Below the pieces are notes generated by a model that saw nothing but the letters and a program-made list of their open reading frames with translations, did no database searches and had not been told where the DNA came from. From Halobacillus halophilus DSM 2266 (GTDB lineage Bacteria; Bacillota; Bacilli; Bacillales; Halobacillaceae), in assembly GCF_000284515.1 (NCBI RefSeq), contig NC_017668.1, positions 248,001-312,000 on the forward strand: a stretch of 64,000 nt of DNA, written 5' to 3'. The first letter of the stretch is position 1. Each line of letters opens with the position of its first letter. Below, one piece after another: positions 1 to 64,000 of this stretch. The position numbers were made by a program, and so were the translations under genes.

Positions 1-1
1 C

Positions 2-1264
2 ACTGGGGCAGTATATGATATTAATGCAGATGAGCTGATGGGCAGATCCGTCTATGATCTGGAAAAAGAAGGACTCTTTACTCCTCTTGCTACGCCAAAA
101 GTCGTGGAGTCGCAAGAGAGAGCGACTTTTGTTCAAACCCTTAAGGGTGGTAAGAAATTGCTGGTTACGGCTTTGCCCGTTTTTAATAATGACGGTGAGC
201 TTGTACGTGTAGTCAGCTACTCGCATGATGTAACGGAATTAATGGAAATCAAGGCCGGAATGGAAGAGATGACGGTTGAGATGGAGCGTGTAAGAGATGA
301 GCTTACTCGGTTAAAGCAGCAGAATGAGGGAGAGTTTATTGCTAAAAGTGAACAAATGCGCAAAGTCCTCGCTACAGCCAGTCAGGTGGCGGGTGTAGAC
401 GTAAATGTTCTTCTCTTAGGTGAGTCTGGGGTAGGCAAGACAGAGCTAGCAAAAATGATGCATGAAAAAAGCGAGCGTTCAAGCGGCCCCTTTATTGAAG
501 TAAACTGCGGAGCGATCCCGGATTCATTATTTGAAGCAGAACTGTTCGGTTATGAAGGCGGCTCCTTTACGGGGGCTACTAAAGGAGGAAGGAAGGGATT
601 TGCTGAACTGGCTTCTGGCGGAACCTTGTTTCTGGACGAGGTAGGAGAGTTATCCCTGGCCAATCAAGTAAAGGTACTAAAATTAATTCAGAAAAAAGAG
701 TTCTATAAAGTAGGCGGCCGTAAAGAAATTCATTCCGATTTCCGCCTGATTAGTGCAACAAATAAGCATTTAAAAGAATCTGTAGAGCAAAAGCTGTTTA
801 GAGAAGACCTTTATTTCCGGCTGAATGTAGTTCCTTTAACGATTCCTCCTTTAAGGGAAAGAAAAGAAGATATTACCCCGCTTCTCCAATCCTTTCTTGA
901 GCATTTTACGACCCGTTATAAAAGAAAAAAAGTGTTAGATCGAGATGTACTGCATGAATTGAACAAATTGGAATGGAAAGGGAATGTAAGAGAGCTTATG
1001 AATCTGGTGGAAAGATTAGTCGTTACTTCGCAGGACACTATTATTCTTCCTTCCGATCTCCCTGAATCCTATCAGCAGATCATTTCTTCCTATTCAGAAA
1101 TGAATAATTTTGAGGAACCCTTGGCTATGACCATGGAAAAAGTAGAAAAAGAAAGACTGGAACAAGCGAAACAAAAATTTCATACAACGACTAAAATAGC
1201 AGAAGCACTGGGCATCAGCCAGCCTACCGTAGTTAGAAAACTCAAAAAATACAGAATTAAATAA
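2..1264 (+). CDS. sigma-54-dependent PAS/AAA+ transcriptional regulator (5' partial)
   Basis: Bacterial enhancer-binding protein that would use ATP hydrolysis to open sigma-54 promoters. The reading frame is open to the first base of the window, so the start lies upstream; the ATG at 38 is internal to a PAS-like sensor domain. Visible in order are the end of the PAS domain, a short coiled segment, the AAA+ domain with Walker A GESGVGKT, a GSFTGA loop (a variant of the usual GAFTGA sigma-54 contact loop), Walker B TLFLDEVGEL, and a Fis-type helix-turn-helix at the C-terminus (TKIAEALGISQPTVVRKLKK). A -24/-12 promoter lies directly behind the stop codon, so the YjiH/aminotransferase pair is its likely target. 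The ligand is unknown. Confidence 0.93.
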   Translation, partial: TGAVYDINADELMGRSVYDLEKEGLFTPLATPKVVESQERATFVQTLKGGKKLLVTALPVFNNDGELVRVVSYSHDVTELMEIKAGMEEMTVEMERVRDELTRLKQQNEGEFIAKSEQMRKVLATASQVAGVDVNVLLLGESGVGKTELAKMMHEKSERSSGPFIEVNCGAIPDSLFEAELFGYEGGSFTGATKGGRKGFAELASGGTLFLDEVGELSLANQVKVLKLIQKKEFYKVGGRKEIHSDFRLISATNKHLKESVEQKLFREDLYFRLNVVPLTIPPLRERKEDITPLLQSFLEHFTTRYKRKKVLDRDVLHELNKLEWKGNVRELMNLVERLVVTSQDTIILPSDLPESYQQIISSYSEMNNFEEPLAMTMEKVEKERLEQAKQKFHTTTKIAEALGISQPTVVRKLKKYRIK

Positions 1265-1269
1265 TAAAT

Positions 1270-1286
1270 TGGCACGATACTTGCAT
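1270..1286 (+). promoter_or_regulatory. sigma-54 (-24/-12) promoter
   Basis: TGGCAC-N5-TTGCAT matches the sigma-54 consensus TGGCAC-N5-TTGCW at every fixed position, with the essential GG (1271-1272) and GC (1283-1284) exactly 10 bp apart. The predicted start site is about 1296. It sits just behind the regulator gene and drives the following two genes; that assignment is an inference from position. Confidence 0.9.
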
Positions 1287-1291
1287 GTTAC

Positions 1292-1325
1292 AAAGGTAAG
1301 AGACTGTAGTCTTTTGCCTTTTTTT
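1292..1325 (+). terminator. intrinsic terminator overlapping the sigma-54 start site
   Basis: A 13-bp stem (1292-1304 with 1309-1321, two G-U pairs, 4-nt loop) is followed by a T run. It ends the regulator transcript. A sigma-54 transcript starting near 1296 would lack the outermost part of the 5' arm, so only the inner stem could form. Confidence 0.7.
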
Positions 1326-1542
1326 ATTAGTTTTTGTTAGAGGTCGTGGCCGATTTCTCTTAAACGTGATCTTCGACTAAAGGGGATTGTGGAAGAAGCC
1401 TTTTCGAGGTGTTGTGTGGAGGAGTGTTCCAGGAATCAGCTCGTCCAGCTAGTACAAAGGTGTAGAGTGGCTGAGAGATTTGTCTTAGACGATAGGTTGT
1501 TTTCAATGTAACCTTATTAAATAATTTTAAGGAGTGGAAGCG
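1297..1542 (+). other. 246-nt untranslated leader, unassigned
   Basis: This lies between the predicted sigma-54 start site and the first gene. After the terminator I see no convincing open frame and no riboswitch class I recognise. Confidence 0.4.
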
Positions 1543-2946
1543 ATGGAGGTTAAGCAAAAAGAAAGTTTTCAATCGGAGGAATGGAATGAGCAACAGGGTA
1601 ATGGGAAGCGGCACTCCAGTCGAAGTTATTTTTGGTTTATAGTTCCTTCTTTATTAGGCGTGTTATTGTTTTTATTCCCTATTCCTTACGGCGGAAAAAT
1701 TACGATTGGCGTCGGCATTATGGCAGAATCTGTACAGGCAAATCTGGAGCCGATTCTCCCAAGTTTAATGACAGGAATTCTAGTGGTTTCGGCTATCCTT
1801 CCAGTCGTAGCGAAAACGGTGAAGCCAAAATTTATCATCGATCAACCGTTCATAAAACAACTATTTGATGTGAACACGTTTTGGATGGTCACGAGAATAA
1901 TTGGAGCTGTATTTGCTCTGATGACTCTTTTTGCCGTTGGACCGAAGTTTATCATTTCTGATGTTACCGGTGGCACTATGCTTTATTCTCTCGTCCCTGT
2001 TCTCGCTGCCTGGTTTTTGTTTGCTGGAATTTTAATGCCTTTATTAATGGAATTCGGCTTAATGGATTTTATAGGGACAATGCTTCGTAAAGTAATGAGG
2101 CCAGTATTTAAGCTGCCGGGCCGTTCTTCTATTGATGCTTTAGCCTCCTGGATGGGAGCGGGAACCGTAGGTGTCTTAATTACCACCAAGCAATATGAAG
2201 AAGGATATTATACAAAGCGGGAAGCTGCTACTATTGCAACGAACTTTTCGATTAACTCAATTGCTTTTAGTTTAGTGGTGATCAGCTTCATAGGTTTAGA
2301 AGAGTTCTTTGTACCTTTCTATTTGACCGTGGTTATAGCCGGTCTGGTGGCTGCTTTCATTTGTCCAAGAATCCCACCGTTATCAAGAAAAGCGGATACT
2401 TATTATGAGGGTACAGGGATGAGAATCTCAGAAGATACACCTGAAGGAATGTCCAATTTTCAATGGGGGTTAAATAAAGCTCTTAGCAAAGCTTCCGAAG
2501 TTAAAGGTGTGAAACATGTAGCACGGCAAGGAGTACAAACGGTTCTCGATATCTATTTTGCATTGATTCCATTGGTGATGGCACTTGGAACAATTGCTTT
2601 AATTATAGCTGAATTCACACCATTTTTTAACTATTTGTCCTTACCGATTGTACCTGTCCTTCAGTGGATGCAAATACCTGAAGCTGCCCAGGCAGCTCCG
2701 GCTATGCTGGTCGGGTTTGCTGATATGTTTCTTCCAGCTGTCATTGGCTCAGGGATAGAAAGCGAATTAACACGATTCGTCATCGCAGCCATTTCACTAA
2801 CCCAGCTCATTTATATGTCTGAGATTGGCATACTCCTAGTTAAATCTAAGATTCCAATTTCAGTAGGGGAACTTGCTGTTATTTTCCTGCAGCGCACAGT
2901 GATTACCCTTCCCATTATCGTAATAATTGCCCACTTTATTTTTTAG
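1543..2946 (+). CDS. YjiH family nucleoside-recognition (Gate) domain membrane protein
   Basis: Polytopic inner-membrane protein of the YjiH type, about ten hydrophobic segments, with Gate-type stretches such as the WMGAGTVGVLITTKQYEEGYY region. Family members are presumed transporters of unproven substrate. The ATG at 1543 is chosen over the upstream in-frame GTG at 1534 because AAGGAG (1529-1534) lies 8 nt ahead of it. The next gene starts 13 nt downstream with its own AGGAGG, so the two form an operon behind the sigma-54 promoter. Import of an amino compound for the partner aminotransferase is an inference from context. Confidence 0.85.
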   Translation: MEVKQKESFQSEEWNEQQGNGKRHSSRSYFWFIVPSLLGVLLFLFPIPYGGKITIGVGIMAESVQANLEPILPSLMTGILVVSAILPVVAKTVKPKFIIDQPFIKQLFDVNTFWMVTRIIGAVFALMTLFAVGPKFIISDVTGGTMLYSLVPVLAAWFLFAGILMPLLMEFGLMDFIGTMLRKVMRPVFKLPGRSSIDALASWMGAGTVGVLITTKQYEEGYYTKREAATIATNFSINSIAFSLVVISFIGLEEFFVPFYLTVVIAGLVAAFICPRIPPLSRKADTYYEGTGMRISEDTPEGMSNFQWGLNKALSKASEVKGVKHVARQGVQTVLDIYFALIPLVMALGTIALIIAEFTPFFNYLSLPIVPVLQWMQIPEAAQAAPAMLVGFADMFLPAVIGSGIESELTRFVIAAISLTQLIYMSEIGILLVKSKIPISVGELAVIFLQRTVITLPIIVIIAHFIF

Positions 2947-2958
2947 GAGGAGAAATAT

Positions 2959-4281
2959 ATGAATTCATCATTTGAGGATCTATATGGACGCATGTCTGAT
3001 TTACTAGCCCCGAGTATGGCAAAAGACCACCCCAATCTACCGGTAGTAAAGGAAGAAGGATGTTACTATTACGGAACAGATGGTAAGAAGTATTTGGATT
3101 TCACCTCGGGTATTGCTGTAGCTAATACCGGTCACCGTCATCCGAAAGTCGTTCAGGCTATTAAGGATAGTGCAGATAACTTAATGCATGGACCTTCCGG
3201 AGTAATTATGTATGATTCTATTCTCAGAGTTGCTGATCGGTTAAAAGAGAAATTACCCGGAAATCTGGATTGTTTCTTTTTTGCAAACAGTGGTACGGAG
3301 GCCATAGAGGGAGCTTTAAAATTAGCTAAATATGCGACTCAACGCCCTTACACGATTTCCTTTACCGGCTGTTTTCACGGCAGGTCGCTGGGGGCGCTTG
3401 GAGTCAGCACCTCGAAAAGTAAATATCGGAAATTTTTGCAGCCTAATGGACTGACTTATCAGCTGCCTTACGCTGACAGCTCAGGGTGTCCAGAGGGGCA
3501 GGATGAAGGGGAATACTGTGCGGAAAAACTCGAAAAAGAGGCAGAGCTTTTATTTGATCATCAGGTAACACCGGAAGAAGTCGCCTGCATGATTGTGGAG
3601 CCAGTCCTTGGAGAAGGCGGATACATTATTCCTCCTAAAGCCTGGCTGCAAAAGGTTCGCGAAATTTGCGACCGACATGGTATTCTCTTAATTTTTGACG
3701 AGGTCCAGACAGGGTTCGGACGAACTGGGGAGTGGTTTGCTGCTCAAACATTTGAAGTTACCCCAGATATTATGGCGATTGCTAAAGGGATCGCTTCAGG
3801 CATGCCTCTAAGTGCTACGGTTGCTTCTAAGGAATTGATGAGTAAATGGCCGATGGGGACTCACGGTACCACGTTCGGGGGAAACCCTATTGCCTGTTCA
3901 GCAGCGCTTGCTACCCTGGATGTAATGGAAGAGGAACATCTAATCGATAATTCAAGAGAACTCGGAGCATACGCCTTACGACGGTTAAAAGAAATAAGAG
4001 AAAGGCATGAAGTCATCGGCGAGGTCCGGGGGGTAGGACTCATGATTGGAATAGAAATTATCGACCCTGAAACAGGGAATCCGGATGGAGCTGGAATGAT
4101 GAATATATTAGACACTTCCCTTGAAAAAGGTGTTCTGTTCTATTTATGCGGGAAGCATCAGGAGGTTATCCGCATGATTCCTCCGCTAATCGTTACCAGA
4201 GAGCAGATTGATCAAGGCTTGGCCGTATTTGAAGAGGCCGTATATGAGTTCGAACAGAAAAAAACATATGTAGGTTCATAA
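2959..4281 (+). CDS. class III PLP-dependent aminotransferase (4-aminobutyrate/omega-amino acid type)
   Basis: Fold-type I, class III aminotransferase of 440 residues, a normal family length. Visible are [15 protein letters not shown] (phosphate-binding region), [12 protein letters not shown], the cofactor aspartate in [13 protein letters not shown] (about D247) and the Schiff-base lysine in AIAKGIASG (about K276). Such enzymes transfer the terminal amino group of GABA, ornithine or related omega-amino acids to 2-oxoglutarate; the exact donor cannot be read from sequence. It is co-transcribed with the YjiH protein under apparent sigma-54 control, which in Bacillaceae commonly drives amino-acid or amine catabolism. 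It starts at 2959 after AGGAGGAG. Confidence 0.92.
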
Positions 4282-4284
4282 ACT

Positions 4285-4318
4285 AGAAAGCCTGAGCATA
4301 TTGCTCAGGCTTTCTTGC
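4285..4318 (+). terminator. terminator after aminotransferase
   Basis: The 14-bp stem AGAAAGCCTGAGCA / TGCTCAGGCTTTCT with a TAT loop follows the stop codon. The T tract is short and broken. Confidence 0.75.
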
Positions 4319-4350
4319 TAGGATCAAAATTAAAGCAAAAAGAATAGCAG

Positions 4351-4725
4351 CTAGTACCAAAACTCTCTGGAAATATCCATTTCAATGGTTGGATTTTCAG
4401 TCTTCAATTTACCAAGCAATTTGCCGCAGTTTCTAATGTGAACCAAGTATTTTCTGCCGGTCTTCATTTTAAATACCAATCCATTATAACTTCTATCTGG
4501 CGTACCGATTTGAATAGCTCCTTTAGGAATTTGGCTCAAATTGACCTCGTAAATCATATCAATTTCTTGAATGGGGAGACGAGTCGTATCCCAGCCGAAC
4601 ACTCGGCTAAGCTTAAGCTCATTATCGGTAATTTTATAATTAACCGTTACTAAATTACCGATAACAAAAATAAGAGCAAAAACTAGAAAGAACAAGAGCA
4701 TATAAACAATAAACATATGAAGCAT
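4351..4725 (-). CDS. small membrane protein with PH-like domain
   Basis: About 125 residues. An N-terminal hydrophobic helix (HMFIVYMLLFFLVFALIFVIGN) leads into a beta-rich domain (VNYKITDNELKLSRVFGWDTTRLPIQEIDMIYE) typical of bacterial PH-like/bPH membrane-anchored domains. The function is unknown. The frame extends upstream to a TTG at 4785, but the ATG at 4725 is preceded by AAGGGAG at good spacing and is preferred. It stands alone between an operon terminator and a large repeat. Confidence 0.7.
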   Translation of the reverse strand: MLHMFIVYMLLFFLVFALIFVIGNLVTVNYKITDNELKLSRVFGWDTTRLPIQEIDMIYEVNLSQIPKGAIQIGTPDRSYNGLVFKMKTGRKYLVHIRNCGKLLGKLKTENPTIEMDISREFWY

Positions 4726-4843
4726 TTGTCTCCCTTCTATTAAATCCTTAATAATAGGTACGATTACATAAGAAAAGGGTTTCAACTACTATTGATCATA
4801 AGAAGCTCTTATTGAATTTTAAGCAAAATGATATTAAACTAAC

Positions 4844-5445
4844 GGGCCGGATTGTGGAAGACTCAGTTTCGAGATATTTGTTTGAGGTGGAGGTCCTGCG
4901 GGGGGGAGATTTCGCTTTCCGTAAGCACGTGGTAAGCTTCCTCAGGCTTCGCCTTCCGGGATCTTACCAATCATGTGTATCCCACAGGAGTCTTCATCGT
5001 CCCCCTCCGGACCGTGCCAAATCAGATGCTTGAAACGACTTCAAACATTACTTGATTGAAGATGAAATAGACCATGTAGTTTTGTGCCTATTTTCAGGAT
5101 GTAACGACCCACAAATCTTGTCGTGAAAGCATTTCATTTAGAGTAAGGTGGAGAACCTTTTTCTTCTGGAAGGGTCCGTTCCCCTAAATCGAGTTGGGCT
5201 GGTGGGGAAATGACGAGACTCCCATGGGAGAAGGGACTAGGTGAGATCCCGCAGGGAGTGAAACGAGCGAGGAAGCTCCTGGTAATAAGCAGGATCGACT
5301 AAAGTCGCCACGTCCTGTGGCAACGTCGATCGACCCCACGTCATGTAGGGCCATAGGAAAGCGAGTTATTTCCCCACCAGCCCTCCTCCATTTAACGTAA
5401 AGGAACCAATTATCTCGAAATCGAGTCTTAAACAAACGGGAGCTT
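4844..5445 (+). repeat. interspersed 0.6-kb repeat, copy A
   Basis: The left edge carries GGGCCGGATTGTG followed by AAGACTCAGTTTCGAGATA. The right edge carries the inverted counterpart (ATCTCGAAATCGAGTCTT) and ends in CGGGAGCTTTTC. The interior is GC-rich with several short palindromic blocks, for example TTCCTCAGGCTTCGCCTTCC and CTCCCATGGGAG. Copies B, C and D elsewhere in the window share ends and internal blocks. No transposase or convincing gene lies inside; the open frames here are chance. Confidence 0.85.
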
Positions 5446-5573
5446 TTCTTTAAAAATCAAGATTCAGAATAAACAGAATATTTATATATGAATTCAATAA
5501 GTTGAGCTCCTGCATAGATTTTGAAATAATTGAGCTTATATATACTGATTGAGAATGGAGGGAGAAGTAAGCT

Positions 5574-6008
5574 ATGCATTTGCTGTTAATGTTACTTGTT
5601 TTTATTGGCGGTATTGGAGTTGCAGTTCAATCATCAGTAAATGGGGGACTCGGGCAGAAGATTGGCGTGTTTGAAGGAGCATTTACCTCCTTTTTAGTAG
5701 GAACAGTTGTCTTATTTTTAGTTATGCTTTTTTTCGGGAAAGGGAATATCGTTAATGTGTTTCAAGTTCCGAAATGGCAGCTTCTAGGAGGGGTGCTGGG
5801 AGCTTTCTTTGTTTCGACCATGGTTTTAGCTGTACCTAGAATTGGAGTAGGGGCTGCTATTTTTACGCTAATATCTGCTCAGCTTATTGCAAGCTCACTT
5901 ATCGACCACTTCGGCTGGCTTGGTATGAAACAGATCCCGCTGGATGGTCAAAGAATAGCTGGAATGGCTCTCATGATTATTGCTATTTTGCTTTATACTA
6001 AAAATTAA
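5574..6008 (+). CDS. DMT family transporter, YdcZ/DUF606 type
   Basis: 144 residues, almost entirely hydrophobic, with four to five membrane helices and the family-typical GGIGVAVQSSVNGGLGQKIG start and GAAIFTLISAQLIASSLIDHFG segment. The YdcZ branch of the drug/metabolite transporter superfamily consists of short proteins, often encoded in pairs and thought to act as dimers; only one copy is present here. GGAGGGAGAAG precedes the ATG. It is single, convergent with nadA across a bidirectional terminator. Substrate unknown. Confidence 0.85.
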   Translation: MHLLLMLLVFIGGIGVAVQSSVNGGLGQKIGVFEGAFTSFLVGTVVLFLVMLFFGKGNIVNVFQVPKWQLLGGVLGAFFVSTMVLAVPRIGVGAAIFTLISAQLIASSLIDHFGWLGMKQIPLDGQRIAGMALMIIAILLYTKN

Positions 6009-6020
6009 TTCTTTCATACA

Positions 6021-6059
6021 TAAAAAAAGGCGCTTCTCTGTTGAGAGGCGCCTTTTTTT
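6021..6059. terminator. bidirectional terminator
   Basis: GGCGCTTCTC / GAGAGGCGCC stem with a TGTT loop, flanked by seven A on one side and seven T on the other, between the convergent DMT gene and nadA. Confidence 0.9.
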
Positions 6060-6114
6060 AGTTATCGAGAAACAGTTCATTTTATTCATTGTACTTGTAA
6101 ATTTCTTTTTAACA

Positions 6115-7221
6115 TCAGGCCCTTGCCAGCATACGTTCCAGTGCTTTTTTAGCATCGGCCGCAATCTCAGGATCTACTTTTATTAAGTTTTGAGGTTTCC
6201 CTTCGGCTAAGGTTTCCAATGACCATACGAGGTGAGGGAGATCAATTCGATTCATGGTAAGACAAGGACACATCCGTGGATTTAAGGAAATGATATGCTG
6301 TTCCGGGTGTTCGTGGATAATTCGGTTCACTAAATTCATTTCCGTGCCGATCGCCCATGCACTGCCAGGAGGAGCATTTTCGATTTGATTAATAATATAA
6401 TTCGTTGATCCAGCATAATCGGATAGAGCTACCACTTCACGGCTGCATTCAGGGTGAACAATGATGTTCATATTAGGATAATCTTTTCGTACCTGTTCGA
6501 CGTTTGGCACAGTAAAGTTTTCGTGAACCGAACAGTGCCCTTTCCATAAAATCACTTTCACTTCTTCGACAGGTACTTCGTGAAGCAACTCTTCTTGTAT
6601 AGGATCCCATACCGCCATTTGTTCGAGAGGGATGCCGAGGTCGTAGGCCGTATTCCGCCCCAGATGCTGATCCGGCAAAAACATAATACGCTCTTTTTGG
6701 GATAAAGCCCATTCGATCATCCCCGCTGCATTGGAGGAAGTGACTGTGGCTCCGCCATGCTTTCCTACAAATGCTTTAATGGCAGCAGTTGAATTAACAT
6801 AGGTAAGTGGGAGTATGGTGTTGTTAAAGATGCCCATTAGCTTCTTCCATGCTTTTTCAGTTTGCGTGAGGTTCGCCATATCGGCCATCGAACAGCCAGC
6901 TCTCATATCAGGGAGGTACACATGCTGGTCCTCCCGAGTCAAAATATCGGCGGTTTCTGCCATAAAATGTACTCCGCAAAAAACGATCGCTTCTGCTTCG
7001 TGCTGACTTGCCGAAAGCTGAGCTAGTTTAAGAGAATCTCCGCGTACATCGGCAAACTGGATGACTTCATCTTTCTGATAGTGGTGACCAGGGAGAAAAA
7101 GTTGCGCGCCCATTGTCTTTTTTACACGCCGAATGATAGTTTCTAATTCCTCTTTACTCCTATTTTTGTAACGCTCGGGTAAAGTGGGGCTGGAATTTTC
7201 CATCTTTTCAAATAGATTCAT
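6115..7221 (-). CDS. nadA: quinolinate synthase A
   Basis: Condenses iminoaspartate with dihydroxyacetone phosphate to quinolinate, using a [4Fe-4S] cluster. 368 residues, the B. subtilis length. Cysteines fall at 110 (DMRAGCSM), 230 (WKGHCSVH) and 320 (RMCPCLTMN), the positions of the known cluster ligands. The frame extends upstream, but the ATG at 7221 follows GGAGG and gives the family N-terminus. Its start overlaps the end of nadC by 14 nt, so it is the last gene of nadB-nadC-nadA. The divergent nifS gene probably supplies sulfur for the cluster. Confidence 0.98.
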
Positions 7222-8071
7222 AGTTGGGCCTCCTTTGTTTAATCGAAACATTTGCACTAATATCAAGAGAAGTAGCTGAATGGGTAAGCGCTCCAAGGGA
7301 AATATAATCAACTCCCGACTCACGGTATGCGGCTAAATTATTCAAGTGAATTCCTCCTGAAGCTTCCGTTGTAATGTGAGAAGGGACGAACTTGACCAAA
7401 GTGCTGATTTCTTCTGGAGACCGGTTATCGAACATAATGCAGTCAGCTCTAGCCTGGACAGCTTCCTTAACCTGAGCTTCCGTTTCTGTTTCCACTTCAA
7501 TTTTTACCATGTGCCCCAGCTTGGCTCTTACTATTTCGACGGCTTTTAAAATGGAACCGGCAAAAGCTATATGATTATCTTTCAACATGACGGCGTCGTA
7601 CAAACCATATCTATGATTTACTCCCCCTCCCATCCGGACAGCGTATTTTTCAAACATTCTTAGCCCAGGGGTGGTCTTTCTTGTGTCACAAATTTTCGTT
7701 TCTTGATTATTGAGAGTTTCAACTGCTCGTTTAGTATTTGTAGCGATTCCGCTCATTCGTTGAATTAAATTAAGGATCACCCGTTCACCTTTCAGTAAAT
7801 TTACGATCGGTCCTTGAATAGCAGCGATGCACTCACCTGAACCGACTTCAGTCCCATCCTGAGTATAAAGTTCAATCATAATCGACGGATCAAGAAGCTG
7901 GTAACCCTCTCGAATAATTTCTGAACCACAAAAAATTCCGGACTGTTTGCTTACAAAATGCAGTTCACCTTCTGCATCTTCAGGGAAGAGGAAGTCACTG
8001 GTTACATCTTGATCTCCTATATCTTCAATAAAAAAATCTTCCAGCAGGCGCCTAACTTTTAATCTGTTCAT
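7208..8071 (-). CDS. nadC: nicotinate-nucleotide pyrophosphorylase (carboxylating)
   Basis: Converts quinolinate and PRPP to nicotinate mononucleotide, CO2 and pyrophosphate, the third step of de novo NAD synthesis. 287 residues, full length. Motifs include [23 protein letters not shown] and the [15 protein letters not shown] substrate-binding stretch, and the C-terminal EASGGI and [13 protein letters not shown] barrel strands. It overlaps nadB by 20 nt upstream and nadA by 14 nt downstream, indicating translational coupling. Confidence 0.97.
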
Positions 8072-9614
8072 TGAATGACCTTCTTTCTAATGATCTTTGC
8101 TTAAGAACCTTTTTTGTCTGCCAGTAGGTCCTTTCTTCAGGAAAATCACTGCGGTAATGACCTCCCCGGCTTTCCTCCCTTTCTATAGCTGAGTCTGTAA
8201 TCAGCCAAGCCGTCTGCATCATAAAGAAACGGGTGATTTGCTCGATAGTGAGCAAATCAAGCCTTGATTCATAAAACTTTTCTAATTGGAATGATTCCAG
8301 CCACTTTATTTGCTCGGTAAGCCCCTGAGCCGAGCGCACAATCCCTACCTGGTCCATCATGGATTGCTGAATTAAATCTTTTTCGGGCAAAGCGGGGAAG
8401 ATGGATGACGCCATTTTCTTGGTCGAATGAATAGGCATATGCTTCGCAGGAGTGCAGTTAATGTGCTGGGCAAGTCGTTTTCCAAACATGAGTCCTTCCA
8501 GCAACGAATTACTGGCGAGTCTATTTGCACCATGCACCCCGGTACAAGCCGTTTCTCCAAGAGCATATAGTCCTTCGACATTGGTTCGACCAATGGAATC
8601 GGTCTGTACACCACCCATAGCAAAGTGGGCGCCCGGTGCTACAGGTATTCGTCCTCTACTTAAATCAATACCATGCTTTTCACAAAGAGTGGTAACCGTA
8701 GGGAATTTAACAGGAAAATCTGTAATGGAGCTTATGTCTAAATAAATGCGCAGTCCTTTCCTTAGCCACTCATAGATGTTCTGCGCCACAATGTGTCTTG
8801 GGGCTAAGTCTTTCAAAGGGTGAACATTTTCCATGATTCTTTCACCCATTTCATTAATTAATATGGCCCCTTCTCCTCTAACGGCCTCTGAAACAAGCCC
8901 TTTTGTTTTTCCGTTTGAGTATAAAAGGGTGGGATGGAATTGAATGAATTCCATGTCTGCAAGCTCTGCCCCGGCCATATATGCTAAAGCCAAGCCATCT
9001 CCCGTAATCGTATCCGCGTTAGAGGTAAAGGAATAGAGCTGGCCACAGCCGCCAGTTGAAAGAACGACATAAGGAGCTGTAAATGTATGTACAGAGTTTT
9101 CTTTATCTTTACTTTTAACACCATAACAGCGGCCCTGGTCATCAAGAAGCAGCTCGAAAACAAACTCATTTTCATAGATAGAGATATTTGAAGATAAGTG
9201 TTGAATAAGTCCTTCTACGATCCGCTTTCCGGTTTGGTCTCCACCTCCATGAACGATTCTGCGGTGGCTGTGAGCGCCCTCTTTACCGAGGAGTACGGCC
9301 CCAGTTTCATCGGTATCAAACTGACATCCATCCTTAATGAGTTCCGCAACGAGGGCGGGAGCTTCTTCTGCTAATTGCATCACAGACTGCGAATGATTTA
9401 AGTGGCAGCCGGCTTCAAGTGTATCTAAGTAATGAAGGTAAGGGTTATCGCGAGGCCCGATTGCTGCTGCGATTCCTCCTTGAGCACAAGTTGAATTGCT
9501 ATGTTTCAAGAGAGACTTTGTGATAACAATCACATTTAAATCCTTAGTTAAGTGTCTGGCTAACTGTAAGGAGGCAATTCCGCTTCCTACAATAATCACG
9601 TCTGCTTTTTTCAT
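8052..9614 (-). CDS. nadB: L-aspartate oxidase
   Basis: FAD enzyme that oxidises L-aspartate to iminoaspartate, feeding NadA. 520 residues. The N-terminal dinucleotide fold VIIVGSGIASLQLARHL, the FAD/substrate loop SNSTCAQGGIAAAIG and HRRIVHGGGDQTGK, and EFIQFHPT with RHIVAQNI are typical of the succinate dehydrogenase/aspartate oxidase flavoprotein family. First gene of the nadBCA operon. AGGAGGCTGAAT precedes the ATG. A 99-bp intergenic region separates it from divergent nifS and carries a candidate NAD-responsive operator. Confidence 0.97.
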   Translation of the reverse strand: MKKADVIIVGSGIASLQLARHLTKDLNVIVITKSLLKHSNSTCAQGGIAAAIGPRDNPYLHYLDTLEAGCHLNHSQSVMQLAEEAPALVAELIKDGCQFDTDETGAVLLGKEGAHSHRRIVHGGGDQTGKRIVEGLIQHLSSNISIYENEFVFELLLDDQGRCYGVKSKDKENSVHTFTAPYVVLSTGGCGQLYSFTSNADTITGDGLALAYMAGAELADMEFIQFHPTLLYSNGKTKGLVSEAVRGEGAILINEMGERIMENVHPLKDLAPRHIVAQNIYEWLRKGLRIYLDISSITDFPVKFPTVTTLCEKHGIDLSRGRIPVAPGAHFAMGGVQTDSIGRTNVEGLYALGETACTGVHGANRLASNSLLEGLMFGKRLAQHINCTPAKHMPIHSTKKMASSIFPALPEKDLIQQSMMDQVGIVRSAQGLTEQIKWLESFQLEKFYESRLDLLTIEQITRFFMMQTAWLITDSAIEREESRGGHYRSDFPEERTYWQTKKVLKQRSLERRSFNEQIKS

Positions 9615-9633
9615 ATTCAGCCTCCTGTTTATT

Positions 9634-9660
9634 TACAGGTGTATTGACACTTATATTTAC
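9634..9660. promoter_or_regulatory. candidate NiaR/NadR-type operator and nifS promoter
   Basis: TTTACAGGTGTATTGACAC, extended by TTATATTTAC, forms an imperfect dyad centred on GTGT-ATTG-ACAC in the nadB-nifS divergent region. It resembles the NiaR (YrxA) operator that controls this locus in B. subtilis; that comparison is from memory. TTGACA at 9644-9649 could double as the nifS -35 element. Confidence 0.5.
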
Positions 9661-9713
9661 ACAGAATTAAACTTATGACAAGAGGTTTACTTGAAAAAGG
9701 GAGGATAAAAGGA

Positions 9714-10877
9714 ATGTCTAACTATTTTGACTATGCAGCCACGTGCCCAATCGATGAGGAAGCCCTGGAAGCTTATATCAAGGCTGCCCGCGAATTCTAT
9801 GGAAACACCAGCAGTCTGCACGACACGGGAACAAAAGCTGAAGTTCTGCTATCTCATTGCCGCCAGACACTTGCGGATCTTCTCGAGGTTAATAAAGAAG
9901 GGGTTTATTTTACAAGTGGAGGTACAGAAAGTAACCTGCTTGCCATAGAAGGTCTAATGAAAGCAGGTAAAGGAAACCATATGATTACTTCAGATGCCGA
10001 ACATTCCTCTGTAAAAAATTCAGCCAAAAGATTGCAAGCTGAAGGGTATGAAGTCAGCTTGGTTCCATTGTCGAAGGAGGGAACCATTGACGTAAACGAA
10101 TTAGAAAAACTAATGCGTGAAGATACTGTACTTGTATCTATTCAGCACGTAAATGGTGACATTGGGACAATTCAGCCTATAAAAAGAATTCGAGAGGTTT
10201 GTGATAAGTGGGGCGCATTGTTACATAGCGACTGTGTTCAATCATTCGGCAAGGTGGAGTTAAATTCAATTATACCTTGCTTGGACAGCTTTTCACTCTC
10301 CAGTCATAAAGTATATGGACCTAAAGGAGCGGGGGCTTTGTACATCAACCCATCTGTTTCTTTCCAACCTTTTCTGCCAAACGGAACGCATGAAGCCGGC
10401 GTTCGAGCTGGCACTGTAAATACGCCTGGGATCGCAGCTTTTACAACGGCTGCTGCAAAATCCATCCGAGAGCTTCACAAACGCCAGTCTAAAATTGAAT
10501 CTTTAAAGCGTGAGTTCTTGACTGCTTTGAATGATATAAGAAACCACGTCACAGTAGTATGCGAGTCCGTGAATTCGGTCCCGATTATTGGCATATGTAT
10601 GCATGGCCTTGAAGGGCAGTGGGTAATGCTCGAAGCCAATCGCCGCGGTTACGCTTTTTCTACAGGAAGTGCCTGTCAAACTGGGAGGGGAGGGTTTCCT
10701 TCTATTCTTACGGCTGTAGGATTGAACGAGGAAGAGGCGAAATCTTTTATCCGTCTATCTTTTAGCCATGATCAGACAAGCGAGGATATACTTGGAATCG
10801 TCGATTGTCTGAAAGAAATAGTAGCCGAATATGCTGTTCTTTCCAGCCAAATAGAAAAGCCCGCTTTCTATAAATAG
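9714..10877 (+). CDS. nifS: cysteine desulfurase, NifS/NadS type
   Basis: PLP enzyme taking sulfur from cysteine, probably to build the NadA cluster. 387 residues from the ATG at 9714, chosen because GGGAGG sits about 9 nt upstream; the frame continues upstream to 9675. The PLP lysine is in SLSSHKVYGPKG (K199) and the persulfide cysteine in FSTGSACQTGRGG (C321), placed in the shorter loop typical of group II/NifS enzymes. B. subtilis has the same nifS/nadBCA divergent layout, where nifS is followed by the repressor gene nadR. Here no repressor follows; the next gene is a K+ transporter on the other strand. Confidence 0.94.
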   Translation: MSNYFDYAATCPIDEEALEAYIKAAREFYGNTSSLHDTGTKAEVLLSHCRQTLADLLEVNKEGVYFTSGGTESNLLAIEGLMKAGKGNHMITSDAEHSSVKNSAKRLQAEGYEVSLVPLSKEGTIDVNELEKLMREDTVLVSIQHVNGDIGTIQPIKRIREVCDKWGALLHSDCVQSFGKVELNSIIPCLDSFSLSSHKVYGPKGAGALYINPSVSFQPFLPNGTHEAGVRAGTVNTPGIAAFTTAAAKSIRELHKRQSKIESLKREFLTALNDIRNHVTVVCESVNSVPIIGICMHGLEGQWVMLEANRRGYAFSTGSACQTGRGGFPSILTAVGLNEEEAKSFIRLSFSHDQTSEDILGIVDCLKEIVAEYAVLSSQIEKPAFYK

Positions 10878-10890
10878 GAAGCGGGCTTAT
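10857..10890. terminator. terminator between nifS and Trk gene
   Basis: AAGCCCGCTTTC / GGAAGCGGGCTT stem, overlapping the nifS stop codon. It lacks a strong T run on either side, so termination strength is uncertain. Confidence 0.5.
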
Positions 10891-10893
10891 AGG

Positions 10894-12213
10894 TTAACCA
10901 GTTAATACGTCTTCATTCGGATATTTAACCGGATCTGGTTTGTAACGGGCGAAAGCAAAGGCAAAGGTCAGTGGTCCTAACTTTCCAACCAGCATGATGA
11001 AAATCAGCGTCAATTTTCCGATTAGAGTTAGTTGGCCGGTCAGTCCCATAGACAAACCAACCGTTCCAAAGGCAGATATCGTTTCGAACAGTATCATTAA
11101 AAAAGGGGCATCTTCGGAGAGATTCAGGACAAAAGTCCCCAAAAATACTACACCTACACTGCCAACCGTAAGAGCGAGAGCGCGCATGATCAGGTGGAAG
11201 TGGAAACTTCTGCGGTACAGGGTCACATGTTCTTTTTGCCTGAAAAAAGTGATGGAAGCAAGGACTATGATGAGGGCAGTTGATAGTTTAATACCGCCAG
11301 CGGTTGAAGTGCTCCCCCCACCAATGAACATAAGCATCAGCATGTAAAAGAGAGAAGATTCTTCCATCTGACTAATATCAATGGAATTAAATCCTGCTGT
11401 TCTTGGTGTTACGGCCTGAAAATAAGCTGCCTGCAATTTACCGAGTGTAGAGAAGTCTGCAATGGTGTCAGGATTATTATATTCCAGAATAAAAATCATG
11501 AACAAACTAACCACATTTATGCATAAGGTCCCGACCAGCATGATTTTAGTATGAAGGGATAAATGATAAAATTCTTTACTCTTCCACAAGTCAAAAACAA
11601 CCGTAAAACCGATTCCCCCGATAATAAAAAGCAAGGTAATGACAATATTAACGAGCGGGTCCACTGCGTAAGCAGAGAGGCTGTCGGACCAGATCGAAAA
11701 ACCGGCATTGTTGAAAGCTGAAATGGAATGAAAAATACTTGCATAGATACCTTTAGCCATCCCCATTTCCGGAACCCATCGTAAAGATAGAAAAACTACG
11801 GCAAAGGTCTCAATTGTTATTGAAAAGATAAATAATTTACGAACCAGGCGGATAACACCGCCTAAAGAAGTTTGATTTAAAGCCTGCTGAATTAACAGCC
11901 GCTCTTTAATTCCAATCTTTTTACCAAGTACCATGTATATCAGTACCGCAAAGGTCATGATTCCCAAACCGCCAACCTGGATCAGAACTAAAATGATGAC
12001 CTGCCCGAACAAGGTGAATGCTGTACCTGTATCTATTACGACTAACCCGGTAACCGTCATGGCTGAGGTTGCTGTAAACAGAGCATCAATGAAAGTTATT
12101 CCATTGGATGTAGCGGACGGCAGCTTAAGCAGAAATGTGCCCAGAGTAATAAACAGGATAAAAACGCTGATCAGCGTTTGAGGTGGACTCATGTGTATCA
12201 TACGGGTTTTCAT
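10894..12213 (-). CDS. TrkH/KtrB family potassium uptake channel subunit
   Basis: Membrane subunit of a K+ (or Na+-dependent K+) uptake system with four repeated M1-P-M2 units. Filter-like segments are visible (SAMTVTGLVV, SAFNNAGFS, TPRTAGFNS, SAFGTVGLS), each with the conserved glycine. The GGGSTSTAGGIKLST gating loop in the third unit is typical of KtrB. 439 residues from the ATG at 12213, preceded by AAGGAGATAGTC; a longer frame exists upstream. No KtrA/KtrC regulatory subunit is adjacent, as for the B. subtilis ktrC/ktrD arrangement. Potassium uptake fits a salt-stressed lifestyle. Confidence 0.93.
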   Translation of the reverse strand: MKTRMIHMSPPQTLISVFILFITLGTFLLKLPSATSNGITFIDALFTATSAMTVTGLVVIDTGTAFTLFGQVIILVLIQVGGLGIMTFAVLIYMVLGKKIGIKERLLIQQALNQTSLGGVIRLVRKLFIFSITIETFAVVFLSLRWVPEMGMAKGIYASIFHSISAFNNAGFSIWSDSLSAYAVDPLVNIVITLLFIIGGIGFTVVFDLWKSKEFYHLSLHTKIMLVGTLCINVVSLFMIFILEYNNPDTIADFSTLGKLQAAYFQAVTPRTAGFNSIDISQMEESSLFYMLMLMFIGGGSTSTAGGIKLSTALIIVLASITFFRQKEHVTLYRRSFHFHLIMRALALTVGSVGVVFLGTFVLNLSEDAPFLMILFETISAFGTVGLSMGLTGQLTLIGKLTLIFIMLVGKLGPLTFAFAFARYKPDPVKYPNEDVLTG

Positions 12214-12299
12214 GACTATCTCCTTAAGTAAAAGAATGATCTTATTATAATCCAAGCTTACAAAAGAGAAATAGCCCATTAGAACTACTTTTAGTTAAC

Positions 12300-12328
12300 T
12301 TGCTTGTTTTTAATAAAATCTTTATAAT
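12300..12328 (+). promoter_or_regulatory. sigma-A promoter of the ABC ATPase gene
   Basis: TTGCTT (12300-12305), 17-bp spacer, TATAAT (12323-12328), with the Fur-like box immediately downstream. Confidence 0.65.
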
Positions 12329-12334
12329 CATAAG

Positions 12335-12355
12335 TGATAATGATTTTCACTATTA
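12335..12355 (+). promoter_or_regulatory. Fur box
   Basis: TGATAATGATTTTCA (12335-12349) matches the 7-1-7 Fur consensus TGATAAT-N-ATTATCA with one mismatch. It covers the predicted transcription start of the siderophore-type ATPase, so iron repression is expected. Confidence 0.8.
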
Positions 12356-12409
12356 GCATTTACTATAGATATTGAAAGTTTGTTTATAGATTTGAGGGAG
12401 GATTTTTGC

Positions 12410-13228
12410 ATGGCAAAGCTGATGACTGAAAAAGTCGGTATCGCTTATGGTGACTATAATGTAGTGGAAGACCTGGACTTGGATATTCCCGAAAATCAAA
12501 TAACGACCATTATAGGTCCTAATGGGTGTGGGAAGTCCACCATACTGAAAGCTTTAGCCAGGATCCACACTGTAAATTCAGGAAGCGTTTATTTAGATGG
12601 AAAAGCAATTAAAAAGGAATCCACTAAGAATATTGCTAAAAAAATGGGCGTTCTTCCTCAAACTCCGAAAGCACCAAGCGGATTGACTGTTTCTGAATTA
12701 GTTTCTTACGGCAGGTTCCCTCATCAAAAAGCCTTTGGCAAATTAAATGAACATGATAGAGAAATGATTCAATGGGCTCTTTCCATTACTGGCATCGAGG
12801 AATTTGCAGATCGGCCAATTGATGCTCTATCAGGTGGCCAGCGTCAGCGTGTATGGATTGCAATGGCACTGGCTCAGGAGACAGAACTGCTCATTTTGGA
12901 TGAGCCTACGACTTACTTAGACTTAGCTCACCAACTGGAAGTTCTTAAGCTATTAGAACAATTGAATCGCGAAGAGGGGCGTACGATTGTAATGGTCATC
13001 CATGATTTAAACCACGCTGCGCGCTTCGCCGATTATATTGTAGCTTTAAAGGAAGGGCGAATCATTAAGGAAGGAACACCAGAAGAAGTAATTCAGCCAA
13101 AAGTGCTGGAAGATGTCTTCCAAATTGATGCTGAAGTCGTCAAAGATCCAAGAACCAACCGGCCGGTCTGCCTTACCTATGACCTGCTGGGATCTGTTCC
13201 TAATGTTTGCCAACAAGCCATTTTATAA
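12410..13228 (+). CDS. iron-siderophore type ABC transporter ATP-binding protein
   Basis: FecE/FhuC/YusV-type ATPase of 272 residues. Walker A GPNGCGKST, signature LSGGQRQRVWIAMALAQ, Walker B LLILDEPTTYLDL and switch VIHDLNHA are all intact; the Q-loop is in VLPQTPKAPSG. The ATG at 12410 follows GAGGGAGG. No permease or binding protein is adjacent, so it probably serves several siderophore permeases encoded elsewhere, as B. subtilis YusV does. The Fur box upstream supports an iron role. It ends in a strong terminator. Confidence 0.92.
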   Translation: MAKLMTEKVGIAYGDYNVVEDLDLDIPENQITTIIGPNGCGKSTILKALARIHTVNSGSVYLDGKAIKKESTKNIAKKMGVLPQTPKAPSGLTVSELVSYGRFPHQKAFGKLNEHDREMIQWALSITGIEEFADRPIDALSGGQRQRVWIAMALAQETELLILDEPTTYLDLAHQLEVLKLLEQLNREEGRTIVMVIHDLNHAARFADYIVALKEGRIIKEGTPEEVIQPKVLEDVFQIDAEVVKDPRTNRPVCLTYDLLGSVPNVCQQAIL

Positions 13229-13234
13229 ATCAAC

Positions 13235-13259
13235 CCCGGGCGCATGCCCGGGTTTTTTT
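13235..13259 (+). terminator. terminator after ABC ATPase
   Basis: CCCGGGC / GCCCGGG stem with a GCAT loop followed by seven T. Confidence 0.92.
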
Positions 13260-13315
13260 ATAGCTCATAGTTTGTCCTTATATCTCATAGGATAATTCGG
13301 AAGGGAGAGGACAAG

Positions 13316-13807
13316 ATGGGGCTATTCCATGAATTTCGCCAGTTTACAGTTAGAGGAAGTGCGGTGGACATGGGGGTAGGGATGGTATTGGGGGCAGCAT
13401 TCAGCGGTTTTATTGATTCGCTCGTTACGGATATCCTGCTTCCTCCCGTAGGGTTATTATATGCAAAAGTGAATTTTGAAGAAATGTTTTTTAATTTGAG
13501 CGGAGGGTTCTATCCAACGCTGTCTGCGGCTAAAGAAGCTGGTGCTGTAACCATCAATTATGGGCTGTTCCTTACAGCGGCAGTACGTTTTATTATTATA
13601 TTATTTGCAGTATTTCTTGTAGTCAGGCAGATTAATCGCTGGAAAAAACCTCATCAGCATCCGTTGCATGCTATGACAAAAAAAGAATGCCCCTATTGTT
13701 GCACGCCGATACCTTCTCAAGCCGTTATCTGCCCTAATTGTGGTTCTCAGCTAGAACAAAACTTTAATAAAATAGAGCACCAAAAAACTCGGTGGAATAT
13801 TAAGTAG
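13316..13807 (+). CDS. mscL: large-conductance mechanosensitive channel with C-terminal zinc ribbon
   Basis: Pressure-release channel opened by membrane tension on hypo-osmotic shock. The N-terminal amphipathic helix and TM1 (FRQFTVRGSAVDMGVGMVLGAAFSGFIDSLVTDILLPP) and TM2 (NYGLFLTAAVRFIIILFAVFLVVRQIN) are normal MscL. The cytoplasmic helix seen in most MscL proteins is followed or replaced by residues 120-163 with four well-spaced cysteines, CPYC (125-128) and CPNC (139-142), plus C129, a zinc-ribbon pattern. At 163 residues it is about 30 longer than B. subtilis MscL. The ribbon's role is unknown. GGAAGGGAGAGG precedes the ATG. Confidence 0.93.
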   Translation: MGLFHEFRQFTVRGSAVDMGVGMVLGAAFSGFIDSLVTDILLPPVGLLYAKVNFEEMFFNLSGGFYPTLSAAKEAGAVTINYGLFLTAAVRFIIILFAVFLVVRQINRWKKPHQHPLHAMTKKECPYCCTPIPSQAVICPNCGSQLEQNFNKIEHQKTRWNIK

Positions 13808-13845
13808 TCAGCCTCTGTTATATCTCCGGGATGATTATTAAAGAT

Positions 13846-14481
13846 AAGCTCCCGTTTGTTGAAGACTCAGTTTCGAGATAACTCGGGTCCATTGCCAAAA
13901 AAGGATAGGGCGGCTACGGAAACAACTCGTCTTGTTCGATCACCCAGACACTCGAGACATAAGCCGCTCATCAACGGATTGAAAAACCGCTATCCTTTTG
14001 ATGGTCGGCTTATGCTGGTCGTGTCTTTCGGGGTGATTCCACATTTGAACACTTTCCTGCGGGGGAACTGGCAAGCCTCCTCGCTCGTTTCACTCCCTGT
14101 GGGGTCTCGCCTAGCTCCATCTCCCGCGGGAGTCTCGTCGTTTCCTTCGCCACCCAACGCTATCTAGTGAACGAACCCTTCTTTAGAAGTGCAGGTGTTA
14201 GACTTGATCCTTTCTAAATCCAGTGGTATCAGGCCTTTTCCAACACAACCTAGAGGAAACAGGAACTCATGATTCAAGTGATTTTTGCCTATGTCTCGAG
14301 CCTCTCATTTCAGCAAGGTCCGGAGGGGGACGATGAAGACTCCTGTGGGATGAACATGATCGGTAAGATCTCGGAAGGCGCAGCCTGAGGAAGCTCACCA
14401 CATGCCCACGGAAAGCGAGCCGTTCCCTGGAGCCCATTCTCCACCCAATATCTCGAAACTGAGTCTTCCACAATCCGGCCC
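13846..14481 (-). repeat. interspersed 0.6-kb repeat, copy B (inverted)
   Basis: It reads on the minus strand relative to copy A: on the plus strand it begins AAGCTCCCGTTTGTTGAAGA and ends in CACAATCCGGCCC. Both TTTCGAGATA-type inverted ends are present, as are the TCCCACAGGAGTCTTCATCG and CCTCCTCGCTCGTTTCACTC blocks shared with copy A. The interior contains an extra AAAAGGATAG...CTATCCTTTT hairpin region. No gene is recognised inside. Confidence 0.85.
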
Positions 14482-14497
14482 TATAGTTGAACAAAGT

Positions 14498-14563
14498 AAT
14501 AATAAAAATCAACAAGAAGGAATACCTCGAATAGGGCATTCCTTTTTGTTGATTTTTATTATA
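14498..14563. terminator. long AT-rich hairpin (25-bp stem)
   Basis: Arm 14498-14523 pairs with 14538-14563 with a single G-U pair and a 14-nt loop. It lies just past the stop of the small lipoprotein gene on the minus strand and directly outside repeat copy B. It can act as the lipoprotein terminator. Confidence 0.7.
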
Positions 14564-14568
14564 ATTAC

Positions 14569-14718
14569 CTATTCATCAGAGTCAGAATCGCTCTCTTCTG
14601 AATCATCTTCCATTTCTGACTGCTCTTCTGTATCTTCGCCATCTTCACCTTCACCGCCACACGCGGCCAATGTAAGTACAGAAACTAAACCTACTGCTAA
14701 CATCCATTTCTTAATCAA
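14569..14718 (-). CDS. small acidic lipoprotein
   Basis: A 49-residue protein beginning at a TTG codon: MIKKWMLAVGLVSVLTLAAC, with lipobox LAAC (C20), then a tail of 29 residues made almost only of Glu, Asp, Gly and Ser. It would be exported and lipid-anchored on the outer face of the membrane. AAGGGG lies 8-9 nt before the TTG; the in-frame ATG at 14727 overlaps that site and is less likely. No function is assignable. The acidic tail could be a cation-binding or spacer sequence, or the remnant of a longer lipoprotein. Confidence 0.75.
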   Translation of the reverse strand: MIKKWMLAVGLVSVLTLAACGGEGEDGEDTEEQSEMEDDSEESDSDSDE

Positions 14719-14830
14719 AAAGAACATCCCCTTTCAAAGTATATTACATATAAAAGGTAACCGATGTAAGTAAATGGTGCATAAAGGAAATGTTAAAAAA
14801 ATCTAAATTTCAATCAATTGCTTTAGAATA

Positions 14831-14849
14831 ATTTACAAATATAGTAAAT
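14831..14849. promoter_or_regulatory. candidate operator dyad upstream of MFS gene
   Basis: ATTTACAAATATAGTAAAT has 6-bp inverted arms, with another ATTTAC half-site at 14864. It lies upstream of the MFS gene and behind the divergent lipoprotein gene. The binding protein is unknown. Confidence 0.35.
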
Positions 14850-14916
14850 GGTTCAGGGCAAATATTTACTTTTGGTTTGGATACGCTATAAGTATGAATG
14901 TAAATGAGGTGTATTT

Positions 14917-16158
14917 ATGGAGAACAAAGTCAGCCGATGGTGCCTCATCAGTATGGCATCCATTCCACTAGTAATGACGCTTGGAAATTCAATGTTAATA
15001 CCCGTTCTTCCGATATTTGAAAAAAAAGTGGGGATATCTTCTTTTCAATCCAGTACGATCATTACCAGCTATTCGTTAGCTGCTATTTTTCTTATACCTG
15101 TCGCTGGTTATTTATCTGATCGTTTTGGAAGGAAAATCGTGATATTACCCAGTCTGATCTTAGCTTTTATAGGTGGAGTAATAGCGGGATTTGCCTCTTG
15201 GAAAATGAGTGATCCATTTCTATGGATCATTATCGGGCGAGTTCTCCAGGGCATGGGAGCAGCTGGAGCGACCCCTATTATTCTCCCTCTCGTAGGAGAT
15301 TTGTACAAAGATGATGATGAAAAGACCAGTTCCTGTCTAGGATTAATTGAAACGTCCAATACATTTGGTAAAGTATTAAGTCCAATTCTTGGAGCAGCAT
15401 TTGCTGCTTTCTTATGGTTTTTACCGTTTTTTTCTATATCCTTCTTTAGTCTAATATCCATTATCCTAGTTTTCTTTTTCATTAAAGTTCCCCAAGGTGA
15501 AAAGGAAGAGCCTAAAAAGTTAAAGGAATTTCTTAAAAACACAAAGAAAATTTTTAAACAGGATGGGAAATGGCTGTATCCAGTATTCTTATTAGGGATC
15601 TACGCTATGCTTATCTTGTTTGGTGTCCTTTTCTTTTTATCGGATATATTGGAAAAAGTTCATGATATAGATGGCGTAAAAAAGGGTTTTGTTCTGGCTA
15701 TCCCGTTATTTTTTCTTTGCATCGCTTCCTTTATAACAGGAAAGAAAATAAAAGGGGAGACAAAAACCATGAAAAGAGTCATTCTTCTTTCCTTAGCTGG
15801 TATTTCAGCAAGTGTGATTTTTGTAGGCTATGTGAATAAGCAGTTGGTTCTTCTTCTTATTGTCACGAGTGTTCTAGGCATTGCGATAGGAGCTATGCTC
15901 CCAACACTAGATGCCCTTATCACTGAAGGAATTGAAAAAGAAGAAAGAGGGACCATCACCTCTTTTTATAGCTCTTCAAGATTTATAGGAGTGGCCGCTG
16001 GCCCGCCAGTGATGTCACTTGTCATGAAAGAGTTATTAAATATCAGTTATATTAGCGCGGGCATAATCGGGGTTTTATTAATACTAATCGTTATGAAGTT
16101 CATTAAAGGGGACAATAGTAATTCGGCTTCAAGTAATCCTGCGGTAACATCCACATAA
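14917..16158 (+). CDS. MFS drug-efflux type transporter
   Basis: 413 residues with about 12 membrane helices. Motif A appears as GYLSDRFGRKIVI between TM2 and TM3, and the GRVLQGMGAAGATPIILPLVGDL stretch in TM4-TM5 is typical of drug:H+ antiporters of the Bmr/Tet(L)-like branches. It starts at the ATG at 14917 after GAGGTG. It is single, divergent from the small lipoprotein gene and convergent with the bacilliredoxin gene. Substrate unknown. Confidence 0.87.
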   Translation: MENKVSRWCLISMASIPLVMTLGNSMLIPVLPIFEKKVGISSFQSSTIITSYSLAAIFLIPVAGYLSDRFGRKIVILPSLILAFIGGVIAGFASWKMSDPFLWIIIGRVLQGMGAAGATPIILPLVGDLYKDDDEKTSSCLGLIETSNTFGKVLSPILGAAFAAFLWFLPFFSISFFSLISIILVFFFIKVPQGEKEEPKKLKEFLKNTKKIFKQDGKWLYPVFLLGIYAMLILFGVLFFLSDILEKVHDIDGVKKGFVLAIPLFFLCIASFITGKKIKGETKTMKRVILLSLAGISASVIFVGYVNKQLVLLLIVTSVLGIAIGAMLPTLDALITEGIEKEERGTITSFYSSSRFIGVAAGPPVMSLVMKELLNISYISAGIIGVLLILIVMKFIKGDNSNSASSNPAVTST

Positions 16159-16190
16159 AAAAGGCGGCCTTCTTAAGGGCCGCCTTTCGT
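16156..16190. terminator. bidirectional terminator
   Basis: AAAGGCGGCC / GGCCGCCTTT stem between the convergent MFS and bacilliredoxin genes. Confidence 0.85.
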
Positions 16191-16191
16191 A

Positions 16192-16620
16192 TTAGCAGTA
16201 TTGATTATAGGAAGATGTTAAGTTCTCTACAATCTCTTCTACTTCATAATCTTCAATTTCTTCCCGGGGGATGAAATGAAGAACCTGTCCATCTTTTAGT
16301 AAAGCCATAGATGGAGATGAAGGCTCATAGCCTTCTAAATATTCTCTCATTCGTGAGGTTGCTTCACGATCCTGACCTGCAAATACGGTTACTAAATGAT
16401 CGGGTTTAGAATCATTAGTAAGAGACTCTCTTGCGGCCGGGCGAGCGAGACCTGCGGCACAGCCGCAGACGGAATTAATAACAACAAGCGAAGTTCCTTT
16501 TGTTGATGCAATGAATTCATCTACTTCTTCTGGAGTTGTTAATTCTGTGAAGCCTGCATTGGTTAATTCATCTCTCATTGGTTGGGAAATTTCTTTCATA
16601 TATGCTTCATATGGATTCAT
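16192..16620 (-). CDS. brxA: bacilliredoxin (BrxA/YphP family)
   Basis: Thioredoxin-fold protein that removes bacillithiol from S-bacillithiolated proteins under oxidative stress. 142 residues with the CGC active site at 52-54 in INSVCGCAAGLARPA and the family block VFAGQDREATSRMREYLEGYEPSSPSMALL. It looks closer to YphP (BrxA) than to YqiW (BrxB). It lies 11 nt downstream of the CvfC gene on the same strand, consistent with an operon; yphP and ypgR are also near each other in B. subtilis (from memory). Confidence 0.92.
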   Translation of the reverse strand: MNPYEAYMKEISQPMRDELTNAGFTELTTPEEVDEFIASTKGTSLVVINSVCGCAAGLARPAARESLTNDSKPDHLVTVFAGQDREATSRMREYLEGYEPSSPSMALLKDGQVLHFIPREEIEDYEVEEIVENLTSSYNQYC

Positions 16621-16631
16621 AAATAATCCTC

Positions 16632-17780
16632 CTATTTTGGTTTTTGTTTAGTGGCCTGGGTCATTTGGTGCCAAACAGACCCTTTGGCGTCTTCGCCACC
16701 TTCAATTCTTTCTATGGCCATATTAATTTGCATTTTTACTTCAAACTCAGGATCATCTGCTGCTTTCCTTAAAGCAGGAAGTGAAGTTTCATCTCCTAGT
16801 TCATATAAGAACATAGCCGCACGCCAGCGAACAATCTTACTAGGATCAGCCAGTGAATCAATCATTCGCGGCATAGCTTCTTTAAATCCTAAATCTGAAA
16901 TACAATCCCCCGCTGTCCGCCTTACGGTAACGGACTTATCATTCAATGCTTTATAAAGGAAGGGGAGTGTCTCCATTTCCTCTATCATACCAAGGTAGGC
17001 AGCAGCTAACCTGCGAATGGAGGCTTTACTGTCATCCAAAGCCTTATCTAAAATGGCGTAGTCCTCGGCGGTAGGGTTCATACGATCGAGTGCTGCATAA
17101 CGTACTTTCCAATCGTCATGATCCAACGTTTCAAGTGTAATTCTCGACTTCATATCCGTCGTTTCCACATAGTCCGCTTCCTGATCAAACGCTTGTTTAA
17201 CCAGTGAATCGAGTCGTTCTTGATCGTAACTTGCCGAAATTTCTTCCTTAACTTGCTCCCCAATCTCTGAAGTGTCTCCGAAACGCGGGCTCTGTTCTGC
17301 CCACTTGCGTTCCATGATCATATTTGGGGAGGCTGGGGATGCTTTCATTGCAGCCTCCATAAATCTTTCCGGAAGACCGACACGCTTCTCTTCTTCGCCT
17401 TCTTGAAGCTTTACTTGCATAGGAATACCACGGAACATTTGAGTAAATACTTTAACTTCACCAAATGTATCTTCGGGAGTGTCCGAGGATTCACTTTCAT
17501 TGAGAGCCTCAATTTCAGAAGATGAGCCAAGGGTTTTTCTTACTTCTGGCAGTATCTGCTCCCACGAGATTTTTGCGTTTCGCTCCAGGGCAATAAAATC
17601 CGTCACATGGTAAAGTCCCTTTACCCCCTCAATCTCGAATAATCTTTTTATAAAATCCGGGGCGCTGTCCAAATCGTCCCCCTTCTTATAGTTATGAGTT
17701 TCACCTTCAGGTAAGTGCTCATTAAGATTGATTTTCATTGAGTTTGGGCTGGGCGTTGGTTCAATTGATACAATCTTCAT
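16632..17780 (-). CDS. cvfC: conserved virulence factor C family protein (NifU-N plus HEAT repeats)
   Basis: 382 residues. Residues 1-90 match the N-terminal scaffold domain of Nfu/NifU (SIEPTPSPNSMKINLN and FEIEGVKGLYHVTDFIALER). Residues about 210-365 form tandem HEAT-type helical repeats (DDWKVRYAALDRM, SKASIRRLAAAYLG, KSVTVRRTAGDCISDLG, PSKIVRWRAAMFLYELGD). Family members are S. aureus CvfC and B. subtilis YpgR; a role in iron-sulfur handling or protein scaffolding is an inference from the domains. First gene of the CvfC-bacilliredoxin operon; GGAGGGAGAATCGAA precedes the ATG. Confidence 0.88.
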   Translation of the reverse strand: MKIVSIEPTPSPNSMKINLNEHLPEGETHNYKKGDDLDSAPDFIKRLFEIEGVKGLYHVTDFIALERNAKISWEQILPEVRKTLGSSSEIEALNESESSDTPEDTFGEVKVFTQMFRGIPMQVKLQEGEEEKRVGLPERFMEAAMKASPASPNMIMERKWAEQSPRFGDTSEIGEQVKEEISASYDQERLDSLVKQAFDQEADYVETTDMKSRITLETLDHDDWKVRYAALDRMNPTAEDYAILDKALDDSKASIRRLAAAYLGMIEEMETLPFLYKALNDKSVTVRRTAGDCISDLGFKEAMPRMIDSLADPSKIVRWRAAMFLYELGDETSLPALRKAADDPEFEVKMQINMAIERIEGGEDAKGSVWHQMTQATKQKPK

Positions 17781-18079
17781 TTCGATTCTCCCTCCATACT
17801 CCGTTAAGTTCTAGTTTATCAAAAATAAGAAACTCCATCCATTGTTAAGAAGGAAAGTGGAGTTGAGTAGAAGGGAAGATCAAGAGGATATGTCTAGCCA
17901 AGGGGGTTGAGCTGTATAAATGTGAATGTATCCAGAAGTAGAAAAAAGAGCTGGGATGCAGTAAACCACGAAATTTCCCGGGAAATATCCCTGAAGTTCT
18001 GTAAAAAATTATAAAAATGTGAAACAACTTGTCTTTTTTTACGTAGTAGAAAAGTGAGAATAATTAAGGAGGGGTTCAA

Positions 18080-19000
18080 TTGTCTCAATCTGTCATGCAG
18101 TTGAAGAATGTTAGTAAAACAATAAAAAACAAACAGATTATTAAAGGGCTCGATTTTGAAATTTACAGCGGAGAAGTATTCGGGTTCCTAGGTCCTAATG
18201 GAGCAGGTAAAACAACCACGATTCGAATGATGGTGGGGTTAATGGATATGACGAACGGAGACGTAATCATACAGGGCCACAGTGTTAATAAGGATTTTAA
18301 AAAAGCTATTCGCCACGTCGGCGGAATTGTAGAAAATCCGGAAATGTATCCTTTCATGAGTGGTCGGAAAAACTTATTGCACTATTCCCGTATGATTCCC
18401 GGAATTACAGAAGAACGAATACAGGAGGTCACTCGCCTGGTTGGACTTGAAAGCAGAATCAAGGACAAAGTAGGTAAATATTCATTAGGAATGAGGCAGC
18501 GTCTCGGAATTGCGCAGGCACTCTTACATAGCCCATCCATTCTTATTTTAGATGAACCTACTAATGGCCTGGATCCTGCAGGGATTCGAGAGGTAAGAGC
18601 GTATATTCGACGCATGGCTGCCGAAGAAGGTGTCGCAGTGATTGTTTCAAGTCATATCCTTTCAGAGATGGAAATGATGTGTGACAGGATTGGAATTATC
18701 AAAAATGGAGAATTAATTTCCATACAATCTGTGGAAGACGCTTTGCAACAAACAGATACAAAGGAGGTTTCGATTGAAGCCTCTCCTATTAACCGTGCCC
18801 GGGAATTCGTGGAGCAAAAGCTGGACTCGCCTGTCCAGGTGAATAGTAACACATTAACCTTCAGCAGTACACGTGAAGAAATACCAGGAATTATAAGCGG
18901 ACTGGTTAAAGAGGGGATAGATATTTACAGTGTGCATGTCAATCGATCGACATTAGAAGACAAATTCCTGGACTTGATAGGAGAGAATTCCATTGAATAA
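18080..19000 (+). CDS. ABC transporter ATP-binding protein (BcrA/ABC-2 type)
   Basis: 306-residue ATPase starting at TTG, placed 8 nt after AAGGAGGGG. Walker A GPNGAGKT, signature SLGMRQRLGIAQALLHS, Walker B ILILDEPTNGLDPAG and the switch histidine in SSHILSEMEM are intact. The C-terminal extension of about 90 residues is typical of BcrA-like exporters. It overlaps the permease gene by 8 nt. It likely exports an antimicrobial peptide, lipid or unknown compound. Confidence 0.93.
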   Translation: MSQSVMQLKNVSKTIKNKQIIKGLDFEIYSGEVFGFLGPNGAGKTTTIRMMVGLMDMTNGDVIIQGHSVNKDFKKAIRHVGGIVENPEMYPFMSGRKNLLHYSRMIPGITEERIQEVTRLVGLESRIKDKVGKYSLGMRQRLGIAQALLHSPSILILDEPTNGLDPAGIREVRAYIRRMAAEEGVAVIVSSHILSEMEMMCDRIGIIKNGELISIQSVEDALQQTDTKEVSIEASPINRAREFVEQKLDSPVQVNSNTLTFSSTREEIPGIISGLVKEGIDIYSVHVNRSTLEDKFLDLIGENSIE

Positions 19001-19970
19001 CTTTATACAATTAGTACGAAATGAACAAATGAAGCTTTATTCTCAAATCGCAACTTGGATTATGCTGATTATACTTGGGGTATTGGTTATTGGGTTCGGT
19101 GTACTTATGAAAGTTGATAATACGATGATTAGTGGAGAGGGACCCACAGGGGAAAACTGGAAGCAGGAATTACAGGAGCAGAATACGCAGTTGAAAGAGC
19201 AGCAGCAAGGGGCGCCGAGTCCAGGTGAAGAAAGGGAACAAATTCAGTATCCCGCTTACACAGACATTGAAATGAATCAGTACCGCATTCAAAACGATAT
19301 TAAACCTTCCGGATATGATGTTTGGGACTTTTTGCAAACCAACCGAAGTTTAATATCCATTATCAGTTTGTTTACCATTATCGTTGCTGCCGGCATGATA
19401 GCTAATGAGTTTAAGTGGGGAACTATAAAACTCTTACTGATTAGACCTATTTCCAGAACCAAAATCTTGCTGTCCAAATATGTTTCTGTGCTCTTGTTTG
19501 CTGGGATGATGCTTCTTTGTTTATATGCTCTGTCATTTATCGTGGGGGCCGCACTTTTCGGTGTTGACAGCATTTCTCAGACTTATTTGTTTCGGCAGGC
19601 CGGAGAGATACAGGAAGCGTCGATTTTTCAGCACACCGTTTCTATGTATTTACTTAGTTCGGTCAACTTGTTATTGATGGCAACTTTCGCTTTCATGATT
19701 TCCGCGGTCTTTAGAAATAGTTCGTTGGCCATAGGTGTTGCTATCTTCTTAATGATGGCTGGTAACTCCATTGTGCTCTTTTTAATGGAAAGAGAATGGG
19801 CCAAATATATCTTGTTTGCCAATACGGATTTAACGATGTATTTAGAAGGAAACCCTATGTTCAATGAGCAAACAGCAGGGTTTTCTGTGGCTGTGTTACT
19901 CGTGTACTATGTAATTTTTGTTATACTTGCCTGGGTCTTCTTTACAAAAAGAGATGTGGCAAGCAATTAA
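18993..19970 (+). CDS. ABC-2 type permease
   Basis: 325 residues, TTG start after TAGGAGAG within the end of the ATPase gene. TM1 is near residues 18-40; then comes a large extracellular hydrophilic segment of roughly 90 residues rich in Gln and Glu, then five more TM helices, with the EFKWGTIKLLLIRPISRTKILLSKY cytosolic coupling helix typical of ABC-2 permeases. It forms a transporter with the preceding ATPase. Confidence 0.9.
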   Translation: MNNFIQLVRNEQMKLYSQIATWIMLIILGVLVIGFGVLMKVDNTMISGEGPTGENWKQELQEQNTQLKEQQQGAPSPGEEREQIQYPAYTDIEMNQYRIQNDIKPSGYDVWDFLQTNRSLISIISLFTIIVAAGMIANEFKWGTIKLLLIRPISRTKILLSKYVSVLLFAGMMLLCLYALSFIVGAALFGVDSISQTYLFRQAGEIQEASIFQHTVSMYLLSSVNLLLMATFAFMISAVFRNSSLAIGVAIFLMMAGNSIVLFLMEREWAKYILFANTDLTMYLEGNPMFNEQTAGFSVAVLLVYYVIFVILAWVFFTKRDVASN

Positions 19971-19991
19971 ATAAATAAAGGAGAGATAGGA

Positions 19992-20444
19992 ATGAAACGA
20001 ACAGCTGAAATCGTACTTACTGTTATTGGAATTGTATTGTATGGTCTGCCTATTCTGTTGAGCGGTATTTTCTTAAGTAATAAAGATAACCCTCAATTCA
20101 GGCAGGAACTGGAGAACATGATGAATTCGTCTCCGGAAATGCAGGGGAACGGGGCAATTAATGTTAATCAGATGCTTGATGCTATGGGAACCTTTACGAT
20201 GGTCGTCATGGTCGCCGCTCTAGTGGCGATTGCTTTAGGAATTTTATCAATTGTATTTCTTAAAGGAGATAAAAAACCAAAGGCAGCGGGCATTATTTTA
20301 ATTGTAACAGCGATTATTATGACATTTGGAACAGTAGGACTTGGTATATTTGCAGGTGTGGCTTACTTAATAGCAGGTATTGTCGCACTGGTTAGAAAAT
20401 CAAAAAAACCTACAGATGGAGAAACTAGTATTGAGAGTTATTAA
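19992..20444 (+). CDS. DUF4064-type membrane protein
   Basis: 150 residues with an N-terminal TM segment (TAEIVLTVIGIVLYGLPILLSGIFL), an extracellular loop, and three more TM segments ending in a short Lys-rich tail. The pattern fits DUF4064 proteins, whose function is unknown. It lies 21 nt behind the permease with its own AAGGAGAG, so it is the third gene of the ABC exporter operon. Confidence 0.72.
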   Translation: MKRTAEIVLTVIGIVLYGLPILLSGIFLSNKDNPQFRQELENMMNSSPEMQGNGAINVNQMLDAMGTFTMVVMVAALVAIALGILSIVFLKGDKKPKAAGIILIVTAIIMTFGTVGLGIFAGVAYLIAGIVALVRKSKKPTDGETSIESY

Positions 20445-20452
20445 CGTGAATA

Positions 20453-20488
20453 AAAAGGAGCAGGGCTTAAAGTCCTGTTCTTTCTTTA
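20453..20488 (+). terminator. terminator of ABC exporter operon
   Basis: GGAGCAGG / CCTGTTCT imperfect stem followed by a T-rich tract. Confidence 0.65.
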
Positions 20489-20526
20489 GTTTACGAGCCT
20501 TTTCAAGGAGATAACATTCTCGTTTT

Positions 20527-20643
20527 TTGCATTTAACGGCCGTGGAAGATGCTTTTGATGCTATGTCTTCTGACCATATCGACAGGGATGCGGCGGATAA
20601 AGTTCTTTTAAGTATTGAAAAAGAAAAAGGAATTTGTTCTTAG
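20527..20643 (+). pseudogene. short coding-like remnant or small ORF
   Basis: An open frame of 38 codons (TTG start; GTG alternative at 20542) with residues such as VEDAFDAMSSDHIDRDAADKV, whose amino-acid make-up looks protein-like. AAGGAG at about 20505 is too far upstream to be a clear ribosome site. I do not recognise it; it may be the decayed end of a gene. The rest of 20445-20749 holds only terminators. Confidence 0.22.
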
Positions 20644-20713
20644 AGATGAGGAGTAAACAGAAAGGTTTACAAAAGCAAGGGGTGGATCAATAAATGTTGT
20701 GGCTGTACATATG

Positions 20714-20748
20714 AAAAAAAACACTGGATTGACCAGCGTTTTTTTTTA
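20714..20748. terminator. bidirectional terminator
   Basis: An A-run, then the ACACTGG / CCAGCGT stem with an ATTGA loop, then eight T. It serves the minus-strand zinc-finger gene and possibly plus-strand readthrough. Confidence 0.85.
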
Positions 20749-20749
20749 G

Positions 20750-20923
20750 TTAATCCAGGTATCGATTCATTTCATCAACGTTGGCGGGTTCCCTATTATA
20801 AACTGATCCCTCTTGAGACATAAAACCACTACCTCCACAGATTTTACAAGTATATTTCCACTCTTCATCATCCATGAGCAAACCTTCTCCGCCACAAGCA
20901 AGGCAAACTTGATCTCTCGGCAT
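20750..20923 (-). CDS. small double-CxxC zinc-finger protein
   Basis: 57 residues. It contains two CxxCxGxG-like knuckles, CLACGGEG and CKICGGSG, separated by 15 residues, the pattern of a DnaJ-type zinc-binding fold. The start is the third in-frame candidate (ATG at 20923), because AGGAG lies 7 nt from it and only 1 nt from the preceding ATG. Function unknown. It is divergent from the FNT transporter gene. Confidence 0.7.
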   Translation of the reverse strand: MPRDQVCLACGGEGLLMDDEEWKYTCKICGGSGFMSQEGSVYNREPANVDEMNRYLD

Positions 20924-21044
20924 ATCCATACTCCTTTGCAAAATTACGATTTACTCTTAATGTGTACCACTACCATAAAAGTTATTCTGAGTAGGATTAT
21001 TGGGGGGAGATAATGGGAATAGCACAATCATTGGAGGGATACAT

Positions 21045-21950
21045 GTGGCTAATAATGACAATAGGCTAGAAGAAGAACACGAAACTAAAGAAACAGACAC
21101 TTCTTCCAATGGCAAGATTGATCGGCCCGGTCGGCAATTTTATATTCCATCTCAAATTGTAGATGAGTTTGGGGAAAAAGGTCGGGACCATTTAAATAAA
21201 CCATTCAGAGCCCAATTTTTACTTGCGATCACAGCAGGATCGTTTATGACATTTGGGGCAATATTTTCAGTATTGCTTGCTATGGGCGTTGAAACGCAGG
21301 GCGTTTATCATCTGCTCTCCGGATTGGGGTTTGCTGCTGGTTATGCAATGGTGTTCATTTCCGGTTCCGTATTATTTACAGAAATCAACGTACTTCTCCC
21401 TTCTTATCTTTTTAATAAAGCGGGTTTAATGAAAGCCAATATTTATAAATTCTGGGCCTCTGCTTATATAGGGAATATACTTGGGGCATTTATGGTGGCA
21501 GGTCTGATACAACTTTCAGCATCATTATCAGATCCATTCTACAGCGAGCTTTCGTTATATTTAGATAAGAAAATGAAGTTTATGGATCACGGAATTAAAG
21601 GTTGGTTTGAAATATTAGTCTCAGGTATTATAGCCAACTGGTTAATCGGGATGGCAGCCTTTCTGACTACGGCAGCTCGTGATATAACAGGTAAGTTCCT
21701 GGGAACCATGCTCCCGGTTATCTTATTCGTGGCCGGTAACTTCCAGCACAGTGCTGCTAACATGGGCTATTTTAGTATGGGTATATTATCTTCAGATAAG
21801 TATGAATGGTACGAATACATCTTTTTCAACCTTATACCAGCAAGTATAGGTAACCTGATTGGCGGCGGAATTCTCGTTTCTCTATTGTTTTCATACGCTT
21901 ACAAAGAAGATATTCAGACATCCTTAGGAAAACCAAAAGCAAGAAAATAG
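21045..21950 (+). CDS. formate/nitrite transporter family protein
   Basis: 301 residues, FNT-fold pentameric channel for small monovalent anions (formate, nitrite, hydrosulfide). Six TM segments follow a hydrophilic N-terminal extension of about 60 residues. FNT features include FLLAITAGSFMTFGAIFSVLL, GYAMVFISGSVLFTEIN and the central AGNFQHSAANMGYFSMG. The GTG at 21045 is preferred, 6 nt after TTGGAGGGA. The nearby ATG at 21043 is out of frame. The charged N-terminal extension is longer than in FocA. Confidence 0.87.
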   Translation: MANNDNRLEEEHETKETDTSSNGKIDRPGRQFYIPSQIVDEFGEKGRDHLNKPFRAQFLLAITAGSFMTFGAIFSVLLAMGVETQGVYHLLSGLGFAAGYAMVFISGSVLFTEINVLLPSYLFNKAGLMKANIYKFWASAYIGNILGAFMVAGLIQLSASLSDPFYSELSLYLDKKMKFMDHGIKGWFEILVSGIIANWLIGMAAFLTTAARDITGKFLGTMLPVILFVAGNFQHSAANMGYFSMGILSSDKYEWYEYIFFNLIPASIGNLIGGGILVSLLFSYAYKEDIQTSLGKPKARK

Positions 21951-21958
21951 TTATATCA

Positions 21959-21999
21959 ATACCTCAGGTCATCCATAATATGGATGACCTAAGGTGGAT
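21959..21999. repeat. palindromic repeat R1
   Basis: CCTCAGGTCATCCAT / ATGGATGACCTAAGG inverted arms with a 3-nt loop (one mismatch). It lies behind the FNT gene, where it may act as a weak terminator. Related to R2-R5. Confidence 0.85.
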
Positions 22000-22022
22000 A
22001 AAAAAGTAAAGGGGGTTTGAGA

Positions 22023-22715
22023 GTGAAGCAAATCCTTGCTATGGGCGGTGGGGGATTTTCTATGGAAGATGATAATCCTGGGCTTGATCAATACATATTA
22101 AGACAGTCAGATGCAAATAAGCCTTCTATTTGTTTTATCCCTACAGCAAGTGGGGATGGAGATGAGTATATTGAAAAGTTTTATCGTTTTTTTGAGAAAG
22201 AAGATTGTAATCCAAGTCATTTGGCATTATTTAATCCTCCCCATAACCTGAGGGATTTTGTATTAGACAAAGATATTCTTTACGTCGGCGGGGGTTCGAC
22301 TAAAAACATGCTGGCGCTGTGGAGAGAGTGGGGACTAGAACAAATCATCAGAGAAGCCTGGGAACAAGGCACTGTCCTGGCGGGTTTGAGTGCAGGGGCT
22401 ATCTGCTGGTTTCAACAAGGATTGACGGACTCTTATGGCGACAAACTAAGGCCGCTTGATTGTTTGGGCATTATTGAAGGGAGCTGTTGTCCCCATTATG
22501 ACGGAGAAATCAACCGACGTAAGGCTTATATAGAGTATATTACAAATGCGGAAATAAAACCGGGTTACGCACTGGATGATGGAGCAGCACTTCATATCGT
22601 GGATGCTAAAGTACATAAAGCAATTAGTTCCAGAAGAAGTGCGCAAGCCTACTACGTTTACAATAAAGACGGCACAGCCGTAGAAGAAAATATTCCGATT
22701 ACTTATTTATCCTAA
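22023..22715 (+). CDS. peptidase E family (S51) serine peptidase
   Basis: 230 residues, alpha-aspartyl dipeptidase/peptidase E-like. The nucleophile elbow GLSAGAICWF, ICFIPTASGDGDEYIEKFY and the LYVGGGSTKNML loop mark the S51 family (serine in GLSAG). The GTG at 22023 is chosen because AAAGGGGG is 7 nt upstream; a TTG at 22017 is too close. It is probably cytoplasmic and cleaves small peptides. It is flanked on both sides by copies of the same palindromic repeat. Confidence 0.87.
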   Translation: MKQILAMGGGGFSMEDDNPGLDQYILRQSDANKPSICFIPTASGDGDEYIEKFYRFFEKEDCNPSHLALFNPPHNLRDFVLDKDILYVGGGSTKNMLALWREWGLEQIIREAWEQGTVLAGLSAGAICWFQQGLTDSYGDKLRPLDCLGIIEGSCCPHYDGEINRRKAYIEYITNAEIKPGYALDDGAALHIVDAKVHKAISSRRSAQAYYVYNKDGTAVEENIPITYLS

Positions 22716-22766
22716 AAAAAACCACCTCAGGTCATCCATAATTTGGATGACCTGAGGTGGTTTTAT
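22713..22766. repeat. palindromic repeat R2 (bidirectional terminator)
   Basis: ACCACCTCAGGTCATCCA / TGGATGACCTGAGGTGGT perfect arms with a short loop, flanked by A7 and T4. It lies between the convergent peptidase E and DinB genes and fits a terminator for the plus strand. Confidence 0.9.
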
Positions 22767-22774
22767 GTCTAACT

Positions 22775-23245
22775 TTATTCAAATAATAGGATTTCGGGAT
22801 CTTTCCGATAGGAGTGGACGAGCATCGCGTGAAGTTGTCCTCGATGATGATACATATGCGCAACGATTTGAAGAAGCCATTCATAACGGGTATAAGTTAC
22901 TCCCCACCATGAGACGGTTTCCGTATGAAGATCCTGCTCTGTATAATTCTCATATTGTGTTTTTAGTTGAGAAAAATGCTCGAATAGCCTTTCAAGAATC
23001 TCTTCTTTTGATTGTAAAGAATAGGATCGATAGAGGGCGTTCATTTCTTCTTCAGATGCACTCTCAGCAACTTTTCCATCAGCTGCCGGGATGATCGATA
23101 GGTGTTCCAATAGCTCTCCGATTGAATATTTCTCTTCAGTCGGCCGTAAAGCGAGTTCTTCCTCAGTTAATTGTCCAGCTATTTCAGAAATAGACGCAAT
23201 GACTACTTCTAATTGGTGAAAGGCGCTTTGACAATACATATTCAT
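22775..23245 (-). CDS. DinB superfamily protein
   Basis: 156-residue four-helix bundle of the DinB/YfiT type. The metal-binding pattern is seen as histidines in LLEHLSIIP and in the C-terminal HMYHHRGQLHAML. Members include bacillithiol-dependent and other thiol transferases; the specific reaction is not deducible. The ATG at 23245 is chosen with AGAGGTTGG upstream; the frame begins at a TTG at 23266. Confidence 0.83.
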   Translation of the reverse strand: MNMYCQSAFHQLEVVIASISEIAGQLTEEELALRPTEEKYSIGELLEHLSIIPAADGKVAESASEEEMNALYRSYSLQSKEEILERLFEHFSQLKTQYENYTEQDLHTETVSWWGVTYTRYEWLLQIVAHMYHHRGQLHAMLVHSYRKDPEILLFE

Positions 23246-23345
23246 ATTATCCAACCTCTTTTGCAAATATATTGTAACTTCATTTATTCTACACTGTTCT
23301 AATAAATTCCTTTAAAGGAAAAATAGTCTATATCTTTCTATTACA

Positions 23346-23375
23346 TAAAAAAGAAGCTGTCTACATTCAGCTTCT
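23346..23375 (-). terminator. terminator of AimR-like gene
   Basis: AGAAGCTG / CAGCTTCT with an 8-nt loop, followed on the minus strand by a T6 run. It overlaps the stop codon. Confidence 0.85.
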
Positions 23376-24402
23376 ATACGACTTTAAGAACCCGCTTCAT
23401 ATAATAATCTGGTAGCTGGGCAAAGAAAAGATCGTTGTATTCATTAATAAATCTGTTTTTTGCTTTACGCAAAAGTTGTAAATTCCTCTCCGCTAAACCT
23501 AGATAAGTTTGTTGGAAAGGAGTTAAAGAGGGTAATGCGGAAAGAATATCAATAGCTTCCTTTCGTTGACCGCGTGAAAGTAGTAAATGAGCATTTTCGG
23601 TTGGATCATTGGAAATAATTTGTTCAGACTTCTGATGAAACGCAGCAATAAATGGAATGGTATGATCACGGGTCACTTGAGACGCATGGGAATAACCATT
23701 AGTTTCGGCGATATTTATCGTCTTCTCGGCATAATCCATAGCTGCTTCGTAATTTTCAAAGCTATAGCATAAAGCAAGATTGTGGTGCATCATTATTTGT
23801 TTTCTTGGAGCAAGTCCGGCATTTATATACTTGTAGGCAAACTTCCTTGCCAGTACTAAATGATTGGCTTTCCAATAATGCTGGAACGTCAGTTCATCGA
23901 AACGCAGTTTCATGTAATAGTGAAACAGGGGTTCATTGATCGTAAATAAAGCGGTTTGAATTTCCTCAGTGAACTTATCCATTCCTGCATATTTCTTTGT
24001 ATCATAATGTGCATAAACAAGAAGGAAAAGATGAAGGCATTTGAGAGAAGGATGTTCGAAACAAAGCTCTTCAATGGACTTAATATCGTTAATACTTAAA
24101 GGTTGTTTTTTTCGATCCAGAATTATGCGGTAGAGCTTTGCAATGTCTTCATGCATATAATTTTCATTGAGGTGACCTTCAAGTTCCTCGAAAAAATCAT
24201 TCATATATAGGAATTCTGCTAAAGCTAATTGATCTTCTAACATGGAGGGCCTGGAGCGTTGACAGAAGAACCTGGTGAACTCTGTTGCTTCTATACTGTT
24301 TCTTTCTTTCAAATAATCATAATAAACCTGATAAACCGGGGACGTATGGTGAATATGGATGCTATTTAATTTAGCTGGTTGAATAACCTTGTGGATGTGC
24401 AT
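23374..24402 (-). CDS. AimR/Rap-like TPR peptide-receptor family protein
   Basis: 342 residues, all-helical, built of tetratricopeptide-like repeats. The block EPLFHYYMKLRFDELTFQHYW, then LARKFAYKYINAGLAPRKQIMMHHNLALCYSFENYEAAMDYAEKT, resembles the phage communication receptors of the AimR family (from memory). AimR proteins usually start with a helix-turn-helix of about 55 residues and are 370-400 long. Here the TPR region begins near residue 55 and no clear helix-turn-helix precedes it. No short secreted-peptide gene is visible in the 128 nt downstream, and no phage gene is near. GGGGGA lies before the ATG. Confidence 0.65.
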   Translation of the reverse strand: MHIHKVIQPAKLNSIHIHHTSPVYQVYYDYLKERNSIEATEFTRFFCQRSRPSMLEDQLALAEFLYMNDFFEELEGHLNENYMHEDIAKLYRIILDRKKQPLSINDIKSIEELCFEHPSLKCLHLFLLVYAHYDTKKYAGMDKFTEEIQTALFTINEPLFHYYMKLRFDELTFQHYWKANHLVLARKFAYKYINAGLAPRKQIMMHHNLALCYSFENYEAAMDYAEKTINIAETNGYSHASQVTRDHTIPFIAAFHQKSEQIISNDPTENAHLLLSRGQRKEAIDILSALPSLTPFQQTYLGLAERNLQLLRKAKNRFINEYNDLFFAQLPDYYMKRVLKVV

Positions 24403-24528
24403 GAATCCCCCGCCCTCATTTGTTTATTTACTTTATTATAGCTTTTTTTTAACGTAACTAAAAGTTTTGTGCCCAGATGATGGAAAAGAGGCGGGAGGCA
24501 CTTTTTACGAAAATATATAAATAAACCA

Positions 24529-24559
24529 TTGACCCTTACGCTGCGTCATACCATAGACT
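24529..24559 (+). promoter_or_regulatory. MerR-type promoter with 19-bp spacer
   Basis: TTGACC (24529-24534), a 19-bp spacer containing the dyad ACG-CTG-CGT, and TAGACT (24554-24559). Long spacers with an internal dyad are the hallmark of promoters twisted open by MerR regulators, so autoregulation by the following gene is likely. Confidence 0.75.
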
Positions 24560-24578
24560 TTGAATTGAGGTGATCGTC

Positions 24579-25343
24579 ATGTATAAAGTCAAAGAGGTAG
24601 CAAGGCTGGCAGGTGTTAGTATACGAACCCTTCACCACTACCACGATATTGGACTGTTGAGCCCTTCAGAAGTGAAGTCGAATGGCTATCGTTATTATAG
24701 TGAAAAAGAAATAACACGGCTGCAGCAAATCCTTTTCTTTAGAGAATTGGACTTTTCATTATCTAAAATCCAAGAAATTTTAGACGCTCCTGATTTTGAT
24801 CAGGAAAAGGCTTTGCATCGCCATAAGAAAATCCTATTAGAAAAAAGTAGACGTTTGGAACGAATCATTTTATCCGTAGAACAGACACTCCAATCATTGA
24901 AAGGAGGAAATCAAATGACCAATCATGACCGTTTTCAACCATTTGATAAAAGTCAAATTGAACAACATGAGAAAATGTATGAAAAAGAAGTGAAAGAACG
25001 CTGGGGAGAAACTGAGGCCTATCAGGAATCTAAAAGAAGAACAAAAGCATACTCGGAAGAGGATTGGAAAAACATCCAAGAAGAAGGAGCAGAGATTGAC
25101 AAACAAATTATCGGACGTATGAATCAAGGACCAGATGATCTAGACGTGCAAAGACTTATAGATGAAAAGCGAAAGCATATATCGAAGTATTTCTATGATT
25201 GTCAGTTAGATATATTTAGAGGCCTTGCAGAGATGTATGTAAGTGATCCGAGGTTCACGAAGAATTTCGATCAATTGCAGCCTGGATATGCAGAATTTTT
25301 ACGGAAAGCGATGTACATTTACTGCAATAGGATGGAAGATTAA
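24579..25343 (+). CDS. MerR family activator with TipAS effector domain (Mta/TipAL-like)
   Basis: 254 residues. The N-terminal winged helix (YKVKEVARLAGVSIRTLHHYHDIGLLSP) and dimerisation coiled coil (about 75-110) are followed by a TipAS domain (about 125-250), which binds thiopeptide or other drugs in TipAL and Mta. The ATG at 24579 follows GAGGTGA; an in-frame GTG at 24570 overlaps that site. The family activates its own gene and multidrug pumps. No pump gene is adjacent. Confidence 0.9.
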   Translation: MYKVKEVARLAGVSIRTLHHYHDIGLLSPSEVKSNGYRYYSEKEITRLQQILFFRELDFSLSKIQEILDAPDFDQEKALHRHKKILLEKSRRLERIILSVEQTLQSLKGGNQMTNHDRFQPFDKSQIEQHEKMYEKEVKERWGETEAYQESKRRTKAYSEEDWKNIQEEGAEIDKQIIGRMNQGPDDLDVQRLIDEKRKHISKYFYDCQLDIFRGLAEMYVSDPRFTKNFDQLQPGYAEFLRKAMYIYCNRMED

Positions 25344-25382
25344 CCACCAAAAGGGACTAGTTAATAGTCCCTTTTGGTGGTT
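25344..25382. terminator. bidirectional terminator
   Basis: Perfect 17-bp stem ACCACCAAAAGGGACTA / TAGTCCCTTTTGGTGGT behind the MerR gene, before the convergent methyltransferase. Confidence 0.85.
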
Positions 25383-25390
25383 GGCAAGGG

Positions 25391-26417
25391 CTAACGAGGC
25401 TGACAGACTAGTCCGTTATGCACTTTAATATACCCGTGTCTTAAAATATCAAAGCCGTTTTCATACATATACAACCCCATTTGCTCTACTGTCATAAGTT
25501 CACGATACGTATGATTCATCACATCCGCCATAATACGATAGTATAAGCGTGACCGAACTTGATTTCTGGGGGTGGTCATAATAGCATAACCACCCGGCTT
25601 AAGGAACCGTCGGTGCCAGTCAGCCACCTCATGTTTATATTCATCGGGAAAGTGTTCCAGTAATCCAACAGAAAGCACGATGTCAAACTCCTTATTAAAA
25701 TCAAGGTTACGAATGTCTTCGACGATATATTCTATATTTAAGTCATCTTTGTAATAGACAGCAGGATGGATAGCTATCCGGGAAATCTTTAAATCTAGTT
25801 GTCTTACAATACTCGTCATAATCTACCATCACAATTTCTGCCCCGGGATACATCGCTCCAAGCTGCATGGCTTCATAACCTTCAGCGGCTCCTAAAAATA
25901 ATATGCGAGGCCTCGTTAAATGAAGTCCTTCAAATAGTGCACGTTTCCCTCTGGGGTCCCAAATTCCATCTTGAACGCGATGAATGTAATTCCAAAGTTG
26001 AAGTTGGATGACTTGTCCAAGGGCTTGCTTAACTTCCACAGGTTTAAAAGTACGGAGACTTTTTAGGAAATGATGTTTAGAATTCCCTATCTCCTTTGGG
26101 ACATCTTTAATAAACCATTCATGAAAGGATTTGTTAAATAACGTCCAGGAAGTGTGGGGATCCATATCTCGATTGTTTTTTGCCTCCCAGTTCTGTTTTT
26201 CTTTGGCGGAAGCCTCCACTTCATAAGGTTTGCCTACATCATTCCAGGACAATTGTGACCAGTCCCTCACCGTATTTAAAGTAACAAACTTATTGTAATC
26301 TTTCTCAGAGACTTGACGTAGATCGGTGCGATACTGACGATGAAGATGAGTAGTCCCAATATCTTGTTCAGAATAAGGTTTTGTGCGGTTCTGTGCACGT
26401 GACTTTTCTTGTAACAT
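25391..26417 (-). pseudogene. class I SAM-dependent methyltransferase, frameshifted
   Basis: Two overlapping frames encode consecutive parts of one protein. The upstream part (25743-26417) has a helical N-terminal region, then the SAM-binding strand ILFLGAAEGYEAMQLG and acidic loop VMVDYD. The downstream part (from 25819) continues with IEYIVEDIRNLDFNKEFDIVLSVGLLEHFPDE and LKPGGYAIMTTPRN. The frames switch near 25755-25775, probably a single-base indel. Either the gene is dead or there is an assembly error. Upstream ACAAGAAAAG gives only a weak ribosome site. The substrate is unknown. Confidence 0.75.
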
Positions 26418-26543
26418 GAAACCCCGCCTTTTTCAGAATAGTTTTATTTATTATAAACAAAGATGACAGCGCTTACAATATTTGGTTGTTAAATCGCTCT
26501 ATGTCAGGCGGTTTCGCCAAAATAATCGGTAATATTACAACCG

Positions 26544-26560
26544 TGTAAAAAAAGTGTAAT
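26544..26560 (+). promoter_or_regulatory. WalR-type box upstream of LysM/3D gene 1
   Basis: TGTAAA-N5-TGTAAT matches the WalR (YycF) consensus TGTWAH-N5-TGTWAH exactly. A TATAAT (26569-26574) lies just downstream. B. subtilis yocH, which encodes the same kind of protein, is a WalR target. Confidence 0.75.
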
Positions 26561-26684
26561 ATTTGATATATAATTGTTGTCGTCCTGTTATTGTTGTTTG
26601 CCTTCTAGATGGGTAAAGTTAGAGTTGTTATTTAAGACAGAGATAAAAAAATAAATTCGACTGTTAACTAGGGAGGCATTAATT

Positions 26685-27455
26685 ATGAAAAAAACATTAT
26701 TTTCAATAGCAGCGATCTTAATGATTATGGCATCTACAACAATTACAGCTAGCGCACAGGAAACTGTGGTTGATAGAGGAGATACACTTTGGGGCATTGG
26801 TCAAGAATATGGGGTGTCTGTTGAAGACATTAAAGACATCAACGGTCTATCATCTGACTTGATCCATCCTGGACAAACTATTCAAATTAGTGAAGAAGAA
26901 AGCAATGAATCAAATGAATCAACTTCAAGCGACGAACTATACACCGTTAATTCCGGAGACACTCTATGGGGTATCGGTCAGGATTATTCTGTAAAAGTAG
27001 ATTCATTGAAATCCTGGAACGATCTATCTTCTGACCTTATTCATCCTGGTCAAGAACTAGTCGTTGAAGGAAATCAGGCTGCTTCTACAAGTAATGAACC
27101 TGAAGAGAAAGAAGAAGCGAAAGAAGAAACTTCTGAATCAAACGAGACTTCTAGTGATGATGTAGCTAAAACCATGACGATGGAAGCTACTGCTTATACG
27201 GCATTCTGTGAAGGCTGCTCTGGAACGACCTATACTGGTATCGATCTAAGAGCGAATCCGGATCGTAAAGTTATCGCAGTGGATCCTGACGTTATTCCAC
27301 TAGGCTCTGAAGTTTATGTTGAAGGCTACGGTAAAGCTGTTGCAGGAGATATCGGCGGCGCTATTCAAAATGACCGCATTGACGTATTTATTCCTAACCA
27401 GGACGATGCTCTTGAGTTCGGACGTAAAGACGTAGAAGTAACTGTATACGAATAA
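26685..27455 (+). CDS. YocH-like cell-wall protein: LysM-LysM-3D
   Basis: 256 residues: a signal peptide (cleavage near TASA-QE, residue 24), LysM domains at about 27-70 and 85-128 (each with RGDTLWGIG or SGDTLWGIG), a Ser/Glu-rich linker and a C-terminal 3D domain (about 162-256) carrying the aspartates of VIAVDPDVIPLG, AGDIGG and NDRIDVF. LysM binds peptidoglycan; 3D domains are found in autolysin/lytic transglycosylase-like proteins. The WalR-type box upstream suggests growth-linked control. The 3D domain is residue-for-residue the same as in the next two genes, whereas the N-terminal half differs. Confidence 0.92.
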   Translation: MKKTLFSIAAILMIMASTTITASAQETVVDRGDTLWGIGQEYGVSVEDIKDINGLSSDLIHPGQTIQISEEESNESNESTSSDELYTVNSGDTLWGIGQDYSVKVDSLKSWNDLSSDLIHPGQELVVEGNQAASTSNEPEEKEEAKEETSESNETSSDDVAKTMTMEATAYTAFCEGCSGTTYTGIDLRANPDRKVIAVDPDVIPLGSEVYVEGYGKAVAGDIGGAIQNDRIDVFIPNQDDALEFGRKDVEVTVYE

Positions 27456-27489
27456 GTACGACTTCACAACTGAATAATTAATAAGATAA

Positions 27490-27522
27490 TATGACGATGT
27501 CCATTTGGGCATCGTTTTTCTT
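27490..27522 (+). terminator. terminator after LysM/3D gene 1
   Basis: ACGATGTCC / GGGCATCGT stem with an ATTT loop and a long T-rich tract. Confidence 0.8.
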
Positions 27523-27589
27523 TTTCTTTTTTTTTGCTTTTTACAACTTTATTATCAATTTTCCATCATCTAAAATAGGAATCTTCATC

Positions 27590-27662
27590 CTCCCCCTCCT
27601 CCATAGAGTAACGGACCCAATTTATCTCGAAACTGAGTCTTCAAGTATCGGGAGCTTTACTG
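27590..27662 (+). repeat. interspersed repeat, truncated copy D (right end only)
   Basis: Only the right terminus remains: ACGGACCCAATTTATCTCGA, then AACTGAGTCTTCAAGT and CGGGAGCTTTAC, nearly matching the right ends of copies A and C. It sits between LysM/3D genes 1 and 2. Confidence 0.75.
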
Positions 27663-27721
27663 GAAAATGAACACGGAGGTTAAGAAGAGCCTTTTTATTG
27701 TTGTGGTAAATATTACATGTA

Positions 27722-27738
27722 TGTGAAGGAAATGTAAT
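27722..27738 (+). promoter_or_regulatory. WalR-like box upstream of LysM/3D gene 2
   Basis: TGTGAA-N5-TGTAAT, one mismatch to the WalR consensus, at the same place as in gene 1. It is embedded in a wider dyad, AATATTACA-N15-TGTAATAT, conserved before all three genes. Confidence 0.55.
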
Positions 27739-27855
27739 ATCTGAAAAATGATTGTTGTCATCCTGTTATTGAGATACAACTGTAAGGTGTTAAGGTAGAA
27801 GATGTGATTTTAAACAGAGGCGATCATTTGTTTAACAAATAAGGAGGCAATTATT

Positions 27856-28446
27856 ATGAAAAAATCAATTCTTTCAATAGTAGCAACTTTTGCAATTATA
27901 GGGACAACTACCATTACCGCAAGCGCAAGTGAAGTAGTCGTAGATAGAGGAGACACCCTTTGGGGCATTGGACAGGAAAAAGGGGTTTCCGTGGAACAGC
28001 TTAAAGCCGCAAACGATTTATCATCTAACCTGATTTTCCCGGATCAGACTCTTACCATTAATGATGGATCAGATGATCAAGAAAGCGAAGAAAATCATTC
28101 AGAAGCTGAAGATGTACAAGCTTCTGGGTCTGAAGATTCCTCTGGTGAAGATGTCGCTAAAACCATGACGATGGAAGCTACAGCTTATACGGCATTTTGT
28201 GAAGGTTGCTCTGGGACGACCTATACTGGTATCGATCTAAGAGCGAATCCGGATCGTAAAGTTATCGCAGTGGATCCTGACGTTATTCCACTAGGCTCTG
28301 AAGTTTATGTTGAAGGCTACGGTAAAGCTGTTGCAGGAGATATCGGCGGCGCTATTCAAAATGACCGCATTGACGTATTTATTCCTAACCAGGACGACGC
28401 CCTTGAATTTGGACGTAAAGACGTAGAAGTAACCGTATATGAATAA
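27856..28446 (+). CDS. LysM-3D cell-wall protein, tandem copy 1
   Basis: 196 residues: signal peptide (ASA-SE, about residue 25), one LysM (about 26-70), an acidic Ser/Glu/Asp linker (72-102) and a 3D domain (103-196). It is a short version of gene 1 with a single LysM. Its protein product is identical to that of the next gene, and the shared DNA includes about 150 bp of upstream leader, so this is a recent 822-bp tandem duplication. AAGGAGG lies 8 nt before the ATG. Likely a secreted peptidoglycan-active protein. Confidence 0.92.
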   Translation: MKKSILSIVATFAIIGTTTITASASEVVVDRGDTLWGIGQEKGVSVEQLKAANDLSSNLIFPDQTLTINDGSDDQESEENHSEAEDVQASGSEDSSGEDVAKTMTMEATAYTAFCEGCSGTTYTGIDLRANPDRKVIAVDPDVIPLGSEVYVEGYGKAVAGDIGGAIQNDRIDVFIPNQDDALEFGRKDVEVTVYE

Positions 28447-28486
28447 GAACAACTACCCAACTGACTAACTACAAAATCATATTTAT

Positions 28487-28516
28487 ATGACGATGTCCTA
28501 TTGGACATCGTTTTAT
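28487..28516 (+). terminator. terminator after LysM/3D gene 2
   Basis: ACGATGTCC / GGACATCGT stem with a TATT loop and a TTTTATT tail. Confidence 0.8.
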
Positions 28517-28543
28517 TCATTAATCAGGTAAATATTACATGTG

Positions 28544-28560
28544 TGTGAAGGAAATGTAAT
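28544..28560 (+). promoter_or_regulatory. WalR-like box upstream of LysM/3D gene 3
   Basis: TGTGAA-N5-TGTAAT, the same element as before gene 2, duplicated with it. Confidence 0.55.
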
Positions 28561-28677
28561 ATCTGAAAAATGATTGTTGTTATCCTGTTATTGAGATACA
28601 ACTGTAAGGTGTTAAGGTAGAAGATGTGATTTTAAACAGAGGCGATCATTTGTTTAACAAATAAGGAGGCAATTATT

Positions 28678-29268
28678 ATGAAAAAATCAATTCTTTCAAT
28701 AGTAGCAACTTTTGCAATTATAGGGACAACTACCATTACCGCAAGCGCAAGTGAAGTAGTCGTAGATAGAGGAGACACCCTTTGGGGCATTGGACAGGAA
28801 AAAGGGGTTTCCGTGGAACAGCTTAAAGCCGCAAACGATTTATCATCTAACCTGATTTTCCCGGATCAGACTCTTACCATTAATGATGGATCAGATGATC
28901 AAGAAAGCGAAGAAAATCATTCAGAAGCTGAAGATGTACAAGCTTCTGGGTCTGAAGATTCCTCTGGTGAAGATGTCGCTAAAACCATGACGATGGAAGC
29001 TACAGCTTATACGGCATTTTGTGAAGGTTGCTCTGGAACGACCTATACTGGTATCGATCTAAGAGCGAATCCGGATCGTAAAGTTATCGCAGTGGATCCT
29101 GACGTTATTCCACTAGGCTCTGAAGTTTACGTTGAAGGATACGGTAAAGCCGTAGCAGGAGATATCGGCGGCGCTATTCAAAACGACCGCATTGACGTAT
29201 TCATTCCTAACCAGGACGACGCCCTCGAATTTGGTCGTAAAGATGTAGAAGTAACCGTATATGAATAA
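28678..29268 (+). CDS. LysM-3D cell-wall protein, tandem copy 2
   Basis: A 196-residue protein identical to that of 27856-28446. The DNA of the N-terminal half matches copy 1 almost exactly, while synonymous differences collect in the last 150 bp of the 3D domain. The terminator behind it is unrelated to that of copy 1, so the duplication breakpoint lies near the stop codon. Same expected role: secreted, wall-bound by LysM. Confidence 0.92.
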   Translation: MKKSILSIVATFAIIGTTTITASASEVVVDRGDTLWGIGQEKGVSVEQLKAANDLSSNLIFPDQTLTINDGSDDQESEENHSEAEDVQASGSEDSSGEDVAKTMTMEATAYTAFCEGCSGTTYTGIDLRANPDRKVIAVDPDVIPLGSEVYVEGYGKAVAGDIGGAIQNDRIDVFIPNQDDALEFGRKDVEVTVYE

Positions 29269-29294
29269 GTATTAAAAAATACTTTTTCCTTATA

Positions 29295-29326
29295 AGCCTT
29301 GCAGAATAAAATTCTGCAGGGTTTTT
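29295..29326 (+). terminator. terminator after LysM/3D gene 3
   Basis: CCTTGCAGAAT / ATTCTGCAGGG stem with an AAA loop and T5. Confidence 0.85.
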
Positions 29327-29430
29327 ATATTGTTTCGTGTATGGTTTTGAAAAAAGAGATAAGTACAACAAACTAGTGATTAGATTTATATATTAAATTA
29401 CCGGTAAGTTTTGTTACTAAACATACATTT

Positions 29431-29613
29431 TCACGAAATCAATGTGCTGAACTTTAAAGATACAGCTCCTGATTTCGTGTGGAAGAATATAGGATTGCAA
29501 AAGACTCGCTTCCCGTTCAACATATCCAGAAGCTGTGTCCTCTTCAATCCGACCTTATCGTTTACGTTAATAAGTCTTTGGGGAAGATCAACCACGATGT
29601 TTGACGGCGCCTC
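29431..29613 (-). pseudogene. coding-like remnant without a start codon
   Basis: A 60-codon open frame on the minus strand has protein-like composition (LPQRLINVNDKVGLKRTQLL, then DMLNGKRVFCNPIFF) but runs upstream into a terminator hairpin with no good start or ribosome site. I do not recognise it; it could be the tail of a lost gene. Confidence 0.2.
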
Positions 29614-29615
29614 AT

Positions 29616-29655
29616 AAAAAAAAGATTCCTGTACAAAACAGGAATCTTTTTTTAT
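29616..29655. terminator. bidirectional terminator
   Basis: AAAAAAAGATTCCTGT / ACAGGAATCTTTTTTT stem, with A and T runs on either side. Confidence 0.9.
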
Positions 29656-30215
29656 GAAATCGTAATACTGCTGTATTGCTTATCTGCAAATTTCAGAAAT
29701 TCGTCAACCACTCCGTCAATAAAATCAATCGTGCCCTGATCTGTAATTAGTCCTTTGTCATCTACCTTATGCTGGATCTGTCCGACAAGGATTTCATTGC
29801 CTGGCAGGACATTTGCGGACATACCTGGAGAATTCAGAATTTGACGCAGGTGCATCTGTGCCCGCACTGTGCCAAGTACCCCCATCGTGGCACCTGCGAT
29901 GAAAGTAGGCTTGCCTTTCATCTCCTTGTCACCACGGGAAAGCCAGTCTAAAGCATTTTTCAGTACACCTGGGATCGAATGGTTAAATTCTGGAGTTACG
30001 ATTAAAAAAGCGTCTGCATCTGATAATTGAGCTTTGAAATTTTGCACAGACGCAGGGGCTTCATGTTCAATATCTTGATCATAGTGAGCCAATTCACGGA
30101 TAGGAATAACTCTTACATCCATATGGTTCTTGTATCGATCTTTTATAAAATTGGTTAACTTCATATTATAGGAATCTTTTCGAATACTCCCAACGAGAGC
30201 AGCTACTTTTAACAT
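29652..30215 (-). CDS. NADPH-dependent FMN reductase family protein
   Basis: 187-residue flavodoxin-like quinone/azo reductase. The FMN phosphate loop is GSIRKDSYNMKL and the second FMN-binding stretch VTPEFNHSIPGVLKNALDWLS. Family enzymes reduce FMN, quinones, azo dyes or chromate with NAD(P)H. The ATG at 30215 follows CGAGGAGGATGTTGTC; the frame continues upstream without a ribosome site. Confidence 0.9.
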   Translation of the reverse strand: MLKVAALVGSIRKDSYNMKLTNFIKDRYKNHMDVRVIPIRELAHYDQDIEHEAPASVQNFKAQLSDADAFLIVTPEFNHSIPGVLKNALDWLSRGDKEMKGKPTFIAGATMGVLGTVRAQMHLRQILNSPGMSANVLPGNEILVGQIQHKVDDKGLITDQGTIDFIDGVVDEFLKFADKQYSSITIS

Positions 30216-30335
30216 GACAACATCCTCCTCGTATTGTGCTCCACTTCTATTATAAGAATAGGTGCAAAGGGTTTCTAATTTTTTGCTCAATATTGGCAAA
30301 AAGTGGGTATATAGCGGGTAGGAGGGAATACAGCT

Positions 30336-30830
30336 ATGGATTTAGTACAATTGCAGCCATATACATCACAGCATTACCGGGAACTTGCGCAGCTATCTTT
30401 ACCAAAAGAGCAGACTCACTATACAGAAATGCCTGAGGATTCAGTGGAGTGTGCTGATGGCAATCCTACAAGAAACCCTGTAACCATTCTTGCAGATGAC
30501 GTACCAATAGGGATGTTTGTTTTACAGAGCGGCCCAGTGGTGTCCGAATATACGCCTCATAAAAACGCTCTTCTTCTAATAGCTTATATGATAGATTATT
30601 CCCAGCAGGGAAAAGGATATGCCACTGAATCCTTAAAAAAACTCCCCTGTTATGTTCGAGAGCATTATCCAGAAATCGAATATATTGTTCTGGCCGTTAA
30701 TGTAAATAACTATGCTGCTCAACATGTATATAAGAAAAATGGATTTTATGAAAAAGGTGAACGGATATTAGGGAAAAAAGGATGGCTGATAATTTTTGAA
30801 ATGAAAGTAGAGAAAATGTTTGAAGAATAG
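30336..30830 (+). CDS. GNAT family N-acetyltransferase
   Basis: 164 residues. Motif A, with the acetyl-CoA loop, appears as YMIDYSQQGKGYATESLKKL, and motif B as NVNNYAAQHVYKKNGFYEKGE. The substrate is not predictable. GTAGGAGGG precedes the ATG; it is divergent from the FMN reductase gene. Confidence 0.87.
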   Translation: MDLVQLQPYTSQHYRELAQLSLPKEQTHYTEMPEDSVECADGNPTRNPVTILADDVPIGMFVLQSGPVVSEYTPHKNALLLIAYMIDYSQQGKGYATESLKKLPCYVREHYPEIEYIVLAVNVNNYAAQHVYKKNGFYEKGERILGKKGWLIIFEMKVEKMFEE

Positions 30831-30849
30831 TATTTCTTGTAAATTTTAA

Positions 30850-30875
30850 GTTTTAGTCTAATCCTTCAGGGGAAA
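30850..30875 (+). promoter_or_regulatory. candidate sigma-B promoter
   Basis: GTTTTA-N14-GGGAAA is close to the general-stress sigma-B consensus GTTTAA-N12-15-GGGWAW, 40 nt ahead of a 50-residue gene. Confidence 0.4.
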
Positions 30876-30914
30876 CATATTTATAAGCCTAAATAGAAAA
30901 GGAGGTACACCACT

Positions 30915-31067
30915 ATGACTCTGCTATATTCAAAAGCCCGCGAGATGTTTGAACAGGATTACAAAAACAGTCCTGAAGCTAAAACAGATCTTCAGACAAA
31001 AGGTATGAAGCGCACGCGGTCTGGAAAGGCGTTATTTTCTTTCCGTAAGCAGAACAAGAAGAAATAA
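30915..31067 (+). CDS. small basic hypothetical protein
   Basis: 50 residues (MTLLYSKAREMFEQDYKNSP start) with a strongly basic C-terminus (KRTRSGKALFSFRKQNKKK). The excellent ribosome site AAAAGGAGG sits 8 nt before the ATG, and a sigma-B-like promoter is upstream. I do not recognise the family; a stress-related or nucleic-acid-binding role would be a guess. Confidence 0.65.
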   Translation: MTLLYSKAREMFEQDYKNSPEAKTDLQTKGMKRTRSGKALFSFRKQNKKK

Positions 31068-31090
31068 CTAAAACAGTGGTGACGGTAGCT

Positions 31091-31165
31091 ATGAGAAGAA
31101 ATTACAAAAGAATAAACCTGTCGGATCTTATGAAAAAAGAAGTTCCGTGGTGGGTCAGCGTTTAG
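31091..31165 (+). CDS. possible 24-residue basic peptide
   Basis: MRRNYKRINLSDLMKKEVPW followed by WVSV. The N-terminal MRR...LSDLMKKE loosely recalls FbpB-type small basic proteins but is much shorter. The ribosome site is weak and the transcription terminator begins inside the last codons. It may be the decayed start of a longer gene. Confidence 0.3.
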   Translation: MRRNYKRINLSDLMKKEVPWWVSV

Positions 31166-31201
31166 TGGCATTGTATGTCTCAGAAACGCTGACTTTTTTA
31201 T
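31152..31201 (+). terminator. terminator
   Basis: GTCAGCGTTT / AAACGCTGAC stem with a loop of about 20 nt, followed by six T. Confidence 0.8.
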
Positions 31202-31331
31202 GAAAAAAACTCCTAGGTTTGTTGGTATTTTATTATTTTTAAATAACTTAAAATAGGATTGTCTTAAATAATGGAAAGGGTTTAATCAGGTGAAGGGAAG
31301 GTTATCTGATAACAAAGGAGGCTGCGAAGTT

Positions 31332-32132
31332 ATGACGATTTTTTCAAATGATGCTTTAATTGGGGAACATATTCTGATTACAGGAGCCACAGGCGGAATT
31401 GGTTATGAAGCAGCTAAAGAAGCTGTCCGGACAGGGGCGCATATAACGATTACTGGTAGAAACGAAGAGAAGTTAGAGTCGTTAAAAGAAGAGTGTAATA
31501 AACTTAATTCAGAGGTAGAGGTTTTTGTAGGTCCAGCAGATATAAATAGTGAGGACGACCGGAAACAATTAGTACAAAATGCGAAGGAGTCCATAGGTCC
31601 GATTACGGGGCTTGTTAATTCAGCAGGTATCGGGGGAGGAGCCCCGCTCGAAGATCTTACAGAAGATCAGCTGCGAAAACCTATGGAATTAAATTATTTC
31701 TCTACTGTCCTGCTTACTCAGGAAGTTTATAAAGATATGAAAGAACAACGACGTGGATCCATTGTTAATCTATCTTCTTTATCAGGTTTGCGAGGTACTC
31801 ATAGCAATATTGCTTATAGTTCCTCTAAATTTGCTGTAATTGGCTTTACTCAGTCCCTCGCTATAGAAGCTATTGAATATAATGTGCGTGTGAATGCCAT
31901 TTGCCCAGGTTTCGTTGATACGTCAATGGGAAGGCAGGCGATAGCTAACATTGGTAAACGAGAAGGTCGGAGTTACGAAAAGCAAAGACAAATCTCTGAG
32001 GAAGCACTACCTTCTGGCAGGATAAGCACCCCGGAAGAGGTAGCTCGTTCAATAGTATATTTGTTAACGGATGCTTGTGAGAATATCGTTGGTGAATCGT
32101 TAAAAATTTCAGGTGGAGGAGTTATGAGATAA
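31332..32132 (+). CDS. short-chain dehydrogenase/reductase (FabG-like)
   Basis: 266 residues with the Rossmann motif TGATGGIGYEAA, NSAGIGGG, catalytic serine in IVNLSSLSG, YxxxK as YSSSKFAV and CPGFVDTSM. It is an NAD(P)-dependent oxidoreductase; the substrate is unknown. The ATG at 31332 follows AAAGGAGG; the frame extends upstream to 31290. Confidence 0.9.
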   Translation: MTIFSNDALIGEHILITGATGGIGYEAAKEAVRTGAHITITGRNEEKLESLKEECNKLNSEVEVFVGPADINSEDDRKQLVQNAKESIGPITGLVNSAGIGGGAPLEDLTEDQLRKPMELNYFSTVLLTQEVYKDMKEQRRGSIVNLSSLSGLRGTHSNIAYSSSKFAVIGFTQSLAIEAIEYNVRVNAICPGFVDTSMGRQAIANIGKREGRSYEKQRQISEEALPSGRISTPEEVARSIVYLLTDACENIVGESLKISGGGVMR

Positions 32133-32225
32133 CACTGTATATTACATTTTGAAGACAAGCGTTTGCTTGCTGGTTGAACTGGGAAATTAATAAACATATA
32201 CAAATTAGGAGGAGGTTTTCTCCAA

Positions 32226-32318
32226 ATGGGACGCTTAATTAAACGAATTATTAAATTTGGTCCGATCGTCTATCCGGTCATTCGTAAGTTTATGCGGAAA
32301 CGCAAAGGGAAATATTAG
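32226..32318 (+). CDS. very small basic amphipathic peptide
   Basis: 30 residues, with no acidic residue and about ten Lys/Arg (MGRLIKRIIKFGPIVYPVIR, then a Lys/Arg-rich tail). AGGAGGAGG lies close before the ATG and a strong terminator follows, so it looks like a genuine short gene. Possible roles include a membrane-associated peptide or a small toxin-like peptide; neither is shown. Confidence 0.6.
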   Translation: MGRLIKRIIKFGPIVYPVIRKFMRKRKGKY

Positions 32319-32351
32319 GAACGTGCCTATCTTCATAGGCGCGTTTTTTTA
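32319..32351 (+). terminator. terminator after small peptide gene
   Basis: AACGTGCCTAT / ATAGGCGCGTT stem with a CTTC loop and seven T. Confidence 0.9.
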
Positions 32352-32421
32352 CGATTCTATGATAAACTGGAAAAAAGATCAGACCACTTAAACTGTCACC
32401 ACGTATGAAGGGGATATGAAC

Positions 32422-33585
32422 ATGAATCGTTGGGACTCAACACCGGTTATCCGTTTTTTTGGAGGCCGTAAATTATTGTACATATTAGGTGTTATATTAA
32501 TCATCGGTCTTAATATCTTAGTCTATTCTAGTGTGGATTTCATCTTTGAACCTATCATCGTGTTTATAAAGACGGTAGCTTTACCACTGATATTGTCCAT
32601 TGTCGTCTATTATTTATTGCGGCCCATTATTAACTTAATGGAATCATTGAGAATTAAGCGTATATGGGCGATTTTAATTACTTTATTATTAGTTATCGGG
32701 TTAATCACGTTACTGGTTGTTTTGATTATTCCTTTTCTTGAGAAACAATTTTTAAGTCTCGCGGAAGAATTGCCTGAATACCTTAATGCTCTGGTAATTT
32801 CACTTGATCAATGGCTGCGTGATTCCTTTTTAGGAAGCTATTACAGCAACCTCTTTCAGGATATAGACGGGCTCCTTAACCAGCTCCCTGAAAATATTTC
32901 GTCTTATGCCGTTCAGACTGTGGAGGGTATTACGAATTTTATCACGACGCTTACAACTGTGCTCGTTGCTTTAGTTACATTGCCATTCATCTTGTTCTAT
33001 TTACTAAAAGACGGTCATAAGCTCCCGTCTAAGATGTTAAGTTTCTTTCCTCCGAAGGTTCGCCCGGAAGTGAATAGTGTATTTAAAGGAATTGATCATC
33101 AGCTAAGTGCCTACATTCAAGGTCAGATTATAGTCAGTTTCTGTATCGGTATCATGATGTATATCGGCTTTGTCATTATTGGTTTAGATTATGCTCTCCT
33201 TCTTGCAGCTATCGCCAGTGTGACAAGTGTCGTCCCTTATTTAGGACCGGTGATCGCGATTACACCAGCCTTAATTATTGCCATTGTAACGTCACCGTTT
33301 ATGGTATTGAAGCTTGCTTTCGTATGGACCGTTGTTCAGCTGTTAGAGGGTAAATTTATTTCACCTCAGATTATGGGGAAAAGTCTTCATATTCACCCGG
33401 TTACGATTATATTCGTTCTGTTAACAGCTGGGCATTTATTTGGAGTAGTTGGGATACTTGTAGCGATCCCGGGCTACGCTATTCTGAAAGTGTTTGTATC
33501 TCACATTTTCTATTGGCTGCAGCTCAGGTACAATCGTTTCGTTGAAGACGGGAATAAATATAAACTCCCGGAGCGAAGGTATTGA
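32422..33585 (+). CDS. AI-2E family transporter
   Basis: 387 residues, seven to eight TM segments, with the family-typical PFILFYLLKDGHKLP, the long cytoplasmic helical region, and the C-terminal SVVPYLGPVIAITPALIIAI and QLLEGKFISPQIMGKSLHIHP blocks. Members of this superfamily export various solutes, and in halophiles some are Na+(Li+)/H+ antiporters. The ATG at 32422 is preferred over 32416 because AAGGGG is 8 nt upstream. Confidence 0.88.
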   Translation: MNRWDSTPVIRFFGGRKLLYILGVILIIGLNILVYSSVDFIFEPIIVFIKTVALPLILSIVVYYLLRPIINLMESLRIKRIWAILITLLLVIGLITLLVVLIIPFLEKQFLSLAEELPEYLNALVISLDQWLRDSFLGSYYSNLFQDIDGLLNQLPENISSYAVQTVEGITNFITTLTTVLVALVTLPFILFYLLKDGHKLPSKMLSFFPPKVRPEVNSVFKGIDHQLSAYIQGQIIVSFCIGIMMYIGFVIIGLDYALLLAAIASVTSVVPYLGPVIAITPALIIAIVTSPFMVLKLAFVWTVVQLLEGKFISPQIMGKSLHIHPVTIIFVLLTAGHLFGVVGILVAIPGYAILKVFVSHIFYWLQLRYNRFVEDGNKYKLPERRY

Positions 33586-33614
33586 TCGAAAAATCGGAAG
33601 GACTACAGCTTAGA

Positions 33615-34175
33615 TCAATGGAAGTGTTTAAGTCTAATTTCTTTGATTTTTTGGCGCGTTTCTTCCGGCCACCAGGCTCCGCAGTCACTTGAAACGATGC
33701 AGGCTGCACATTTCTTTAAATCATACACCTTCATTCCTCTGATCGGAGGGGAATAAAGATGAAGGGTAATCAGAGGGTCTGTTCCCTCCCGCCCCATTTT
33801 GTGAACCCCGTGTTGGGGTGCATATAATAGAACACCTTCTTTTTTGATTTCTGTAAAAAGAGCTTCTGGCAGATGTCCCTTTTTTACTTTGAATACCGTA
33901 TGTCGCGTTGCACCACTGAGCACTTGGATCCAGCCTGTAGAATCACCGTGGTCATGAGGCGCACATTCAATGTCAGCCCAGTTCATTACCAAAAGCTCAA
34001 CTTGCTCATCCGCGTATAAGAGCTTTCGGTAATAGGGTCTTGGACCTGGGGCCTCGAGCCATGCTTCTGCCTCACTTTTTTGAACATCAAGTTTTAATAA
34101 TGCCCCCTTTAATGCTTCATCAGAATAGGATGGCATACTACCTAAGATATTGCTGGCACGATCCTTTATATCCAT
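33615..34175 (-). CDS. cysteine dioxygenase family protein
   Basis: 186 residues, cupin fold. It oxidises cysteine (or a related thiol) to a sulfinic acid. The iron-binding histidines are H74 and H76 in CAPHDHGDSTGW and H139 in LITLHLYSPP. The start at 34175 follows GAGGGAG; the frame is open far upstream but out of context. It lies 26 nt downstream of an EamA exporter, suggesting a thiol-homeostasis operon. A C-terminal Cys cluster (KKCAACIVSSDCGAWW) is present. Confidence 0.88.
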   Translation of the reverse strand: MDIKDRASNILGSMPSYSDEALKGALLKLDVQKSEAEAWLEAPGPRPYYRKLLYADEQVELLVMNWADIECAPHDHGDSTGWIQVLSGATRHTVFKVKKGHLPEALFTEIKKEGVLLYAPQHGVHKMGREGTDPLITLHLYSPPIRGMKVYDLKKCAACIVSSDCGAWWPEETRQKIKEIRLKHFH

Positions 34176-34201
34176 AGATCTCCCTCTTCTCCATTTTAGT
34201 C

Positions 34202-35110
34202 TCAGTTTCTTTGAAAAAGAAAACGAAGTCTTCCTTGAACAAGCAGTACGCCAAAAATAATGAGCCACCCTCCGGTGATAGATAGCCAGGAAAAGTTCTC
34301 CTTTAACAATAGAACGGCAGCAATTAAGGTGGCCAGAGGTTCTAAATACAAGAAAACAGAGACTTGAGATGCTTCCATGATCTCTAATGCTTTGGCCCAA
34401 TACCAGTAAGCTAAAGCCGATACAAATACCCCAAGAAATAGTAAATGGCCCCAATAGTAACCTTCAAGATTAACAAGTTGACCAAAGCCTTGATTTCTTA
34501 TAAGAAAGGGCAGCGTCAATAGAAAACCGCACATACTCATATAAAACGTAATAACTATAGATGGTAATGGAATAGCTAGTTTCTTGAGCAGAACCGAATA
34601 AACCGCCCAGTTGAATGTGCTTAAAATCATTAGGAAGTAACCAATACTTAGAGCAAAACTGAATGATTGGCCACTTCCCAGAGTGGTAATGAATAAGACC
34701 CCGGAGACGGCTATAGCAATTCCGGCGGCTCTGACACGAGTGAGATGCTCCTTTAAGAACACAATAGATAAAAGAACCGTAAAAATGGGAGAAAAAGAAA
34801 TGAGCCAGCCAGCAGCTGAAGCCTGTATGGTAAGCAGGGCGGATGCCTGGATGACCTGGTGAACAAATACTCCGAGGACTCCCAGTGATAATAAATGAGG
34901 AAGATATTTTAACGGTACCCTTATGTTTTCTTTTAGAAGATGGATGAAACAAAATAGAAAGGTGCTGCCGATTCCGAATCTCACGACAAGAAGTGTAAAA
35001 GGGTCGAGCACCTCCAATACAGCTTTAGTAGAAACAAAAGAAACTCCCCAGAAAGTAATGGACATTGTAGCATAGAGGGATGCGGTTAAACGGGTGTTAG
35101 GGAAGGGCAT
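34202..35110 (-). CDS. EamA/DMT family transporter
   Basis: 302 residues with ten TM helices in two EamA repeats (MSITFWGVSFVSTKAVLEVLDP and the second half from FNWAVYSVLLKKLA). The ATG at 35110 is preferred, with AAAGGAAG upstream, over the TTG at 35131. It is operon-linked to the cysteine dioxygenase gene, so cysteine or a sulfur-containing amino acid is a reasonable substrate guess, since several EamA proteins export cysteine. Confidence 0.88.
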   Translation of the reverse strand: MPFPNTRLTASLYATMSITFWGVSFVSTKAVLEVLDPFTLLVVRFGIGSTFLFCFIHLLKENIRVPLKYLPHLLSLGVLGVFVHQVIQASALLTIQASAAGWLISFSPIFTVLLSIVFLKEHLTRVRAAGIAIAVSGVLFITTLGSGQSFSFALSIGYFLMILSTFNWAVYSVLLKKLAIPLPSIVITFYMSMCGFLLTLPFLIRNQGFGQLVNLEGYYWGHLLFLGVFVSALAYWYWAKALEIMEASQVSVFLYLEPLATLIAAVLLLKENFSWLSITGGWLIIFGVLLVQGRLRFLFQRN

Positions 35111-35202
35111 GTCCCGCTTCCTTTCTGCCAAGTGTACTTTAATACACTATATGCTTAGGGCAGACAGGCATCCCTATAAATTTAAAAAGTGGCAGTGTGC
35201 AA

Positions 35203-35667
35203 TTAGTTTGCTTCTGAGGTTGATCTTTCCAAGCGGGTAAGAAACATACCTGGTGTTACTTCTTTTTCATGGGTAGGATGAAAACCGTGACTGGTATAGA
35301 GGTTGATGGCGGGGGTGTTTTCACTGCCTGTAAATACATAACTGTGCTTAGAAGGATAAGTCCCGATTACATTGCGGAGGAGACTTTGACCAATCCCCTT
35401 ACGAAAGTGTTCAGGGTGTACCATAAGACGGTAAATATCTATATAATTATCTTCTATTTTATAAGAAATCGCTCCAACCAGGTCTGCGCCTATATAAGCT
35501 CCTATAAACGTTTCGCCTGATTCCATAATAGAGGTTACAGTATCTTCGCAAGGAGGAAGATCAGGGAAACCTACAATAGCAGCTTCTACTTGATAAGAGA
35601 GAAATTGAAGGCGTAGAATACTGTCTGCTACATGGAGCTTAGCGGGTGAAATTTTAAAGAGATTCAA
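35203..35667 (-). CDS. GNAT family N-acetyltransferase
   Basis: 154 residues; acetyl-CoA motif YRLMVHPEHFRKGIGQSLLRNV and NTPAINLYTSHGFHPTHE. It starts at a TTG; AAGGAG lies about 10 nt upstream. Substrate unknown. It is a separate unit from the EamA gene. Confidence 0.85.
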   Translation of the reverse strand: MNLFKISPAKLHVADSILRLQFLSYQVEAAIVGFPDLPPCEDTVTSIMESGETFIGAYIGADLVGAISYKIEDNYIDIYRLMVHPEHFRKGIGQSLLRNVIGTYPSKHSYVFTGSENTPAINLYTSHGFHPTHEKEVTPGMFLTRLERSTSEAN

Positions 35668-35846
35668 TGTTATTATACTCCTTGTACCTTTGACTTTGAC
35701 TCTTTTTTCATTTTAGCAGAGAACGACGGAATTATAAAAACGGTTTCAAGTTAGGGGTAATGAAAAGCTAGGGAAAAACGTAAAGGAAAGCCTGTATATC
35801 GTGAGTATTCTTCCGTAAAAAACAGATGCGGAAGCGCTGCCCGAAT

Positions 35847-35883
35847 AAAAAAGGTGTCCTTCTAAGATAGGACACCTTTTTGG
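35847..35883. terminator. bidirectional terminator
   Basis: AAAAAAGGTGTCCT / AGGACACCTTTTT stem. It serves the YeiH gene on the minus strand. Confidence 0.85.
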
Positions 35884-35892
35884 GCAGGTCTA

Positions 35893-36897
35893 TTAAATCA
35901 TCCAATAAGTGAGTAATGATAACAAGACCGAGGTAATAATCATAAGGAGCATCGGTTTTAAAGCCTTAGTCCTTACATCTTCCAAACTTACGCTAAGACC
36001 AAGACCGACCATCGCCATGGTTAAGATAAAGGTTGTACCGACAGATATCCCGTCCATAACAATTGAAGGAATAGTGAACCAATTTCCTTCTATATAACTT
36101 CCAAACAGGCTCATAGCTATAAAGCCCAGCAGGAACCAAGGAAAAGCAATAGAGGTCTCAGATCCTTTAGTCCCTTTTTTGTTCATGATCCATACGAGGA
36201 TCAAACTGAGGGGGACGAGCAGGAAGACGCGCCCAAGTTTAGCAAGTAACGCCATTCCTAGTCCATTGTCCCCGGCGGGTGCCCCCGCGAGAGCTACATG
36301 AGCTATTTCGTGGAGACTTAACCCGGCCCACATTCCGTATGCTTCCATATCTAATGGAAGCAGTGGGCGAATGAGCGTATAGCCAATGGCAAACAATGTT
36401 CCAATAATGGATATTATTCCTGCACTGATCGCCGTATCCTCTTCCTTCGCTTTAAGAATTGGTGATACCGCTGCGATGGCAGAAGCACCGCAGACACCAG
36501 TTCCTATTCCAAGCAATATGGATAAAGATGTGTCGGCTTTCGTTAATCGTGCCAAAAGGATCATGATTCCTATCGCAAATCCGATAACAACGGCATCTCG
36601 TAATAATAAGGGAAGACCTTCGCTTAAAATGACGGATATATTTAACTTCAATCCGAATAGGATAATGGCCAGCCGTAGTAGTTTTTTTGCTGAAAATTGG
36701 ATGCCAGAGCGTATTCGTTCTGGGTATCCGAAGAAATGGCGGTAAAGGACTGCCAAAAGAATAGCGGCTGCGAGGGGGCCAATTTGACGGATTAAAGGAA
36801 TGGATGAAAGCAGAAAACCTGCTCCCGCAAGTATTGCGGTGAATCCCATTCCCGTAAGGAGTGGTCGAAGTGAGATCGAACCTAAAAAATGTTTCAT
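35893..36897 (-). CDS. YeiH/UPF0324 family putative sulfate exporter
   Basis: 334 residues with nine to ten TM helices. Family blocks include RLAIILFGLKLNISVI, GIGTGVCGASAIAAVSPILKAKEEDTA and SLHEIAHVALAG. YeiH proteins are linked to sulfite/sulfate export or taurine-sulfonate metabolism mainly by context. It is divergent from a CysL-type LysR regulator, which probably controls it. Confidence 0.9.
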   Translation of the reverse strand: MKHFLGSISLRPLLTGMGFTAILAGAGFLLSSIPLIRQIGPLAAAILLAVLYRHFFGYPERIRSGIQFSAKKLLRLAIILFGLKLNISVILSEGLPLLLRDAVVIGFAIGIMILLARLTKADTSLSILLGIGTGVCGASAIAAVSPILKAKEEDTAISAGIISIIGTLFAIGYTLIRPLLPLDMEAYGMWAGLSLHEIAHVALAGAPAGDNGLGMALLAKLGRVFLLVPLSLILVWIMNKKGTKGSETSIAFPWFLLGFIAMSLFGSYIEGNWFTIPSIVMDGISVGTTFILTMAMVGLGLSVSLEDVRTKALKPMLLMIITSVLLSLLTYWMI

Positions 36898-36969
36898 CTT
36901 TCAACCTTCTTTTCGCAAGATTTTCACCTCATATACTATACGACCCGTCATGACATTAGTAAAATAAAA

Positions 36970-37003
36970 CTTTATAATATAAATGATTAATATTATTAAT
37001 GAT
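36970..37003. promoter_or_regulatory. AT-rich dyad region in the YeiH/LysR divergent promoter
   Basis: ATTAATATTATTAAT (ATTAAT is itself a palindrome, present twice) lies between the divergent starts, a fitting place for the LysR operator. Confidence 0.4.
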
Positions 37004-37014
37004 AGGGTGATTGA

Positions 37015-37911
37015 ATGGATCTTGAAGCGATGAAGACATTTGTAGCCGCCGTGGATCAACAGAGCTTCACAAAAGCTTCCAAAATGCTAAATCTTTCCCA
37101 ACCCACAGTAAGCTTTCATATTAAAAATCTTGAAAAGTATTTCGAAGCGGATCTTATTGATCGTTCACCTAAACGATTTATAGTGACTCAGACAGGTGAA
37201 CTCGTGTACCAGCGTTCAAGGCAGATACTGGGACTTATTGATAAAACAAAGGCAGAAGTGCTTGAATTCCACAAGCAACTAAGGGGGAAGCTCCACATTG
37301 GAGCAAGCTATACGGTAGGCGAGTATATCCTGCCATCAGTTTTAAAAGAATTTGACGAACATTACCCAGCGATAGATCTGGAGGTGCAAATTGCCAATAC
37401 GGAGCGCATTAATCGGGCGATCCAGCTTCATGAATTGGATATTGGACTGGTGGAAGGACAGGTGAACCATCAGGGACTTAAATCTGAACCATTTCTGGAA
37501 GATGAGATGGTCGTTATTGTCCCCAGGGATCATCCGATTCGCGAAAGGGCATCTATTACCTTCCAGCAGTTGCAGGATCAAACCTGGATTACCAGAGAAG
37601 GGGGTTCAGGCACAAGAGCTGTTATGGACTCCATGCTTGAGTCATATAACATAAGACCGAAAAAATTGATTACGATTGGAAGCAACCATGGTGTTGTTCA
37701 GGGTGTGAAGGAAGGTCTTGGGCTTTCTTTGATATCGAAAACCGTAGTAGAACATACAGCAGCCGAGCAGTTAATCAAGAAGCTTCCTTATATAAAAACC
37801 ACAAGCCGTTACTTTTCTTTAGTAACGCATGCTAATGAAGAAGAGATTTCCAAAAATGTTCAGCTGTTTGTAGGAAAAGTAAAAGACCTCTATCGTCTAA
37901 GTGAGAAATAA
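37015..37911 (+). CDS. LysR family regulator (CysL/YeiE-like)
   Basis: 298 residues. N-terminal winged helix MDLEAMKTFVAAVDQQSFTKASKMLNLSQPTVSFHIKNLE and a periplasmic-binding-like effector domain (about 90-295). It resembles CysL (YwfK) and YeiE, which respond to sulfite or sulfur metabolites. AGGGTGATTGA precedes the ATG. Its divergent neighbour is the putative sulfate exporter, the usual arrangement. Confidence 0.9.
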   Translation: MDLEAMKTFVAAVDQQSFTKASKMLNLSQPTVSFHIKNLEKYFEADLIDRSPKRFIVTQTGELVYQRSRQILGLIDKTKAEVLEFHKQLRGKLHIGASYTVGEYILPSVLKEFDEHYPAIDLEVQIANTERINRAIQLHELDIGLVEGQVNHQGLKSEPFLEDEMVVIVPRDHPIRERASITFQQLQDQTWITREGGSGTRAVMDSMLESYNIRPKKLITIGSNHGVVQGVKEGLGLSLISKTVVEHTAAEQLIKKLPYIKTTSRYFSLVTHANEEEISKNVQLFVGKVKDLYRLSEK

Positions 37912-37994
37912 CAACAGTTGATCCGGGGTATGAAGTGGGGAAACAAGAGGTTATTCACCTGAAGAAAGAAAATAGACATGTAGTGAGTCAAAGG

Positions 37995-38160
37995 TCAGTA
38001 TGTGCCGATCTATGTAGAGCACGGTTATCAGCGAAATAAGTGGGTAGCAGACTGCTGATCGAAATCGAAAAGTCCGCTTTAATGAACCAAATCAACTTCA
38101 TAGAAACAGAGGCAAGTGTGAGTGCTTTTTCATTCTTTCAAGGCCAAGGTTTCAAATAAA
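37995..38160 (+). pseudogene. decayed acetyltransferase-like remnant
   Basis: Short frames with GNAT-like pieces: VPIYVEHGYQRNKWVADC (37999-38058) and, in another frame, NQINFIETEASVSAFSFFQG followed by QGFK and a stop (38087-38160). The latter resembles the C-terminal motif B of GNAT enzymes. Stops and frame changes separate the pieces. The rest of 37912-38360 shows nothing else recognisable. Confidence 0.35.
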
Positions 38161-38360
38161 TTCGTTCTCCTCATAAACTGGTGCAGGGAATCAGTATAAA
38201 AAATAATCAAATGTGCAAAAAGTTGAATAATTGATCATCATACGGGGTATCGTGACTTATAATTAAAATTTGAAACGTTCAGGGATATTCGATCGTAAAG
38301 AATTGTAGTAGATACATGAAGGTAGTCACATAAAACTCTGCATCAAATTGAGGTGAAATC

Positions 38361-38453
38361 ATGAAGAGATTAGACCAGATTGTCGATTATTTAAAGACTC
38401 TGGGAGTAGAAGTTGAGAAGGTTTACAAAACCCCAAAGGAAGAGACGAGATAA
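38361..38453 (+). CDS. small hypothetical protein
   Basis: 30 residues, MKRLDQIVDYLKTLGVEVEK then VYKTPKEETR, amphipathic helix-like. GAGGTGA lies 7 nt before the ATG. It could be a real small protein or the surviving 5' end of a lost gene. Not recognised. Confidence 0.4.
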   Translation: MKRLDQIVDYLKTLGVEVEKVYKTPKEETR

Positions 38454-38495
38454 GATAGGTAGAAGGTTCGGTTAAATACTTACGTAAAAAGAGAA

Positions 38496-38535
38496 AATAA
38501 GGTATGTTTCCGCGAAGAGAAACATACCTTATCGT
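38496..38535. terminator. bidirectional terminator
   Basis: AAGGTATGTTTC / GAAACATACCTT perfect 12-bp stem, 8-nt loop, ahead of the convergent MFS gene end. Confidence 0.75.
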
Positions 38536-39746
38536 CATGCGGGTTTCTGCTTGGTTATGGCAGCAAACTGCGGATCTCTTGCTTGGAAGAAAGCCCATAC
38601 CATTCCCGCAAAGCTGATTCCACTTAATAACAGGAAAACATACTGAACGCCATGTGCGGAAGCGATATATCCAAAGATAGGTCCTGTTATGACGACAGAA
38701 GCCTGGTTGCATAGCATGCGAAAGCTAGCCATTCGCCCGTGGAAACGCGGGTCTGTCGCCATTTGCTGAACAGACTGCAGGAGTGCACGGACAAAAGATG
38801 TACCTAAACCTACTAAAACCACACCTAATACGACGATTGATAAATTTTTTGTTATTCCTAACAGCAAAAGCCCGCCCATCATTATACTAATAGAGAAAAG
38901 GGCCAGGTGATTTTTCCACTTAAGCCACCACCATGTACCCACCATACCTGCTGTAATTCCTCCAATTGAGAAAGCAGCATCAAGAAACCCATAGACCGTC
39001 GAAGTTTGATTTAAATAAGCACTTGTATAAACAGATAAGAAGCCTAGAATTGTGTGAAAAGTCAATTGGCCAAGCATCATCATGGCGAAGAGTCCATGCA
39101 GCATATGGTGGCTTTTTAAATATACAAACCCTTCTTGTAATTCTTTGAAGAAAGGAGAAGCTTTGGCAGGTTTTCTCATTGATAAAGGTTCATACGAAAC
39201 AAATAGCACAGTAAAGAAAGCCCCAATGTACAATCCCATAACGATAAGGAGAGAAATTGAAACAGGCAGAAGTCCAGATAGAATTCCACCTAAAGCAGCT
39301 CCGGTCAGGCTTCCTGATATAGTGGCTGAGCCAGATAAGGAAAAAATTCTTGGTAAGTCATTTTTTTTGAATACTTCAGCGACAAGTGCTTGTAAAGAAG
39401 GTCTGAACAGGGAACCAAGTGTTTGTAGGACCATGTGCGTCAAAATCATCACCCAAGGGTTGATCAAGCCGAGCAGAAAGGCTCCCCATAAAAGCAATAA
39501 ACAACCAATACTCCCTCCCCCTGCAAGAGAAGCTAGTTTTTTTCGATTCGATCGGTCGATGACTACCCCAAAGACCAGGTTGGAAAATAACCCTGGCAAA
39601 AATCCAAAACTCACAAAAATCCCTGTATAAATCGCGTCTTGAGTCCATTGATATAGAAACCATGTAATTAATACAAAATACATAGCTCGACCGCATTCAT
39701 ATAAGAAATAAGTGGTTAATAGTCGTCGCATATTCAGTCGATTCAT
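38535..39746 (-). CDS. MFS transporter (enterobactin-exporter-like/DHA3)
   Basis: 403 residues with 12 TM helices. FSNLVFGVVIDRSNRKKLASLAGG is motif A, and ALVAEVFKKNDLPRIFSLSGSATISGSLTGAALGGIL is typical of DHA3-type MFS efflux proteins. GGGGAGG lies 6 nt before the ATG. It is divergent from a LysR regulator. Substrate unknown. Confidence 0.86.
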   Translation of the reverse strand: MNRLNMRRLLTTYFLYECGRAMYFVLITWFLYQWTQDAIYTGIFVSFGFLPGLFSNLVFGVVIDRSNRKKLASLAGGGSIGCLLLLWGAFLLGLINPWVMILTHMVLQTLGSLFRPSLQALVAEVFKKNDLPRIFSLSGSATISGSLTGAALGGILSGLLPVSISLLIVMGLYIGAFFTVLFVSYEPLSMRKPAKASPFFKELQEGFVYLKSHHMLHGLFAMMMLGQLTFHTILGFLSVYTSAYLNQTSTVYGFLDAAFSIGGITAGMVGTWWWLKWKNHLALFSISIMMGGLLLLGITKNLSIVVLGVVLVGLGTSFVRALLQSVQQMATDPRFHGRMASFRMLCNQASVVITGPIFGYIASAHGVQYVFLLLSGISFAGMVWAFFQARDPQFAAITKQKPA

Positions 39747-39856
39747 CGGTAACCTCCCCTGTTATGAATTATTTCCATCTTATCCTAATAAGGGAGATAA
39801 GGATAATGCTGTTTTATTATTGAAATTGATAATTTTTGCTTATGGAGTGATGGAAA

Positions 39857-40732
39857 TTGAAAATAGAAGATTATGAATTATTGCTTCAGTTACATCGAAT
39901 CAAAACGATAAGGGGCACAGCTAAGAAAATTCTTATATCCCAGCCTGCCATTACCCAACGGTTAAAATATATAGAGAGCCATTTTGGAGGAGTCATTTTC
40001 TTAAGAACCCCAAAGCAGCTCGTTCTCACTGCTCTTGGGGAAACTGTCCTGAAACACGCAGAGGAAGTCGTAAAAAGAGAAGCTGATTTCTGCGATCACC
40101 TTCTACAGCAGGATGGGAATAGGGTAGCTGGAACGCTTTCCATAGGGGCATCTTCTTTGTTCAGTCAACATTTTTTACCTGGGGTTCTAGAATCTTTCAC
40201 AAAAAAATATCCGAGTGTAACGATTGATCTGGTAACAGGAGTCAGTGATGAGATAAGAGATTCCTCCGGCCAGTTTCACGTATGTATTGTACGCGGTGAA
40301 GCGATTCGTACCATGGTTAGCCACCACCTTTTTGAAGATCCTCTGCATTTAATGGATACCAGGCCTTTACATGAAGACATAGCTCGACCTCTTATTGAAT
40401 TTAAAAGTGATCCCGCGTTTCAAAAAGTACTGGAGGAGTGGATGGCGATTCAGCCCCAGCCAGCATTTAATAGGTCGATCAAAGTCGATCAGTTTGAAAC
40501 CGCCAAGCAGCTGATGAAACGCGGTTTAGGTATGGCTGTACTGCCTGAAAGTGTAAGCAGAGATCTTAAAGATTTCTATTCAATCCCTCTGGAGGTGGAC
40601 AATCGGCCCCTGAGCAGGAACACGTGGGTTTGTTACCAGGAAGGGCTTCGTCAATTATTACAAGTGGACGCATTTATTCACGAACTCGAGAAGACGAGAT
40701 GGTTTGAGGAAGAAGGAAAAGGAATTGACTAA
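39857..40732 (+). CDS. LysR family transcriptional regulator
   Basis: 291 residues starting at TTG after GGAGTGATGG. The N-terminal helix-turn-helix is ELLLQLHRIKTIRGTAKKILISQPAITQRLKYIE, and the effector domain covers about 90-285. The divergent MFS gene is its likely target. Its stop overlaps the start of the next gene by 8 nt. Confidence 0.88.
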   Translation: MKIEDYELLLQLHRIKTIRGTAKKILISQPAITQRLKYIESHFGGVIFLRTPKQLVLTALGETVLKHAEEVVKREADFCDHLLQQDGNRVAGTLSIGASSLFSQHFLPGVLESFTKKYPSVTIDLVTGVSDEIRDSSGQFHVCIVRGEAIRTMVSHHLFEDPLHLMDTRPLHEDIARPLIEFKSDPAFQKVLEEWMAIQPQPAFNRSIKVDQFETAKQLMKRGLGMAVLPESVSRDLKDFYSIPLEVDNRPLSRNTWVCYQEGLRQLLQVDAFIHELEKTRWFEEEGKGID

Positions 40733-41300
40733 TTTAGAAAATGAACTAATAGAAATCATCCAGGCACATCCATATATTCAACAGCTGTTTGATGCGACTG
40801 ATCACTATATAGACGATTATTATACCGGAGCCGGTGTTATTACGCAGACGGTATGGAATAAGCTCTATGACTTTGACTTCACCTATGGAATAAATGACGC
40901 GGGTATTATTTATTTTAATTCCTTAGAGCAGCCTTCCAGGGAACTGGAAAGAATAAAGGAAACGAAAATACGAAAAGCTCTGCCTCATTTTCCTTTTGAA
41001 ATTGATTTAACCAATGAAGCTCTCGTTCATCACTGGTATGAGCAGAAATTCAATAAAAAGATAGCCGCTTATCGATCAGCGGAGGAAGCGATTGAAACAT
41101 GGCCGACAACTGCATCAGCGATCGGTGTGAAGCGAGTGGATGGTGAATACAAGATATACGCTCCTTTTGGATTACAGGATCTGTTTAAGGGTATTGTGCG
41201 TCCCAATAAAGCTTTAGTTCCAGAGCATGTTTATAAGAGCAAGGCGGTTAAATGGAAAACCCGCTGGCCTGGACTAACTGTGCTGGAATGGTCTGTTTAA
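40725..41300 (+). CDS. nucleotidyltransferase-like family protein (DUF925/NTP_transf_6)
   Basis: About 191 residues. The TTG at 40725 sits inside the end of the LysR gene behind GAAGGAAAAGGAA; an earlier TTG at 40704 is in frame but has a poorer ribosome site. Family marks are ITQTVWNKLYDFDFTYGINDAGIIYF (the NTP-transferase G-N-D region, with GIND-AGI here), LVHHWYEQKFNKKIAAYRSAEEAIETWPTTASAIGVK and YAPFGLQDLF. Members often keep GINDADIVYFD; here the second aspartate is a glycine, so catalysis is doubtful. Substrate unknown. Confidence 0.8.
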   Translation: MTNLENELIEIIQAHPYIQQLFDATDHYIDDYYTGAGVITQTVWNKLYDFDFTYGINDAGIIYFNSLEQPSRELERIKETKIRKALPHFPFEIDLTNEALVHHWYEQKFNKKIAAYRSAEEAIETWPTTASAIGVKRVDGEYKIYAPFGLQDLFKGIVRPNKALVPEHVYKSKAVKWKTRWPGLTVLEWSV

Positions 41301-41375
41301 GGTATGATTGGAAATTTTCTATGTTTCATTTTATGATAATAGTATTCATTCCACTACCAAAGGGGATTGCTTAGT

Positions 41376-42176
41376 ATGAACGAAGAGACATTCGATAAAT
41401 TAGAAGAAATTCAGCAGAACGAATTCATTAAGGCAGCTATTGATCGAGTGGGGGCAGGTGTGGTTATCTCTGACCCTGAGCAGGAAGATAATCCGATGAT
41501 TTATTGCAATAAGGGATTTGAGGACTTGACGGGTTATAAGGCAGAAGAAATCCTTGGGAAGAACTGCCGGTTTTTACAAGGGGAAGACACAAGCTCTCAA
41601 ATGGTAGATAAGATTCGTAAAGGGCTTTCCAATTATGAAAATGTACTGGTTGAGCTGAAGAATTACAAAAAAGATGGGACGATGTTCTGGAATGAACTGC
41701 AAATCTTTCCTGTTTACATACAACAGATGGATCAGAATTTTTTTGTTGGTGTTCAGAGAGATGTCAGTCAGCGGCGAGAGCAGCAGGAGCTGATCGGGCA
41801 TTATCTATCCGAAGTGAAGAGGTTGTCTACACCGATCGTTCCACTTGAAGAAGGGATCTCTGTACTGCCACTTGTGGGAACCTTCGATGAGGAGCGCCTT
41901 AACGAAATGCTCGACTCCGTTAGTCATCATGTGAAGGAATCCAAGGAAGATTTTTTGATTATCGATATGTCCGCTGTGCATGCCTATAACGAAGCGGTAC
42001 ATATGGGGATTTACCAGATGAATCAACTGTTGGATCTAATGGGCACTACTCTGATTATTACGGGGATTAAGCCCAGTTTTGCCATTCAAAGTGCACCATA
42101 TGCAGACTTCAGTGAACTATCACTTCAGTCTTATGCTTCTGTTAAACAGGCCCTAAATGCGGTTCGAGGGCGATAG
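41376..42176 (+). CDS. ytvA: blue-light photoreceptor, LOV-STAS (YtvA type)
   Basis: 266 residues. The LOV domain (about 18-130) carries the photoactive cysteine C64 in GKNCRFLQGE and the flavin-binding block NYKKDGTMFWNELQI; a linker helix leads to a STAS domain (about 150-262). B. subtilis YtvA (261 aa) binds FMN and activates the sigma-B stressosome under blue light. Within the STAS domain, FLIIDMSAVHAY holds the conserved strand. The ATG at 41376 follows AAAGGGGA; an in-frame TTG at 41367 is too close to that site. Single gene with its own terminator. Confidence 0.93.
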   Translation: MNEETFDKLEEIQQNEFIKAAIDRVGAGVVISDPEQEDNPMIYCNKGFEDLTGYKAEEILGKNCRFLQGEDTSSQMVDKIRKGLSNYENVLVELKNYKKDGTMFWNELQIFPVYIQQMDQNFFVGVQRDVSQRREQQELIGHYLSEVKRLSTPIVPLEEGISVLPLVGTFDEERLNEMLDSVSHHVKESKEDFLIIDMSAVHAYNEAVHMGIYQMNQLLDLMGTTLIITGIKPSFAIQSAPYADFSELSLQSYASVKQALNAVRGR

Positions 42177-42183
42177 ATAACAG

Positions 42184-42219
42184 AATGTCCGGCATCTTCA
42201 GGGTGTCGGACTTTTTTCA
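42184..42219 (+). terminator. terminator after ytvA-like gene
   Basis: TGTCCGGCATC / GGTGTCGGAC imperfect stem followed by six T. Confidence 0.8.
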
Positions 42220-42362
42220 ATTGAAGTCCGCATGTTCTGTTTATTTCTAGTCTCTATATAGTAAAAAAGCAATAGATGAAAAGTCTGCTTAAGCCTAGTA
42301 TTGGCTTAATTCCGACTGATTTTGTAAGATTTAAATATATATTAAATTGGGAGTGGATGGAT

Positions 42363-43523
42363 ATGGTTGATCTTTTTGATAAATGGATAAAAAATGACCG
42401 TCATCAACGATTGTTTGAAAAAGCTGAACGGATTGCTAAGGAAGCAAAAGCGCAGGTAAGCAAAACGGACCCTGAGGCTGTTTTTTCCCATCGTACGTTG
42501 AAAGTAATAAAACAGGAGAGATACCCATCACTTACCTTATCAGCTGCTTACGGAGGAGAAGATCTATCTCTGTACGAGTTTTTATTATTACAAGAAAAGA
42601 TAGCAGAAGGTGATGGATCGGTTGCATTATCTATCGGTTGGCATTTAGGAATTATGAAAGAGTTAAAGGAAGACAAGCTTTGGAGGAAAAATGATTTTGA
42701 CCGCCTGGCTAAAGAGGTGGCTGAAGAACAGAAGGTTGTTAATCGGGCAGCTACAGAGCCGGCAACTGGAAGTCCGACTCGTGGAGGGGTCCCGGAAACC
42801 AAAGCAGTCAGAAATGGAGACCATTATATCATCACCGGTCGTAAAACATTCACATCTATGGCGGACCATTTAGATTATTATATAGTTTCTGCTTATGTTG
42901 AAGAATTAGATGAGATTGGCTGGTTTCTCATTGATCGTCATCATCCTGGACTTTCGGTCGATAAAACATGGGATACCCTTGGTATGAGAGGTACGGAAAG
43001 TGACGATTTAGTATTGGATGGAGTAGAAGTTAATGTGCATGATTTAGTAGAGACAAAATCAAAAGAAAAGCCTGCTCCTAAAGGCTGGCTGCTGCATATC
43101 CCGGCGTGTTATCTAGGAATTGCTACAGCTGCGCGAAATGATGCAATTGAATTCGCTCAAAACTTCCAGCCAAACAGCTTGGATACTCCAATTGCAGAAG
43201 TGGGACATATCCAAGATAAAATTGGTGAAATGGAATGGAAGCTGCTGCAAGCCCACTCGTTCATGTACACGGTCGCAAGAAAATGGGATGAAGAACCCGA
43301 TCAGCGTAAGCACATGGGTGCGGAGTTAGCCGCGGTTAAACTGGCCGTCACTAATACTGCGGCAGAGGTTGTGGATTTAGCAATGAGGATTGCCGGAGGG
43401 CGAGGTTTATCCAAGAAGTACCCATTCGAAAAATATTACCGCGATGTCCGGGCGGGTCTGCATAATCCGCCCATGGATGACGCAGTGGTGAAGATGCTCG
43501 CCAAACAAGCTTTATCAGAATGA
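42363..43523 (+). CDS. acyl-CoA dehydrogenase family protein
   Basis: About 386 residues, FAD-dependent. N-terminal helical domain, central beta domain with ATEPATGSPTRGGVPETKAVRNGDHYIITGRKTFTS and WDTLGMRGTESDDLVLDGVEV, and a C-terminal helical domain ending AMRIAGGRGLSKKYPFEKYYRDVRAG. It probably oxidises an acyl-CoA or acts as a flavin monooxygenase relative; the substrate is not predictable. GGGAGTGG precedes ATG 42363 (ATG 42357 is also possible); the long upstream frame from 42276 is unlikely. Confidence 0.88.
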   Translation: MVDLFDKWIKNDRHQRLFEKAERIAKEAKAQVSKTDPEAVFSHRTLKVIKQERYPSLTLSAAYGGEDLSLYEFLLLQEKIAEGDGSVALSIGWHLGIMKELKEDKLWRKNDFDRLAKEVAEEQKVVNRAATEPATGSPTRGGVPETKAVRNGDHYIITGRKTFTSMADHLDYYIVSAYVEELDEIGWFLIDRHHPGLSVDKTWDTLGMRGTESDDLVLDGVEVNVHDLVETKSKEKPAPKGWLLHIPACYLGIATAARNDAIEFAQNFQPNSLDTPIAEVGHIQDKIGEMEWKLLQAHSFMYTVARKWDEEPDQRKHMGAELAAVKLAVTNTAAEVVDLAMRIAGGRGLSKKYPFEKYYRDVRAGLHNPPMDDAVVKMLAKQALSE

Positions 43524-43726
43524 TACCTGTGTTAGATTTGTAATTTTTATAAGCGGTTATTAAAGAATAGGGCCGGATTGTGTAAGACTCGTATTTGAGA
43601 TATTAGGTTAGAGTGCAGGTCCTGCGGGGGACGATTCGCTTTCCGTGGGCATGTGCTGAGCCTCCTCAGTCTTGTAATGACCCCCAAATGTTGGACACCT
43701 TATGAAACTTAGGAGGGACCCAACAT

Positions 43727-44233
43727 ATGTCTAAACTTACTTCTCAAGAAAAGTACCTGATCGTCCAACGTTATCTCACGGAAAATGTCAGTTTCCGTGA
43801 CTTAGAAAAAGAGTTTGGAGTGGATAGTTCTTCCATCCGTTATTGGGTGAAATTATCCGAATATCATGGTAGTGAAGCCTTCGACTTCCCCTATACAAAC
43901 TATTCAGCTGCCTTTAAACTGAAAGTAATTCAACGTATAGAGGAAGAAGAATATTCGATTCGAGAAGCTTCCGCTATGTTTCACATCCCCGATTTCTCCA
44001 TGGTACGCCGATGGCGTAAGAAGTGGCTGGAAGGCGGAAAAGAAGCCCTTGAATCTACAAGGAAGGGGCCAACACAGATGACGTCTTATAAGAAGAAAGA
44101 AGATTCAATGGATTCTTATGAAGCCTTAAAGAAAGAGAATGAACGCTTACGGATAGAAAATGAATACTTAAAAAAGTTAGAGACCTTAGCTCAAAAAAAG
44201 AAAGCATCTCGAAAGAAGAACAAGCGCAAGTAA
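43727..44233 (+). CDS. IS3-family OrfA (helix-turn-helix protein)
   Basis: 168 residues. Two helix-turn-helix-like units (YLTENVSFRDLEKEFGVDSSSIRYWVK and IEEEEYSIREASAMFHIPDFSMVRRWRKKW) and a C-terminal leucine-zipper-like helix (YEALKKENERLRIENEYLKKLETL). It binds the IS ends and, alone, regulates transposition. AGGAGGGACCCAACAT precedes the ATG. Confidence 0.95.
   Translation: MSKLTSQEKYLIVQRYLTENVSFRDLEKEFGVDSSSIRYWVKLSEYHGSEAFDFPYTNYSAAFKLKVIQRIEEEEYSIREASAMFHIPDFSMVRRWRKKWLEGGKEALESTRKGPTQMTSYKKKEDSMDSYEALKKENERLRIENEYLKKLETLAQKKKASRKKNKRK
44193..44200 (+). promoter_or_regulatory. programmed -1 frameshift site (A7G)
   Basis: CAA-AAA-AAG in the orfA frame contains the slippery heptamer A-AAA-AAG. 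A -1 slip leads straight into the orfB frame (GAA-AGC-ATC), giving the OrfAB transposase. Confidence 0.85.
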
Positions 44234-45069
44234 TCGATGAGTTAAGGTTTCATTTTCCAGTTAAACAGCTGACGGAAATAGCTGATATCCCTAGAAGCAC
44301 CTATTACCATTGGAAAGAAAAGCAACTCGAGCCAAAAACGGACCGACCATTAAAGGAGCTTATCACCTCCATTTTTAAAGAACATAAAGGTCGCTACGGC
44401 TATCGCCGCATTGAAAATGAGCTTCGTAATCTCGGTCATGAAGTGAACCATAAAAAAGTCTATCGTCTTATGAAAGAACTGGGGCTTCAGTCTACGGTGA
44501 AAATGAAGAAATATCGTTCTTATAAAGGGAAAGTTGGTCAAACGGCTCCAAACATCTTAAATCGGAATTTCAAGGCGGATCAGCCGAATCAGAAATGGGT
44601 GACAGACATTACGGAGTTCAAGCTATTTGGCGAGAAGCTTTATCTTTCCCCTGTCTTAGATCTATTCAATGGAGAAATCATCACGTACACAATTGGTTCC
44701 AGACCCACCTATTCCTTGGTGAACAACATGTTAGACCAAGCATTTGAACGCCTTCATCCATCGGATGAACTGGTTATGCACTCCGACCAGGGATGGCATT
44801 ACCAAATGGCTCCCTATCGAAAGAAATTGAAAGACCATCAAGTTACCCAAAGCATGTCCAGAAAAGGGAATTGTCATGATAACGCCGTTATGGAGAACTT
44901 TTTCGGTATCATGAAATCGGAATTCCTTTATTTAAGAGAATTTGAAAGTGTGGCCCATTTCAAACAAGAATTAGAGGAATATTTCCATTATTATAATCAT
45001 AAACGCATCAAATCGAAGCTCAGAATAAGCCCCATTTCCTATCGAGCCCGCTTTCAAGAATCGGCGTGA
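44200..45069 (+). CDS. IS3-family OrfB (DDE transposase)
   Basis: The frame is open from the A7G slippery site to 45069, about 289 residues; an internal ATG lies at 44443. It starts with the helical HTH_21 region (FKEHKGRYGYRRIENELRNLGHEVNHKKVYRLMKELGL) followed by the rve integrase core. The catalytic triad is visible as D in WVTDITEF, D in VMHSDQGWHY and E in NAVMENFFGIMKSEF. No stop or gap is seen, so it is probably functional when fused to OrfA. Confidence 0.95.
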   Translation, partial: ESISKEEQAQVIDELRFHFPVKQLTEIADIPRSTYYHWKEKQLEPKTDRPLKELITSIFKEHKGRYGYRRIENELRNLGHEVNHKKVYRLMKELGLQSTVKMKKYRSYKGKVGQTAPNILNRNFKADQPNQKWVTDITEFKLFGEKLYLSPVLDLFNGEIITYTIGSRPTYSLVNNMLDQAFERLHPSDELVMHSDQGWHYQMAPYRKKLKDHQVTQSMSRKGNCHDNAVMENFFGIMKSEFLYLREFESVAHFKQELEEYFHYYNHKRIKSKLRISPISYRARFQESA

Positions 45070-45463
45070 TAATTTTAATGAATGTGTCCAATTTTAAGGG
45101 GTCAGTTCATCTTCGACTTCCGGGGTCTCACCGATCATGTTTATCCCACAGGAGTCTTCGCCGTTCCCTTCCGCCCCTTTGCGATCATGGAGAGCCCGAA
45201 ATCTCTGCATAATCGCCTTCCAATGACCAAGGAGCATCTCTAATCTACCCTGGTTTTGGTTGTTTGTTTGCGTGTAGCAACCCTGTACTAGAAGCATTTG
45301 AGTCAGATACAGTATGGTTCCTGTCTCCTATTGTAAGGGTCCGTTCACTAGAGGTCGTTTCCGTAGCCGCCTTCCCTTTTTTGACAACGGACCCATTTAT
45401 CTCGAAATCAAGTCTTCAAGTAATGGGAGCTTATCTACAACAGCAAAATTTAAAAGACCATAA

Positions 45464-45500
45464 AGAAAAGAGGGCACTCTGCAGCGCCCTCTTTTCTTTA
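45464..45500. terminator. bidirectional terminator
   Basis: AAAGAAAAGAGGGC / GCCCTCTTTTCTTT stem behind the PfpI-type gene. Confidence 0.85.
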
Positions 45501-46022
45501 TTTTTCTGCTAGTAAGTCAGCAAATGCTTTAGCGTAAGGAGGCAGGTCAGGCGGACGGCGGGCAGAAACGATGTGCTCATCTTTCACGACCGCCTCATCA
45601 TACCAGGTGGCTCCAGCGTTTTTCATATCGTCTTTAATACCAGGAGTACTTGTAACTTTACGACCTTGCAGGATGTCTGCAGAAATGAGCACCCAGCCGG
45701 CATGGCAGATTTGGCCGATCGGCTTACGTTGTTCGTTCATATGCTGTACCATTTCGATGACTTTATCGAAGCGGCGAAGTTTATCCGGTGACCAACCGCC
45801 TGGAACTAAAATGCCATCATAATCAGCGGGACTAATATCACCGAAAGCATAATCGGAAGTTGCCGGTACCCCGTATTTGCCAGGGTATTCTTTACCAGCT
45901 TCTTCTCCAACGAGATGAACCGTAGCCCCCTCTTCTTGGAGGCGCAGTAAAGGATACCATAATTCGAGATCCTCAAAATCTTTGCTCACAAGCGCAATTA
46001 CTTTTTTATTCTCTAATCGCAT
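45498..46022 (-). CDS. DJ-1/PfpI family protein (general stress protein 18-like)
   Basis: 174 residues. The nucleophile elbow is IGQICHAGWVLISA (cysteine followed by His), with the acidic residue near ALVSKDFEDLELWYPLLRL and DGILVPGGWSPD. Family members act as deglycases, proteases or stress chaperones. The ATG at 46022 follows AAAGGAGG. It is similar in type to B. subtilis YfkM, a sigma-B protein. Confidence 0.9.
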   Translation of the reverse strand: MRLENKKVIALVSKDFEDLELWYPLLRLQEEGATVHLVGEEAGKEYPGKYGVPATSDYAFGDISPADYDGILVPGGWSPDKLRRFDKVIEMVQHMNEQRKPIGQICHAGWVLISADILQGRKVTSTPGIKDDMKNAGATWYDEAVVKDEHIVSARRPPDLPPYAKAFADLLAEK

Positions 46023-46070
46023 AAACAACCTCCTTTATCAATACTCTTCTTTTATTCTATCAAACCCTTT

Positions 46071-46454
46071 TCAGGTATTCGAATCTTTAGACACGGCGAG
46101 AACCCACCAGATCAATAAAGGCTGGAACAACGGACGGATCCACAAAGCTGTCATGTTTGTGTCCTCGCTCCAAGGTGCGGGTATGCCATAGATTGCCGCA
46201 TAAATGTTTGCCGGCAGAACAATCACTAGAAAAGCAGCCGTAGCCCATCCAGCAGCCCTTCTCGTTTGGGGGAAAAGCAGGAGAAGAGCCAGCAGCCACT
46301 CTGTAATCCCTGTTACATATACAATAATTAGCTTGTAAGGCACCCACTGAGGAATCATCTGGGCAAATCCATGATCATAGATAAAGTGAGTGACTCCTGC
46401 AAAGAAGAAGGCAGCCGCAAAAATATAAAGCCCAAGTTGTCGTATAAATGTCAT
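46071..46454 (-). CDS. DoxX family membrane protein
   Basis: 127 residues, four TM helices, with LYIFAAAFFFAGVTHFIYDHGFAQMIPQWVPY and ITEWLLALLLLFPQTRRAAGWATAAFL typical of DoxX/DoxD-like proteins. Some DoxX proteins act with thiosulfate:quinone reductase or redox complexes; the role here is unknown. AAAGGAAGTG lies before the ATG. Confidence 0.83.
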   Translation of the reverse strand: MTFIRQLGLYIFAAAFFFAGVTHFIYDHGFAQMIPQWVPYKLIIVYVTGITEWLLALLLLFPQTRRAAGWATAAFLVIVLPANIYAAIYGIPAPWSEDTNMTALWIRPLFQPLLIWWVLAVSKDSNT

Positions 46455-46665
46455 GTTTTCACTTCCTTTGGTACAAATAAAAGTTCACTTTATATAAAGA
46501 TTTGAAACCTATGTACTAAAAAATTCGTATTAAACTGTGCAGATTCTTAATTAAATAATTCTATATATCCATGTCAAAAATTTAAAGTAATGTATAATAA
46601 CTACTGAGTCCAGCATAAAGCTAAACAAGCTGCGAATCTACCATGAGCATAAGGGGACGAAATTT

Positions 46666-47568
46666 ATGAAAAAGAAAATGACTCTGTTGATGACGTTAGT
46701 TATATTGTTGATCTCAAGTTTTGGTATATCAGAGGTTAGTCTGGCATCTACAGGGAATGAAGGAATTAATGAAAAGCTTGGCTTACCGATTGTAGTTTAT
46801 GGAGAAGCCTTATCCGATGCCCAAAAATCAGAAGTGACCGAGCTTTTGGAAGTGAATCAGCATGAGCAAGTTGATGAATTTACAGTTAATGGTCAAGATT
46901 TAGCTAATTACATTGGTGGAAATCCGAATGCCAATATGTACTCTTCGGTAAAGATTATTCATAAGGATACAGGACAAGGATTAAATATAGAAATCGTTAC
47001 TAAAGATAATATCACAGAAGTAACCAAAGAGATGTATACAAACGCTCTATTGACTGCAGGTGTTCAAGATGCTGACGTTCTAGTTGCTTCTTCTGTTAAG
47101 GTTAGTGGACATTCAGCGCTGACAGGAATTTATAAAGCCTATGATGCTAAAGGTGTTAAACTGGATGAAGGTCGTATGCAGGTAGCGAGTGAAGAACTGG
47201 ACGTCGCTACATCTATTGCCAAGGAAGAAGGAATAAGTCAGGCGGAAATCAGTGAACTGCTGACAGAAATCAAAAAGGCAATTGCTGAACAGAATCCTGC
47301 AACCCGTGAAGAAGTCGAGCAAATTGTTAAAGAACAGCTTCAGACATTAAACATTGAACTTAGCGCTGAAGACCGCCAGAGGCTGGTAGATTTGTTTGAG
47401 CAAATGAGAGACCTGAATATTGATTTCGATCAGGTGAAAAACCAATTAGATGATTTAACTGGAAATATTCAGGATTTAATCAATGATGATGGTTTCTGGA
47501 ACAACCTCCGGGCAGCTGTTAAAGACTTCTTTCGCTCTCTGAGCAACTTTATCAGTTCCCTGTTTTAA
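46666..47568 (+). CDS. DUF1002 family secreted protein (YpuA-like)
   Basis: 300 residues. Signal peptide (about 1-27, SLAS-TG), then a DUF1002 domain (about 35-250, with LGLPIVVYGEALSDAQKSEV and NVTAG-like segments ITEVTKEMYTNALLTAGVQDADVLVASSVKVSGHSALTGIYKAYDAKG). The last 90 residues are predicted coiled and amphipathic helices. B. subtilis YpuA is a cell-envelope protein linked to sigma-M control (from memory); its function is unclear. A TATAAT (about 46591) lies upstream. Single gene. Confidence 0.87.
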   Translation: MKKKMTLLMTLVILLISSFGISEVSLASTGNEGINEKLGLPIVVYGEALSDAQKSEVTELLEVNQHEQVDEFTVNGQDLANYIGGNPNANMYSSVKIIHKDTGQGLNIEIVTKDNITEVTKEMYTNALLTAGVQDADVLVASSVKVSGHSALTGIYKAYDAKGVKLDEGRMQVASEELDVATSIAKEEGISQAEISELLTEIKKAIAEQNPATREEVEQIVKEQLQTLNIELSAEDRQRLVDLFEQMRDLNIDFDQVKNQLDDLTGNIQDLINDDGFWNNLRAAVKDFFRSLSNFISSLF

Positions 47569-47595
47569 GCTCATTTAAGATTTCATACGATCTGG

Positions 47596-47639
47596 AATAC
47601 CTCAGGTCCTCCATATATTAGGAGGACCTGAGGTGTATT
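47596..47639. repeat. palindromic repeat R3
   Basis: ACCTCAGGTCCTCC / GGAGGACCTGAGGT, flanked by AATA/TATT. Same layout as R2 and R4, but with C and G in place of A and T at one stem pair. It lies between the convergent DUF1002 and hydrolase genes and overlaps the hydrolase stop. Confidence 0.9.
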
Positions 47640-48481
47640 TAATGGGAAGAAATGAATTGTTCGGCGATATGGTTTTTAACGTAATCATTATTCCAGTGGA
47701 CATAATGCCCGCCATCTACACGCTTAATGGTCAATTTAGAATTTCTACGTTGAAGGAGTCGATCAATCGCTTTAATTGTACGGGCTTCTTCTGCCTTATT
47801 TACACCTTTAAAAGAAGCATAGAAAAGGGTGGTGGGAACAGTCAGTTTTTGGACCATCGATACGAGAGGTGTATTGTAGAAACCAAACATGACATTCAGA
47901 CCTTCAATTGTCACCTCGCAAGGTGTATAAAAGGTTTGGTCAATATAATTTGATTTCGGGAGATTTACAGCTTCACAAAAACGGTCAATGTCTTTCTCGA
48001 CATCTTCGGAAGGAGGACTTGAAAATAACGGGTGAAGTATTTTTAAAACAGGACGTCTGCAAAGATGGACCATCCAATTCAATATAGGGAAAGCCAGTGC
48101 AAAAGGTCCGAATTCTTGGAATGGAATTCTAGGGAAATCCTTATGACCTTGATCAAGTAAGAATAATTGAGTAACGCGTTCGGGGTAATGGTGTGCAAAA
48201 TAAATTGCAAACCCTCCGCCAAGGGAATGGCCGATTAGAACTGCTTTTTCGATCTCTTGTTTATCTAAGTATTCTTTCAGCCAATCAGCCATCACTTTTG
48301 AAGTGCACTTCTCTGCTATACCTGCGCTTCTTCCTATACCAGGAAGGTCCAGCATGTGAACTCGGAAATCGTTCTTTAGGTGTTCAGCTATATTTAATCC
48401 TTCTACCCCAGGCATGCCTCCAGCAGGTAAAAAAATGGCGTCCTGCCCAGTTCCTATTATTTCTGCATAAAAATCCTCCAT
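47639..48481 (-). CDS. alpha/beta hydrolase
   Basis: 280 residues. Nucleophile elbow GHSLGGGF (Ser), oxyanion region FLPAGGMPGVEG, and catalytic His near VDGGHYVHWN at the C-terminus. The substrate is unknown. GAGGGGGAAGA lies before the ATG. It is separated from the downstream DUF1002 gene by repeat R3, which overlaps its stop. Confidence 0.88.
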   Translation of the reverse strand: MEDFYAEIIGTGQDAIFLPAGGMPGVEGLNIAEHLKNDFRVHMLDLPGIGRSAGIAEKCTSKVMADWLKEYLDKQEIEKAVLIGHSLGGGFAIYFAHHYPERVTQLFLLDQGHKDFPRIPFQEFGPFALAFPILNWMVHLCRRPVLKILHPLFSSPPSEDVEKDIDRFCEAVNLPKSNYIDQTFYTPCEVTIEGLNVMFGFYNTPLVSMVQKLTVPTTLFYASFKGVNKAEEARTIKAIDRLLQRRNSKLTIKRVDGGHYVHWNNDYVKNHIAEQFISSH

Positions 48482-48560
48482 ATTCTTCCCCCTCGCTTCA
48501 TCATAGTTGGACCTGCCAATCCTTTTTTTTAGCGTAGCTTAAATACCCATTATAAGTAAA

Positions 48561-48612
48561 ATCATTCCACCTCAGGTCATCCATAATCTGGATGACCTGA
48601 GGTGGAATGATT
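48561..48612. repeat. palindromic repeat R4
   Basis: 24-bp perfect arms around a TAATC loop, with core CCACCTCAGGTCATCCA / TGGATGACCTGAGGTGG extended by AATCATT / AATGATT. It is the longest copy, lying between two minus-strand genes. Confidence 0.92.
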
Positions 48613-48618
48613 AACCAT

Positions 48619-48654
48619 ACAAAAAAGCGTTCCTCGTCGGAACGCTTTTTTAGT
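48619..48654. terminator. terminator after SCO gene
   Basis: AAAAAAGCGTTCC / GGAACGCTTTTTT with a TCGTC loop. It works on both strands and lies next to R4. Confidence 0.9.
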
Positions 48655-49232
48655 CAGTTGGCTGCTGTTTTAACATCTTCGATGATTTGTTCGTAGGGGA
48701 CATCTGTGTCTCCTCTATATTTTTTTAACACGTTGCCATCTTTCCCTACAAGATAGAAGGAGGTGCCGTGGGTTACTTGATCATTACCTTCTGTTTTTTG
48801 AACGGGAGCTTTAAAACTTTCCTGAGCAAAATTTTGAATCTCCTCCTGCGTGTAACCCGTCACAAAAGTCCAGTTGCTATAGTCCACACCATGTTTATTG
48901 CCGAATTCCTTTAATTCATCAGGAGAATCAACCGTGGGATCTACGCTAAATGAAACGATTTCAGCTTCTATGTCTTTTTCCTGAAGTTGATCCTGTATTT
49001 GAGCCATATTGCGGGTCATGGGCGGACAGACCGTATTACAGGAAGTAAAGATGAAGTCAGCGAGCCAAACTTTTCCTTCCATATCCTCTACAGCAAAATC
49101 AGCTTCTTCCTGCGTGGTTGCTTTGAAATTCTGTGTTTCCCAGTCAAGTGTATTCTCAAGTTCACCACTGCCGCACCCTGCAAGCAATAGTGTGAACAAA
49201 AGTGTCATGCTAAGTAAGATGAAACGCTTCAT
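48654..49232 (-). CDS. SCO family lipoprotein (copper chaperone for cytochrome oxidase)
   Basis: 192 residues, thioredoxin-fold. Lipobox LAGC (C20), copper ligands C65 and C69 in FTSCNTVCPPM and H155 in QVTHGTSFYLV. It delivers or reduces copper at the CuA site of cytochrome c oxidase; B. subtilis YpmQ is the counterpart. The ATG at 49232 lies about 10 nt after AAGGAG; an in-frame codon at 49253 is upstream of that site. Confidence 0.92.
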   Translation of the reverse strand: MKRFILLSMTLLFTLLLAGCGSGELENTLDWETQNFKATTQEEADFAVEDMEGKVWLADFIFTSCNTVCPPMTRNMAQIQDQLQEKDIEAEIVSFSVDPTVDSPDELKEFGNKHGVDYSNWTFVTGYTQEEIQNFAQESFKAPVQKTEGNDQVTHGTSFYLVGKDGNVLKKYRGDTDVPYEQIIEDVKTAAN

Positions 49233-49440
49233 AAAGCTTCTTTCTCCTTCCAAAATAGGATGTACGTACTCAGTGTACGCTCGAATAAATCAAAGTGTCA
49301 ATTGAATCTACATCTGTTAATAAAATAGACACAGTTGGCTTTTTACTTATAGTTAAAATGTAAAATATTTACTTAATAGTATAAAGCCGTGTGATTCGGA
49401 AAAGGCTAAGATACCAGGATGGATGAGCGAGGGATTAAAA

Positions 49441-50226
49441 ATGCCTTATTTTACTGAAAAACATGGAAAACAATTATTTTATGAAGATAAAGGAAATGGG
49501 GAAGCGATCATATTTATTCATCCGCCAGGGATGGGAAGGAAAGTATTTAGACAGCAGCATCCTTTAGCTGAACACTTCCGAATTATATTTCCTGATTTAA
49601 GCGGGAATGGAGATTCGGAACTCGTGACTAAAGCTCCTGATATTACCTTCTATGCAAGGGAGATTAAACAATTAATTGACCATTTGAGGATTGATAAAGT
49701 AACTCTTGTTGGTTATTCATGCGGCGGGATGGTTGCTCAGGAATTTGCATTAACTTATCCGAAGCGAGTACACGCGCTTGTATTGGCAGGGGGATTTCCA
49801 AAGGTTGATACTGGCGGATTGCGATTTGAATTTTTAGTAGGCATGGAGTGGGTAAGGAAAAGCCCCGAGACGCTCGCTAAATTATTAAGCAATTCTCACT
49901 TTAGAGATCCGACCATTAAGCGGGATTTAAGTGAACATATGGCTAAATCCAGTCCGGATGCGTGGTATGAGTTCTACAACAGAGGATTTCGTTTCGATTG
50001 CAGCCGGAGACTTCGTAACTTAGAAGTGCCGCTCCTTCTTATGTATGGAACCAAGGAATTCTGGATTAATCACCACGTTAAATATTATTTTAACTGTCCA
50101 GATACGACCCTTGTTTACATTGAAAGGGCCTATCACCAAATTCCGGCGACGCATTGGCCGATCTTTAATCATTACATTAAAGAGTTTCTTGAAAAAAATG
50201 TATTATCAAAAAAAGCAGAGATCTGA
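49441..50226 (+). CDS. alpha/beta hydrolase
   Basis: 261 residues. Nucleophile elbow GYSCGGMVAQ, with Ser followed by Cys, oxyanion FIHPPGMG, and an acid residue before the C-terminal helix; a histidine is in PATHWPIFNHYI. The ATG at 49441 follows GAGGGA; the frame starts at 49423. Substrate unknown. Confidence 0.87.
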   Translation: MPYFTEKHGKQLFYEDKGNGEAIIFIHPPGMGRKVFRQQHPLAEHFRIIFPDLSGNGDSELVTKAPDITFYAREIKQLIDHLRIDKVTLVGYSCGGMVAQEFALTYPKRVHALVLAGGFPKVDTGGLRFEFLVGMEWVRKSPETLAKLLSNSHFRDPTIKRDLSEHMAKSSPDAWYEFYNRGFRFDCSRRLRNLEVPLLLMYGTKEFWINHHVKYYFNCPDTTLVYIERAYHQIPATHWPIFNHYIKEFLEKNVLSKKAEI

Positions 50227-50242
50227 TCTCTGCTTTTTTTAC
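50214..50242. terminator. bidirectional terminator
   Basis: AAAAAGCAGAGAT / ATCTCTGCTTTTT stem between convergent genes, overlapping the hydrolase stop. Confidence 0.88.
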
Positions 50243-51672
50243 TTTCTCTCTGCTTCAAACGTCTGGCTGATCTGCTCGGTAAAGACCGCATTTTTTAAGG
50301 TTATTTCCAGATTGGAAGCATCCTGAACAAGCGAATCCTTAATATTAATATAGGCGCTGTCTTCCGAGCCACCATACTCAACATCGGCTTCCTTTCCATT
50401 ATCACTTTCGACATGGACATTTTTAGGTCGTTCAAAAGCAGGGCCGCCCATTTGTCGGGGAGAGATGCCGATTAATTTTTTAGGCTGTTCAAAATCTTGA
50501 GGTCTAAACCCTAGTCGTACATCCATTCCGTGCTCTCCATGAGTGTTTAATTGCTCGATATAAACATCCGTATTATATATTTCTGCTGCCTTTTTATTCA
50601 CACTTGTGTTTCCTCTTACCTTTGGATTTATCTCAGAAAGATCTACATTAAAAGAAAATGAATCACCACTAGTTAAATGGACGTTTTTCACTTCAAGTGA
50701 TACCTCTTCTGGTACAGAATAGATCGGTCTGAAATATCCTTCATATATGTTCTCTTTCCCTTCTACTTTTTGCAGGAAAGGAGTGATAGGGATCTGTTGT
50801 CCATCTGGGGTTTTCAAAGTCGCGTTCATAGAAGAATTAAATTGCGCTTGCTGATGATCGACCCTTACCTTGAGAAAACTTTCTGTAATTCCCAGGTTAA
50901 GTTCCAAAGGTTCAACGGCTAGTCCATCATTTTGATATATTCTATCAAAGGTGTACTGCCCCAACCGGTTCTTATCCGGATCGAATGTGTACTGAACGGG
51001 CATGGTCTTCGACTCGTACATATTTCCATCAATCCGGAAGGTCATCGAAGTTAAAAGCTGCTGATTAAACTCTTCAGGATTAGGAACCATCCGGTCCGGT
51101 TCTCCCTCTTTAGGAATTGGGATTGTTTGGACCATGCTATAAAGACGATTTTCAAAAATAACTCCCTCTCCATACTGCATGGGCGGTGCATGAGTGGATA
51201 ATGTTTGGGCATCAGCATCTTGTTTCTTTTTCAATTTCACTTCTTCTACCGAAGGGACATTATTCACATAGTTATTGGTTTCTTCCGTGATTAGCGCGGA
51301 TAAATCAATGCTGTAAAAGATATAAATTGTGCGCCCGCTATGCCATACTTCATTAATTTGCATACGGCCATCTCGTTCCGGCAGCTTCGTAGATTCTTGA
51401 GGGAAAGTAGTTAATCCTCTTTCCTGTGCTAGCTCAAGACCTGGCACTCTTTCTTTATAAAAATCATTTATTTTCTCGTAGCTTTCAACTTCTTGCCATT
51501 TGGTTGGCAGATCGTCCTGATTTACTGGTTTTGCCTTCCGTTGTGGTTTGGATTTCTGACTATATGTAATTCGATCCTTACTGTCTGATGTTGTCACGTA
51601 TGTTCCTATCGCAAAAATGAGCAGAACGGCTATAATCCCCAGCCATTTCCATTTGTTTTTATTTTTCCGCAT
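50239..51672 (-). CDS. membrane-anchored extracellular protein of unknown function
   Basis: 477 residues. N-terminal TM anchor (WKWLGIIAVLLIFAIGTYVTT), then a hydrophilic, beta-rich exported region with many short strands, including YIFYSIDLSALI and VQYTFDPDKNRLGQYTFDRIYQ. No cysteines, catalytic motif or repeat is evident. The ATG at 51672 follows AAAGGG; an in-frame start at 51693 has no ribosome site. Not recognised. Confidence 0.75.
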   Translation of the reverse strand: MRKNKNKWKWLGIIAVLLIFAIGTYVTTSDSKDRITYSQKSKPQRKAKPVNQDDLPTKWQEVESYEKINDFYKERVPGLELAQERGLTTFPQESTKLPERDGRMQINEVWHSGRTIYIFYSIDLSALITEETNNYVNNVPSVEEVKLKKKQDADAQTLSTHAPPMQYGEGVIFENRLYSMVQTIPIPKEGEPDRMVPNPEEFNQQLLTSMTFRIDGNMYESKTMPVQYTFDPDKNRLGQYTFDRIYQNDGLAVEPLELNLGITESFLKVRVDHQQAQFNSSMNATLKTPDGQQIPITPFLQKVEGKENIYEGYFRPIYSVPEEVSLEVKNVHLTSGDSFSFNVDLSEINPKVRGNTSVNKKAAEIYNTDVYIEQLNTHGEHGMDVRLGFRPQDFEQPKKLIGISPRQMGGPAFERPKNVHVESDNGKEADVEYGGSEDSAYINIKDSLVQDASNLEITLKNAVFTEQISQTFEAERK

Positions 51673-51787
51673 ATGTATAACCCTTTCTATCATTTAGTTC
51701 CTATTAGCCGCTTCATGTAATTGAATGGTGATTTGCTTTTCGTTTATTCCTATACCTATTATACTAATAATAACAGAATTTTCGGAA

Positions 51788-52110
51788 ATGGATGGGTTTG
51801 AATTTGAAATCGAAAATGAGCGGACGCGCTATTTCTTGTGGATCATTGTTATAGCATCTGTCGAACAGTGATTTTGTCACTAACTCAAACAGCTTATATC
51901 AGGTTGGATGGTTTGATGACTTACGAAACTGGATTATGAATTTGTTGGTGGAGTCCCTTATTAACAATCTCCCACCTCGGTAAAAGGGAGAGGGGTGGTT
52001 CAAAAGTTCTCTGGGGAGAAAGGCGGGGACGCACAGACTTATTACTTTAATACGGAAAACGGGAGTTACATGCTGAAAGAAGCTTTTATATACGGATCCG
52101 CTTATTAAAA
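51788..52110 (+). pseudogene. decayed coding remnants
   Basis: Short protein-like frames broken by stops: MDGFEFEIENERTRYFLWII (from 51788), DLRNWIMNLLVESLINNLPP, and GEKGGDAQTYYFNTENGSYM near 52017-52110. None has a ribosome site. They could be fragments of a lost gene. Otherwise 51673-52116 shows only the likely promoter region for the minus-strand gene. Confidence 0.2.
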
Positions 52111-52116
52111 GGTAAT

Positions 52117-52155
52117 AGTAAAGCCTGGCTCCAATGTATTGGAGTCAGGCTTTTA
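52117..52155. terminator. terminator
   Basis: AAAGCCTG-CTCCAA / TTGGAG-CAGGCTTT stem behind the small minus-strand gene. Confidence 0.75.
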
Positions 52156-52326
52156 ATCTTCGTCTGTATAATGATGATACATTGCTTCGCCTTCGGAAGG
52201 TTTTTCTTCAGCTATAGTCTCCTGTTGTGGAACGAAAGCTTTTGTGTACGTTAAACGGCTGCTGAATATCTCGGCAGCTTCGTTCGTATCCTCCACTTTT
52301 CCTCGTCGTTGCTTTTTATTTGTCAT
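52153..52326 (-). CDS. small hypothetical protein
   Basis: 57 residues, charged, mostly helical (MTNKKQRRGKVEDTNEAAEI). The strong ribosome site GGAGGTGATTCTT precedes the ATG at 52326, and a terminator follows. Family not recognised. Confidence 0.6.
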   Translation of the reverse strand: MTNKKQRRGKVEDTNEAAEIFSSRLTYTKAFVPQQETIAEEKPSEGEAMYHHYTDED

Positions 52327-52402
52327 AAGAATCACCTCCTTCAAGAATAGGTTTCCTTTGTATAAAAAAGATAAACATGGATGTTGTTACCAGAGTTACA
52401 AA

Positions 52403-52422
52403 ATATGGATGACCTGAGGTGG
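52403..52422. repeat. half copy of palindromic repeat (R5)
   Basis: ATATGGATGACCTGAGGTGG equals the right arm of R1-R4, but no left arm precedes it, so no hairpin can form. Confidence 0.75.
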
Positions 52423-52480
52423 TGGATTATTCCAACTTAAGAATGGTTTTGCTAAACTTAAAGAAAAAGGAGGAAACGGC

Positions 52481-53309
52481 ATGGAATCTTGGAAGGTGAT
52501 TATGGTGGTTACACCTAGAGGGACTTTTGAGGTGTTTTATAAGGGAGAAGGGTCGCCTCTTTGTGTCAGCCATCTATATTCAGTTTTTAATTCTACAGGA
52601 GATTATTTTGCCGATTGCTTCACGGGTCTATATCAAGTGTTTTTAGTGAACTTAAGGGAGGCGGGGGCATCTGAAGCAGCCCATGAACCTTTTCAATTAA
52701 GGATGCTGGAATCCGTATTGGACCTTGAGGCCATCAGGGAAGAGTTGGGACTTCCTACGTGGGCATTCGCTGGTCATTCGACTGGTGGAATGCTCGGTTT
52801 AGTCTACGGATTGGCTGCCCCCCCATTCATTGAATCAACTGGTGATTACTAATGCGGCCGCTCATATGTATATGGATTCTCCTACGTGTATTTATCATAA
52901 TCACCATCCACAATTTTCATATATGCAGCAATTAATTGAACAGTTGAAATCTCCGATTGTTAACGAATCGGGAGAAGCGCCGTTTACAGGCTGAGAGAAC
53001 GGAACTGTCATTAGTTCGTGACCACAAATATGAGCGTTATTTCTCAAGAAATATACATAAGGAAATGTCGCGAGCCCGTATGGACTTTTTTGCAAGGGAG
53101 CTTCACATTTTTGATGTCACACAGCAGCTTTATAAAATAAATGTGCCTGTTTGGATTGCTGCCGGAAAATATGATGTTCAATGCCCGGTGGAATTTTCTA
53201 TTGAAATGCATCATTATTTAACGTCTTTGAAGAAAGTAACCACTATCCTTTTCTTGAAGAGAAAGAACGTTTCGAACAAGAATTGAGCGAGTTAGGAGGC
53301 ATACAATGA
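52481..53309 (+). pseudogene. alpha/beta hydrolase, triply frameshifted
   Basis: It starts with an AAGGAGG site and a normal N-terminus; the nucleophile elbow AGHSTGGML is intact. A run of seven C (52818-52824) shifts the frame; removing one C restores APHSLNQLVITNAAA. A second shift near 52950-52960 and a third near 53240-53255 are needed to reach the C-terminus SNHYPFLEEKERFEQELSEL, which carries the catalytic histidine. Three indels point to a dead gene rather than sequencing noise. The end overlaps the NUDIX start codon (ATGA), showing former translational coupling. Confidence 0.8.
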
Positions 53310-53911
53310 CGGAGTGGCTGCAAGTTTTTGATCACAGAGGAAATCCATTAGATGTGAAGGAACGAACTGAAGTACATTGTGACGGGGATTGGCATGAGAC
53401 CTTCCAGTGTTGGCTTTATGAAATGGACGCAGATGGACAAGTTTGTTTGTTCTTTCAAAAAAGGGCTGCGGATAAAGCAGAGTTTCCGGGCTTATATGAC
53501 ATTTCTGCTGCAGGACACATAGAAGCAGGAGAAAACCTTATTCAGGCTGGAAGGAGGGAAATATACGAGGAGCTAGGTATTTCTTTATGGAAAGAAGATC
53601 TAAAAAGTATAGGTACATATAAAGAAGAGCTTATTTCTGATACCTTAAAAGACAGAGAGCTTTGCCGGGTGTATATCTCTCCTTACCCGGGCGAGAAAGA
53701 TTTTTCACTCGGAAACGAAGTAGAAGATCTCGTAAGGATAGAGATCAATGGATTTAAGCAAGTGCTTGAAGGAGCAAAAGGGTCAACGGATGCAAGTTCT
53801 GTTATGGATGACCAAAAGGTCCGCGTTCACTTTCGGGATTTTGTTCCCCATGATCAGGAGTACTACGAATTTGTTATCCACGCTATTCTCGAAGAAGTCG
53901 AAAAACTTTGA
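53306..53911 (+). CDS. NUDIX hydrolase (isopentenyl-diphosphate isomerase-like branch)
   Basis: 201 residues. The Nudix box GHIEAGENLIQAGRREIYEELGI is intact (G-x5-E-x7-REUXEE pattern). The N-terminal DHRGNPLDVKERTEVHCDGDWHETFQCWLYE resembles the YfcD/IDI-like subgroup. It probably hydrolyses a nucleotide-linked or diphosphate substrate. Its ATG overlaps the end of the broken hydrolase gene with TTAGGAGGC upstream. Confidence 0.9.
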   Translation: MTEWLQVFDHRGNPLDVKERTEVHCDGDWHETFQCWLYEMDADGQVCLFFQKRAADKAEFPGLYDISAAGHIEAGENLIQAGRREIYEELGISLWKEDLKSIGTYKEELISDTLKDRELCRVYISPYPGEKDFSLGNEVEDLVRIEINGFKQVLEGAKGSTDASSVMDDQKVRVHFRDFVPHDQEYYEFVIHAILEEVEKL

Positions 53912-53973
53912 CAGAAAGTATATTTGCTCTATATAATCGTTGATTAACAGTGAAAGTGGAGGAGATCATCATT

Positions 53974-55122
53974 ATGAAAAAACAATCATCTTTTGATACG
54001 AAAGTTGTACACAACAAAGTTGATCAAACGCTTGTACAAAATAGTAAAAATACACCAATTTATCAGACAACAGCTTTTACGTTTAAGGATTTAGACCATC
54101 TGGAAAGTTACTATGAAGGAGACTCTCCTTATTTATACAGCCGTGAAAGGAATCCGAATACGGATGAACTGGGAGATTCAATTGCTAATCTTGAAGAAGC
54201 TGAAGCAGGGCTCGCTACTTCTTCGGGGATGTCCGCCATTTTGGCTGGTATTTTATCGGTAGCTAAACCCGGAGATCATATTGTTGCAGCTGAAGATTTG
54301 TATGGAGGCACTCACAAACTTCTCACAAAAGAACTACAGACATTTGGGATTGATGTAAGTATGGTATCGTTCTCGGATCAACGTCAGATTCGTGATGCTA
54401 TTAATGCTCGTACAAAGCTCCTATACGCTGAATCCATCTCCAATCCATTTTTACGTGTCGAGAATTTAACAGGTCTAGTCGAGTTGGCCCGGGAACATGG
54501 TATAAAAACGATGGTGGATAATACGTTTGCAACTCCTTATTTGCTGCGCCCTTATCCGCTTGGTGTTAATCTTGTGGTCCATAGTGCAACCAAATACATT
54601 GGCGGTCACAGCGATGTAACTTGCGGAGTACTGGCAGGCGATAAAGATTTGATCCATGAGGCGACGCAGAAAGTCGTAACGCTAGGGGCTAATTTAAGTC
54701 CGTTTGAAGCTTGGCTGACTCAGCGCGGAGCAAAGACTTTAGGCCTTCGAATGAAGCAGCAGTCCCATAACGCAAATTCTGTAGCAACTGCACTTAGAAA
54801 AAATAATGCTGTGAAGCATGTGTATTATCCCGAATTTGTTTCGGAGCGCGGAAATGGGGCGATTGTTACCATTGAGCTTGATTCCAGTATTGATCTGGAT
54901 CAATTCTTTAAATCACTGGGCTGGATTAAGATTGCTCCGACGCTTGCGGGAGTCGAAACCACAGTTTCCTATCCAGTTCGCACCTCTCACCGTGCTTTAT
55001 CAGAACAGGATCGTGAAAAGGTTGGCATCACAGATTATATCATTCGTCTTTCCATTGGAATTGAAGAAGAGGAAGACATTATTAACCAACTGAATCAGTC
55101 CATTGAAGAATCACTAAAATAA
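53974..55122 (+). CDS. Cys/Met-metabolism PLP enzyme (cystathionine gamma-synthase/lyase type)
   Basis: 382 residues, gamma-subfamily PLP transsulfuration enzyme. YLYSRERNPN, ATSSGMSAILAGILSVAKPGDHIVAAEDLYGGTHKL, and the Schiff-base lysine K207 in VHSATKYIGGHSD are seen. The ATG at 53974 follows TGGAGGAG; the frame begins at 53950. Whether it is a synthase (MetI), lyase (MccB) or methionine gamma-lyase cannot be told from these motifs. Single gene. Confidence 0.9.
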   Translation: MKKQSSFDTKVVHNKVDQTLVQNSKNTPIYQTTAFTFKDLDHLESYYEGDSPYLYSRERNPNTDELGDSIANLEEAEAGLATSSGMSAILAGILSVAKPGDHIVAAEDLYGGTHKLLTKELQTFGIDVSMVSFSDQRQIRDAINARTKLLYAESISNPFLRVENLTGLVELAREHGIKTMVDNTFATPYLLRPYPLGVNLVVHSATKYIGGHSDVTCGVLAGDKDLIHEATQKVVTLGANLSPFEAWLTQRGAKTLGLRMKQQSHNANSVATALRKNNAVKHVYYPEFVSERGNGAIVTIELDSSIDLDQFFKSLGWIKIAPTLAGVETTVSYPVRTSHRALSEQDREKVGITDYIIRLSIGIEEEEDIINQLNQSIEESLK

Positions 55123-55261
55123 ATAATCTGATAGGGCTGACTTATATATACCGTAGTTGACAAGCGAACCTGTCTTATAAAGAGAGGCAGTAAATCCCTC
55201 TGAATAAATAGGAGTCATTATAGAGAAGCTGATCAGATACCACAAAGGTAATGTTATTCTT

Positions 55262-55297
55262 TTAGACCAGACAAATGACCTCGTTTGTTTGGTCTTC
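55262..55297 (+). terminator. terminator
   Basis: GACCAGACAAA / TTTGTTTGGTC stem, about 140 nt behind the transsulfuration gene; the stretch between shows no gene. Confidence 0.6.
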
Positions 55298-55474
55298 ATT
55301 TATATACAGGGAACCTTTTGGAAAATGCAAAAAAGAACTTTAGATGATTGCTTTTAATGTCTAAACACCCATAAAGTACACTCAAGCCGTTAGAAAGTGA
55401 GGAAGGTTTGATCCATAGGTCCTCAGCCCTTACACCTGAATGATTAGTTTGCTAGAATAGTTTCAGAAATTTTA

Positions 55475-55503
55475 TTCAATAAATATACAATTTGTGCTAT
55501 AAT
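55475..55503 (+). promoter_or_regulatory. extended -10 promoter of symporter gene
   Basis: TGCTATAAT at 55495-55503 is an extended -10 element; a weak TTCAAT lies 17 bp upstream. Confidence 0.55.
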
Positions 55504-55580
55504 TCAAAAATAGCGCAATCTACTTGGGTTCCGGGATTCCTATATCAATAAATATACCCGATTTTTTTAACAAAAACACA

Positions 55581-55595
55581 AGAAAGCGCTTTCAT
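55581..55595 (+). promoter_or_regulatory. cre-like site (CcpA)
   Basis: AGAAAGCGCTTTCAT contains the palindrome GAAAGCGCTTTC and differs from the cre consensus (TGNAAGCGNTTNCA type) mainly at the first base. It lies in the untranslated leader of the symporter gene, where CcpA would block transcription. Confidence 0.65.
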
Positions 55596-55616
55596 ATTAT
55601 TATAGGAGGTTTCGTC

Positions 55617-56858
55617 ATGAATCTAACCACCAAAATATTTATTGGTTTAATTCTCGGTGCTGTTACCGGACTCACATTGCACTTTGCTGCACCGGATCTC
55701 TTTGGAACGTTAGATACTTTTATATTCAATCCTTTAGGAACCGTCTTTCTTAACTTAATTAAGATGTTAGTTGTTCCTATTGTATTCTTTTCCATTACGC
55801 TTGGAACTGCTTCCCTGGGAGATCCCAAGAAGCTGGGGCGTATCGGGGGCAAGACCGTTGCATTCTTTCTAGTTACTACTACAATTGCTATCAGCATTGC
55901 TCTTTCACTAGCTTATATTTTCGAGCCTGGGAATATCAGCATTGATACAGCTGATGCGAGCTATGAAAGTGAAGAAGCTCCTGGAGTGGTCGAAACGTTT
56001 ACGGGGATCATCCCAACTAACCCTATCCAGGCTATGGCAGAAGGAAACATGCTTCAGATTATAGCCTTTTCTATCTTTATCGGACTAGCCCTGGCTATTC
56101 TAGGTAAGAAGACGGAAGGGATTATGAAATTAATCGAGCAAGGTAACGACATTATGATGTACCTGGTTAACTTGATCATGAGATTCGCTCCTTATGGTGC
56201 ATTCGGTCTATTAGCATCAGCCATCGGTACAATGGGGCTGGACGGTGCTCAAGCTATGGGCATGTATATGATTGTAGTTATACTCGGCTTAGTTATCCAC
56301 GCGATTGTTACCTACGGATCAGCCGTATCCTTCTTAGGTAAAATGAATCCGATAAAATTCTTTAAAGGATTTTTCCCGGCGATGACTGTTGGTTTCAGTA
56401 CATCAAGCAGTAGCTCTACACTGCCTATATCTATGAAAACGGCTCAGGAAAATTTAAACGTACCTAAACCAGTAAGTAGTTTCGTGCAGCCTCTTGGGGC
56501 TACTATAAATATGGACGGTACAGCTATTATGCAAGGTGTAGCCACTGTCTTTATTGCGCAAGTTTATAATACAGATTTATCATTTGGGCAGCTGGTTATG
56601 GTTGTACTAACTGCGGTACTTGCCAGTATAGGTACAGCTGGTGTTCCAGGTGTTGGATTGATTATGCTTGCAATGGTGCTGAATCAAGTTCAACTTCCAG
56701 TCGAAGGAATTGCCTTGATTATCGGTATTGACCGTCTTCTGGACATGACTCGTACAGCTCTTAACATCACAGGTGATGCAGCATGTGCGGTAGTGGTGGC
56801 AGAGTCTGAGAAAAAGTATGATGATGCGAGTGAAGAGAGAGAAGCCATGCAAGCCTAG
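55617..56858 (+). CDS. dicarboxylate/amino acid:cation (Na+ or H+) symporter
   Basis: 413 residues, DAACS (GltP/GltT/DctA) family. Serine-rich re-entrant loop SSSSTLPISMKTA, the NMDGTAIMQGVATVFIAQ motif and the last TM motif DRLLDMTRTALNITGDAACAVVVA are intact, and they coordinate substrate and cations. Substrates are likely glutamate/aspartate or C4-dicarboxylates. The ATG at 55617 follows TAGGAGG; upstream codons from 55524 are leader. The cre-like site suggests carbon catabolite repression. Confidence 0.93.
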   Translation: MNLTTKIFIGLILGAVTGLTLHFAAPDLFGTLDTFIFNPLGTVFLNLIKMLVVPIVFFSITLGTASLGDPKKLGRIGGKTVAFFLVTTTIAISIALSLAYIFEPGNISIDTADASYESEEAPGVVETFTGIIPTNPIQAMAEGNMLQIIAFSIFIGLALAILGKKTEGIMKLIEQGNDIMMYLVNLIMRFAPYGAFGLLASAIGTMGLDGAQAMGMYMIVVILGLVIHAIVTYGSAVSFLGKMNPIKFFKGFFPAMTVGFSTSSSSSTLPISMKTAQENLNVPKPVSSFVQPLGATINMDGTAIMQGVATVFIAQVYNTDLSFGQLVMVVLTAVLASIGTAGVPGVGLIMLAMVLNQVQLPVEGIALIIGIDRLLDMTRTALNITGDAACAVVVAESEKKYDDASEEREAMQA

Positions 56859-56869
56859 ATCTTAGATCC

Positions 56870-56908
56870 ATCATGCGTCCTTTCTATAAGAAAGGGCGTA
56901 TTTTTTAT
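56870..56908 (+). terminator. terminator after symporter gene
   Basis: ATGCGTCCTTTCT / AGAAAGGGCGTAT stem with a TATA loop and T6. Confidence 0.85.
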
Positions 56909-57015
56909 GGCCTCAGGAGTCGGTCGGATGCCTTTCCAATAGGTATTTAATTCAGAGGGAGGGGCAGACTCAAGTAAAACAATCTCATGTTTACATCAGA
57001 CCGCTTCTTATAAAA

Positions 57016-57046
57016 GTGATCCAAATGAAGGGGAGTGCCGATAGCT
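57016..57046 (+). promoter_or_regulatory. candidate ECF sigma promoter (autoregulatory)
   Basis: GTGATCCAA-N14-CGATAGCT upstream of the sigma gene matches exactly, in both halves and spacing, the motif upstream of the surface-protein gene at 58571. The spacing fits -35/-10 elements of an ECF factor. Confidence 0.7.
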
Positions 57047-57118
57047 ATATAGCTTAACTCCCTTATTAAAGATACCCTATGCTATGATGATGATATCCAC
57101 CAACTAAAGGAGTGTGCT

Positions 57119-57682
57119 ATGAGCAATCGTGATATTGAGCTCTATCGCCGGGTTGTCGAGGGTGATAAACAAGCGCTTGAATCGATCTATGATCAATATG
57201 AAAAGCTGCTTTATTCCTTTGTCATTAAGCTATCCGGAGATCAAGCTTTAGCAGAAGAAGCCCTTCAAGAAGTATTTATAAAGATTTGGACACAAAAAGC
57301 TCACTTCGATGAAAGTAAAGGGAAGTTTTCATCCTGGATCGTAACTATCACAAGATACACAGCTATTGATATTATACGTAAGCATAAAAAACAGGAAGTT
57401 ACCTTAGAAGATGAAACAGATCTTCCTGAAGATGAAGCAGAATCTACGGAAGATTTAGTCGAATGGAAAGAGCGGGGGAGCGAGATTCGGCAGGCAGTTA
57501 AAAAATTATCTGAAGAACAAAAACAAATGGTGGATTTATTTTATTTTAAAGGATTAAGTCAAAGTGAAATTGCCTCGCAGACCGAATTACCGCTTGGAAC
57601 CATAAAAGGCCGCATAAGGCTTGCCCTAAAACATTTAAAGAAACATTTATCAACGCAGAAAGGAGGGGTACATGATGCGTAA
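57119..57682 (+). CDS. ECF RNA polymerase sigma factor
   Basis: 187 residues. Region 2 at about 22-90 (YDQYEKLLYSFVIKLSGDQALAEEALQEVFIKIW and FSSWIVTITRYTAIDIIRKHKK) and region 4 at about 125-180 (LSEEQKQMVDLFYFKGLSQSEIASQTELPLGTIKGRIRLALKHLKKHL), joined by an acidic linker. It is of the group paired with RskA-type anti-sigma factors (SigK/SigL-like). Its stop overlaps the anti-sigma gene by about 8-11 nt. AAAGGAGTG precedes the ATG. Confidence 0.95.
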   Translation: MSNRDIELYRRVVEGDKQALESIYDQYEKLLYSFVIKLSGDQALAEEALQEVFIKIWTQKAHFDESKGKFSSWIVTITRYTAIDIIRKHKKQEVTLEDETDLPEDEAESTEDLVEWKERGSEIRQAVKKLSEEQKQMVDLFYFKGLSQSEIASQTELPLGTIKGRIRLALKHLKKHLSTQKGGVHDA

Positions 57683-58499
57683 AGAATGCGATAAATTAAT
57701 TGATTACTTTAATGATCAATTGAGTGAAGAAGAGAAGATTGAATTTGAGAATCACTTAGAAACATGTGCAGATTGTAAGGAAGAATTGGAAGAGTTAGAG
57801 ACGCTTACAGATGATTTGCCATTTGCTTCTGAACCTGTGACCCCTCCTGAGGACATGAAAGACCGTGTGCTGGGGGAAGTGTTCTCACAAGAATCTCCTG
57901 CAGCTGATGATCGTAATAAAGATGCTTCCAGTGAAGAATATCCAAAATTTTCAAAGGATGAAAATTTGGATAAAGAGAATTTGGTATTTCCTAGCGAGAA
58001 GAAAACCAATATTGAAAAGACACGGCCCTGGCTCTTACGGGGACTCGCAGCAGCACTAGTGCTTTCAATTGCTGGAAACATATTCGCACTTGTCGATGAA
58101 CAGGAACAAACCACTCCAGAGCCTGATGAACCGGAACAGCCTGGTGTTGAAACCGGGACTGACCAAGTGAGGGCGAGAGTACAGCTTCAATCCGAAGGAA
58201 CAGAGGCTAATGCTACTGCAGCTTTGATCCAGCAGGAAAAAGGCGATATTCTTACCTTGCAAGCAGAACAACTTGCTCAGCTTCAAGGGGAAGAGGTTTA
58301 CCAGGTTTGGCTTATTGAAGGTGAAAAACCTTACCGGGCTGGAACGTTTGTAGCGAATCAAAATGGAGAAGGAGCAGTATCCTATTCTTTAAATGATTTA
58401 CCAGAAGGTACAAATTGGGATGCCGTAGCTATTTCTAAAGAACCAGATGCAACGAGTCAGACTCCTCAGGGAGAAGTTATATTAAGTTCAGAATTGTAA
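57675..58499 (+). CDS. anti-sigma factor (zinc finger HC2 plus RskA domain)
   Basis: 274 residues. The N-terminal ZAS/zf-HC2 motif has H27, C31 and C34 (HLETCADCKEE) plus C5, which would bind zinc and sequester the sigma factor. A single TM helix (LLRGLAAALVLSIAGNIFAL, about 117-139) leads to an extracytoplasmic RskA-like domain with GEEVYQVWLIEGEKPYRAGTF and the AISKEPDATSQTPQGEVILSSEL end. The start ATG 57675 is 8 nt after AGGAGG; ATG 57672 is also possible. It is translationally coupled to the sigma gene. Confidence 0.92.
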   Translation: MRKECDKLIDYFNDQLSEEEKIEFENHLETCADCKEELEELETLTDDLPFASEPVTPPEDMKDRVLGEVFSQESPAADDRNKDASSEEYPKFSKDENLDKENLVFPSEKKTNIEKTRPWLLRGLAAALVLSIAGNIFALVDEQEQTTPEPDEPEQPGVETGTDQVRARVQLQSEGTEANATAALIQQEKGDILTLQAEQLAQLQGEEVYQVWLIEGEKPYRAGTFVANQNGEGAVSYSLNDLPEGTNWDAVAISKEPDATSQTPQGEVILSSEL

Positions 58500-58512
58500 A
58501 TACTCTGAAGCC

Positions 58513-58557
58513 TATTGCAGACAGCTTTTGACAGCTGTCTGCAATTTTTTTATTTTT
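58513..58557 (+). terminator. terminator of sigma/anti-sigma operon
   Basis: TTGCAGACAGCT / AGCTGTCTGCAA stem with a 6-nt loop and a long T tract. Confidence 0.92.
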
Positions 58558-58570
58558 TTTTAGTAAAAAT

Positions 58571-58601
58571 GTGATCCAATCGAACCTTTGTTGCGATAGC
58601 T
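58571..58601 (+). promoter_or_regulatory. candidate ECF promoter of surface-protein gene
   Basis: GTGATCCAA-N14-CGATAGCT, identical in both blocks and spacing to the element at 57016. It lies 40 nt before the start codon and behind the operon terminator. Confidence 0.7.
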
Positions 58602-58640
58602 TAGTGAAAAAACAAAAAACAAAGGAGAGAGGAAAACATT

Positions 58641-59975
58641 ATGAATTTCAAAAAAGCTTTATTAGTCGTACCGATGAGTGCAACACTGTTGCTCCCTACA
58701 TCATTGGATGTTGTAAACGCTGAGGATCATAAGATGCCGGAAGTCTCAACAGAAGCAGTGGAACTCCGGGCTCAATTAGATAATTTATTTAGTGAACACG
58801 CTTACCTGGCAGTTGAAACGATGAGAAAAGGGGCAGAAGGCGCGGAAGACTTTGAAGCCTCCGCAGCAGCCCTATCATCTAATACGGAAGACTTATCGAA
58901 AGCCATTTCTTCCGTTTACGGAGAAGAAGCTGGAAACAAGTTTAAAGACATGTGGTCCTCTCATATTGGGTACTTTGTCGATTATGTAAAAGCGACAGCA
59001 AGTGAAGATGAAGAAGCCAAACAAGAAGCATTAGATGAACTCAGTCAATACCGTGATGACTTTTCTACATTTATTTCAGAAGCAACTGGAAATCGTCTGA
59101 AAGCTGAAAATCTATCTGAAGGACTGCAAATGCATGTGAACCAATTAATTGGAGCTTTTGATGCTTATGTAGAAGGAAACTATGAAGAAGCTTATATGAA
59201 AGAGAGAAAAGCGATTGAGCATATGTACGGAGTAAGTAAAGGGATGTCCAGTGCTATTGTTAATCAATTCCCGGACAAGTTCAATGATACTAAAGCTGTA
59301 ACCCCAGCTTCTGATCTACGCTCCAATTTGAACCATTTGCTAAGTGAACACGTAGGCCTGGCAACGATGGCGATGCAAAATGGTCTTGATGGTTCAGAGG
59401 ACTTTGAAGCGTCTGCTCAAGCTCTTTCTAATAACACGGAAGATCTTACAAAAGCGATGACGAAAATATTCGGTGAAGAAGCCGGTGATCAATTTAATGA
59501 AATCTGGACCCAGCACATTGATGACTTCGTAGCTTACGTAAAGGCTACAGCCAATGAAGATGAAGAGAAACAAAAAGAAGCGATGCAAGCATTAGAGGAT
59601 TACCGCGAAACGTTTGCCAACTTCCTGGAAGAAGGAACGAATGGTGAACTGAGTGCTGAGAAGCTTGCTCCGAGTCTCCAGCAGCATGCCGATTTCTTGT
59701 TTAATACTTTTGATCAATATGCAGAAGGAGACTATGAACAAACGTATCAAACGTTGAGAGATTCATATGCCCACATGTTTGGTGCTTCCAAAGCACTTTC
59801 AACTGGGATCGTTGCCCAAAATCCAGAAATGTTTATGAGTGAACAAATGCCTGAAGAGATGCCAGACACGGGTATGGGTGGAACAGCTTCCAACCATGAC
59901 ATTTGGTTATATGCTTCTATTCTTGCAGCACTAGCAGCAGCAGGTATTTTTATTCGCAAGCAATCTAAACAATAA
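58641..59975 (+). CDS. two-domain surface protein with MPDTG sorting signal
   Basis: 444 residues. Signal peptide (1-28, cleaved near VNA-ED). Two tandem helical domains (about 40-215 and 226-405) share the pattern LRxxLxxLxSEHxxLA, DFEASAxALSxNTEDLxKA, FGEEAGxxF, HIxxFVxYVKATAxEDEE and YxxxFxxF, so they arose by duplication. The end MPDTG (407-411), a hydrophobic stretch and RKQSKQ form a variant LPXTG wall-sorting signal. Similar domains occur in proteins auto-labelled copper amine oxidase (from memory); no such active site is seen. Function unknown, likely envelope stress. Confidence 0.82.
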   Translation: MNFKKALLVVPMSATLLLPTSLDVVNAEDHKMPEVSTEAVELRAQLDNLFSEHAYLAVETMRKGAEGAEDFEASAAALSSNTEDLSKAISSVYGEEAGNKFKDMWSSHIGYFVDYVKATASEDEEAKQEALDELSQYRDDFSTFISEATGNRLKAENLSEGLQMHVNQLIGAFDAYVEGNYEEAYMKERKAIEHMYGVSKGMSSAIVNQFPDKFNDTKAVTPASDLRSNLNHLLSEHVGLATMAMQNGLDGSEDFEASAQALSNNTEDLTKAMTKIFGEEAGDQFNEIWTQHIDDFVAYVKATANEDEEKQKEAMQALEDYRETFANFLEEGTNGELSAEKLAPSLQQHADFLFNTFDQYAEGDYEQTYQTLRDSYAHMFGASKALSTGIVAQNPEMFMSEQMPEEMPDTGMGGTASNHDIWLYASILAALAAAGIFIRKQSKQ

Positions 59976-59999
59976 CAAGATATGAATATAAAGATTCTC

Positions 60000-60036
60000 T
60001 AAAAGGAAGACTGGTATTGCCAGTCTTCCTTTTCTA
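60000..60036 (+). terminator. terminator after surface-protein gene
   Basis: AAAAGGAAGACTGG / CCAGTCTTCCTTTT perfect stem with a TATTG loop. Confidence 0.9.
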
Positions 60037-60204
60037 TTTGTTTCAACTAATTTAAGCAATCTATATAAATCACTACGTTTCAAGGAATAAACTTCTTGGT
60101 AATAAAACAAGAGAAGTGGGGACGAGCGTAGATCTCAAAATAAATTCCTATTGTTTTTATTTCTTGAAAGAGGGTATGCATTATAGGAGAGAAAGCATCC
60201 AACA

Positions 60205-60250
60205 AAAAAAGGACTCTTCTGCTCATGCAAATGGCAGAAAAGTCCTAATT
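60205..60250 (-). terminator. terminator of YjzC gene
   Basis: AGGACTTTTCTGC / GCAGAAGAGTCCT stem on the minus strand followed by T7. The stretch 60037-60204 shows nothing else. Confidence 0.8.
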
Positions 60251-60261
60251 GAATAAACTGG

Positions 60262-60441
60262 TTATGCTTTGGTCCAGTTTGCTTCTTTGTCAGTTGAGGG
60301 GGAATTAGGGAACGGCTGACCTTTTTCAATCATAATTTCCGTATCATCCTTGTTGAGCTCACCACCATCGATGCGGCTCACTACTTTATAAGTGCCATCT
60401 TCCGGCACGCTATCGCCTGTTCTGTAAGTGGTATTTTCCAT
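60262..60441 (-). CDS. yjzC: YjzC family small protein
   Basis: 59 residues: MENTTYRTGDSVPEDGTYKV start, KGQPFPNSP and the C-terminal WTKA are the family marks (GDPFPxxxxxxxxWxK in B. subtilis YjzC). It carries no signal or membrane segment. The function is unknown. GGAGGTGGAGGAAT precedes the ATG. It has its own terminator. Confidence 0.85.
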   Translation of the reverse strand: MENTTYRTGDSVPEDGTYKVVSRIDGGELNKDDTEIMIEKGQPFPNSPSTDKEANWTKA

Positions 60442-60602
60442 ATTCCTCCACCTCCTAAAGTGTAGAAGAGAACTCTATTTATTTCTCTTCCTTTGGAAAG
60501 TGTTTCACAATATCTTACGTCTAAAACAAGATAATCGGTTCTTTTTAAAATCGTGAGTAAATAACTAGTTGAAAAGAAGGGTGAAATGGATTTATAATAT
60601 AA

Positions 60603-60618
60603 GAATGAACGTTCATTC
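60603..60618. promoter_or_regulatory. TetR-type operator 1
   Basis: GAATGAACGTTCATTC is a perfect 16-bp palindrome in the promoter region of the TetR gene; a near-identical palindrome is before the P450 gene. Confidence 0.85.
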
Positions 60619-60641
60619 CGATGTAAAAGGAGTCAAGATCC

Positions 60642-61214
60642 ATGCCTGCATCAACGATTAAAAGAGACAACATTTTAAGCAGTGCGCTTATGCTATTTGC
60701 TGAGAGAGGGTTCGATGCCACAACAATTCCCATGATTGCCAATGAAGCACAAGTCGGAGCTGGAACGATTTATCGTTATTTCGATAATAAAGAAGTTCTA
60801 GTGAATACATTATTTCAATATTATGTAAAGATGTTTGATGATACACTTGCAGAAGACTACCCTGGCGATTCATCCATTAGAGAACAATTCCACCATTTAT
60901 TTAGAGGAATGACTCGTTTTACAAGCGAACATGAGCATGCCCTTTATTTCATTAAAACTCATAATGGTGCTTACTTTTTAAATAATACCAGCCGTGAAGA
61001 TTTCGATCGGCTATTAAACAGATTAAAGCATTTCCTTGATCAGGGAAAGGAAGCAGGAGTTATTCGTGACCTTCCATCCATGGCGATGATTGCAATTATT
61101 TTTGGCGGATTTCTGGAACTGCATCAGTTGGTGCGTTCCGGTAATATTGAAGAAACAGATGATTTATTTATTGGAGTAGAAGAAAGTTGCTGGGATGCTA
61201 TACGCTATCATTGA
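60642..61214 (+). CDS. TetR family repressor (BscR/FadR-like)
   Basis: 190 residues. N-terminal helix-turn-helix (ILSSALMLFAERGFDATTIPMIANEAQVGAGTIYRYFDNKEVLV) and a ligand-binding C-terminal domain. It corresponds in position to B. subtilis BscR (YrhI), the fatty-acid-responsive repressor upstream of CYP102A3 and its P450 operon. Two matching palindromes, one before its own gene and one before the P450 gene, support repression of both. Confidence 0.92.
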   Translation: MPASTIKRDNILSSALMLFAERGFDATTIPMIANEAQVGAGTIYRYFDNKEVLVNTLFQYYVKMFDDTLAEDYPGDSSIREQFHHLFRGMTRFTSEHEHALYFIKTHNGAYFLNNTSREDFDRLLNRLKHFLDQGKEAGVIRDLPSMAMIAIIFGGFLELHQLVRSGNIEETDDLFIGVEESCWDAIRYH

Positions 61215-61243
61215 AAACTCGATAGTGTATTTATTTTTAATTA

Positions 61244-61261
61244 GGAATGAATGTTCATTCC
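61244..61261. promoter_or_regulatory. TetR-type operator 2
   Basis: GGAATGAATGTTCATTCC has 8-bp inverted arms around TG, 34 nt before the P450 start codon. Confidence 0.85.
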
Positions 61262-61294
61262 GTCATAAACATTAATTTAACGAGGTGACTATTC

Positions 61295-64000
61295 GTGGAA
61301 AAAACAAACCATCTTCCGCAGCCTAAATCCTATGGGCCACTCGGAAATTTGCCGCTTATTAATAAAGAAAAGCCTATTCAGTCGTTTATGAAACTGGCTG
61401 ATGAATTTGGTCCGCTCTATCAGTTCCAATTCCCTGGCCGTACCAGCAGATTTGTTTCAAGTGCACAGTTTGCTGCTGAGATTTGTGATGAATCCCGTTT
61501 TGATAAGAAGGTCGGTCCTGCTCTGCAAAAGGTCCGTGCTTTTGGAGGAGACGGTTTATTTACCAGTGAAACAGAAGAAATCAATTGGAAAAAAGCTCAT
61601 AATATTTTATTGCCAAGCTTTAGTCAGCAGGCTATGAAAGGCTATCATAATAAAATGGTTGATCTTGCTTCTCAGCTTATCCAAAAATGGGCTCGACTAA
61701 ATCCGAATGAGGAAGTTGAAGTTCCGGAAGACATGACACGCTTAACCCTTGATACAATAGGGTTGTGCGGTTTTAATTACCGGTTCAACAGCTTTTACCG
61801 GGAGAGGTCTCATCCTTTTGTTGAAAAAATGGTGCATGCACTTGATGAATCTATGAGTCAAACACAGCGTTTTGAGCTTCAGGATAAGCTGATGATTCGT
61901 ACTAAAAAACAGTACAAAGAAGACATTGAATATATGTTCAACTTAGTGGATCAGTTAATAGCCGAGCGTAAGGAAACGGGTGACCAAGGGGAAGACGATC
62001 TGCTTGCCCATATGTTGAAAGGGAAAGATCCTGAGACTGGAGAAGCTCTCGACGATGAAAATATCCGCTTCCAAATCATTACTTTTTTAATTGCCGGCCA
62101 TGAAACGACGAGTGGTCTTTTATCTTTTGCCATTCATTATTTGATGAAAAATCCTGATAAGTTAAAGAAAGCTCAGGAAGAAGTAGATGAAGTAATTGGA
62201 GAGGATATACCATCCTATAAACAAGTGAAAAAGCTAAAATATGTACGAATGATATTAAATGAGGCTTTACGGTTATGGCCCACAGCTCCTGCTTTTTCAG
62301 TTTATGCGAAAGAAAATACGACACTTGCTGGACAGTATGAAGTAGAAAAGGGAGAGACGTTTACACTCCTTCTTCCTCAGCTCCACAGGGATACTAGCAT
62401 ATGGGGAGAAGATGCTGAAGCCTTCAAGCCAGAGCGTTTTGAGGATCCTTCCCAAATTCCCCGCCATGCTTACAAACCGTTTGGGAATGGTCAGAGAGCG
62501 TGTATAGGACAGCAGTTCGCGCTTCATGAAGCTACTCTTGTACTTGGGATGGTTCTTCAGTATTTTGACTTCGAAGATCATACGAACTATCAGCTGGATG
62601 TCAAAGAAGCATTAACAATGAAGCCGGAGGGGCTGACTATGCGTGTGAAATCAAGACGCGATGCGGCTTTAATGCAGCCGGCACCTGCTCAGAAAGAGGC
62701 GGAAAAATCGTCTAAAACGGAAGCGCAAAGCGTTCCTGATGCTCACCTCACCCCGTTACTTGTATTATATGGTTCTAATATGGGTACAGCAGAAGGAGTG
62801 GCTAGAGAACTTGCGCAGACCGGAAAGCTCCAGGGTTTTGATGTGAAGACCGCTCCATTAAATCAGTACACATCTGCTCTCCCTGCAGAAGGTGCGGTGC
62901 TGATAGTGTCAGCATCCTATAATGGAAACCCGCCTGATAATGCTGACGCTTTTGTCCGCTGGCTTAAGGAAGCAGATGGAGAAGAAGCTAAAGGAGTAAG
63001 CTATGCTGTGTTTGGATGTGGAGACCGAAACTGGGCCAGTACTTATCAGCGAGTCCCAACATTGATTGATGAGGAACTTCAAGCTCTTGGAGCAGAACGT
63101 ATCCTTGCACGAGAAGGCGGAGATGCGAGTGAAGATTTCGAAGGCGATTTAGAAAAATGGGAAGCAGCGTTATGGCCTGCGCTGGCAGATACGTTTAATC
63201 TGGAACTTGAAGAAGCCGATGACCCATCCAGTCATGTTTCAATGGAGTTTGTCAGTGGTGTCACACAGACGCCTCTCGCCCGGACTCATCATGCCTTTAC
63301 AGCTATGGTGAATGAAAATCGTGAATTACAGGTGAGCAGTGAACGAAGTACTCGGCATCTGGAATTAAAACTTCCTGAAGGAGTGAATTATCAGGAGGGG
63401 GATCATCTTGGGGTTCTTCCTCAAAATGGAACAGAGCTCGTAGAACGTGTCCTTCGGCGCTTTCAATTAAAGGGAGAAGAGTATGTAGTTCTAGGCGAAG
63501 ATACAGGAAAAGCAACCCATCTTCCTACCAGTCAGCCGATCAGCCTAAGAGAGCTCCTAACATCCTATGTTGAATTGCAAGAGCCGGCTACCCGAAGCCA
63601 AATCAGGGACTTGGCTGCTCACAACCCTTGCCCGCCGCACAAAATGGAGTTGGAGAAGCTTCTTGAGGATGAGACCTACAAAAATGAAATACTGGCTCAT
63701 CGCCTTACGATGCTGGATCTTCTTGAAGATTATTTGTCATGTGAAGTTCCTTTTGAAAGATTCCTAGCTCTGCTTCCACCGCTTAAAGCTCGTTACTATT
63801 CAATTTCGAGCTCTCCTCGAAAACACAGTGAGGAGGCGAGTGTTACGGTAAGTGTAGTGAAAGATACAGCTTGGAGCGGAAGAGGAGAATTCAAAGGAAC
63901 AGCATCGAATTATATGGCTAACCGGGACATTGGCGATAAGGTGGCTTGTTTTATTAACACACCTCAATCCAATTTCACCCTGCCTGAAAATCCGGAGACT
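61295..64000 (+). CDS. cytochrome P450-reductase fusion (CYP102A, P450 BM3-like), 3' partial
   Basis: Self-sufficient fatty-acid monooxygenase; 902 codons are visible, in frame to the last base, of roughly 1050. GTG start after CGAGGTGAC. The P450 domain has the I-helix AGHETTSG, the ExxR in NEALRLWP, and the heme loop [13 protein letters not shown] with axial C403. A Ser/Ala/Lys-rich linker (about 455-485) leads to the flavodoxin domain ([24 protein letters not shown]) and the FAD domain (RYYSISSSP), cut off before NADPH binding. The active-site block GGDGLFTS keeps a BM3-like Phe (F87 equivalent). Confidence 0.97.

Follow-up and report, generated by a model that had tools for sequence, protein, structure and literature searches.

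A two-layered repeat of Halobacillus halophilus: an IS1595-type MITE shell around an independently turning-over core

Copies in the window and beyond

The window is a 64,000-nucleotide stretch of the Halobacillus halophilus genome (4.17 Mb in three contigs), lying at C1:248001-312000 on the 4.15-Mb main contig, C1. It holds four copies of an interspersed repeat, placed where a preliminary description of this DNA had put them: A on the forward strand, B on the reverse strand, C forward and split, and D with its right end only. The repeat is a non-autonomous element formed from two layers, an outer shell and an inner core, and its parts in the window are given below.

1384..1422, + strand: degenerate left end, 74% identical to copy A over 39 nt, with no right end recognised nearby
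4792..4843, + strand: left shell of copy A, a decayed IS1595-type end, the final 12 bp being the docking arm TATTAAACTAAC
4844..5445, + strand: core of copy A, with the GGGCCG centre at 4844-4849 and the GGGAGC centre at 5438-5443
4857-4876 and 5411-5430, within the + strand core: inner inverted repeat of copy A
4892..5013, + strand: hairpin module P of copy A, GGTCCTGCGG ... CCGGACC
5172..5407, + strand: hairpin module Q of copy A, GGGTCCGTT ... AAAGGAACC, inverted repeat I14
5283..5349, + strand: match to Rfam RF01690 (Bacillaceae-1 RNA) in copy A, 60.4 bits, a 67-nt optional module in Q
5446..5479, + strand: right shell of copy A, decayed
13812..13845, - strand: right shell of copy B
13846..14481, - strand: core of copy B
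14482..14533, - strand: left shell of copy B
27590..27657, + strand: copy D, core right end only, with the end motif at 27623-27657
43518..43569, + strand: left shell of copy C
43570..45432, + strand: core of copy C, interrupted by an IS3-type insertion sequence
43673..45109, + strand: the IS3-type insertion sequence, with TCT repeated at 43670-43672 and 45110-45112
45433..45466, + strand: right shell of copy C

The insertion sequence in copy C encodes an rve integrase core and HTH domains, and the TCT repeat forms a duplication at its ends. The copy D remnant sits between the first and second of three tandem paralogous genes (26685, 27856 and 28678; 26666-29268), in which upstream as well as coding parts are repeated. 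A near-perfect 39-nt palindrome, CCACCTCAGGTCATCCATAATnTGGATGACCTGAGGTGG, also recurs in the window (21959-21997, 22722-22760, 48567-48605 and 52384-52422; three of these good copies and one a half copy only), and is possibly a terminator-like or operator-like repeat.

The genome carries far more than four copies. At up to three mismatches, the left end GGGCCGGATTGTGGAAGAC has 139 matches in the genome (76 forward, 63 reverse) and the right-end pattern 247 (130 forward, 117 reverse), against none genome-wide for the same patterns reversed as controls, while a full-length search gave at least 93 matching pieces, with 40 of 282 first-look candidates scored. Repeat loci are spread across the whole main contig, and at least 148 distinct elements have both ends, correctly ordered (stretches L001-L180, around the matches listed); the end patterns behind this number are loose, and a few elements, L180 and L127 among them, may not be genuine. 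These 148 are mostly 524-545 or about 600 bp long. The terminal order is conserved, the two ends being inherited together, and this fixed order contradicts the suggestion that the repeat is a set of REP clusters fused into a unit. In a survey of 61 genomes from 30 genera, the repeat was detected in 53 of the genomes and 23 of the genera, including all 22 same-genus genomes, and H. halophilus and Thalassobacillus devorans are among the named Bacillales genomes with the same ends. No description of these elements was found in the open-access literature, in what was less than a full survey; a review of MITEs (PMC10969869) contains no occurrence of IS1595, Bacillus, exchange, nested, gene conversion or site-specific recomb.

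Copies often abut the T-run of an intrinsic terminator: among the 87 elements whose flanks were long enough, 32 adjoin a terminator-like hairpin with a T-run (19 left-hand and 14 right-hand cases), compared with a rate of 0.7% per control window. Judged by open reading frames, the 51 long-flank elements have tandem genes on either side in 29 cases, converging genes in 12 and diverging genes in three, and seven have no ORF within 400 bp.

An IS1595-type MITE as the outer shell

The shell comprises ~52 bp on the left and ~34 bp on the right, with outer ends GGCTCTGTTAAA...TTTAACAGAGCC. Its terminal repeats are imperfect (GGCTCTGTTAAA-N6-TGTTGATTTT), and the target duplications are 8 bp long and AT-rich. 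The unit noted earlier, GGGCC...GGGAGCTT, is the core, which is exchangeable and nested within these true transposon ends. GGGCC and GGGAGCTT are indeed conserved, as first reported, but they are core borders and not the ends of a transposon, as conservation runs outward through GGCTCTGTTAAAGTTTATTGTTGATTTTTCATAAGAGGCTTATTACGCAATA before GGGCC and TACCTTAAAATCAACACGGAAGTTTAACAGAGCC after GGGAGCTT, and orthology likewise continues beyond the core ends.

Outer ends are recognisable in 62 of the 148 elements, 22 of them with no more than three mismatches. In these 22 best-preserved elements the target duplications agree at 6.91 of 8 positions, compared with 3.60 when shuffled among copies (maximum 4.86 in 2000 shuffles), ties among candidate ends having been resolved in favour of duplication. 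Clean empty sites with the 8-mer in single copy were found for L028 and L056 in one close relative (G001) and for L055 in another (G019); the L042 site of G001 also lacks the element but shows a small deletion. Together with the IS1595-type ends and the lack of coding content, the duplications and empty sites bear out the early proposal of a non-autonomous mobile element.

A scan for exact GGCTCTGTTAAACTTNNNTGTTGATTTT yielded 70 stretches from named genomes, containing 49 end pairs with at least six of eight bases duplicated, 31 of them with all eight. One element elsewhere in the Bacillales (L212:360-2216) has the same ends, an 8/8 duplication, and between them a 364-aa ORF for an IS1595-family transposase (PF12762, 6e-18; PF12760, 3.6e-7; NF033547, 1.5e-63). 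As a transposase is found between the same ends, and duplications are 8 bp, the outer shell is an IS1595-type MITE. Once inserted, it stays in place and decays, except for ~12 bp beside the core on each side.

The L212 element carries a GyrI-like passenger gene (L212:1611-2063), and a further IS1595-type element, in which the transposase ORF is split, encodes a 160-aa protein without a Pfam match (L258:3637-4119). Three loci of Evansella vedderi (L239, L244 and L247) hold MITEs of 91 bp that share these ends, have 8/8 duplications and are near the size of a coreless shell.

In the genome of H. halophilus itself, neither a PF12762 profile search nor a query with the L212 transposase gave a match, and a resident IS1595 transposase was rejected as the mover. 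The same query found some match in 58 of 150 relatives; within the genus, matches were confined to transposase fragments no longer than 88 aa, and to 8 of the 21 other genomes. An autonomous core was likewise rejected, ORFs of at least 120 aa being absent from the 14 longest cores, with the unrelated IS3-type element of copy C set aside, in keeping with the initial statement that no transposase is encoded. An IS6- or plasmid-borne partner was also set aside: plasmids queried with 42 nt of the end yielded weak matches only (14 records, best E 0.1), and three annotated regions held no transposon between such ends.

Structure and turnover of the core

The core, of ~530 bp, consists of nested hairpins running from GGGCCG to GGGAGC, in which the Bacillaceae-1 module is optional. 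Modules P and Q are flanked by 20-bp inverted repeats, GAAGACTCAGTTTCGAGATA, situated 13-15 bp inside the core ends. The interiors, in which shared palindromic blocks had been seen, are variable, modular and present in both orientations. Predicted folds are strong on both strands, with z of about -8 (L022 folded as DNA, -7.98; copy A folded as RNA, -7.47; each against 20 shuffles). Such folding, and an optional Rfam family within, agree in part with the idea of a structured-RNA element as a property of the core; a stand-alone structured RNA was rejected, given copies with target duplications, differing module content and inversions.

In the 116 copies with both modules, polarity is either P+Q+ (63) or its exact inverse, Q-P- (53), and never mixed. 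On a tree of interiors (86 of the 148, with both modules and 380-560 bp long), orientation requires five changes, four of them forced by starred branches, compared with 28.7 when shuffled. Inversion relative to the ends has therefore occurred more than once, yet is rare.

The match to RF01690 in copy A lies above the gathering cut-off of 35 bits. Ten hits were obtained in 20 chosen loci of this genome, all inside elements, and three in 18 loci of other species (L235 in Bacillus sp. REN3, L218 and L267 in Evansella vedderi), all inside IS1595-type MITEs with 8/8 duplications. The 67-nt matches in elements score 40.9-72.2 bits, and the module is absent in many copies; where it is present, both its orientation and its position in the core vary.

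Forty-four sites of this genome (four, plus the first 40 of 55 candidates) were looked up in G001 and G019, which are same-genus close relatives available as drafts of about 30 and 90 contigs. The resulting 71 site-genome rows comprise 40 occupied ones, 16 scored as empty under a permissive gap rule (some being deletions or remnants), 13 partial (including L028 in G001, which is an empty site) and two others. Of the occupied rows, 39 could be parsed, and ranking was against the 147 copies of this genome. The left shell came first or second in 31 of the 39 orthologous pairs (mean normalised rank 0.058) and the right shell in 25 (0.114), whereas the core did so in none, its mean of 0.444 being compatible with a uniform distribution (p=0.24; best rank 6). 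Orthology switches at the two junctions: on the left, from a mean rank of 0.17 for shell positions -8..0 to 0.47 for the first 15 bp of the core, and on the right, from 0.57 for the last 7 bp before GGGAGCTT to 0.22 for positions +0..8. Interior orientation at these sites was the same in 14 pairs, opposite in 14 and unclassified in 11.

This genome, taken by itself, lends independent support, for it contains 29 core pairs at least 96.5% identical over at least 380 bp, 15 of them independent. In 13 of the 15, the outer shells are 0.25-0.48 identical, which does not exceed the 95th percentile for randomly chosen pairs (median 0.36), and in the other two the shells are 0.79 alike, as after transposition of a whole element. 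L023 and L024, for instance, have interiors that are 100% identical over 461 bp and shells only 25% alike, and both sites are common to a relative. The core therefore turns over independently of the shell: close relatives carry a different core in random orientation at the same site, and nearly identical cores occupy unrelated shells within this genome.

Core loss does occur, as shown by one solo shell in G019 (L382, at the site of own L020), in which the left arm, GGGAGC and the right arm are present without a core. A pattern search for solo shells in this genome gave 69 matches, mostly right core ends among those listed, and none clear. In three nearly complete genomes (G014, G015 and G017), four of 30 loci had both ends and their shells were non-orthologous, these relatives being too distant. 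Stretches of identity between copies can also break off within cores: among 183 pairs, 33 have such a break at positions 50-69 counted from the left end, and 29 at positions 70-51 counted back from the right end. These inner breakpoints hint at a second, inner level of exchange by recombination.

Junctions and the possible exchange of cores

The left junction reads CTTATTAAACAATA-GGGCCG-GATTGTGGAAGACT and the right AGTCTTCAAGAAAC-GGGAGC-TTTTCTTTAAAATC, each with inverted 14-bp arms around a 6-bp centre. Dyad scores at the 6-bp centre are 7.39 and 7.45 of 14, against 4.14 and 4.26 for shuffled letters, and reach at most 5.29 at smaller centres (centres of up to 6 bp were scanned). The left centre is GGGCCG in 105 of 146 cases and the right centre GGGAGC in 123 of 146. 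Shell bases beside the junction are conserved among copies, with the remaining shell near background; being orthologous, they were not carried over with the core, and near-identical cores may differ in the arm that adjoins the junction. These features resemble tyrosine-recombinase sites, suggesting, by analogy, site-specific cassette exchange by a putative recombinase.

Six tyrosine-recombinase genes are present in the genome: XerD, XerC, two of phage type, one on contig C2, and L407:1186-2028 (C1:669136-669978). The last encodes a 280-aa Xer-like protein, the sole extra Xer-like enzyme of the genome, and is separated by ~130 bp from the core left end that follows it at C1:670107. At E<=1e-60 it has homologues in 8 of 61 genomes, with none in G001 or G019, which both show the same core turnover, and L407 was rejected as a general exchange enzyme. 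XerC and XerD are expected in all of these genomes. Comparison of the arms with those of Bacillus subtilis dif (sequence from PMC3025954) involved 32 arm-offset tests, the lowest shuffled fractions being 0.00 and 0.01 at offsets that disagree, which gives no convincing match.

The best explanation, at about even odds, is a two-layer element in which an IS1595-type MITE shell carries cores that would be exchanged site-specifically at the junctions by a recombinase. Cores would then move between shells as units via both junctions, and the differing centres (GGGCCG left, GGGAGC right) would lock a core against simple excision while leaving it exchangeable with that of another element. A host or widespread recombinase would carry out the exchange, and the two orientations would stem from infrequent inversion across the inner 20-bp inverted repeats. 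Mixed polarity is absent and changes on the tree are few, yet orthologous sites are split 14/14, which implies that whole cores move with their ends. Counting against site-specific exchange are the limited range of L407, arms that do not clearly resemble those of dif, the breaks of identity within cores, the near-identical cores with differing arms and the coreless shell L382; both relatives, moreover, are drafts. More tentatively, and at well under even odds, this may be a natural, genome-wide form of recombinase-mediated cassette exchange, with a few hundred docking shells, incompatible site pairs and non-coding hairpin cassettes that would change places continually while keeping their polarity, carried by MITEs across the Bacillales and often outlasting the transposase.

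Gene conversion is the main rival. Here ectopic homologous recombination, by conversion or template switching at large hairpins between the few hundred copies, homogenises the cores, and borders look sharp as homology falls in the decayed shells. Hundreds of bases are common to copies, near-identical cores lie at distant sites and mosaic cores with internal breakpoints exist, all in its favour. It is nonetheless rather unlikely, as the ~12 bp of shell beside the core are conserved yet orthologous, so that tracts stop at the junction while similarity continues, and the core is kept in 0 of 39 pairs. Furthermore, F cores are replaced by R cores in 14 of 28 classified pairs, where common homology is confined to ends of ~33 bp; internal homology cannot have anchored such a replacement at one site.

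That the core is a second mobile element, inserting into or lost from a docking site within the shell, would suit the docking bases conserved beside a decaying shell, the coreless L382 site with its GGGAGC, and the 20-bp inverted repeats 13-15 bp inside the core ends. This reading is improbable, since an ORF of 120 aa or more is lacking from the 14 longest cores (the copy C insertion aside), only one solo shell was recognised in 71 site-genome rows, and the whole elements with target duplications at L055 and L056 carry cores, so that the two layers also move jointly. Least probable is an artefact, whether through misassembly of cores in drafts, which G001 and G019 are, or through independent insertions at the same hot spot, terminators being favoured for insertion. 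The shells match their orthologues in sequence, which argues against independent insertions; same-site cores commonly differ in length, modules and orientation, and collapse of repeats would hardly give 39 of 39; and the 13 of 15 within-genome pairs come from one 4.15-Mb contig, with no need of a second genome.

If exchange of cores at the junctions is true, hundreds of chromosomal sites would have an element frame inherited in place and a centre swapped wholesale between close species. This would be cassette exchange in nature and a source of repeat turnover throughout the genome, one that is misread by phylogenies of single sites; it could also be home to a recombinase that acts on a new target. 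Recombinase-mediated cassette exchange is a laboratory method that uses incompatible site pairs. The repeat shares with it a cassette between two sites with differing centres and an orientation kept relative to those sites, and differs in being natural and genome-wide, with exchange inferred from comparison only. With IS1595-family insertion sequences and MITEs it shares the ends (those of DDE_Tnp_IS1595/Zn_ribbon_IS1595 elements) and the 8-bp AT-rich duplications around a non-coding repeat, whereas its interior is not a transposase remnant but a hairpin core that can be exchanged and inverted and whose borders resemble recombination sites, and no transposase was found in this genome.

The dif/pdif modules of Acinetobacter, in the available parts of their descriptions (PMC6449649, PMC12907356), offer an analogy, as segments that lie between short inverted-arm sites with a 6-bp centre and are shuffled with no enzyme of their own. 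Those are Xer sites around genes and mostly plasmid-borne, whereas the present repeat, which has no clear dif-arm match, is non-coding, chromosomal, present in hundreds per genome and set in a MITE shell. Bacillaceae-1 RNA (RF01690; Weinberg et al. 2010, PMC2864571, as far as the available part of that paper describes it) is shared in the form of the 67-nt matches inside elements. Their distribution suggests that, in the examined loci at least, this Rfam 'RNA' belongs to mobile elements as an optional part rather than forming an independent, stand-alone RNA gene.
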